DNA of 37,859 nucleotides. Source: Chloroflexota bacterium (GTDB lineage Bacteria; Chloroflexota; Dormibacteria; CF-121). The notes below the pieces were generated by a model. That model ran no database searches and was not told where the DNA came from. It saw nothing but the letters and a program-made list of their open reading frames with translations. The translations under genes and the position numbers were made by a program. The stretch is taken from positions 1 to 37,859 of the forward strand of contig VBEN01000113.1 in assembly GCA_005881175.1 (NCBI GenBank). The letters run 5' to 3'. Each line of letters starts with the position of its first letter. Within the stretch, counting starts at the first letter, position 1. Shown here piece by piece: positions 1-37,859 of the stretch.

Positions 1-317
1 TGGATCACGACTCGGCCCCAGCAGAGCACCGCCCCACCGAACATGAAGGGTTCCTCCCGAAGCGCCCGGGTCATCGGCACGATGTCGTGGTAGGCGTAGA
101 TGCCACAGCTGCAGCCCGGCTCCGGTGAGACCTTGTCTTCTTCGCTCCGGTGAAGGCCGGCGCGAGCGAGGCGCAAACCCGGACGGGTCTGGCATTCGGC
201 ATTGAGGGTCTCCAGCGGCGGCCACAGGGTCTCAGCCACCGGCGACTGCAACCGGCCGCGAGTCCAGGCGTCATCCGGATCCACCCGCCAGAAGCGATAG
301 CCGACGGCCGGGATCAT
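1..317 (-). CDS. Uncharacterised 'CGIYA'-motif protein, 3' end outside the window
   Basis: Open minus-strand frame from ATG at 317 to the window edge: MIPAVGYRFWRVDPDDAWTRGRLQSPVAETLWPPLETLNAECQTR...PEPGCSCGIYAYHDI...GAVLCWGRVVIH. Absent from the ORF track because no stop lies in the window. Resembles small conserved proteins seen in actinobacterial accessory regions. Confidence 0.55.
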   Translation of the reverse strand, partial: MIPAVGYRFWRVDPDDAWTRGRLQSPVAETLWPPLETLNAECQTRPGLRLARAGLHRSEEDKVSPEPGCSCGIYAYHDIVPMTRALREEPFMFGGAVLCWGRVVI

Positions 318-445
318 GCCGGCGTGGTCGCCGGAACCTCTTCTTCCCTTCTGGCCGGCTCGGGCTCTCGCTCGGGCGCGATCAGTGGCTCTGACGCTGG
401 TTCCGGTATCTCGATGACCCTGACGGGCTTGCTCGTGAATCCCAT
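314..445 (-). CDS. Small Pro/Glu-rich protein overlapping the next gene by ATGA
   Basis: MGFTSKPVRVIEIPEPASEPLIAPEREPEPARREEEVPATTPA*; its TGA overlaps the downstream ATG (314-317). Confidence 0.4.
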   Translation of the reverse strand: MGFTSKPVRVIEIPEPASEPLIAPEREPEPARREEEVPATTPA

Positions 446-500
446 GCTTGCCTGCCCTCGTTTTCACAGTAGCACTGAGGGCAGGAAGGCTGGCAAGCGC

Positions 501-1751
501 CTATTTGGGTGAGGCGGATCCCTCCAGCACAAGATCGTCCGGGCCGCCGCTCCCAACCAGCCTGGTGGTCGGCACATTTCGCGCCCGTTCGAGGTAGGCC
601 TGCGCTTTGCTGACCTCGCCGGTAAGCGCGGCGACGGTTTTCCGCATACTCTCGAGCGCCTCGAGCTTGTAGGCGTCGATCATATCCATGGCCGCATAGA
701 CATTGGCAAAGGCTGCCTGCAGCTTCTCGATGCCCACGGTCGCATCGGCCGCCAGGTCGTGCACCTGGCCCGTTTGATCACCGAGCATCCTGGATGTCGA
801 CTCAATCAGATGGCCGGTCGTGGATGTAAGCGCAGCGATCTGGTTCAACACCAACTTCTGGTTGACGAGCGCTTGCGCCACCATGACGGCGGTGCGCAGG
901 GCGGACACGGTGGTGGTCGTCGCCCGGTCCACTCCCTTGATCAGTTCCAGGTTGCTCTTGCGCACAAGCTCGAGCGCGAGGTAACCCTCGGCGTTGACCG
1001 CCAGCTGGGTGAGCAGATCCTGGCGCTTCTGTCGGATGTAGAAAAGCACCTCCTCACGGAGCCGTTTCGCCCGTCCGGCGTCGGTCTGGCCGATTTGATC
1101 GATTTCGGCCTCCAGTGCCGCATCCAGTTTTGCGGCCATGTAGATGTACTGTTCCAGGTTTCCCTTGATCGACCAGATGTTGACCTTTTCTTGCTCGATC
1201 GCCGCGTTGTCCTTGCGCAGCTCGTCCTGGCCGCGGTAAAGCGCCTGAACGATGGCGTTCAGATGACCCTGCGCCGATTGATATCGGCCGAAGTAGTCAC
1301 GCAGCCGTTTGCTAAGCGGAACCAGGCCGAAGAGGTGCCTGGGGTTGAGCAGGTCATGCGCTGAAGGATCGAGGTCTTCCACCGTGCGTCGAAGCTCGAT
1401 CAACGACTTCGAAACGGCGGTGCTCTGGCTTAACGGGCCCGATTGCATGGCTTTCACCGGCTTGTCCAGCAGGCGGTTCGAGGCGCTGGCTGATTGGCGA
1501 ATATCGTCGTTGGCCATGGTGTGAATCGCGCTCACCTTTGCGGCGAAATCCGGCGATTCCGGGTCAAGGGAGGTCAGCAGCTGGACGTAGTTGCTCACCA
1601 TTGCGTCGATTCGGGTCGCGGTGGACGGGTCGATCCTCACCATGGCCGCCGCGTCTGCATTGGTCACGGGGCTGACCGGCGGCGGGGCAAGCGTCAGAGC
1701 GCTGTCTGAGGCGGCGGTGTCGGGAGCCGGCGCCGGCAGGTTGGTACTCAC
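501..1751 (-). CDS. Toxic anion resistance protein, TelA/KlaA family
   Basis: Long helical protein with family-typical stretches (KVNIWSIKGNLEQYIYMAAKLDAALE, LREEVLFYIRQKRQDLLTQLAVNAEGYLALELVRKSNLELIKGVDRATTTTVSALRTAVMVAQAL). GTG start at 1751 follows GGGAGGA; the ORF track uses an upstream start at 1823. Confidence 0.85.
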   Translation of the reverse strand: MSTNLPAPAPDTAASDSALTLAPPPVSPVTNADAAAMVRIDPSTATRIDAMVSNYVQLLTSLDPESPDFAAKVSAIHTMANDDIRQSASASNRLLDKPVKAMQSGPLSQSTAVSKSLIELRRTVEDLDPSAHDLLNPRHLFGLVPLSKRLRDYFGRYQSAQGHLNAIVQALYRGQDELRKDNAAIEQEKVNIWSIKGNLEQYIYMAAKLDAALEAEIDQIGQTDAGRAKRLREEVLFYIRQKRQDLLTQLAVNAEGYLALELVRKSNLELIKGVDRATTTTVSALRTAVMVAQALVNQKLVLNQIAALTSTTGHLIESTSRMLGDQTGQVHDLAADATVGIEKLQAAFANVYAAMDMIDAYKLEALESMRKTVAALTGEVSKAQAYLERARNVPTTRLVGSGGPDDLVLEGSASPK

Positions 1752-1847
1752 AGGATCCTCCCTTCCTAACTGAGTCTCATCAAATACCGTCACGCCGTTT
1801 ATACCCCGGCTCGGTACGGACAAACGCCGGACGACGCGGCTAGCGGA

Positions 1848-2996
1848 TCAAAAGCCACGCGTCAGCCGCCAGCCGAGATCAGGGCCGTTGATAGCGACGG
1901 CGGTGACCAGTGGCACCTCGGCCTGGTGGTTTTGGGCCGCGATCACCAGCGTGCCGGCGCGCGAGCCTGCCGGCATGGTCGCCGGAAGGCTGGTCAACAC
2001 GACGCGGCGCGAGATCGTCGTGCCATCGATCAGCACCCAGGCCACGGACTGACTGGCAACGACCGTGCCTGATTCGGCCCAGCCCGTCTGATAGCGCGCG
2101 ATCACGTCGTTGCGCTGGACGACCTTTCGAAGGTGGAGCGCTGGTCCGAGCGCGTGGAGCAGGGCCGTGGTCGCGGCAAACGCGCCGTTGAGCGCACCAG
2201 GCTGGCCCATCACCGCGCCGTAGACCCGTACCGATTGACCGTCGATCACCAGGTCGGCTGCCACGACGAAGCAGCCGCCGGCCTGGTCGGTGTGACCGGT
2301 CTTGACTCCCACCACTCCACCCTTACCAAGCAGGGCATCGAGGTTATGGATGAGACCGTTTACCGGCAGGCTGGCCTGCGGTTGGGCCACGATTTGCGCA
2401 AAGACCGGCAGCCGCATGGCGGTCTGCGCCAGGGCGATCAGGTCCGAAGGGATGCTCACACTCAGCGGTGAGAAGCCGCTCACATCGGCGTAGTGGGTCG
2501 CGCTCATCCCGAGCGACGCGGCGCGGGCGTTCATCCGGTTGACAAAGGCGGGCACGCCGCCCAGATCCCAGATGGCCAACATGTCCGCGAAGTTGCTGGC
2601 CGAGGGCAGCAGGAGACCCTGCAGCAACTGATATTCCGTGAGGTGCTCACCGGCAACCACCGGCAGCACCGATTTCCCCTGGTTTTGCTGAGAGATATAG
2701 GTCGAAACGTCGGCCCGCGACACCGTGATCACCGGGCCCGGATCATTCAGCGCGAGTGGATGGTCCTCCAGGACGATCAAGGCCGTCATCATCTTTGCCG
2801 TGCTCGCCATCGGCAGCGGCGCTGCCCCGCCGGAGCTTCCGACCTGGCCGAGGCCATCGATGACGAGCGCTGCCGCGCCATGCGAGGGCCAGGGCAACGC
2901 GGGCGCTGTGCCGAAGGCTTGCGCAACGGGGACGATCGATGTGGCAGCGGTCACCGGCAGCGGGCGGAGGTATTGAAATGCCGCGGCCGCCAGCAC
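1848..2996 (-). CDS. D-alanyl-D-alanine carboxypeptidase family protein (serine-type)
   Basis: STAK motif (MASTAKMMTALIVLE), SAS N motif (PSASNFADMLA), KTGHTDQAGGC, and an N-terminal hydrophobic segment. Confidence 0.88.
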   Translation of the reverse strand: MLAAAAFQYLRPLPVTAATSIVPVAQAFGTAPALPWPSHGAAALVIDGLGQVGSSGGAAPLPMASTAKMMTALIVLEDHPLALNDPGPVITVSRADVSTYISQQNQGKSVLPVVAGEHLTEYQLLQGLLLPSASNFADMLAIWDLGGVPAFVNRMNARAASLGMSATHYADVSGFSPLSVSIPSDLIALAQTAMRLPVFAQIVAQPQASLPVNGLIHNLDALLGKGGVVGVKTGHTDQAGGCFVVAADLVIDGQSVRVYGAVMGQPGALNGAFAATTALLHALGPALHLRKVVQRNDVIARYQTGWAESGTVVASQSVAWVLIDGTTISRRVVLTSLPATMPAGSRAGTLVIAAQNHQAEVPLVTAVAINGPDLGWRLTRGF

Positions 2997-3036
2997 CAGC
3001 GCCAGCAGAAAGGGAAGCGGGCGCCGGAACAGGGCG

Positions 3037-3306
3037 CTAACGCCAGTCGAGGGCGGGGCCGAGCGTGGGCTCCGCGAGCTTGATGATTTCGCCTGGATGC
3101 GGAAAGCGTCGCAGCTTCGCCTTGCTGAAGATCAACCGGTCGTCCAGCGTAACTTCGAAACGACCCTTGCTCCCCGAGCGCAAGGAAACCTCGACCATGA
3201 TGGGCGCCCAGGCTCCCAGGATCTCAGCCGCCAGGCCGACCGCCTGGTCCAGGTAGTTTCAGGGGACGCAGAACTCAATCGTGACGTGGTGCTTAGGATC
3301 AAGCAT
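3037..3306 (-). CDS. SelT/SelW/SelH (Rdx) family selenoprotein candidate with in-frame TGA read as Sec
   Basis: Reading through one TGA (minus 3261-3259): MLDPKHHVTIEFCVPUNYLDQAVGLAAEILGAWAPIMVEVSLRSGSKGRFEVTLDDRLIFSKAKLRRFPHPGEIIKLAEPTLGPALDWR*. Rdx-typical IE(Y/F)CVPx, FEV..DD.LIFSK and RFP.PGEI. TGA falls at the CxxC/U position. Confidence 0.8.
3231..3247 (-). promoter_or_regulatory. Candidate bacterial SECIS hairpin
   Basis: After TGA: AACUACCUGGA-CCAGGC-GGUCG-GCCUGG. Perfect 6-bp stem, 5-nt loop beginning GG, loop starting 18 nt after the UGA. Confidence 0.55.
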
Positions 3307-3351
3307 GGTTCGCCGCCAATATAAGCCGTAACGCCCCCGGGACCTGCGCGT

Positions 3352-4238
3352 TCAGGCGATGGGCGCGGGGCTTGCGGCTGGTCCCGCCAGGGCGCGAACC
3401 AGCCGTTCGGCGGGAGCGCTGATGCCATAGGTCTCGCTCAAGGCAGCCAATCGCTGGGGGTCGCGAGGCTTTGCGGCCGCGTTCCTTTCGGCGTTTCCAC
3501 GCGTGCAATGCTGACCGGGACGCCCACCCGGCGCGCCTGCTGGACGTAGGCGTTGCCCGCTTCGCCGAGGCGACCGCTGGCGATGATCCCATCCAGGTCC
3601 TTGTAGCGGCGCACGAGTTGGGCGGCCGTCTTCTCCCCTACGCCGGGCACGCCGGGGAGCCCGTCGGAAGGGTCGCCGCGAAGGACCGCAAAGTCGCCAT
3701 ACGACCGGCCCGGGATCGCGTAGCGTCGCTCGACCTCGGCCTCGTCGACTACCAGAAGCCGGCCGATACCCTGCTGGGTGTACAGGACGCAAACATCGGG
3801 GTCGTGCACCAGAGCGAACAGATCGCGATCGCCGGTGACAATCTCGACCTTGCCCCGGATCTTCGGCAGCAAGGAGGCGATCACGTCCTCCGCCTCGAAT
3901 CCTTCGGCGCCGATCACCTCGACGCCGATCGCCGCGAGGACCTCTCGGATGATCGGCTCCTGGGGCTCCAGTTCTGGAGGCATGGCGCCGCGTTCCAAGC
4001 GGGCTGTCTTGTAGCTGGGGATGACGTCGACGCGGAATGCCGGCCGCCAATCTTCATCCGTCGCCACCACGATGGCGCGGGGCTTCCGGTCCGTGATCAA
4101 CCGGGCGAGCATGTCCAGGAAACCCCGGACGGCGTTCACCGGCTGACCATCCGGCGCCTTGAAAGCGCCGACCGGGATGCCGAAGAAGGCACGGAACATC
4201 ACGCTCGACCCGTCGATCAGCATCCAATCCGCGGGCAT
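3352..4238 (-). CDS. Stand-alone 5'-3' exonuclease (FEN / Pol I N-terminal type), frameshifted near the C-terminus
   Basis: MLIDGSSVMFRAFFG, GFEAEDVIAS, VTGDRDLFAL and RGDPSDGLPGVPGVGEKTAAQLV in ORF 3438-4238. The natural C-terminus (KPRDPQRLAALSETYGISAPAERLVRALA) lies in another frame, ending at 3352. Confidence 0.85.
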
Positions 4239-5651
4239 CTAATACCTTCCAGCCCGACCCTCTCCCGCGAGGGGAGAGGGAGATTTGGCGACCGCCGCCT
4301 CGAGGTGGGCACCGAGCGAAAGAATGGTGTATTCATCGTGCGGCCGTCCGACCAGCTGGATGCCGATGGGCAGTCCGCTTGTGCTCACTGCGAGCGGCAA
4401 GCTGATCGCCGGTTGCCCGGTGCAATTGAAAGGATGCGTAAAACTGAGCCAATCCAGGAACTGGTCGGAGGCCGTATCGACATCCTGGCCGATCGTGCCA
4501 AGCTTTGGCGCGGGGTAGGTCAGCGTTGGAGTCAACAGGACATCGATCTGGTCCCAGCTGGCGACGAGTTTTCGGGCCTGCCGGTGCAGCTCGATGAGCG
4601 CGTTGAGGTAGTCGACCGCCGTTGACCTCGGCGCGGCCTCGAGCATGCGCCGGTTGAGCGGGTCGAGCAAGTCCGGCCGGTTGATCGGCAAGGCGCCCAC
4701 CGCGGTGACCGCGAGGACCTGGATGAGAGGTCGAAACTGGCTCAGGTCCGGGCTGAGACGCGTGACCCGATGCCCGAGCCGGGCGAGTTCCTCCGCCACG
4801 GTTTCCACCGCACGGGCCACCTCCGGGTCAACGGACGCCGCCGCATCGATCGTCCAACCGACCCGCAGGCTCAGTGGCTTCCGTTGGGCGGCCTGGAGAA
4901 ACGGCTGCGAGATTTCGGCCCAGTACGGGTCACCCGGTAAGTGGCCGGCCATGGCGTCGAGGCCGAGCGCGGCGTCCGCCACCGTGCGCGCGATGACGCC
5001 GCTGGTCGCCAACCCGGCCCAGTCTTCGCCAAACAGGGGGCCACTGGAGATCCGCCCGCGGGACGGCTTCAACCCAACGACGCCGCAACACGAGGCCGGG
5101 ATCCGGATCGAGCCACCGCCGTCCCCGCCGTGGGCGAGGCCACAGAGCCCTGCGGCGACGGCCGCGGCGGCGCCGCCACTGGAGCCACCCGCCGTCCGGC
5201 TCTGGTCAATCGGGTTGCGCGCCGGAGGAAACATCGGACCCTCGGTGATCGGACGGGTCCCGAACTCGGGCGCATTGGTTTTCCCGAGGATGACCGCTCC
5301 CTCCTCTTTCAAGCGCCCGATTGGGAAGCTGTCGACCTGCGCGATGGATTCTTCGAACACCCGCGAGGCCAGGCTGTTGCGATAGCCGGCCAGGGCCGCC
5401 GTCTCCTTGATCGAGATCGGCACACCGTTCAGCAAGCCCAGCCGTTCGCCACGCGCGATCCGTTTTTCGGCGGCCGTCGCCTGGCTCTCCGCCAGCTCGC
5501 GCGTCAGGAGCACATAGGAGTTGAGCTCGGGATCAATGCGAGCGATGCGCTCGTAGTAGAGCGCAACCAGCTCCGCGGGTTTCAATTGCTTCGCCGCGAT
5601 GGCCCGGGCCTGCTCGAGTGCCGGCTTCAGCGCCCAGGCCTCGTCGATCAC
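4239..5651 (-). CDS. Amidase (amidase signature / GatA-like family)
   Basis: GVPISIKET, GKTNAPEFG, SRTAGGSSGGAAAAVAAGLCGLAHGGDGGGSIRIPASCCGVVGLKPSRGRIS, TGQPAISLPL. Confidence 0.92.
   Translation of the reverse strand: MIDEAWALKPALEQARAIAAKQLKPAELVALYYERIARIDPELNSYVLLTRELAESQATAAEKRIARGERLGLLNGVPISIKETAALAGYRNSLASRVFEESIAQVDSFPIGRLKEEGAVILGKTNAPEFGTRPITEGPMFPPARNPIDQSRTAGGSSGGAAAAVAAGLCGLAHGGDGGGSIRIPASCCGVVGLKPSRGRISSGPLFGEDWAGLATSGVIARTVADAALGLDAMAGHLPGDPYWAEISQPFLQAAQRKPLSLRVGWTIDAAASVDPEVARAVETVAEELARLGHRVTRLSPDLSQFRPLIQVLAVTAVGALPINRPDLLDPLNRRMLEAAPRSTAVDYLNALIELHRQARKLVASWDQIDVLLTPTLTYPAPKLGTIGQDVDTASDQFLDWLSFTHPFNCTGQPAISLPLAVSTSGLPIGIQLVGRPHDEYTILSLGAHLEAAVAKSPSPLAGEGRAGRY
4258..4280. 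repeat. REP-like palindrome at the 3' end of the amidase gene
   Basis: CCCTCTCCC-GCGAG-GGGAGAGGG, perfect 9-bp arms. Encodes the low-complexity tail SPSPLAGEG of the amidase. Confidence 0.6.
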
Positions 5652-5719
5652 GGGGTTACTCTATCGGCTTGGAAAACAGCCCGCCAGACCACTGGCGGGC
5701 TGCGCATGAAGAGGGGTCG

Positions 5720-6222
5720 CTAGCGGGACTCGAGGGCGGCTTCGGCCTCGATCTCGTCTCTGGCCTCGGCCGCGGTCTTGGCCGGCACCGCCTCGACGTC
5801 GATATGTTCACCTTCGTCTCCGCGGAGAAACCAATGCGCCGGTTGCCCCAGGGATCCTTAACCTCACCGGTAAAACGCGCGTCGAGCGCGACTGTCCTTG
5901 TAAACCCGTGAATCGTCAGGTCTCCGACGACCTTGAAATGTGACGGGTCGGTACCCTCGACGCGCGTGCTTTTGAAGGTGATGGTCGGATAGTTCGCGAC
6001 GTCAAAGTGACCGTCGGCGCTTCGCAGGTGGTTGTCACGCATCTCCACCCCGGTGTTGATGGTCGCTGCATCGAGCACCACCTCGACTCTGGCCTGGCTC
6101 AGGTTATCGCCGTCGGCGTCGATCCACCCTTCCGTGATCTTCATCTCGCCGCGCACTCTCGACATCATGTGTCGAATGGTGAACGCGACGCTCGAGTGAT
6201 AGGCGTCGATTGCCCACTTCAT
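5720..6222 (-). pseudogene. YceI family protein with apparent internal deletion plus frameshift
   Basis: N-terminus MKWAIDAYHSSVAFTIRHMMSRVRGEMKITEGWIDADGDN... and TIHGFTRTVALDARFTGEVKDPWGNRRIGFSAETKVN are YceI-like. The frame then becomes an Arg/Pro-rich shadow. An alternative frame gives HIDVEAVPAKTAAEARDEIEAEAALESR* ending at 5720. Confidence 0.7.
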
Positions 6223-6245
6223 GGTTCAGTCCTCCCGGTTCTAGA

Positions 6246-6288
6246 TTGTTGCTTATGCAACATTACTCAAAGCAACAAAGTAATGCGG
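6246..6288. promoter_or_regulatory. Operator-like inverted repeats between divergent yceI-like and marR-like genes
   Basis: TGTTGC-TTAT-GCAACA; TTGTTGCTT (6246-6254) / AAGCAACAA (6270-6278); CATTACT/AGTAATG (6261-6267 / 6279-6285). Confidence 0.55.
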
Positions 6289-6771
6289 CAAAATATTCCC
6301 GTGGCGAGCGAACTGAAACCCGCCGAGTTGCGGGCCTGGCGCGCCTTCCTGGACGCGCAGGCCACTCTGTTGCGCCGCCTGGAAGCTGAGCTCGTCGCCG
6401 GCGAGGGGATGACGCTGGCCGAATTCGATGTCCTCGCCCAGCTCGGATTGGCCTCCGACGGCCGGCTTCGGATGACCGAGCTTTCGGAGCGGGTTCGGCT
6501 GAGTCGCAGCGGGATCACGCGGCTGGTCGACCGGCTCGTTCGGGCCGGGCTGGTCAAACGCGGAAACTGCGCGACTGACCGTCGCGGGACCTGGGCCATC
6601 CTGACGCCGGCCGGCAACGCTCGGCTTCGCCGGGCTCAACCCCTGCACCTGCGCGGCGTCCGGCAGCATTTCGCCCGGCGGCTGTCGCCGGCCCAGCTGG
6701 ACGACCTCGCCGGTGCGCTCGAACCCCTGGCGGCTGACGTCCGGCCGGGGGACGGGGCCACGGCCCGCTAA
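6283..6771 (+). CDS. MarR family transcriptional regulator
   Basis: MTELSERVRLSRSGITRLVDRLVRAGLVKRGNCATDRRGTWAILTPAG: winged helix-turn-helix of MarR type. ATG at 6283. Confidence 0.88.
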   Translation: MRQNIPVASELKPAELRAWRAFLDAQATLLRRLEAELVAGEGMTLAEFDVLAQLGLASDGRLRMTELSERVRLSRSGITRLVDRLVRAGLVKRGNCATDRRGTWAILTPAGNARLRRAQPLHLRGVRQHFARRLSPAQLDDLAGALEPLAADVRPGDGATAR

Positions 6772-6773
6772 CC

Positions 6774-8201
6774 GTGGCGCCCAAGTGGCGGACCATGATC
6801 GGCGTCTCGCTTGGCGCGTTCTGCCCACCGCTGGGCATCAGCACCATCTCGATCGGGCTACCCGTGATCGCCGCGTCGCTCCATCAGCCGCTGACTTCGA
6901 CCGAATGGGTCATCGTCATCTACACGCTCGTGATCACGGCTCTGCTGATGACGTTTGGGCGGCTCGGCGACCTGGTGAGCACGAAACGGCTCTACGTGAT
7001 CGGATTCAGTGTCTTCACGCTGGGCGCGTTCGCCAGCGGCCTCAGTCCAGGCTTCGGCTGGTTGCTCGCCGGCCGCGCCGTGCAGGGGCTGGGCGGCGCC
7101 ATGATGTTCTCGGTAGCGGCGGCCATCGTCACGCGGGCGTTTCCACCGTCGGAGCGGGGCCTCGCGCTGGGGATCAACGCCGTCTTCATCTACGCCGGCC
7201 TGACCGTTGGTCCGCTGGTCGGCGCCTTCGTCCTGCTCACCTCCTCATGGCGAGGTCTCTTCCTGATCAGCGTTCCGCTCGGCATCGCCGGCGTCTTGCT
7301 GGCGATCCTCTTCCTGGATGACCGGGAAGTGCCGGCCACTCGGAATCGCCCCCGATTCGACCTCATCGGCGCGCTCCTCGGCTCGCTCGCGCTCCTCTGC
7401 CTGCTCCTGGTCCTGAGCCAGGGACCAACCTGGGGTCTTTCTTCGCCCGCAACCATCGGACTGCTGATCGCCTGCGCCGGGCTCGCCCTGGGGTTCCAAC
7501 GCTGGGAGCGGCGGGCCGCGGCGCCGATAGTTGACCTCAGCATGTTCGCCGACCGGCTGTTCTCGGCCGCTCTGGCCAGCAGCGTGCTCGCCTACCTGGC
7601 GATCTTCATGCTCAACCTGCTCGTGCCCTTCTATCTCATCCATGGGCTCGGCTTCGACTACTTTCATGCCGGCATCCTTCTGACGCCGGTGCCGATTGCC
7701 ATGGTCGTGTTCGCGCCGATCAGTGGTTGGCTATCCGACCGGATCGGGTCGCGGCTGTTGACGGCGGGCGGCATGTTGCTGGTCGCCGGCAGCTTCTACT
7801 GGCTCAGCCGGCTGGGCCTCCATCCGAGTTATGCGGACCTGGTGCCGCCGTTGTTGATCAACGGCGTGGGCACCGGTCTCTTCACCTCACCGAACAACAG
7901 CGCCGTGATGGGAGCGGTTCGCCCGGGGCGGGTGGGCACGGCGGCCGGGCTGCTCGCGACCAGCCGAAACCTGGGCATGGCGCTGGGCACGGCCACGGCG
8001 GCCGCGGTGATCGCGCTGCGCCTGCCGGTCCACCTGGCCGATCACCTCAGCCCCACCGCGGCGACGCTCGTCGCGTATCAGGACGGCTTCCTGACGGCGG
8101 GGGTTGTTGCCCTGCTCGCCGCCATGACCTCGATGGTGCGCGGCTCCGCGCGATCGGCAGCCACCGCCACCCGACCAGCCGAACAGCAGGTGATGGGGTA
8201 A
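6774..8201 (+). CDS. MFS transporter, DHA2 (EmrB/QacA-like) drug-resistance family
   Basis: 475 aa multi-TM protein; LGDLVSTKRLY, GRAVQGLGGAMMFSVAAAIVTRAFPPSERG, GLTVGPLVGAF. Immediately follows marR. Confidence 0.9.
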   Translation: MAPKWRTMIGVSLGAFCPPLGISTISIGLPVIAASLHQPLTSTEWVIVIYTLVITALLMTFGRLGDLVSTKRLYVIGFSVFTLGAFASGLSPGFGWLLAGRAVQGLGGAMMFSVAAAIVTRAFPPSERGLALGINAVFIYAGLTVGPLVGAFVLLTSSWRGLFLISVPLGIAGVLLAILFLDDREVPATRNRPRFDLIGALLGSLALLCLLLVLSQGPTWGLSSPATIGLLIACAGLALGFQRWERRAAAPIVDLSMFADRLFSAALASSVLAYLAIFMLNLLVPFYLIHGLGFDYFHAGILLTPVPIAMVVFAPISGWLSDRIGSRLLTAGGMLLVAGSFYWLSRLGLHPSYADLVPPLLINGVGTGLFTSPNNSAVMGAVRPGRVGTAAGLLATSRNLGMALGTATAAAVIALRLPVHLADHLSPTAATLVAYQDGFLTAGVVALLAAMTSMVRGSARSAATATRPAEQQVMG

Positions 8202-8344
8202 GCTCGAAAATGATGAGCCTCGGTCGAACGCTCCTCCGTTACCTTTTCCTCGCGGGGACGTCAAAGACTTAATCCAGCCAGTCATGGCAAAGCGCGAAGC
8301 GATCCAGTACGTCATCGAGCACACCGACTGAGCGCCGATCGCGT

Positions 8345-8974
8345 GTGAGCGCGCCTGGGACGCTCCACCGCACAACCGTCGTCCAGAGCTGGGCGTGGAT
8401 GCGGCTGGACATTCTGATTCGGCTGATTCCGCTGGCGGTTGCACCGCTGGTCTTCAGCTGGTTCACCGGCACGCCGCTGGCGAGCTTCGGGCTGAGCCTT
8501 CGGCATCCGCTTCGCGACGTGCTGATTTCGGTCCCCCTGGGGCTCACCGGCTTTGCCATCGCCGCCGCCTTTGCCAACTACCTCGCGCGGCGCAGCGGGC
8601 GCTGGTTCGTCCCCACCACGCCGGACCTGATCGTGCAAAGTGTCTACTACCTGGCGCTCAACGCCCCGATCGAAGAGTGGTTCTTTCGCGGCTTTTTGCA
8701 GGGCACGCTGAGCCGCTGGTGGCACGCGCCGGCGATCGCCGTGATCATGGCCACCGCGATCTTCGGCGCCTATCACTTCCTCGACCGCTGGGGCTGGCGT
8801 CCGGTCGTGGGCGCGACGGCGGCCGGCCTCGGTCTGGGCCTGATCTACCTCTGGCAGCCCTCTCCCCCATCGCTGCTCGCCCCCACCCTGGTCCACGCCG
8901 CCATCACCGGTGGCTTTCTGAGCCTGGGCCCTTACGTTCTATATCGCTGGCGGCGTCGGGAAAACCTCGGTTAG
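8345..8974 (+). CDS. CPBP family intramembrane glutamic endopeptidase
   Basis: Motif 1 EEWFFRGFLQG, motif 2 FGAYHFLD, C-terminal HAAIT in TM helices. Start uncertain. Confidence 0.82.
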   Translation: MSAPGTLHRTTVVQSWAWMRLDILIRLIPLAVAPLVFSWFTGTPLASFGLSLRHPLRDVLISVPLGLTGFAIAAAFANYLARRSGRWFVPTTPDLIVQSVYYLALNAPIEEWFFRGFLQGTLSRWWHAPAIAVIMATAIFGAYHFLDRWGWRPVVGATAAGLGLGLIYLWQPSPPSLLAPTLVHAAITGGFLSLGPYVLYRWRRRENLG

Positions 8975-9996
8975 CCCTCTTCCGGCTGGCCGAGCCACTC
9001 CCGCTGCTTGTAGCCCCAATGATGGCGCGCGTAGATGCGGCGCAGCGTGCCTGAGCGGCTGCGCGTAACAAGCGATTCGGTTTCCGCCCAGTTCATGTGA
9101 TACTTCACGCCCTGCAGGACCTCCCCATCGGTGACGCCGGTGGCAGCGAAGAAGACATCGTCGCTGCGGACCAGGTCATCGATGCCGAGCACCCGATCGA
9201 AGTCGGCGCCGGAAGCCTCCGCCTTTTCCTTTTCTTCAGGGTTGCGGGCATAGAGCTTGCATTGAATCTCTCCACCGAGGCATTTGAGCGCCGCAGCCGC
9301 CAGCACCGCCTCGGGCGATCCCCCGATTCCGAGAAGCAGGTCGAGTCCGCTGCCCTCGATGGCCGTCATCATGGCGCCGGCCACATCACCGTCGCTGATG
9401 AGCTTGATGCGTGCCCCGGTTTCGCGGACCTCCTTGATCAGGTCCTCGTGTCGAGGCCGGTCGAGGATGACGACAGTCAGGTTGCTCACCCGCATCCGCT
9501 TGGCCCGGGCGACCCGCTGGAGGTTGGCGGCGAGGGGATCCTCGATGTTCAGCGTGCCGGCCGCGTCGGAGCCGGTCGCAATCTTATGCATGTAGGCGAC
9601 GTGCTTGGCGTCGTAGAGGGATCCCCGCCCGGCTGCCATGGCGACGACCGAGATCGCGTTCGGAAGTCCTTTCGACAGCAAGGTGGTGCCGTCGATCGGG
9701 TCGACGGCGACGTCGACCTGGGGAGGATCGCCGCTCCCGATCTTTTCGCCGATGTAAAGCATGGGGGCCTCGTCCTTCTCGCCCTCGCCGATGACGACCA
9801 CACCGTCCATTGGGATCCTGCCAAGCGCCCGCCGCATGGCATCAACGGCGGCACCATCGGCCGTGTTCTTATCGCCACGACCCATCCAGCGAGCGCTGGC
9901 GAGCGCGCCAGCCTCGGTGACCCGTACCAGTTCGAGGGCCAGGTTGCGACTGATCTCCGCCGACACGTTTTCTGTCGCTTGAAGTGGTTGAGCCAT
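8971..9996 (-). CDS. glpX: Class II fructose-1,6-bisphosphatase
   Basis: NLALELVRVTEAGALASARWMGRGDKNTADGAAVDAMR, VIGEGEKDEAPMLYIGE, DVAVDPIDGTTLLSKG, GIGGSPEAVLAAAALKCLGGEIQ. Confidence 0.95.
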   Translation of the reverse strand: MAQPLQATENVSAEISRNLALELVRVTEAGALASARWMGRGDKNTADGAAVDAMRRALGRIPMDGVVVIGEGEKDEAPMLYIGEKIGSGDPPQVDVAVDPIDGTTLLSKGLPNAISVVAMAAGRGSLYDAKHVAYMHKIATGSDAAGTLNIEDPLAANLQRVARAKRMRVSNLTVVILDRPRHEDLIKEVRETGARIKLISDGDVAGAMMTAIEGSGLDLLLGIGGSPEAVLAAAALKCLGGEIQCKLYARNPEEKEKAEASGADFDRVLGIDDLVRSDDVFFAATGVTDGEVLQGVKYHMNWAETESLVTRSRSGTLRRIYARHHWGYKQREWLGQPEEG

Positions 9997-10070
9997 CAGA
10001 TACGCTTGCGGTGTTCCGGCATCGGCACCCGCACCTAACTTTAGCGGGCCGCCCACCGGATGGGAGAAAG

Positions 10071-10808
10071 GTGGAGACGACCAGCCAGCCGCCGGTCAAG
10101 CCTCCGTCCTGGCCACGTGCCCGGACCGTCCGCGGCGCCCGGGCCATCTTGCAGACCTTCATCATCTTCCCGTTGATGGGCGCCTTCTCGCCGCTGACCG
10201 TGATCGACCGGTATCGGGTCAAAGCGATCAAGGGAGGCGCCATCTTCGTTTCCAACCACAGCAGCGCCCTTGACGCCGTAGTGATGCTGCAGGCACTGCC
10301 GAGTCGCTTCCGTTTCCGGGCGTTTGTGGTGGCCGCAGCCGACTCCATCTTCAAGCGCAAGTGGGAAGCGATGCTGACCGAGCTGTTGATCAACACCTTC
10401 CCCATCCCGCGGTCGGGCGGCGCCCGGCCTGCGCTCGACCGCCTCAAGGAGCATCTCGGCCATGGCTGGTCGGTCGTGATCTTCCCCGAGGGAACGCTGT
10501 CGCGCACCGGCAACATCGGTACCTTCAAGAAAGGCGCCGCCATCCTGGCCATCGATGCCGGCGTGCCGATCGTACCGGCCTACGTCGATGGTCTCTATGA
10601 AGTCTTCCCGCGTTTTCGCCGGATTCCCCGCCGGCATGACGCCCGCATCACCTTCGGCGACCCGTTGACTCCGCAACCGGGTGAGGACTACGACATCTTC
10701 ATTGCCCGCGTCGAGCAAGCGGTCCGGATCCTGGCCGGGCCAAAGGGCCTGCTTCGCGACACGGCAGCGCCAGCCGGCTCCGCCGAAGGCTCGAACTACT
10801 GGTATTAG
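10071..10808 (+). CDS. 1-acyl-sn-glycerol-3-phosphate acyltransferase (PlsC-like)
   Basis: VSNHSSALD (HX4D), IPRSGGARPALDRL, VIFPEGTLSRTG, VPIVPAYVDG. GTG start at 10071 preceded by GGGAGAAAG. Confidence 0.88.
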   Translation: METTSQPPVKPPSWPRARTVRGARAILQTFIIFPLMGAFSPLTVIDRYRVKAIKGGAIFVSNHSSALDAVVMLQALPSRFRFRAFVVAAADSIFKRKWEAMLTELLINTFPIPRSGGARPALDRLKEHLGHGWSVVIFPEGTLSRTGNIGTFKKGAAILAIDAGVPIVPAYVDGLYEVFPRFRRIPRRHDARITFGDPLTPQPGEDYDIFIARVEQAVRILAGPKGLLRDTAAPAGSAEGSNYWY

Positions 10809-10868
10809 GTTTCGGTCGATTCCGAATAGCATCGAGACCTCACATTCTGGTGGTATGTTTGTCGCGCC

Positions 10869-11498
10869 GTGGGTTCAACGGTGTTGCTGCGCGCAGGCCC
10901 GGTGGCGGGTATCTTGTTTGTCGTGCTGTCGATAGCGGGCCTGGTGATCCATGGCTATCCCGCCAACTCGCGGGACGCGGTCAGGAAGTGGATCGCGACC
11001 ACCGACCCGACCCGCTTCGCAATTGGAATCTGGCTCGAAGGCTTCGCTTTTATGCTCTTCCTGGTCTTCGCAGCCTGGCTCCTGCGAACGCACCGGCGGC
11101 CCGGTGTTCCTCGCTGGCCTGCCGACGTCGCCATGGGTTCGGCGGTGCTCGCTACTGGCTCGGCGCTCCTGATTAACGGGGTTTGGACGGCAGTCCTGGA
11201 TGCTGGCCGAGCCGGCGTGGAGAGCGGTCCGCTCTACGCGGTTCGCGTAGTGGCGCAGGACACGTTCAATGCGACCCTGTTCTTCTACGGCTTTTTCGCA
11301 CTCGGAGTCGCCGTTTTGACCAGTGTTGGCCACACGTTGCCACGCTGGCTGTCATGGTCCGCGGCCGCGGTAGGGATATTGATGCTGATCCCCTTGGCCG
11401 CTTCAGCCGCCATCCTGGCGTTTTACGTATGGATCCTGGCGGTGACCATCGTGGCCCTCCGACGGCGGCAGGAGCCCGACACCCAACCGGCGATCTAA
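10869..11498 (+). CDS. Multi-pass membrane protein of unknown function
   Basis: 209 aa with about six hydrophobic segments; no family motif recognised. Confidence 0.6.
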   Translation: MGSTVLLRAGPVAGILFVVLSIAGLVIHGYPANSRDAVRKWIATTDPTRFAIGIWLEGFAFMLFLVFAAWLLRTHRRPGVPRWPADVAMGSAVLATGSALLINGVWTAVLDAGRAGVESGPLYAVRVVAQDTFNATLFFYGFFALGVAVLTSVGHTLPRWLSWSAAAVGILMLIPLAASAAILAFYVWILAVTIVALRRRQEPDTQPAI

Positions 11499-11597
11499 CC
11501 GCCGCGCGGCCTTGGCCTAACTTAGAACCGAAACCCTTAGCGAATTCATACGGTTTCCTCACGTGGGTTTCAGAGCGACCGGTCAGGATGAATCCTC

Positions 11598-11705
11598 TTG
11601 GAGGACAATGGCGGGGCCGCCCTTCCCGCGCTGGCGGCGATCGGTATCATCGCGCTGTTCGTGGGCCTATCGATCGCGACCTATCTTCTGCTGAGCGCCC
11701 ACTAG
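11598..11705 (+). CDS. Possible 35-aa single-TM small protein
   Basis: TTG start: (M)EDNGGAALPALAAIGIIALFVGLSIATYLLLSAH*. Short and unsupported by homology. Confidence 0.25.
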   Translation: MEDNGGAALPALAAIGIIALFVGLSIATYLLLSAH

Positions 11706-12724
11706 GTTAGTTCTTTGATCGGCTTCAGGCCGCCGGCGAGGTAGGCGGCAATGACGGCGGGATGGATGTAGCCCTTCTTACACACCGCCGGAGTGTTGCC
11801 CAGCTCGTCGGCCACCCGCGCAATCGCGCGGACCAGTTGCTTCTTTGCGCCACGAGTGTTGGGCCGGGCGATCGTCTCGCGCAGGAACCGGGCCGCCAGG
11901 ATGGTGCCGGCCCAGGTGCGGAAGTCCTTCGCGGTGAAGTCCTCGCCGCTGATGTCGCGCAGGTAGGCATTGACGTCGGCGGAGTCGATGGGCCTGGCTT
12001 CTCCACGCTCGTCCAGAAACTGGAATAGCTCCTGCCCGGGGATTTCGAGGAATCGCTTGATGATTCGCGCCAGTCGCCGGTCCTGCAGGTCGACCCGATG
12101 GAGCTTGCCGCTTTTGCCACGAAAGCTGAAGTGGACGTCCGACCCGATCACCTCGACATGGCGGTTTCGCAGGGTGGTCAGTCCGAACGAGCCGTTCTCT
12201 TTTCGATACTCCTCGTTGCCGACGCGGATTCGCGTCTCCTCGAGGAGGCGGACGACCGCGGCCAGCACCTTCTCCAACGGCATCCCGGGCCGTTCCAGGT
12301 CGTGGTCCGTTTGCTCGCGGATCTTTGGCAGGGCGGCGGCGAAGGCCAGCATCCGGTCGTACTTGACCGCGTCGCGGACCTCGCGCCAGCGCGCGTGATA
12401 GCGATACTGCTTGCGCCCCCGAGCATCACGCCCGGTCGCCTGGAGATGGCCGCGCGGGTCGGGGCAGATCCAGACGTCGGTCCACGCCGGCGGGATGGCT
12501 AGGCCTTTGATTCGCCTGACCGTCTCCGAGTTACGGATCGCGCTTCCGTTGCTCGCGCTGTAGGTGAAGCCCTTTCCGGCCCGCTTGCGACGGAGCCCAG
12601 GGCTCAGATCCGAGACATAGCGGAGGCCCGCCGCTCGCGCCGACTCGATCGGGTCGAGCAACTCCGCGGCATCCACCGAGGGCGACGGTTGCCAGGGCTG
12701 CTCAACGGCTAGCGCCATAGCCAT
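11702..12724 (-). CDS. DNA topoisomerase IB
   Basis: GFTYSASNGSAIRNSETVRRIKGLAIPPAWTDVWICPDPRGHLQATGRDARGRKQYRYHARW, RVGNEEYRKENGSFGLTTLRNRHV, FTAKDFRTWAGTILAA, C-terminal GYIHPAVIAAYL. Confidence 0.92.
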   Translation of the reverse strand: MAMALAVEQPWQPSPSVDAAELLDPIESARAAGLRYVSDLSPGLRRKRAGKGFTYSASNGSAIRNSETVRRIKGLAIPPAWTDVWICPDPRGHLQATGRDARGRKQYRYHARWREVRDAVKYDRMLAFAAALPKIREQTDHDLERPGMPLEKVLAAVVRLLEETRIRVGNEEYRKENGSFGLTTLRNRHVEVIGSDVHFSFRGKSGKLHRVDLQDRRLARIIKRFLEIPGQELFQFLDERGEARPIDSADVNAYLRDISGEDFTAKDFRTWAGTILAARFLRETIARPNTRGAKKQLVRAIARVADELGNTPAVCKKGYIHPAVIAAYLAGGLKPIKELT

Positions 12725-12783
12725 TCCTGTTCATATTCGACCCATGAGATATGATATCGTTACTATAAGCTGTTTGGAAGCCC

Positions 12784-12957
12784 GTCAGCGGGCTGCTCGG
12801 CTGGTCGTTCCAGGTGGGCGGGTCCCTGATCTTCCTGCTCCTGGTCCTGGCCATCGCCGGGGTGATCTATAACCTCGTGGCCGGCGGCATGTACGGCGGG
12901 ACGCGCCACCACCATCACACCACCGACGTCACCGAGGTCGAGCACCACGACGTCTGA
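12784..12957 (+). CDS. Small membrane protein with His/acidic tail; N-terminus unresolved
   Basis: Frame VSGLLGWSFQVGGSLIFLLLVLAIAGVIYNLVAGGMYGGTRHHHHTTDVTEVEHHDV*, followed by a strong terminator. No usable start in frame; possible single-base indel in GAAGCCCGTCAGC. Confidence 0.4.
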   Translation, partial: VSGLLGWSFQVGGSLIFLLLVLAIAGVIYNLVAGGMYGGTRHHHHTTDVTEVEHHDV

Positions 12958-12973
12958 GCGAGACATTTGAAGG

Positions 12974-13001
12974 AAAAGCGGCCCGTCCGGCCGCTTTTTT
13001 T
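12974..13001 (+). terminator. Intrinsic terminator
   Basis: AAAAGCGGCC-CGTCC-GGCCGCTTTT continuing into a seven-T run (12995-13001). Confidence 0.88.
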
Positions 13002-13071
13002 GTTGCCCATAGCCGTCTACAATTTGCCCCAACCGGCCGCTGCGATCACGTGCCCGATCAGGAGGTGGGGA

Positions 13072-13230
13072 ATGGACGACAGCGAGTTCCTGAAGCTGCT
13101 GACCCACATCCATGATGAGATGCTGGAAGTGGTCAAGGAACAACACCCGTCGCATGAGCAGTTCGCTGCCTGGCTGCTCGGCCAGATCGAGGGTCGCCTC
13201 CGAATGCGTATCGGCACGGTCAAAACGTGA
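13072..13230 (+). CDS. Small hypothetical protein (52 aa)
   Basis: MDDSEFLKLLTHIHDEMLEVVKEQHPSHEQFAAWLLGQIEGRLRMRIGTVKT*, preceded by AGGAGGTGGGGA Shine-Dalgarno. Confidence 0.6.
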   Translation: MDDSEFLKLLTHIHDEMLEVVKEQHPSHEQFAAWLLGQIEGRLRMRIGTVKT

Positions 13231-13279
13231 GGTCGGCGCGGACTGGACGGGTTCGTCCCGACGTAACGCTCCAGGCATC

Positions 13280-14560
13280 GTGGCCTTAACGCCCCAACCC
13301 TCAGGCGAAGGGGCTGCTGAGACCTGGACCCTCAAGCAGATCACGCATGACATCCCGCTCACTGGGCCAGCGCGCGAGGTGGTGGAGCTTGGACAGCGGC
13401 TTGCCACCATGCGCGGCGCATCGCGGACCGATCCGGTTCACCTCCTGGAGGCGATGGTGTTGTTACCCAAGAACGCCGGCCACCGGGCGCTGACCGCGCT
13501 CAACGTCAACACCGGCGCGCTGCGTCAATGGCCCGAGCTGGATCCCGCATTGCCCGCCGCCCCGGCCCCGATCGGCCCCACGACGCGATACCTTCTCAAT
13601 AACGCGCATCGCGAGGCCGAGCAAATGGGCCACTACCAGGTTGACCCCGCCCACCTGCTCTTAGCCCTGCTCTACAGGGATTCGGCGCAGACGGCCGACC
13701 GGCTGGAAGCCGCGGGGCTCTCGATCTATGCCATCCGCCAGTATCTGACCGCTCCAGAGTCGGCTCCAAAGGCTGCCCGCCGGCCACCCCTGCCTTCACT
13801 CACCGGTGCCCGTCGTGTCAGCCCAGTCTTCGCGATCCCGGTCGGCGCCGCCATCGTCGGCGGCGTAGGTCTCTGGTCCGGGGTGGCCCCGGGGCTGACG
13901 CTGCTGTTCAGCGTGCTGCTCGTGATTGGCGGCTGGATCACGTCGCTCTGCATCCACGAGTTCGGACACGCGCTCATCGCGTACATCGGCGGGGATCGTT
14001 CGGTCGCCGCTGCCGGCTACCTGTCGCTCAACCCGCTGAAGTACACACATCCCGTATTGAGCATCGCCCTGCCAATCGTCTTTCTCCTCATCGGCGGCAT
14101 CGGCCTGCCCGGCGGCGCCGTCTACCTGAACGAGCGCGCGATCCGAAGCGATCGATGGCGCAGCTTCGCCTCGGCGGCTGGTCCTGTCGGCAATCTGCTC
14201 TTCGCGATTTTGCTCGGCTGGCCCTTCCTTGTTTTCCAGGGCCAACCACCTTTCGGCGATATCCACTTCTGGGCTGCGCTGGCCTTCCTCGTGTTCTTGC
14301 AGTTCACCGCCCTGGTCCTGAACCTGATCCCCATCCCGCCCTTCGACGGGTTCGGCATCATCTCGCCCTGGCTCTCGGTTGAGCTGCGGGTGCTCGCCAG
14401 CCGCCTCGGCATGCTTCCCCTGCTGCTGCTGTTCTATCTCCTCTGGCAGGGCGGACCGGTCAGCGCAACCTTCTGGAACTTCGTGTCGAGCCTGAGCAAC
14501 TTGTTGAACGTGCCGGAGTACCTCGTCTACCTCGGCCAGCAGCAGTTCCCACACTTGTAG
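13280..14560 (+). CDS. Clp_N-like domain fused to M50 / site-2 metalloprotease
   Basis: N-terminal repeats with Clp_N-like features (ASRTDPVHLLEAMVLLPKNAG..ALTALNVN; TRYLLNNAHREAEQMGHYQVDPAHLLLALLYRDSAQTADRLEAAGL), then TM helices with CIHEFGHALIAYIGG (HExxH) and NLIPIPPFDGFGI (NxxPxxxxDG). Start tentative. Confidence 0.85.
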   Translation: MALTPQPSGEGAAETWTLKQITHDIPLTGPAREVVELGQRLATMRGASRTDPVHLLEAMVLLPKNAGHRALTALNVNTGALRQWPELDPALPAAPAPIGPTTRYLLNNAHREAEQMGHYQVDPAHLLLALLYRDSAQTADRLEAAGLSIYAIRQYLTAPESAPKAARRPPLPSLTGARRVSPVFAIPVGAAIVGGVGLWSGVAPGLTLLFSVLLVIGGWITSLCIHEFGHALIAYIGGDRSVAAAGYLSLNPLKYTHPVLSIALPIVFLLIGGIGLPGGAVYLNERAIRSDRWRSFASAAGPVGNLLFAILLGWPFLVFQGQPPFGDIHFWAALAFLVFLQFTALVLNLIPIPPFDGFGIISPWLSVELRVLASRLGMLPLLLLFYLLWQGGPVSATFWNFVSSLSNLLNVPEYLVYLGQQQFPHL

Positions 14561-14572
14561 AGGCCCGCAGGG

Positions 14573-15829
14573 ATGATCGGCGAACACGCCGAAGGCCGGG
14601 TGATTCAGGCGCTTGATACCGGCGCGTGCATCCGCCTTGCCCAGGATCTAATCCGCGTCCCCTCGGTAACCGGTGACGAGCGCGTCGCCCAGGACCTGGT
14701 CGCTCTTGCGCTCGAGGAGGGCGGCCTCGAGGTGGATCAGTTCGAGGCCGATGTCTCCCTGCTGAAAGGGCATCCTCGCTTTCCCGGGATGGAAGTCGAG
14801 CGCACGGAGGCGGTCCTGGTCGCCGGCCTGCTCGGGGAAAAGGGTGAGCGGTCCCTTATTCTCAATGGCCACGTCGACGTTGTTCCCCCGGGCGACCGCC
14901 AGGCCTGGCACGCCTCACCCTGGTCGGCCCATATCCATGCCGGCCGACTCTATGGTCGTGGCGCTTGTGACATGAAGGCCGGCCTTGCGATTGCCATCAG
15001 CGCCGGAGCGGCCCTGAAGAAGAGCGGGCTTCCACTTCGCGGACGCCTGGTGGTGCAGAGCGTGGTGGGCGAAGAGGACGGCGGCATCGGCAGCTTCGCG
15101 ATGGCGCAGCGCGGCTACCGTGCCGACGCGGCCTTCGTGCTGGAGCCGACCCGGTTGCGGGTCATCCCCGCGCAAGCCGGCGCGCTGTCGTTTCGGCTGC
15201 GGATCAGGGGACGCTCCGCGCATGCCTCGGTGCGCTATGAGGGCATCAGCGCCATCGAGAAATTTGCGCTGGTCGAGGCGCGGCTCCGGCAGCTCGAGCG
15301 CTCCCTCAACCAGAACGTGCATCCGCTGTTCAGCCACTACCCGATTGCCTACGCCCTGAGCATTGGTCGGGTTCGCGCCGGCAGCTGGTCATCGACCGTG
15401 CCTGACGAGCTCGAGTGTGAGGGCCGCGTGGGTGTACCGGTCGGCATGACCTCGTCCGAGGTCCGAGGCTTATTCGCGGCCGCGCTCGCCGACGCCGCCC
15501 AGCGGGACTCATGGCTGGCCGATCATCCGCCGCGGGTCGAGTGGTATGGCGGTCAGTTCGATGCCGTCGAAGTCGATCCCGAGCAACCGGCGTTCCGGGC
15601 ACTCCGTGCGGCGCATACCGATGAATTCGGCGTCGCTCCGGAACTGGAGGGAGCGCCATACGGCTCGGACATGCGACTACTCGTGCACGAGGCGGAAACG
15701 CCGGCTATCCTCTACGGCCCCGGCGACATCCGGCAGGCGCATTCGACCGATGAGTGGATCGCGGTGGACGACATCATCCAGGCGGCCCGTGTCGTCACCG
15801 CGGCCGCAGCCCGATACCTGGCAGCCTGA
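14573..15829 (+). CDS. M20 family peptidase / ArgE-DapE-like deacylase
   Basis: LILNGHVDVVPPG, GRLYGRGACDMKAGLAIAI, VVGEEDGG, GRSAHASVRYEGISAIEK. Confidence 0.92.
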   Translation: MIGEHAEGRVIQALDTGACIRLAQDLIRVPSVTGDERVAQDLVALALEEGGLEVDQFEADVSLLKGHPRFPGMEVERTEAVLVAGLLGEKGERSLILNGHVDVVPPGDRQAWHASPWSAHIHAGRLYGRGACDMKAGLAIAISAGAALKKSGLPLRGRLVVQSVVGEEDGGIGSFAMAQRGYRADAAFVLEPTRLRVIPAQAGALSFRLRIRGRSAHASVRYEGISAIEKFALVEARLRQLERSLNQNVHPLFSHYPIAYALSIGRVRAGSWSSTVPDELECEGRVGVPVGMTSSEVRGLFAAALADAAQRDSWLADHPPRVEWYGGQFDAVEVDPEQPAFRALRAAHTDEFGVAPELEGAPYGSDMRLLVHEAETPAILYGPGDIRQAHSTDEWIAVDDIIQAARVVTAAAARYLAA

Positions 15830-17351
15830 CTGACGTTCCCGACGCCTGAAGGAGACCGCTCATCCAGGCTTCAGTTAGCGCGAACGCCACCTGCCGAGCG
15901 GCGCGTTCAGCCGAGTCGGTGTCGGCCCTGACCGCGCGGTGGGCCGCATCCAGCGCGGGACGCCGCTCCGGAGCGTCCAGCCGCTCGAGCTCCGCGGCGA
16001 GGCAGTCCAGCGTATCGGCCCGTCGCAGGACGCGCAGCCCGTCGAGCGCCAGGACGTTGGTCGTCCCTTCCCAGATGGGGAGCACCTGAGCGTCGCGCAG
16101 CAACCTGGGTAGGCCGGTGTCTTCCATGTAGCCCTGGCCGCCGAAGCACTCCAGCGCTTCCGACACGACGGCCACGGCCTGCTTCGCCGTGTACAGCTTG
16201 GTCAGCGCGATCCCCAGCCGGAACAGCGCCGCCTCGCCGCTGGTCGCCTCTTTGGTCTCGATCCGTCCCAACAGCTGCGCCATCCGCATCGTGAGGTAGA
16301 GGGCGCCATCGGCCTGTCCCGCGATCGTCTCCAGGACCTCCTGGTGCAGCGGGTGCTGATTGAGCTTCCGATCGAACGCCTCGCGCTGGGCCGCATACGC
16401 CGATGCCAGCATGCAGGCGCGTCGCATGGTGGCGGCGGCGGTGACGGCGTTGTGCAGGCGCGTGATGTTCAACATGGCGGTCATCTGGGCAAAGCCGCGC
16501 TCGGCCTCGCCCACCAGCTCGGCATACGCGCCGTCGAGCGTGACTTCGCCGGTGGCCATGGCTCGGGTGCCCAGTTTGTCCTTCAAGCGGTCGATCCGGT
16601 AGCTGTTCCGGCGACCGTCGGGGCGGTCACGCGGCACCAGGAACAGCGCGAGGCCTCGCGTGCCGGCGGGAGCGTGCTCCGGACGCGCCAGCGCGAGGGC
16701 CACCTCGCAGCCGATGTTCGAACAGAAGAACTTCTGGCCGAACAGGCGCCAGTGGTCGCCCTCGCGTTTGGCAACGACGGCGTTGCGCCCGACATCGGAC
16801 CCGCCCTGCCGCTCGGTCATCCACTGTCCGGAGGTCCATGCCATGGCAGGATCGCGGGAGATGAGATGGCGCAACACCTCGTTCGCTGCTCCCCCAGCGA
16901 CGTCGGCGAGCACCCGGGCGGCGCCGTCGGTCATGGCCACGGGACATAGATAGGTTGCGGTCGACGGTGCAAAGAGGTAACAGAGAGCCGCCTGCACCAG
17001 CCGCGCCTCCGCGCCGGCGCGAGCCAGCGTCTGCGTTTCGAAGGGGACGGCGACCAAACCGGTCTGCGCAGCAACCGCCGCCAGCTCGCGCCACGCCGGT
17101 GGATAGATCACCTCGTCGATGCGGTCGCCCCAGCCGTCAAAGGCCCGCAGGGCCGCCGGCTGTCGCTCGCAGGCATCGCCCCAGGCCGGGAGCTCATCGA
17201 CCGCCGCGCGACCCATTTCGATAAGCGCCGGCTCCGCCCAAGCGAGCGTCTGTGGCCGCAACCACGACTCGAGCACCGCGCGCAGCGTAGGATCGGCGCG
17301 CCAGCTGTTCTCGGGAAGAAGGCTGGGCATCGATCCGTCAACCCTGCCCAT
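15795..17351 (-). CDS. Acyl-CoA dehydrogenase family protein (AidB-like)
   Basis: GQWMTERQGGSDVGRN, RLKDKLGTRAMATGEVTLDGAYAELVG, HPLHQEVLETIAGQ, ECFGGQGYMEDTGLPRLLRDAQVLPIWEGTTNVLALD. Confidence 0.9.
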   Translation of the reverse strand: MGRVDGSMPSLLPENSWRADPTLRAVLESWLRPQTLAWAEPALIEMGRAAVDELPAWGDACERQPAALRAFDGWGDRIDEVIYPPAWRELAAVAAQTGLVAVPFETQTLARAGAEARLVQAALCYLFAPSTATYLCPVAMTDGAARVLADVAGGAANEVLRHLISRDPAMAWTSGQWMTERQGGSDVGRNAVVAKREGDHWRLFGQKFFCSNIGCEVALALARPEHAPAGTRGLALFLVPRDRPDGRRNSYRIDRLKDKLGTRAMATGEVTLDGAYAELVGEAERGFAQMTAMLNITRLHNAVTAAATMRRACMLASAYAAQREAFDRKLNQHPLHQEVLETIAGQADGALYLTMRMAQLLGRIETKEATSGEAALFRLGIALTKLYTAKQAVAVVSEALECFGGQGYMEDTGLPRLLRDAQVLPIWEGTTNVLALDGLRVLRRADTLDCLAAELERLDAPERRPALDAAHRAVRADTDSAERAARQVAFALTEAWMSGLLQASGTSVRLPGIGLRPR

Positions 17352-17376
17352 TCACGGCGAGGATACACTCGTCGAA

Positions 17377-19586
17377 GTGACGCCCCCCGTCTTCGGTGCC
17401 TCCGTTCGTCGCGTCGAGGACCCGCGTCTGATTCGCGGCGCGGGACGCTATGTCGATGACGTCCAACCGGCAGGTTGCCTGCACGCCGTCTTCCTGCGAA
17501 GTCACCTGGCTCACGCGACCATTGCCGGCCTCAATCTCGATGCTGCGAGGAATGCGCCGGGCGTAGTGGCCGTCTGGTCGGCCGCTGACTTTGAAGACCT
17601 GGAGCCATTGGAGATCGAGGCACCCGTTCATGATCGGCCGCTGCCAGAGCGGCGCGTCCTCGCCGTCGTGCCCTGGAGCTGATCGAGCTCGAGCTAGACC
17701 CGCTCCCCGTGGTGACGGACATGGAGCAAGCGCTGGCCAAGAATGCGGCCCTGCTCTATCCGGACTTCGGCACCAACCTCGCCTTCGGTAAGGAGTCCAA
17801 GCACGGACAGGTGAAGCGGGCATTCGACCGCGCCGAGGTGATCGTCAAGGAGCGACTCGTCAACCAGCGGCTGATCCCGAGTGCCCTCGAGCCGCGCGGT
17901 GTGCTCGCCTGGCTGGACAACGGGCGGCTGACGATCGAGCTCTCATCCCAGTCGGCCTATGGCGTTCGCGAAGCCATCGCCGCCAGCCTCGGAATCGACG
18001 AGGCCGACCTGCGCGTGATCGTCGAGGATGTGGGCGGCGGCTTCGGCAGCAAGGGCGGATGCGTGGGGGAAGAGATCGCCGTGGCGGCCGCCGCCACCCG
18101 GCTTGGCCGCCCGGTCAAGTGGATCGAGGAACGGTCCGAAAATTGTGCCGGGACCTGGCACGGGCGGGGACAGGTGCAGGACGTCGAACTGGCGGCGCAA
18201 CGCGATGGCACCGTGCTTGCGGTGCGGTCCAGGGTGATGGCGGACATGGGCGCCCACCTGGAGCCGTACAGCGCCTTCGTTCCCACGGTGGTGGCGGAAC
18301 TGCAGACGGGCTGCTACCGCATTCCCGCCTCCCAGAACACCCTGCTCGCCGTGTACACGAACGCGACGCCCACTGGCCCCTATCGAGGCGCCGGCCGTCC
18401 CGAAGCCGCCTTCCTGATCGAGCGCATGATGGACCGGCTCGCCGGAGAGCTCGACCTGGACCCTGTGGAGGTGCGGCTCCGCAATTTCGTTCGCCCGTCG
18501 GACTTCCCGTACACAAACGCCGCAGGCAGCACCTACGACAGCGGCAACTACCAGGCGAGCCTGCAGCGGCTGATCGATCTCGCGGACTACCCGGGACTGC
18601 GTCGCGCGCAGGCGACGGCGCGAGAGCAGGGACGCCTGCAGGGCATCGGCATCTCGACCTATGTCGAGGAGGCCGCCGGATTCGCGGAGGATCGGGCCAC
18701 CGCCCGGCTCGAACTCGACGGAACGGTCACGGTGATCACCGGGTCAACCCCCCATGGCCAGGGTCACCAGACCACCTGGGCCCAGCTTGCCGCCGATGCG
18801 TTCGGCGTGGCTTTCGAGCAGGTCCGGGTGCTTTACGGCGATACGGACCAACCGGCCTATGCCGTCGGCACCTTCGGCAGCCGCAGCGCCGCAATTTCGG
18901 GAGCGGCGGTTCACGAGGGGGCCGTCCGCCTCAAGCGAAAGGTACGGGCGCTCGCGGCCGCTGCCTTCGAGGCGGCGACCGCCGATATCGTGGTGACCGA
19001 CGGGCGGCTGCACGTACGCGGCGTTCCGTCCCGTTTCATGGCCCTCAAGGATGTCGCCGAATGGGCCGCCGGCGCGGGCAGAACGGATGAGCTCGCTGTG
19101 AAGGCGAGCTTCGACCCACCGGATACGGTCTTTCCCTTCGGCGCGCACCTGGCCTACGTCGAAGTCGACCGGGAGACTGGCGCGGTCAAGGTCCTCCGTT
19201 ACGTTGCCGTGGACGATTGCGGGCCGGTAATCAACCCGATGATCGTCGATGGTCAGCTCCACGGCGCCATCGCCCAGGGTCTTGCCCAGGCGCTCTATGA
19301 AGGCGTCGTCTACGACCAGGACGGCCAGTTGCTGACCGGCAACCTCACCACCTACCTCCTCCCCACCGCCGCCGACCTGCCCACCTTCGAAACCGACCGC
19401 ACCGAAACGCCGACCCCGCACAATCCGATGGGCGTCAAGGGGATCGGCGAAGGCGGGACGACCGGATCGACGCCCGCCGTCGCGAATGCCGTGCTGGACG
19501 CGCTGCGCCCATTGGGCATCCGCCAGCTCGATATGCCGCTTACACCCCTTCGGATCTGGGAGGCGATTACGAAGGGAGGAAAGTGA
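17377..19586 (+). pseudogene. Xanthine dehydrogenase / CoxL-like molybdenum hydroxylase large subunit, broken by an apparent internal deletion and frameshift
   Basis: Part 1 FGASVRRVEDPRLIRGAGRYVDDVQPAGCLHAVFLRSHLAHATI...LPERRVLAVV ends at 17682. Part 2, another frame, ALELIELELDPLPVVTDMEQAL...VEDVGGGFGSKGG...PTGPYRGAGRPEAAFLIERMMD...GTFGSRSAAISG...NPMGVKGIGEGGTTGSTPAVANAV. Confidence 0.85.
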
Positions 19587-19587
19587 T

Positions 19588-20004
19588 CTAGATCATTTCG
19601 CCGGTCACGCTGACCGGTTCGATCTTGAGGGTGATGCGCTCTTCGCCCGGCCGGAGCTCGCGGAACGCGCGTCCGGTGTAGCGCCGGGCCAGCCCATCGA
19701 TGAACTCATGGTTGGGATCGGGGATCACATCGGCCAGCCGTCCCCGGATCGAGGCCCACCGAAACGGCTCACTGGCATCGATGAAGGCCAGCGTGATATC
19801 ACCGTCCCGCTGGACGTTCTTCGGCCAGGTGCGCCAGCGGTTGCTGTTCAACCAGAAGTAGCCATCGGCGAACTCAAACCAGGCTGGATTCAGCTGGAGC
19901 GACCCGTCGCCGCGCTTGGTCCCGACCACGGTCAGGATCGGTTGCCCCACGAGCGCCCGAACCGCCGGGTTGAGGGTCGCGACCGCGTCAGCGCCCCCAG
20001 CCAT
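19588..20004 (-). CDS. Pyridoxamine 5'-phosphate oxidase-like split-barrel protein (FMN/F420 type), paralog 1
   Basis: VRALVGQPILTVVGTKRGDGSLQLNPAWFEFADGYFWLNSNRWRTWPKNVQRDGDITLAFID...WASIRGRLADV. Confidence 0.75.
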   Translation of the reverse strand: MAGGADAVATLNPAVRALVGQPILTVVGTKRGDGSLQLNPAWFEFADGYFWLNSNRWRTWPKNVQRDGDITLAFIDASEPFRWASIRGRLADVIPDPNHEFIDGLARRYTGRAFRELRPGEERITLKIEPVSVTGEMI

Positions 20005-20392
20005 CGATGGACCCCTTGATTCGCTCCGGCTGAATCTGGATCTTGATGCGGCCGGTGCGCGGATTCTGGTAGTCGCGGCCGGTGTAGCGATGGGAGAGAT
20101 GATTGATGTGCTCGCCACCGGGATCTTCGGCCCAGTCGACCATGCGGCCCTGGACCTGGGCCCAGCGAAACATGTTCTTCGGGTCGATCAGCAGCAGGGT
20201 GATGCGCGGGTCGCGCTGCAAATGCTTGAACCACCCTCGGTTCGTGCCCCCGTTGATCCAGAATGACCCGTCCTGGAATTCGAACCAGACGGGATTGATC
20301 TGGACGCTGCCGTCCTTGCGGTTTGTCCCGATGATGGCCGGATAGACCTCCTGGGTGAATTCCTGCATCTTCGGACTGAGTTCGACCGCCAT
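19988..20392 (-). CDS. Pyridoxamine 5'-phosphate oxidase-like split-barrel protein (FMN/F420 type), paralog 2
   Basis: EVYPAIIGTNRKDGSVQINPVWFEFQDGSFWINGGTNRGWFKHLQRDPRITLLLIDPKNMFRWAQVQGRMVD; aligned in sequence and order to the adjacent paralog. Confidence 0.78.
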   Translation of the reverse strand: MAVELSPKMQEFTQEVYPAIIGTNRKDGSVQINPVWFEFQDGSFWINGGTNRGWFKHLQRDPRITLLLIDPKNMFRWAQVQGRMVDWAEDPGGEHINHLSHRYTGRDYQNPRTGRIKIQIQPERIKGSIDGWGR

Positions 20393-21468
20393 CAGGCAAC
20401 CTCCCATTTGAACAACCGGATGGCCAGCACAAGGGCAATCGCCAACCAGACGGCCAGACCGAGCAGCTCGCCTCGGACCGCCCACAGGCTGGCGCCGTCG
20501 AGGCTGATGCTCCGAAGGGCGTTCGCGAGGAAGGTCAGCGGCAAGACCTTCGTGATGGGCTGCAACCAGCCGGGTTCATTGGACAGCGAGAAGAAGACTC
20601 CGGAGAGGAACATCATTGGAAACGAGATCAAGTTGGCAATCGCCGCGACGGCACCCTCGTCCCTGGCAAACCCCGAGATAGTGAAGCCGACCGCCATGAA
20701 GATGGCGGCGCCAATGAAGCCGACGATGATCAGGTATGCAATGTTGCCGATGAAATGCAGGTGATAGAGCAGCAGGCCGAGCACGATCAGGATCGCCATC
20801 TGCACCACCGCCATCACCAGATAGGTCACGATCCGGGACATGAGAAAGTCCGGAACGCGCATCGGCGTGGCCATCAGCCGTCGCAATATCCCCTGCTGTT
20901 TATAGGCGACGAACGAGAAGGCCACGCTGAACAAGCCCGTTTGCATGATCGACATGGCGATGACGCCGGGCACGAGGAAGTCGATATAGGACAGGTTTCG
21001 GCTGTTGACCGGCTGCGCGTTCAGGGTGAAGCTCGGCTGGATGTGCGCATACTGAAACGACGCCTCGTCGACGAATCGAGTCATGATCGCCAGCGCTGCG
21101 CTTGACTCCTGGGGCTTGCCAGCGTTGTAAAAGGCGGGCAGGGCGACCGGCCCCTGGCCAAGCGATGCCGGCAACACCACCACCACGTCGCGATCGCCTT
21201 TCTCCAGAGCGGCGCGCTCGCTGTCTAAGCTTCCCGTGGTCAACTTCACGGCCTTGATCTGCCGAAGTTGGGTCAGGACGATCTGACTCACCGGGTTGTG
21301 CGCGTTGTCGACGACGCCCATGCTCACGGAAACGTTGCCGTTGCCATTGATCAAGCCGAAGATGACGACGATCATCACCGGAAAGAAGAGATTGAAGAAG
21401 ATCACCTGCCGATTCCGCAGATACATCTTGAAGGCGGTGATCGTCAGCACGGCGAGCGGGTTTCGCAT
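20392..21468 (-). CDS. ABC-2 type transporter permease
   Basis: MRNPLAVLTITAFKMYLRNRQVIFFNLFFPVMIVVIFGLIN, C-terminal TM block with PMMFLSGVFFSLSNEPGWLQPITKVLPLTFLANALR. TGA overlaps the next ATG. Confidence 0.88.
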   Translation of the reverse strand: MRNPLAVLTITAFKMYLRNRQVIFFNLFFPVMIVVIFGLINGNGNVSVSMGVVDNAHNPVSQIVLTQLRQIKAVKLTTGSLDSERAALEKGDRDVVVVLPASLGQGPVALPAFYNAGKPQESSAALAIMTRFVDEASFQYAHIQPSFTLNAQPVNSRNLSYIDFLVPGVIAMSIMQTGLFSVAFSFVAYKQQGILRRLMATPMRVPDFLMSRIVTYLVMAVVQMAILIVLGLLLYHLHFIGNIAYLIIVGFIGAAIFMAVGFTISGFARDEGAVAAIANLISFPMMFLSGVFFSLSNEPGWLQPITKVLPLTFLANALRSISLDGASLWAVRGELLGLAVWLAIALVLAIRLFKWEVA

Positions 21469-21469
21469 G

Positions 21470-22276
21470 CTATCCCTCACGCAGCTCGTGGCCGGTGAGG
21501 TCGAGGAAGACATCCTCCAGGTTCGCCTCCCGCTCGACCTGGCGGCGGCGAAAACCCTTGGCCAGCAGATTGCCGACCAGGGTCGCCGGCGTGTCCATGG
21601 CGATAATCTTGCCGCGATCCATGACGGCCACCCGATCACACAGGGTTTCCGCTTCGTCCATATAGTGGGTGGTCAGGACGATGGTCCGTCCATCTTGGCG
21701 GATGGCCTGGGCCAGCTCCCAGAGGTTCCGGCGGGCCTGTGGATCCAGTCCGGTGGTGGGCTCGTCCAGAAACAGCACCCGCGGTTCGTTGACCAGCGCC
21801 GTCGCAATCGAGAAGCGTTGCTTCTGGCCGCCCGATAGTGTCTTGACACGACTGCTCGCCTTGTCCTCCAGGCCAACGCGGGTCAGCAGGACACGAGCGT
21901 CGATGGGCCGTTCGTAAAGCGCCGCGAACATCTCGATCAGCTCGACCAGGGTGAGGTAATCGAAGAAGGCCGAGGCCTGCAGCTGGACGCCAATCCGGCT
22001 CTTCACCTTCTGCGGCGCCTTGAAGACGTCGATCCCCGCGACGACGGCGCGACCAGCATCGGCCTGGCGCAGACCCTCGAGAATTTCGACGGTGGTGGTC
22101 TTGCCGGCCCCGTTCGGTCCCAGCAGGCCGAAGATCTCGCGCTCCTTCACCCGGAACGATATGCCATCGACCGCGACAAGATTTCCATATCGCTTTCGCA
22201 ACCCGTCGACGACGATGGCGAAGCCCTGGGTATCGAGTTGCAGATTTGCCTCTTCGGCTTGGGTGATCGCGCTCAT
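21470..22276 (-). CDS. ABC transporter ATP-binding protein (ABC-2 exporter type)
   Basis: Walker A GPNGAGKTTT, signature LSGGQKQR, Walker B RVLFLDEPTTGLD, H-loop LTTHYMDEAE. Confidence 0.94.
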   Translation of the reverse strand: MSAITQAEEANLQLDTQGFAIVVDGLRKRYGNLVAVDGISFRVKEREIFGLLGPNGAGKTTTVEILEGLRQADAGRAVVAGIDVFKAPQKVKSRIGVQLQASAFFDYLTLVELIEMFAALYERPIDARVLLTRVGLEDKASSRVKTLSGGQKQRFSIATALVNEPRVLFLDEPTTGLDPQARRNLWELAQAIRQDGRTIVLTTHYMDEAETLCDRVAVMDRGKIIAMDTPATLVGNLLAKGFRRRQVEREANLEDVFLDLTGHELREG

Positions 22277-22310
22277 GCCTGCAACATTATCGCCGGGCGT
22301 CCTCGATCTT

Positions 22311-23291
22311 TCAGGCCTCCGATCGCAATGTCTTCTCGAAAATGATGACCTGCTCTCCCGGAACGAAGCCAAGTTCGCGGTTGATCGCCAGCATGCCAGC
22401 GTTGTCGGCGCGGTTGTCGGTGTGCACGCGTTTGATTCCACGCTCGGTGGCATGCCGCGTGACCATCATCTTCAAGGTGCGGGCGATGCCCCGCCGTCGG
22501 TGGCTGCGCAGCACCCCGGTGTCGCCCACTTCCGCATCGCCGTCGGGCCGCCGGACCAGGTATGACAGGCCGACGATGTGGTCCCCGTCCAGCGCCACGA
22601 AGTAGCTGTCCAGCAGCACGGATGGGCCCTCGAAGATGCTTTTCAGGAACGTTGCGATCGGCGGATCCTCCCATTCCACGTGTGGCTCGTGCGGCATGTC
22701 CCGCCAGATCGACATCGTGGCTCGGTAGAGGTCTTCGCGCGCCCGCGGCGAGTCGATCGCCGCAAAGGCGGTCGTCTCGATGCCGTCACCACGCAGCTGG
22801 CTTCGCCGCCGATCGAGGTCGCGGAGGTCGACACGCGCCGGCTGCTGGACCGACGTCCGATAGCGTTCGAGCTCGATGAAGCCGCGGGCGCTGAGGAACG
22901 GTTCGGCACCGGCGAGATTGCTTTCCCTGACATCGATCTCCAGCCACTTGACCTGGTTGTCGGCAGCAAAGCGCTCGAGCTCCTGGGCGAGCCGCCCGCC
23001 CAGGCCCTGGCGTCGATAGGGGACGGCGACGCCGACCAGCCCCTGGGCCCGGTCCTTGAGTCGCGAGCCGTCCTCGCCCAGCACGGCTTGCGCGACTCCG
23101 GCAAGCGTTCCGTCAGGCGCCCAGGCGGCGAGCCTCAGCAATGGCTCTTCCGCAGGCCTCAGGCTGTCGTCGAAGACGGTCCCCGCCGCATCGTCCTGCC
23201 AGTACCGGCTCTGGTTGGCAAGATCGACCCACGCCTCAAGCTCCTCACGACGCACGGGGCGAATCGAGAAGGTTGTGCTGATGCTGGCCAT
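22311..23291 (-). CDS. Tandem-domain GNAT N-acetyltransferase
   Basis: VAVPYRRQGLGGRLAQELERFA (domain 1) and TGVLRSHRRRGIARTLKMMVTRHATERG...NAGMLAINRELGF (domain 2). Confidence 0.85.
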   Translation of the reverse strand: MASISTTFSIRPVRREELEAWVDLANQSRYWQDDAAGTVFDDSLRPAEEPLLRLAAWAPDGTLAGVAQAVLGEDGSRLKDRAQGLVGVAVPYRRQGLGGRLAQELERFAADNQVKWLEIDVRESNLAGAEPFLSARGFIELERYRTSVQQPARVDLRDLDRRRSQLRGDGIETTAFAAIDSPRAREDLYRATMSIWRDMPHEPHVEWEDPPIATFLKSIFEGPSVLLDSYFVALDGDHIVGLSYLVRRPDGDAEVGDTGVLRSHRRRGIARTLKMMVTRHATERGIKRVHTDNRADNAGMLAINRELGFVPGEQVIIFEKTLRSEA

Positions 23292-23306
23292 CCGGGCTCG
23301 GAAAGT

Positions 23307-23338
23307 TTACAGGCGGCGGCCTAAACCGCCGCCTGTAA
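23307..23338. terminator. Perfect hairpin between GNAT start and secreted-protein stop
   Basis: TTACAGGCGGCGG-CCTAAA-CCGCCGCCTGTAA: 13-bp perfect arms, 6-nt loop. No long T run, so function as a terminator is uncertain. Confidence 0.5.
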
Positions 23339-23352
23339 TGATGCCGGATGAT

Positions 23353-23865
23353 CTAGAACGTTAGCGACACGGTTCCGCTGACTGACGCAGCGTAGACCAC
23401 GCAACCAACCCACCAGACGTTCGCCCGATAGTGGGTCAGCGTCGCACTGAAAGATCCGGTACCGCTGCCGCCGCCGATGCCAACACCGCTCAGTGCTCCA
23501 TTTACCCTGTACCGCTGGTTGGTACAGCCACTGAAACCGCTGAGCTGTGAGACGGTACCCCCGTACTGAACAAAAGCACCCTTGATGGTCGATGGCCAGT
23601 TATTGATGACTGTATTGAGACGGAAACTGCCGCCGGTGATGTACGCCGGGTGATGACTCAAATCCTGATGCTTTACGTCGATATACCAGCCGCCGCTGTA
23701 ACTCCCCGTGGCTTCGCCAACGAACTGACCTTCGGTTGGGGTCGCGTTCGGCAGTTCGCTGCCGTTGATCCACTCGGTGTACGTGCTGCTGGCGGACGCG
23801 GTGACCGCCATGAGCAACGTGGCCCCCAGCGCAAGCGCGATCGATATGGCGTGTCGTTTGATCAT
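23353..23865 (-). CDS. Secreted protein of unknown function with signal peptide
   Basis: MIKRHAISIALALGATLLMAVTASA-SSTYTEWINGSELPNATPTEG...; predicted beta-rich Gly/Ser/Thr mature protein with a few cysteines. Confidence 0.65.
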   Translation of the reverse strand: MIKRHAISIALALGATLLMAVTASASSTYTEWINGSELPNATPTEGQFVGEATGSYSGGWYIDVKHQDLSHHPAYITGGSFRLNTVINNWPSTIKGAFVQYGGTVSQLSGFSGCTNQRYRVNGALSGVGIGGGSGTGSFSATLTHYRANVWWVGCVVYAASVSGTVSLTF

Positions 23866-23929
23866 TCATCTCACCCTCTTTAACTTGGTCGAGCGCGCTC
23901 AGCAGGTCAACGGCAGACCTGGCGGGAGG

Positions 23930-25246
23930 TTACGCGGCTACCGATCCCAGCGCTTCTTCGAGGATGTCGAGACCGCGGTCAAGTTCTTGCTCGCCCACGG
24001 TCAGCGGGAACAACAAGCGGATGACATTGTCGTAAAGCCCGGCCTTCAACAGCACCAGGCCATGCGTGTGGCAATAGCGCAACACCTCGTTGGTCATGGT
24101 CGCCGCGGGCTCACGCGTCGCCCGGTCGGCGACCAATTCCATGGCGACCATGGCGCCGACGCCACGGACGTCACCGATCTGCGAATAGCGGTCCATCCAT
24201 CCACGCATGCGAGCCAGCGCGCGTTCCCCAAGCCGCGCTCCGCGCTGCGGAAGCTTCTCATCGATCATCACATCGATCACGGCGAGGGCCGCTGCGCAAG
24301 CGACCGGATTCCCGCCGAACGTCCCACCGAGCCCGCCCGGATCGGTGGCATCCATCAACTCGCTGCGGCCCACCACCGCCGCCAGGGGCAGACCTCCACC
24401 GAGCGACTTGGCCAGCACGATGAGATCCGGCTCGATCCCGGAATGCTCGACGGCGAACATCGTGCCAGTCCGGCCCAGCCCGGTCTGCACCTCATCAGCG
24501 ATCAGCGGAATCTGATATTCGGTGCAGAGCGCCCTCAACCCCGGCAAGAAGTCCGGTGGCGGCACGACGAAACCACCCTCACCCTGTACGGGCTCGACAA
24601 GGATGCCGGCCACCCGGTCGGCACTGACCGTCGTCTTGAAGAGCTGGCGCACCGCCTCGACGCACGATCCGCCCAGGCTTTCGGCGACCATCCCCGCGGG
24701 GCGCCGGTACTCGTACGGATAGGGCACCTGGTACACCTCCGGGGCGTAGGGACCAAAGTTCTGCCGGTAGGGCGAGACCTTCCCGGTGAGGGTCATCGAC
24801 ATCAAGGTCCGGCCATGGAAGCTGTTGTGAAAGCTGATGATCGCCGGCCTCCCGGTCGCCTGGCGCACGACCTTGACGGCGTTCTCCACCGCCTCCGCGC
24901 CGCTGTTGAGCAGCAGCGTCTTCTTCGGAAATGCTCCCGGGGTGATCTCGCAGAGCCGGCGGGCAAGGCGGACGTAGACCTCCGGCATCATCACCGGGCC
25001 ACCCGAATGAACGAGCTGCTCGGACTGATCCCGGATGGCTTTGAGGACTCGAGGATGGCCGTGCCCGACGTTCATGACACTGATACCGGTGGCGAAGTCG
25101 ATGTACTGGTTCCCGTCGACGTCGGTGATGGTGGCACCGTCACCTGACTCGGCAAACACCGGCATGCTGGACGACATGCCGCGGGGCAAGTAGCGCTCTC
25201 GGTCTTTCTGAACGTCTTTTGACCTGGGTCCTGGCCACTCGCCCAT
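23930..25246 (-). CDS. Class III PLP-dependent aminotransferase (4-aminobutyrate / putrescine type)
   Basis: GISVMNVGHGHPRVLKAI, LLNSGAEAVENAVKVVRQATGRPAIISFHNSFHGRTLMSMTLTGK, EPVQGEGGFVVPPPDFL, ADEVQTGLGRTGTMFAVEHSGIEPDLIVLAKSLGGGLPLAAVVGR. Start set at ATG 25246; the ORF track extends upstream. Confidence 0.9.
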   Translation of the reverse strand: MGEWPGPRSKDVQKDRERYLPRGMSSSMPVFAESGDGATITDVDGNQYIDFATGISVMNVGHGHPRVLKAIRDQSEQLVHSGGPVMMPEVYVRLARRLCEITPGAFPKKTLLLNSGAEAVENAVKVVRQATGRPAIISFHNSFHGRTLMSMTLTGKVSPYRQNFGPYAPEVYQVPYPYEYRRPAGMVAESLGGSCVEAVRQLFKTTVSADRVAGILVEPVQGEGGFVVPPPDFLPGLRALCTEYQIPLIADEVQTGLGRTGTMFAVEHSGIEPDLIVLAKSLGGGLPLAAVVGRSELMDATDPGGLGGTFGGNPVACAAALAVIDVMIDEKLPQRGARLGERALARMRGWMDRYSQIGDVRGVGAMVAMELVADRATREPAATMTNEVLRYCHTHGLVLLKAGLYDNVIRLLFPLTVGEQELDRGLDILEEALGSVAA

Positions 25247-25265
25247 CGGGAGATATCCTAAGGAT

Positions 25266-25285
25266 CGCAGCGACACTTCGCTGCG
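25266..25285. promoter_or_regulatory. Operator-like inverted repeat in the divergent aminotransferase/ALDH intergenic region
   Basis: CGCAGCGA-CACT-TCGCTGCG, perfect 8-bp arms. An adjacent ATCCT-A-AGGAT inverted repeat lies just upstream. Confidence 0.5.
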
Positions 25286-25306
25286 CAGAGGAGGGTGACA
25301 CAGAAC

Positions 25307-26749
25307 ATGGCCACGGCAGTCAAGCGGCGGGAGATGTTCATCGGCGGACAGTGGGTGGCGGGCTCGGGCAACGAGGGCCAGCCGGTCATCAACCCGGCGA
25401 CCGGGGAGACCATCGCCGAGGTTCCCAAGGGCACCGAGGCGGACGTCGACCGCGCGGTCAAGGCTGCGCGGAAGGCTTATGTCGAGTGGTTCGAGACGGT
25501 TCCCAAGGAGCGCAGCGAGATGCTGCTGAAGCTGGCGGAAGCCGTTAACGCCGACGGCGAGGAACTGGCCAACCTCGAGTCGGCAAACGTGGGTAAGCCG
25601 CGGGCCCTCTTCCTCTCCGACGAACTGCCCCCCTGCGTCGACCACCTTCGCTTCTTCGCGGGGGCGGCGCGTCTGCTCGAAGGCAAGGCCGCCGGCGAGT
25701 ACATGCGCGGCTACACCAGCATGATCCGGCGGGAACCGGTCGGCGTGGTTGGCTCGATCGCGCCCTGGAACTATCCACTGATGATGGCGATCTGGAAGGT
25801 GGGGCCGGCGCTGGCCGCCGGAAACTGCGTGGTGCTGAAACCGTCCGAGTGGACGCCGCTGACCGCCCTGCGGCTGGCCGAGCTGGCCGCGGACATCTTC
25901 CCGCCGGGCGTGTTCAACGTCATCACCGGCGACGGAGAGCCGGTGGGGGCCGGTATCGTGCGGCATCCCGGGGTCGACATGGTGTCGCTGACCGGTGACG
26001 TCGCCACCGGTAAGGAGGTGGCGAAGGCCGCATCGCAGACGTTGAAGCGGGTCCATCTCGAGCTGGGAGGCAAGGCCCCGGTGGTTGTCTTCGACGACGC
26101 CGACCTCGACGCCGTCAACAGCTGGGTCAAGACCGCCGGCTTTTTCAACTCCGGTCAGGATTGCACGGCGGCGACCCGCGTCATCGCCGGTCCGCGGATC
26201 TACGACAACCTGTTGTCAACGCTGACGAAGAGTGTCCAATCGGTCAAGGTCGGAAACCCGCTCCAGGACGGCATCGAGATGGGGCCGATGGTGGCCAGGG
26301 AGCAGCTCGAGCGGGTCGAGGGATTCGTCGATCGGGCGCGGGACCGCGGCGCGAAGGTGCTGGTCGGCGGGGCACCGATTCCGGGGCGCGGCTACTTCTA
26401 TCAGCCAAGCCTGGTCACCGACGTCAAGCAAGACTCGGAGATCGTGCAGAAGGAGGTCTTCGGCCCGGTGGTTACGGTGCAGCGCTTCAAGGACGACAAC
26501 GAAGCGATCGCCTGGGCAAACGACGTCGACTACGGTCTGGCCGCGTCGGTCTGGACGCGTGACATTGGCCGTGCGATGAATGCCGCCCGCCGGCTGCAAT
26601 TCGGTACGGTCTGGATCAACACGCATATCCCGTTGGTGAGCGAGATGCCGCACGGCGGATATAAGCGCAGCGGCTACGGCAAGGACCTCTCAATGTACGC
26701 GCTGGAGGACTACACGAACATCAAGCACGTCATGACCGCCATCGACTAG
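25307..26749 (+). CDS. Aldehyde dehydrogenase, probable gamma-aminobutyraldehyde dehydrogenase
   Basis: [95 protein letters not shown] at 25295 is an alternative start. Confidence 0.92.
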
Positions 26750-26770
26750 TCAGCGCATTCCGCGACGCGT

Positions 26771-27241
26771 ATGTCCCAGAAGAAGCACGACCCCATCCCG
26801 ATAACCGCGGCCGGCCTCGAGGCCCTGAAAGCCGAGCTGGAGGGCCTGCGCGCGCGCCGACCCGCCATGGTCGAGGAGGTTGCCGCGGCGCGCTCCCAGG
26901 GCGACTTGAGCGAGAACTTCGCGTACCACGATGCCCGCCAGCATCTCGGGATGCTCGATGGTCGCGTTCAGACGATCGAAAACACCCTCAAGCGGGCGCA
27001 TGTCGTGGACGAGACCGGCGTGAGTGGCATAGTCGGGATCGGCTCGCGAGTGGTGGTCCGAGATGAATTTGGCGACGCCACCTATGAGATCGTCGGTCCG
27101 ACGGAGGGCAACATGGCACGCGGTCTGATGTCGGTGACGGCGCCACTGGGAGGCGCGCTGGTCGATCGTCGAGCTGGCGACACCGTAACTTTCAAGACCC
27201 CAGCCGGGGAACGGCAGGCGACGATCGTTAGCATCAGCTGA
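26771..27241 (+). CDS. greA: Transcription elongation factor GreA
   Basis: PITAAGLEALKAELEGLRARRPAMVEEVAAARSQGDLSENFAYHDARQHLGMLDGRVQTIENTLKRA ... DEFGDATYEIVGPTE. Confidence 0.93.
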   Translation: MSQKKHDPIPITAAGLEALKAELEGLRARRPAMVEEVAAARSQGDLSENFAYHDARQHLGMLDGRVQTIENTLKRAHVVDETGVSGIVGIGSRVVVRDEFGDATYEIVGPTEGNMARGLMSVTAPLGGALVDRRAGDTVTFKTPAGERQATIVSIS

Positions 27242-27249
27242 ACCCGGGC

Positions 27250-27636
27250 CTACGCCCTCTCGAGGGTTACCTCGATGAGCGGGCTGTAGTTCATCATGGT
27301 TTCGACGTCGGTGCGCTTCCAGACCCGAGCGACCTGCTCGAGGATCTGACGGCGCTCCGTCGGGTCGGTGATCTCGCGGGCGATGGCCGGGACATCGGCG
27401 CGCAGGCCTCGCTTGAGATGAATCGTGATCTTCGGGTTCGCCTCGATGTTGGCCAGCCAGCTGCGCCGCTGCCGGAACGGCATACCACTGATGTACAGGC
27501 GGCCGCCGAGGTTATGCATGACGATCTCGACCCGGCGTGCTTCCCCGCTCGTTCGTCCGGTGGTCGTCATGTCGATCACCTGGCTGCGGGTCAGCGCCTC
27601 GCGCACACGATCATCCAGCGGTTGGGTCACGGCCAT
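27250..27636 (-). CDS. Nitroreductase / deazaflavin (F420)-dependent oxidoreductase family protein
   Basis: VIDMTTTGRTSGEARRVEIVMHNLGGRLYISGMPFRQRRSWLANIEANPKITIHLKRGLRADVPAIAREI. Start uncertain (27636 or 27678). Confidence 0.75.
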   Translation of the reverse strand: MAVTQPLDDRVREALTRSQVIDMTTTGRTSGEARRVEIVMHNLGGRLYISGMPFRQRRSWLANIEANPKITIHLKRGLRADVPAIAREITDPTERRQILEQVARVWKRTDVETMMNYSPLIEVTLERA

Positions 27637-27758
27637 GCCCTCTTTATAGAGGTCCCGGTCACCGGCTGCCGGGCGCATCTTGAAATTCGTCGGCGCGGCA
27701 GGCGCCCTCGGCTTGGCTCTATAGTTCTCGCACATGCGCAAGGGACCGGTTTAGACCG

Positions 27759-28844
27759 GTGAGGGAGAGGGCAGCGCTGGCGACCCCGGAGGCACCGAGG
27801 GAGGACGTGCGTCCCGCAGCCCTCCGCCTGGAGGGCGTTTCAAAGCGCTATGGCCGCGTGCTCGCGGTCGACGATGTCAGCCTGGCCATTGCCGAAGGCG
27901 AGTTCTTCACGCTGCTGGGACCATCCGGCTCGGGCAAGACCACGCTGCTCCGACTGATCGCCGGATTCGAGCGTCCCGATGCCGGCCGGATCGAACTCGG
28001 CGGAAAGGATGTGACCACGGTGCCGCCGTACGCGCGAGCGACCAACACGGTTTTCCAGGATTACGCTCTCTTCCCGCACATGACGGTCGCCGCCAATGTC
28101 GAGTACGGCCTCAAGGTTCGGCATCTGCCACGGGAGGAGCGCCGCCGTCGAGTCGCGGAGGGGCTCACCCTGGTGCGCCTTACCGGTCTCGGCTACCGCC
28201 GTCCGAACCAGCTGTCCGGCGGTCAGCGGCAACGGGTCGCGCTGGCCCGGGCGATCGTTAATCAGCCACAGGTTCTGCTCCTCGACGAACCCCTGGGCGC
28301 CCTCGATCTCAAGCTCCGGGTCGAGATGCAGGTGGAGTTGAAGCGGATCCAGCGCGAGCTGAGCATCACCTTTATCTATGTCACGCACGACCAGGATGAG
28401 GCGCTCACGATGAGCGACCGGGTGGCCGTTCTCAACGGTGGCCGCATCGAGCAGCTGGGATCACCGGTCGATCTCTACGAACACCCGGCCAATGAGTTCG
28501 TGGCGGGTTTCATCGGCGTTTCCAACCTGATCGAGCGGGACGGACTGCGCCTCGTCATCCGGCCAGAACGGATCCGGCTGCTCCGCCCCGAAGAGGCGCC
28601 GGACATCGGCAGTCAGGTTGAGGACGGCCTGGTGCAGGACGTCATCTACGCCGGCATGGTGACGCGCTATGCGGTCCAGCTCGACCGCGGTGGCCGACTG
28701 CTGGTCGTGCAGCAGAACACGGAAAGCGCGGCCCACGCGAGTGACCTCCGCGGGCGGCGGGTGCGGCTTGCCTGGCGGCCCGAGCAGGTTTTTAACATTT
28801 CGACGCCACAATCGGATCGACCGGAACTTCAAGGAAACGCGTGA
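27759..28844 (+). CDS. potA: Spermidine/putrescine ABC transporter ATP-binding protein (PotA-like)
   Basis: [103 protein letters not shown]; next to PotD/B/C-like genes. Confidence 0.88.
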
Positions 28845-28860
28845 TGGAGGTGGGAACGAT

Positions 28861-30060
28861 ATGGGCGATCGTTTGAAAAGGATGGCGGGGGCACGCCAGA
28901 CGGTGATGGGACTCTCGCTGGTCCTCCTCTTGGCCGCATGTGGCGGCACGAGCTCGAACCCGGGGCCGGCCGCCTCGCAGCCACCAACCGCCGGGATGAA
29001 ACCGCCGACGTCGATCGGCACCGGCGAGGGCCAGTTGAACTTGATCGCCTGGGAAGGCTACGCGGAGAAAGATTGGGTGCAGCCCTTCCAACAGCAGACT
29101 GGATGCCAGGTCAATGCGAAGTATGCAGGCTCATCCGACGAGATGGTGACCCTGATGGCCAACGGCGGCGGCGGCCAGTACGACATGGTGTCGGCGTCGG
29201 GTGATGCCGATTTGCGGCTGATCTATGGCGGCGACGTCAAGCCCGTCAACGTCAACCTGGTTCCGGATTACACCAATTTCCAAGCGCAGTTCAAATCCCC
29301 GTCGTTCAACACCATCAATGGCATTCACTACGGCGTCTCCCTGCAATGGGGACCCAACGTTCTTCTTTACAACAAGACCCAGTTCCCATCCGCTCCCAGC
29401 AGCTGGAGCACGATCTATGACTCCAAGTACAAGGGTCAGGTGACGATCCCCAATAATCCAATCCAGATCGCCGATGCGGCCCTCTACCTGATGAAGACCA
29501 AATCCAACCTGGGTATCACCGACCCCTACGAGCTGACCCAGTCGCAGTTCGACGCGGCGGTCAACCTGCTCAAGCAGCAGCGACCACTGATCAAGAAATA
29601 CTGGGACCTCGCCTCACAGGAAATCTCGCTGTTTACGAACCACGATGTCGTGATCGGAGCCGCCTGGCCGTACCAGACGAACACCCTGCAGGCAGCCAGC
29701 GTTCCCGTCGCCGATACCATCCCGGCCGAGGGCGCGACCGGCTGGGCCGACACCTGGATGCTCGGGACCAAAGCGCCCCATCCCAACTGCGCCTACCAGT
29801 GGTACAAATGGATCAGCACGCCGCACGTCCAGGCGCAACAGGCGATATTCTTCGGCGAAACACCGGTGAACAGCAAGGCCTGCGACGAGATGGAGAAGCT
29901 GCAGGCCGGGTCCTGCGCTCAGTATCACGCGAACGCGCCGGCGTCCTACTTCAACACCATCAAGTTCTGGAAGACGCCACTCGCCGACTGTGGCAACGGC
30001 AAGAGCGAATGCATGCCGTATTCGAAATGGCAGACGGCGTGGACGTCGATCACCGGCTAA
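28861..30060 (+). CDS. potD: Polyamine ABC transporter substrate-binding lipoprotein (PotD-like)
   Basis: Lipobox LLLAACGG; LNLIAWEGYAEKDWVQPFQQQTGCQVNAKYAGSSDEMVTLM; solute-binding fold architecture; followed by two permeases. Confidence 0.85.
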   Translation: MGDRLKRMAGARQTVMGLSLVLLLAACGGTSSNPGPAASQPPTAGMKPPTSIGTGEGQLNLIAWEGYAEKDWVQPFQQQTGCQVNAKYAGSSDEMVTLMANGGGGQYDMVSASGDADLRLIYGGDVKPVNVNLVPDYTNFQAQFKSPSFNTINGIHYGVSLQWGPNVLLYNKTQFPSAPSSWSTIYDSKYKGQVTIPNNPIQIADAALYLMKTKSNLGITDPYELTQSQFDAAVNLLKQQRPLIKKYWDLASQEISLFTNHDVVIGAAWPYQTNTLQAASVPVADTIPAEGATGWADTWMLGTKAPHPNCAYQWYKWISTPHVQAQQAIFFGETPVNSKACDEMEKLQAGSCAQYHANAPASYFNTIKFWKTPLADCGNGKSECMPYSKWQTAWTSITG

Positions 30061-30082
30061 CAACCTCGCCATAGCAAATCGA

Positions 30083-30994
30083 ATGACGGTCGGCGCGCTC
30101 GCACGCGAGCGTCCGGCTGGGCGCGTCACCCGCGTCCAGGCGCTGCTGTGGCGGCGTTCCTGGATGCGGGCCGCGCTCCTGCTCGGACCAGGGCTGACCT
30201 GGTTCGTCGTCATCTACCTGGCGTCGCTGGTGTTGCTGCTGATCACGGCCTTCTGGCAGATCAATCCCTTCACGACGGCCATCGAGCGCGTGTGGAACAT
30301 CGACAACTTCCGCACCCTGGTCACGGATGGCACCTACCGGCTCATCATCCTGCGGACCATCGCGCTCGCCGCCGCGGTCACCATCACCGACGCCGTGCTC
30401 GCCTTCCCTTTTGCCTACTACATGGCGCGCGTCGCGTCGCGTCGAGTCCAGACCGCCCTGTTTGCCGCGGTACTCCTTCCACTCTGGGCGAGCTACCTGG
30501 CCCGGGTCTACGCCTGGATCTTGATCCTCAATCACGATGGCGTTCTCAACTGGAGCCTGCTCCTCCTGCATCTCCCGCCGGCCAGCCTTGGCTACACCAA
30601 CTGGGCGATGTGGATCGTGTTCTCCTACATCTGGCTGCCGTTCATGATCATCCCGACGTATGCAGCCCTCGAGCGGATCCCGCAGTCCTACCTGGAGGCT
30701 GCGGCCGATCTCGGCGCACGGCAGGGCCAGACCACCTGGGACATCATCCTGCCGCTGGCGCTGCCCGGGATCGTCGCGGGCAGCATCTTCACCTTCTCGC
30801 TGACCCTGGGCGATTACGTCACGCCATTGCTGGTCGGCGGAGCCGGGTCGAGCTTCATCGGCAACGTCGTGTACGGCAACGTCGGCATCGCGCACAACAT
30901 CCCCTTCGCGGCGGCGCTGGCCGTCGTGCCGGTTGCGGTGATGGCCCTCTATCTGCTGGGCGCGCGCCGGCTCGGTGCGTTCGAGGCCATGTAG
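30083..30994 (+). CDS. potB: Polyamine ABC transporter permease (PotB-like)
   Basis: Multi-TM with EAA-loop EAAADLGARQGQTTWDIILPLALPGI and SIFTFSLTLGDYVTPLLVGG. Confidence 0.88.
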   Translation: MTVGALARERPAGRVTRVQALLWRRSWMRAALLLGPGLTWFVVIYLASLVLLLITAFWQINPFTTAIERVWNIDNFRTLVTDGTYRLIILRTIALAAAVTITDAVLAFPFAYYMARVASRRVQTALFAAVLLPLWASYLARVYAWILILNHDGVLNWSLLLLHLPPASLGYTNWAMWIVFSYIWLPFMIIPTYAALERIPQSYLEAAADLGARQGQTTWDIILPLALPGIVAGSIFTFSLTLGDYVTPLLVGGAGSSFIGNVVYGNVGIAHNIPFAAALAVVPVAVMALYLLGARRLGAFEAM

Positions 30995-30997
30995 GCG

Positions 30998-31819
30998 ATG
31001 GAAGGGGCATGGCTTCGATTCGCGCTCCGGGTGTGGGCGGCCGGAATTCTGCTCTTCCTCTTCATCCCGATCGGGCTGGTGATCGTCTACGCATTCAATG
31101 TGTCAACCATCCAGAGCTGGCCGATCCCGGGCGTCACCCTCAAGTGGTTCGGCCAGACCTGGCAGGACCCGGAGGTGCGTCGTGCTCTGCTCCTATCGGT
31201 TGAGGCTGGCCTGATGGCCACCGCCGTGGCCCTCGTGCTCGGGTCGATGGCGGCCTTCGCCATCCATCGTTTTCAGTTTTTCGGGCGGGAGGTCATCTCA
31301 TTCGCCTTGGTTCTGCCGCTTGCCCTACCCGGCATCATCACCGGGATGTCACTCAACTCGTTCTTTGCCTTCAACCAGATCACGTTCTCGCTCTGGACGA
31401 TCGTGATCGGCCACGCCACCTTCTGCATCGTGATCGTCTACAACAACGTGCTGGCCAGGCTGCGGCGAACCTCCTCCTCCCTGATGGAGGCGGCGATGGA
31501 TCTCGGCGCCAGCGGCTGGCGATCGTTTGTTGACGTTACCTTTCCGCTGATTTCGACCGCGCTGGTTGCCGGCGCCTTGCTGGCCTTCGCTCTGTCCTTT
31601 GATGAAGTGATCGTCACCACCTTCACGGCCGGGGCCCAGAACACGCTGCCACTCTGGATCTTCGGCGCCATCCGGCTCGGCCAGCGGCTCCCGGAAGTCA
31701 ATGTCGTGGTCTTCTTCGTGATCCTGATCACGATCGTCCCGGTCGTGATCGCCTCGCGGCTAAGCGGTGGTGGGGCGGCCGGCCGGGTTGAGGCCGTTGC
31801 GGCGGCCGAGGAAGTCTAA
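30998..31819 (+). CDS. potC: Polyamine ABC transporter permease (PotC-like)
   Basis: EAAMDLGASGWRSFVDVTFPLISTALVAGALLAFALSFDEVIVTTFTAG; 3 bp after PotB stop. Confidence 0.88.
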   Translation: MEGAWLRFALRVWAAGILLFLFIPIGLVIVYAFNVSTIQSWPIPGVTLKWFGQTWQDPEVRRALLLSVEAGLMATAVALVLGSMAAFAIHRFQFFGREVISFALVLPLALPGIITGMSLNSFFAFNQITFSLWTIVIGHATFCIVIVYNNVLARLRRTSSSLMEAAMDLGASGWRSFVDVTFPLISTALVAGALLAFALSFDEVIVTTFTAGAQNTLPLWIFGAIRLGQRLPEVNVVVFFVILITIVPVVIASRLSGGGAAGRVEAVAAAEEV

Positions 31820-31835
31820 ATGCCGCTTGCAGGCG

Positions 31836-31867
31836 CCTGCCCCGTCCTGTAGCTTTACCGGGGCAGG
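31836..31867 (+). promoter_or_regulatory. Leader hairpin overlapping the Shine-Dalgarno of the amine oxidase gene
   Basis: CCTGCCCCG-(14 nt)-CGGGGCAGG; the 3' arm is the purine-rich segment directly upstream of ATG 31869. The 5' arm overlaps a GCAGGCGCCTGC palindrome. Confidence 0.45.
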
Positions 31868-31868
31868 G

Positions 31869-33419
31869 ATGACTCGAACGCCACTCATGCGTCAGGTGCA
31901 GCAGCTAGCCCACGATCATCGCCTGGCCGATCAGCACGGCATCCCGGTTGCGGCGGTCCGCGAACGACGGGCAGCGATCAGCCGGCGTCAATTCCTCAAG
32001 GGCGGCACGGCCGGAGCGGCCGGCCTGGCGCTGGCCGGACCCTGGAGCCTCGCCCAGGCGGCCTTCGCCGCCACGCCGCGTATCGGAATCATCGGCGCCG
32101 GTATCTCGGGGCTCACGGCAGCCCTCACATTGCAGGATGCCGGGATCCGCGCGATCGTTTACGAAGCATCCACCCGCATCGGTGGTCGGATGCACTCTGA
32201 TTCGCCCATCACGAATCCGAACGGGAGCTCGACCTGGGCGAACGCCCAGACCAGCGAGTGGTGCGGAGAACTCATCGACCAGGGACACAAAACCATCTTG
32301 CGCCTCGCGCAGCGCTTCGGCCTGGCCACGGTCAACCTACTGGCAGGCGAGCCCAATGGCTCCGAAGATACCTACTACTTCTTTGGCCAGTACTACCCCA
32401 AGGACCAGGCGGATGCGGATTTTCAGCCCGTGCACAACGCGCTCCAGGGAGACGTGCAGGTTGCAAGCTATCCGACGACCTACCGGATCAATACGCCCGG
32501 CGGCATCGCGCTGGACAATATGAGCGCTTACGACTGGATTGAGCGAAAAGTGCCCGGTGGTCACACGTCGCCAATGGGCCAGTTGCTCGACGTGGCGTAC
32601 AACATCGAATACGGGGCCGAAACCACCGACCAGTCAGCGCTGAACCTGGTCTATCTCCTTGGTTACAGCGCAAAACCGGGCAACTTCGCCATCTTCGGCG
32701 CCTCGAACGAGAAGTATCACATCGTCGGTGGAAACCAGCGTCTGCCCGAAACGATCGCCGCCAATCTGGTTGAACCGGTCGCGACCGGGTGGCGCATGAC
32801 AGCCATCGGATTCAACCGCGACGGCAGCATTGCCGTCACCTTCTCGGCGGGCGGTCAGGCCGCCGTCCGGAACTTCGACCGCGTCATCCTCGCCCTGCCG
32901 TTCGCTGTCTTGCGCACGCTGAATTACCGGAAGGCGAATTTCGACAGCATGAAGAATACGGCCATCCAGGAGTTGGGTGGCGGCCGCAACGACAAGCTGC
33001 AACTCCAGTTCACCAGCCGGTACTGGAACCAGTCCAACGTGGCCGGATCCTTTGCCCCTTCCACCCCGTACAGCAGCGCCGCGGCCAACCCGCAGGTCAC
33101 GGCCTACGCCAAGACCTTCCTCGACCAGATCGAGCCGGTTTATCCTGGCATCGGTCGGGCCTGGAACGGCAGGGCCACCCTGTCGGTTCCCGCACTCGAC
33201 CCAAATCTGAATTGCTCGTATTCCTACTGGAAGGTCGGTCAGTACCACGGCTTTAGCGGGTACGAAAAAGCGCGCCAGCCTTTCCCGAATGGGCCCATCC
33301 ATTTCGCTGGTGAGCATTGCTCGCAGGACTTTCAGGGCTTCATGGAGGGCGGTGCGTCGGAAGGCGCTCGGGCGGCCAACGAGATTTTGCACGATTACAA
33401 GGCGGGCATCTTCCCCTAG
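31869..33419 (+). CDS. Flavin-dependent amine oxidase (monoamine/putrescine oxidase family), Tat signal
   Basis: SRRQFLKGGTAGAAGLALAGPWSLAQAAFA (Tat-type), RIGIIGAGISGLTAALTLQDAGIRAIVYEASTRIGGRMHS, GWRMTAI, PIHFAGEHCSQDFQGFMEGGASEGARAANEIL. Confidence 0.9.
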   Translation: MTRTPLMRQVQQLAHDHRLADQHGIPVAAVRERRAAISRRQFLKGGTAGAAGLALAGPWSLAQAAFAATPRIGIIGAGISGLTAALTLQDAGIRAIVYEASTRIGGRMHSDSPITNPNGSSTWANAQTSEWCGELIDQGHKTILRLAQRFGLATVNLLAGEPNGSEDTYYFFGQYYPKDQADADFQPVHNALQGDVQVASYPTTYRINTPGGIALDNMSAYDWIERKVPGGHTSPMGQLLDVAYNIEYGAETTDQSALNLVYLLGYSAKPGNFAIFGASNEKYHIVGGNQRLPETIAANLVEPVATGWRMTAIGFNRDGSIAVTFSAGGQAAVRNFDRVILALPFAVLRTLNYRKANFDSMKNTAIQELGGGRNDKLQLQFTSRYWNQSNVAGSFAPSTPYSSAAANPQVTAYAKTFLDQIEPVYPGIGRAWNGRATLSVPALDPNLNCSYSYWKVGQYHGFSGYEKARQPFPNGPIHFAGEHCSQDFQGFMEGGASEGARAANEILHDYKAGIFP

Positions 33420-33673
33420 CCGCCGTAGTCCGGAAAGTAGCGCTTGATCACCGCGAGGTCGAAAGCCTTGAGAATCGATTCTTTTGGCTCACGGGCGAGC
33501 AAGAAATCAAAGCTGGCCCTTACCAGCTCATCAACCGATCGCCCTTTGCCCCATCGCTCGAGGTCGTTCGCCGCCACGCGAACGATATGGTGGCTCGTCG
33601 AGCCCCCCGCTGAGACGTCGACGGTACACCGATATCCGGTCTTCTCCGCGGTGCAGCTCACCTCGACAGCCAT
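33416..33673 (-). CDS. Hypothetical protein (85 aa)
   Basis: MAVEVSCTAEKTGYRCTVDVSAGGSTSHHIVRVAANDLERWGKGRSVDELVRASFDFLLAREPKESILKAFDLAVIKRYFPDYGG*; stop overlaps the convergent amine oxidase stop. Confidence 0.6.
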   Translation of the reverse strand: MAVEVSCTAEKTGYRCTVDVSAGGSTSHHIVRVAANDLERWGKGRSVDELVRASFDFLLAREPKESILKAFDLAVIKRYFPDYGG

Positions 33674-33757
33674 GGATCCTAGGCTCCTCTCATGGCTCCA
33701 AATTACCGAAGTCACTCAGCAGGTGGCCTCGCCGGCCCGCGTACACTCGACGATGGG

Positions 33758-34369
33758 ATGATCCTTAGCGAGCCCACGGTCTACATCGACTTTCTCTGCC
33801 CCTGGGCCTACCGGGGAGCCATGTGGCTGGCGGAGGTCGAGAAGGCCGGGAGGATCCGGCCGCAGTTTCGCTTTTTCTCGCTGAGCCAGAACCACGATGC
33901 CCGCCAGGGATCGCCTCAGCCGGCGGTATGGGAACGGAATCCGCAAGCCAACGGCTTGCCCGCCTTCCTCGCCGCCACCGCCGCCCGCGCCCAGGGTGTC
34001 GAGGCTGGCGAGCGGTTCCGGCTTGGGCTCCAGCGAGCCCGGCACGAGGACCACCTGCCGGTCGACCAGCAGACCACCCATCGGTTGGTCGCCGAACGGG
34101 CCGGGCTCGACGTCGCCCGCTTTGAGCGCGATTTGGAACAGAGCGATTTCACAACCCTGGCCGGCGAGCACGCCGAGGCCGTCCGACGTGGGGTCTTCGG
34201 AGTGCCGACGCTGGTGTGGCCGGAAGGGCGCAGCTACTACCTGAAAATCACGGAGCTGATACCGGCGGGCCGCGCGGTCGCCCTCTACGACGCCATCGAG
34301 ACTGTTCACCGATTCGGTGAGGTGATTGAAATCAAGACTCCCGAATCCGAGGGAACACTCGCCGCTTAG
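33758..34369 (+). CDS. DsbA/FrnE-like thioredoxin-fold oxidoreductase
   Basis: VYIDFLCPWAYRGAMWLAEVEK, VRRGVFGVPTLVWPEG (cis-Pro VPT). Confidence 0.78.
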   Translation: MILSEPTVYIDFLCPWAYRGAMWLAEVEKAGRIRPQFRFFSLSQNHDARQGSPQPAVWERNPQANGLPAFLAATAARAQGVEAGERFRLGLQRARHEDHLPVDQQTTHRLVAERAGLDVARFERDLEQSDFTTLAGEHAEAVRRGVFGVPTLVWPEGRSYYLKITELIPAGRAVALYDAIETVHRFGEVIEIKTPESEGTLAA

Positions 34370-34638
34370 TCGACTTCGAACATCACGTCGTCGACGTAGC
34401 AGTACATCCAGTTCTCGCCACGCTCGAGAGACTTGACGATCGGATGTCCGGTTGCGCGCGCGTGTTTGGTCGCGTGCTTGTTCTTGGATGAGTCGCAGCA
34501 GCCAACGTGCCCGCAGCTCTCGCAAAGCCGCAGATGCACCCAGGTATCCCCCATCTTGAGACATTCCTCACAGCCTTTCGCCGTCGGCTTCGGGTTTCGA
34601 ATCTGATCGAGATGCGTACAAACCTGCGTCGTTGCCAT
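34366..34638 (-). CDS. UBP-type zinc finger domain protein
   Basis: CTHLDQI...KGCEECLKMGDTWVHLRLCESCGHVGCCDSSKNKHATKHARATGHPIVKSLERGENWMYCYVDD: Cys/His spacing of ZnF-UBP. Confidence 0.88.
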   Translation of the reverse strand: MATTQVCTHLDQIRNPKPTAKGCEECLKMGDTWVHLRLCESCGHVGCCDSSKNKHATKHARATGHPIVKSLERGENWMYCYVDDVMFEVD

Positions 34639-34656
34639 GGTCGTGCCTCCTTCCGT

Positions 34657-36471
34657 TTAGGCGGGCGTGGCCAGTTCGTCGGCCGCCTCAAACTGCCGGT
34701 GATAGAGCCGAGCGTAGAGTCCATCCTGCTTGAGCAAGTCGGCGTGACGACCCTGCTCCACCAGCTCACCATGATCCATCACCAGGATGAGATCGGCCGC
34801 CAGGATGGTCGACAGCCGGTGGGCGATGACGAGCGACGTGCGGCCCTGGAAGAGCGGCCGCAGCGCCACCTGGATGAGGTGCTCGGACTCGGAGTCCAGG
34901 TTCGAGGTCGCCTCGTCCAGGATCAAGACGCGCGGATCCTTGAGGATGACGCGGGCGATCGCCACCCGTTGTTTTTCGCCGCCACTCAGGCGATGGCCTC
35001 GCTCGCCGACCACCGTCTCGTAGCCTTCGGGCAGTGATGCGATGAAGTCGTGGATGTATGCCGCCTTCGCCGCGGCGATCATCTCGGCATCGCTGGCCTG
35101 TGGCTTCGCGTAGAGCAGGTTCTCGCGGATCGTGGCATGGAAGAGGAAGGTGTCCTGGAAGACCATGCCGGTCTGCCTGCCGAGAGACTCGAGCGTGAGG
35201 TCACGCACATCAAGGCCGTCCAGGCGGACGGCGCCAAGCTGCGGATCGTAGAAACGAGGCAGCAGACTGGTCACGGTCGTCTTCCCAGCCCCGGTTGGAC
35301 CCACGAGTGCGGCGAGCTGACCGGGTTGGATTCGAAATGAGACGTCTTTGAGCGCCGGTCGGTCGCTCGACGGGTAGCGGAAGGTCACATGCTCGAACTC
35401 GACAGCGCCGCGCGCCGCTGAAAGGCTGACCGCCTCGGCTGTCTCGTCGATCTCAACCGGAAGATCCATGTACTCGAAGATCCGCTGGAACAGGGCCAGG
35501 GAACCGACCACGTTGACCTGCATGTTGGCCAGCGAGCCGACCGGACCGTAGAGCCGCGCGAGCAGCACGGTCGCGAACGTGACCACGGTGCCCAGCGATT
35601 CCTGGCCGGTCACGACCAGGTAGCCGCCGAACAACCAGAGCACCGCCGGGCCGGCGGTGCCGAGCACACCCATCAGCATGAAGAACCAGCGGCCGATCAT
35701 CGATTGGCGGATGTTGAGCCGACGCAGCTCGTCGTTGAGCTTCCGAAAGCGCATCGTCTCGGCCGCCTGCTTGACGAAGGCTTTCACCAGTTGCATCCCG
35801 GAGATTCCGAGCGTCTCCTGCATGTACGCCGTCATCTCCGCCAGCTTTCCTTGCGTCGCCTTGCGCGCCTGGAAGGTGGCCTTGCCGACCCGGCGAGTCG
35901 GCAGCAGGAAGGCGGGCAACACCACCAGCGCGGCAATCGTCAGTTTCCAGTCCAGCGCAAACATCAGGACAACCGTGCTGGCAAGAATCACTACGTTGTT
36001 GACCAGGCTGAAGATCGTGTCGGAGACGACGCTCTGGACGCCGTTGACGTCGTTGCTCAGCCTCGACATGACGTCGCCGGTCCGGGTGGCGGTGAAGAAC
36101 GCCATCGACTGCTTGAGCACTCGATCGAAGAGCTGGTTGCGAAGGTCGAACATGATGCTCTGGCTGATCCGGTTACTGAAGTAGGACTGGACCACACCGA
36201 CCAGTCCGCCTAGGAGGGACGAGCCCACCAGCAGCCCGATCAAGAACGCGACAAAGCCAAACTGGCCGTGCTGGCCGGTCAGGTAGTTGATCAGGTCACG
36301 GGTGACGATGGCGGGCACGAGACCAAGGGCCGCGGCCGCACCAATGCAGGCGAGCACGATGAGCGCGAGCCCCCAGTAGGGCACGAAGTAACCGAACACC
36401 CGCTTGAGGAGCGGCCACTCCAGCTTGACGTCGGCCTCGGGTTCGTGAAAAGCACCGTGCCACCAATACAT
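34657..36471 (-). CDS. ABC exporter, fused permease/ATPase (MsbA/MdlB-like)
   Basis: N-terminal 6-TM exporter domain; GPTGAGKTTVTSLLPRFYDPQLGAV, LSGGEKQRVAIARVILKDPRVLILDEATSNLD, VIAHRLSTI. Confidence 0.93.
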   Translation of the reverse strand: MYWWHGAFHEPEADVKLEWPLLKRVFGYFVPYWGLALIVLACIGAAAALGLVPAIVTRDLINYLTGQHGQFGFVAFLIGLLVGSSLLGGLVGVVQSYFSNRISQSIMFDLRNQLFDRVLKQSMAFFTATRTGDVMSRLSNDVNGVQSVVSDTIFSLVNNVVILASTVVLMFALDWKLTIAALVVLPAFLLPTRRVGKATFQARKATQGKLAEMTAYMQETLGISGMQLVKAFVKQAAETMRFRKLNDELRRLNIRQSMIGRWFFMLMGVLGTAGPAVLWLFGGYLVVTGQESLGTVVTFATVLLARLYGPVGSLANMQVNVVGSLALFQRIFEYMDLPVEIDETAEAVSLSAARGAVEFEHVTFRYPSSDRPALKDVSFRIQPGQLAALVGPTGAGKTTVTSLLPRFYDPQLGAVRLDGLDVRDLTLESLGRQTGMVFQDTFLFHATIRENLLYAKPQASDAEMIAAAKAAYIHDFIASLPEGYETVVGERGHRLSGGEKQRVAIARVILKDPRVLILDEATSNLDSESEHLIQVALRPLFQGRTSLVIAHRLSTILAADLILVMDHGELVEQGRHADLLKQDGLYARLYHRQFEAADELATPA

Positions 36472-36516
36472 GCTGGTTAGCCTACCCAGCTGTGGCCGCT
36501 TTGCAACGGGAAGCTA

Positions 36517-37440
36517 CTAGGTTCTCTCGCCCACGCTGACGGAAACGTCCCTCGCCTCGCCGGCGCGAACCACCCCAAACCGATGGGTTGACCCGACATC
36601 GAACCCACGCAGCCTTCTAAAGAGCTCATCCAGTTGGCGGACCGGCTCACCGTCCACCGTCACTACGGTGTCGCCTTGCAGCAACCCGGCCTTCGCCGCC
36701 GGTCCACCAGCCTCGACGGTCACCACCAGGAGTCCGCTTTCCTGGCCGAGCTTGCTGCGCAGGGTCTCGGCAAGCCGTACCGGCTGGGTGCCGATACCGA
36801 GGTAGGCGCGCCGAATGCGGCCGTGAGTCTGCAGGTTTTCCGCAACCGCCGCGGCAGCCTCGATCGGAATTGCGCGGCTGATGCCACGCCCGAAGTTCCA
36901 GCTGTTGATCCCGATCACCCGACCGTCGGCGTCGAGCAGCGGGCCCCCGGAAAAGCCAGGCAAGAGCTCCGCGGTGGTCTCGATCAGCCGTTCCGTCTCG
37001 CCGCCACGCCAGCTGCGAAACGCTCCGGAAAGGCCGCTAACGATTCCCAGGCTGACCTGCAGCTCGTTGGCGCGGCCGGCGGCGAGCACGAGATGGCCGA
37101 TGCGGACGTCGGCCGACGCGGCGCGCGCCAGAGGCGAGGCGGTCAACCCATCGGTCTTCAATAGAGCCAGATCCGTCCCCGGATCGCGACCGGCGACGCC
37201 GGCTTTGACCGCGGCGCCGCCGGCGCTGATCTGAATCGCATCATCACGCTCGATGACGTGGTCGGCGGTCAGCACGAGGCCGTCAGCCCAGACGATACCC
37301 GTGGCAGGCCGGTTGGGGCGGGCGTCGACACGGACGATGCCGGCCGCCGCTCGTTCGAGGATGCCAGCGATATCACGGGACAGATCCGAGAGTGCGGCCA
37401 CGTCTACGAGCGTACGCCGGCTCCGGCAATCCGTCTTCAC
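36517..37440 (-). CDS. S1C trypsin-like serine protease with PDZ domain (HtrA/DegP-like)
   Basis: LTADHVIERDD (His), PGTDLALLKTDG (Asp), LLPGFSGGPLLDADGRVIGINSW (Ser), PDZ-like AYLGIGTQPV...GLLVVTVEAGGPAAKAGLLQGDTVVTVDGEPV. Confidence 0.9.
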   Translation of the reverse strand: MKTDCRSRRTLVDVAALSDLSRDIAGILERAAAGIVRVDARPNRPATGIVWADGLVLTADHVIERDDAIQISAGGAAVKAGVAGRDPGTDLALLKTDGLTASPLARAASADVRIGHLVLAAGRANELQVSLGIVSGLSGAFRSWRGGETERLIETTAELLPGFSGGPLLDADGRVIGINSWNFGRGISRAIPIEAAAAVAENLQTHGRIRRAYLGIGTQPVRLAETLRSKLGQESGLLVVTVEAGGPAAKAGLLQGDTVVTVDGEPVRQLDELFRRLRGFDVGSTHRFGVVRAGEARDVSVSVGERT

Positions 37441-37551
37441 CCGGACGGCCGGGATTCAGCCTCATCGTTCGGCTAGGTGTAACGCTTTTGCTGGAGTGCG
37501 CGTTCTCATCCCAGATTCATCAAAGACTTTCACTGATTGGAGGAAGGACTC

Positions 37552-37859
37552 ATGCGGACTCGGAGGGGAACCTTAGCGACACGCGGAATCTTCATTGCGA
37601 TCGGCGCGCTGATCGCCATCACGGCGTCAGCTGTGACCGCGCTAGCGGTGCGGGCTGGCCCGGTGGGTGGGGCGGCGGCGAGCCAGGCGGCGGTGGGTGC
37701 CGGCAGCGTGGCTGGCCCGCGCGATACGGTCACGGTCGTTGGCGAAGGAACACAGAATGCGACACCCGACAATGCGGAAATCAGCCTCGGCGTTTCAGTG
37801 ACGCGAGCCAACAGCGGCGATGCCTTGAACGCCGCGAATGCCGAGATGACCGCGTTGCT
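37552..37859 (+). CDS. SIMPL (DUF541) domain protein, 3' truncated by window
   Basis: ATG at 37552 after GGAGGAAGG; N-terminal TM/signal, then DTVTVVGEGTQNATPDNAEISLGVSVTRANSGDALNAANAEMTAL. Confidence 0.8.
   Translation, partial: MRTRRGTLATRGIFIAIGALIAITASAVTALAVRAGPVGGAAASQAAVGAGSVAGPRDTVTVVGEGTQNATPDNAEISLGVSVTRANSGDALNAANAEMTAL

Follow-up and report, generated by a model that had tools for sequence, protein, structure and literature searches.

A predicted SelW-like selenoprotein gene with a conserved in-frame UGA in a soil Chloroflexota bacterium

The minus strand of the window (the whole 37,859-nt stretch of DNA analysed here, from a soil Chloroflexota bacterium) carries a gene of the Rdx (SelT/W/H) family interrupted by one in-frame TGA and flanked on both sides by genes of the same orientation. 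The features of the locus are as follows.

3037..3306, minus strand: SelW-like (Rdx family) gene for a putative selenoprotein of 89 residues including Sec16, assigned from the frame, Pfam/NCBIfam matches and homologs
3259..3261, minus strand: in-frame TGA, codon 16, predicted selenocysteine (Sec) codon U16 of the motif C13-V-P-U16
3268..3270, minus strand: TGC codon for Cys13 of the CxxU motif, an invariant column in 53 homologs
3037-3039, minus strand: stop codon TAG of the SelW-like gene
1848..2996, minus strand: D-Ala-D-Ala carboxypeptidase-like gene (Peptidase S11), downstream neighbour after a gap of about 40 nt
3438..4238, minus strand: stand-alone 5'-3' exonuclease gene (PolA N-terminal type), upstream neighbour

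The earlier note had described a frame running from an ATG at 3306 through a single TGA at 3259-3261 to a TAG, and the sequence reads exactly so: minus-strand translation of 3037-3306 gives MLDPKHHVTIEFCVP-U-NYLDQAVGLAAEILGAWAPIMVEVSLRSGSKGRFEVTLDDRLIFSKAKLRRFPHPGEIIKLAEPTLGPALDWR-stop, with the TGA of codon 16 as sole internal stop. The ATG at window position 3306 opens a product whose N-terminus is MLDPKHHVTIEFCVPU, and this start codon is backed by two relatives (L006 and L012) in which the frame is closed one codon upstream. It had also been claimed that no open reading frame in the supplied track covers the gene; indeed, no ordinary one of at least 100 aa was found in its frame over 3037-3306. 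Because the predicted active-site selenocysteine is written as the stop codon TGA, ordinary gene finders miss such a gene, which makes it a clean example of what stop-codon-based annotation would be expected to overlook, and the word 'hidden' used for it is fair. A profile search of the whole genome returned 3037-3306 as the sole Rdx place, with '1 TGA' inside. Besides this gene, a scan of the window for further CxxU or UxxC read-through frames yielded, on inspection, chance-like frames only, and Rfam at gathering thresholds gave no match in the whole window.

The order 5'-3' exonuclease, selW, S11 D-Ala-D-Ala carboxypeptidase is kept within the genus, and the S11 gene (1848..2996) is possibly co-transcribed with the SelW-like gene. 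The proximity of selW and S11 is synteny and no proof of a functional link. A lineage-specific role that would link the class's SelW-like selenoprotein to its S11 neighbour, such as redox support of the cell envelope, strikes us as very unlikely; were it true, bacterial SelW would gain a defined partner. As a separate observation, an S11 gene lies beside or near selW in four genomes of family f3 (L017, L019, L020 and L028), upstream in f3 and downstream in f1.

Assignment to the Rdx family agrees with what had been proposed from the letters alone. PF10262 (named PF05169 in older papers) matches the 89-residue product with 66.7 bits against a cut-off of 22.6 (E=2e-18) over residues 7-77, on both sides of the TGA, and TIGR02174 (CXXU_selWTH) with 56.7 bits against 34.2. 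Since the Pfam match spans the TGA and the genome holds no other such place, the frame is not a product of chance. The best NCBIfam E-value came from NF041051 (SelTWH_Campy; 78.1 bits, residues 8-77), which lies under the model's cut-off of 88, and membership of that equivalog was rejected. The CxxU motif, C13-V-P-U16, stands at the N-terminal end of the domain, and both of its redox columns are invariant across the 53 homologs when U is written as C. An AlphaFold2 model of the product reached a pLDDT of 95.9, and the top Foldseek matches to the predicted fold are the SelW-related structures 2fa8 (E 2e-8, TM 0.85), 2obk, 3dex and 2p0g (TM 0.80-0.85), with mouse SelW (2npb) at TM 0.63. Sequence matches to solved Rdx structures (2fa8, 3dex, 2obk, 2oka and 2p0g) range from E 4e-10 to 4e-3; 3dex (SAV_2001) and 2fa8 (Atu0228) have Cys where the window protein has the predicted Sec. 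The sequence matches identify 3037-3306 as the gene of a SelW-like Rdx protein, and its modelled product has a thioredoxin-like fold of the SelW type.

Homologs were sought in the window's own genome and in 100 relatives, 101 genomes in all. The SelW-like gene is present in 37 of these, which are separate genomes and not all separate projects (several are metagenome-assembled genomes, MAGs, from one soil study), and each copy has exactly one internal stop, always TGA. Identity of the relatives' homologs runs from 92% down to 44%. All 34 copies of the class with sequence read have CVPU, and within the class as sampled SelW-like genes occur in the Sec form only. Of 400 genomes from the wider phylum, 185 contained an Rdx gene, in some cases with one TGA and in others without any; a UGA is present in many of the Rdx genes detected there. 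In seven Rdx homologs without TGA from elsewhere in the phylum the Sec column is occupied by a Cys codon, in agreement with the proposal that the TGA occupies the second redox position. For the 73 codons after the TGA, comparison of the window copy with 11 congener copies gave dN/dS of 0.07-0.15, which points to strong purifying selection on this region. A general test revealed no significant excess of synonymous-codon conservation past the UGA (p=0.17). At Leu codon 9, 31 of 31 copies use CTG; other codons of the gene have a similar codon bias, so no weight is placed on this.

A lone in-frame stop in an intact gene does resemble a recent nonsense mutation or a base error, and the TGA could on that ground be taken as a true stop in a decayed CxxC Rdx pseudogene or as a sequencing error; however, 37 separate genomes, with identities as low as 44%, have the TGA at this very codon, the stop is always UGA and never UAA or UAG, the codons after it evolve at the low dN/dS given above, and a covarying hairpin described below lies just past the UGA in UGA genes and is absent from Cys homologs. 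Because the TGA is kept across homologs and selection persists beyond it, a recent mutation or base error is untenable, the pseudogene or error reading is refuted in practice, and we assign it next to no probability. Degraded frames in close relatives, which had been named as a possible counter-sign, were not seen: the relatives' frames are intact, under selection and carry the same TGA.

The preferred reading, selenocysteine at UGA-16, calls for a decoding machinery in the host. The window's genome (G000) is a MAG of 246 contigs that is 89% complete. In it selA and selB are adjacent (G000:C49:18801-22027), and selD lies on the same contig (G000:C49:69689-70618; L148) with a UGA of its own in the motif HGAGUACK. 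The selD TGA is common to most relatives of families f1 and f3 and absent from the full selD matches of f2 and f4. Two Fdh-alpha-type genes also have UGA at the Sec site, within ARVUHG and ARIUHS:

G000:C235:6160-6954 and G000:C197:5897-6637: Fdh-alpha-type UGA genes (L152, L153)

No tRNA-Sec gene (selC) scored above threshold in this 89% complete, 246-contig assembly; a 95-nt tRNA-Sec-like match on G000:C123 was rejected, being a tRNA-Ser(GCT). A tRNA-Sec with anticodon UCA was found in 11 relatives (9 of 14 congeners and two other members of the family). In one relative (G014) the stretch upstream of selC aligns to contig C40 of G000, and since that syntenic contig ends about 1.7 kb before the expected position of selC, the absence is likely an assembly gap. 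The machinery foreseen in the earlier note is therefore seen in this genome as far as selA, selB and selD are concerned, and its selC part in close relatives and not in this MAG. UGA-Rdx occurs together with selA in 36 of 37 genomes, and the exception is just 71% complete.

That a frame stays open across a UGA does not in itself tell which residue is inserted, and another amino acid might enter through genome-wide reassignment (to Trp, Gly or Cys) or near-cognate readthrough. Yet neighbouring genes stop normally at TGA, as does the exonuclease gene ending at 3438, and the UGA genes examined belong to known Sec families (SelW, SelD and Fdh-alpha) with UGA at catalytic positions. Together with selA, selB and selD in the genome, tRNA-Sec in its relatives and a SECIS-type element after the UGA, this leaves insertion of a residue other than selenocysteine highly improbable.

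Two hairpins downstream of the UGA come into consideration as the SECIS element.

3226..3244, minus strand: SECIS-type hairpin, stem GGC.GUC / GGC.GCU with one G-G mismatch, 5-nt loop GGCCU (3233-3237)
3216..3247, minus strand: alternative hairpin of the window copy, loop UGGC, 6-bp upper stem, -17.5 kcal/mol

The first is the window copy's form of a hairpin common to the gene family, which lies within the coding sequence and starts some 16 nt past the UGA, with its loop starting 21 nt after the UGA. Covariation was assessed in an alignment of 32 UGA Rdx genes, gap-free from the UGA, which came from this family, from other Chloroflexota and from a few MAGs whose labels place them in other phyla. 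A 5-bp stem joins columns 20-24 with 30-34 (T of TGA = 1; 3238-3242 and 3228-3232 in the window copy) and encloses a 5-nt loop. Its positions pair in 95.6% of cells, and in four of its five pairs both partners have changed (C-G/G-C, G-C/A-U, C-G/U-A). This stem has a covariation score of 0.386; shuffled alignments gave 0.195+-0.027, none of 500 reaching the observed value, and sliding the partner gave no more than 0.118. These controls somewhat favour the stem, since it was first spotted when the genes were folded singly and since f3 sequences lacking it were excluded. RNAalifold, with the structure not supplied, predicted four of the five pairs from the 32 genes. The complete stem forms in 22 of 28 UGA genes outside the class against 4.3 expected from synonymous redraws with amino acids fixed (maximum of 500, 10), and the Cys homologs form one to three of the five pairs. 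When the data were restricted to the class (RNAalifold) or to close relatives (pair counts), the signal did not rise above that of shuffled sequences, probably because these sequences are too similar.

Published criteria for bacterial SECIS elements are a loop of 3-9 nt, an upper stem of 4-16 bp and a G in the first two loop positions, at 16-37 nt from the UGA and with an MFE of -7.5 or lower (PMC13188914). The gene family fits the published model by its covarying stem and the 5-nt loop at 21 nt. The window copy's loop opens with GG, as in most congeners; its own family hairpin is weak (-6.2 kcal/mol), and RNAfold prefers a different one. The alternative at 3216-3247 agrees with the published model on every point. 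SelB might then make the selenoprotein here through that hairpin or another fold, as the mismatched, weak family hairpin and the different register in family f3 would suggest, but in most congeners (and in their consensus fold) the family stem persists with a GGUCU loop, and the two Fdh-alpha genes of G000 carry comparable structures, a 6-bp stem with a GGUCU loop soon after the UGA in the one on C197 and, at an equivalent place in the other, a stem that encloses an AGUUU loop region. We consider use of another element rather unlikely, at an appreciable probability, and it contests one step and not the whole explanation. The GGUCU of the congeners' SelW genes and of one Fdh-alpha gene of G000 is likened to the small G-rich loop AGGUCU downstream of the UGA in the SECIS of E. 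coli fdhF, from which it differs in lying one codon further downstream; no descent is claimed. The sequences of family f3 form the family stem no better than their synonymous redraws do. In f3 (L017-L031, L060-L068) the hairpin that follows the UGA seems to have changed register, with GGCC/GGCC around GUGAGCCU, and the SECIS element itself seems to have changed in that family.

The computation covers the gene, the conserved UGA, selection, the machinery (with selC in relatives only), the family hairpin and the fold. On this basis we consider it highly probable that the locus is a functional SelW-like (Rdx) selenoprotein gene of a soil Chloroflexota bacterium, in which UGA-16 encodes selenocysteine. 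SelA, SelB and SelD of the host, with a tRNA-Sec(UCA) seen so far in relatives, would decode the UGA, and SelB would be recruited by the intragenic hairpin that starts about 16 nt past it. The 89-residue thioredoxin-like product, to judge from family and fold, would act in thiol/selenol redox reactions through the pair Cys13-x-x-Sec16, most likely by disulfide or selenenylsulfide exchange with a thiol partner. We infer these decoding steps from genome sequence, which agrees with them at every point tested, and the reading of UGA as selenocysteine in the earlier note finds support in every computational check that it had proposed, for selC through the close relatives.

SelW-like proteins are a standard bacterial selenoprotein family (PMC1794560, PMC2398784, PMC1088965) and among the commonest, with 427 sequences in the Global Ocean Sampling metagenomes (PMC2398784); the CxxU motif and the bacterial SECIS have already been described (PMC1088965). 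The present protein resembles the bacterial members of PF10262/TIGR02174 in size, in its CxxU near the N-terminus after the first strand and in its predicted thioredoxin-like fold, and its gene resembles theirs in the SECIS-type hairpin after the UGA and the Sec machinery of the host (PMC1794560; PMC2398784; PMC1088965). It differs in its host, a soil Chloroflexota lineage; a partial search of the literature found no mention of SelW-like proteins in Chloroflexota. A UGA-bearing TIGR02174 member is no surprise, and we regard it as a sound find in a known family, of modest novelty. With it the distribution of SelW-like proteins extends to a soil Chloroflexota lineage, and an alignment becomes available in which the SECIS hairpin is visible by covariation.

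Two minor observations concern further Rdx genes. MAGs labelled Nitriliruptorales and Acidimicrobiales (L083 and L084) carry the UGA gene at 56% identity with the same GGUCU loop, possibly through horizontal transfer or mis-binning. One congener (L147, G005:C134:2770-2970) has a second, divergent Rdx gene with a CNSU motif.
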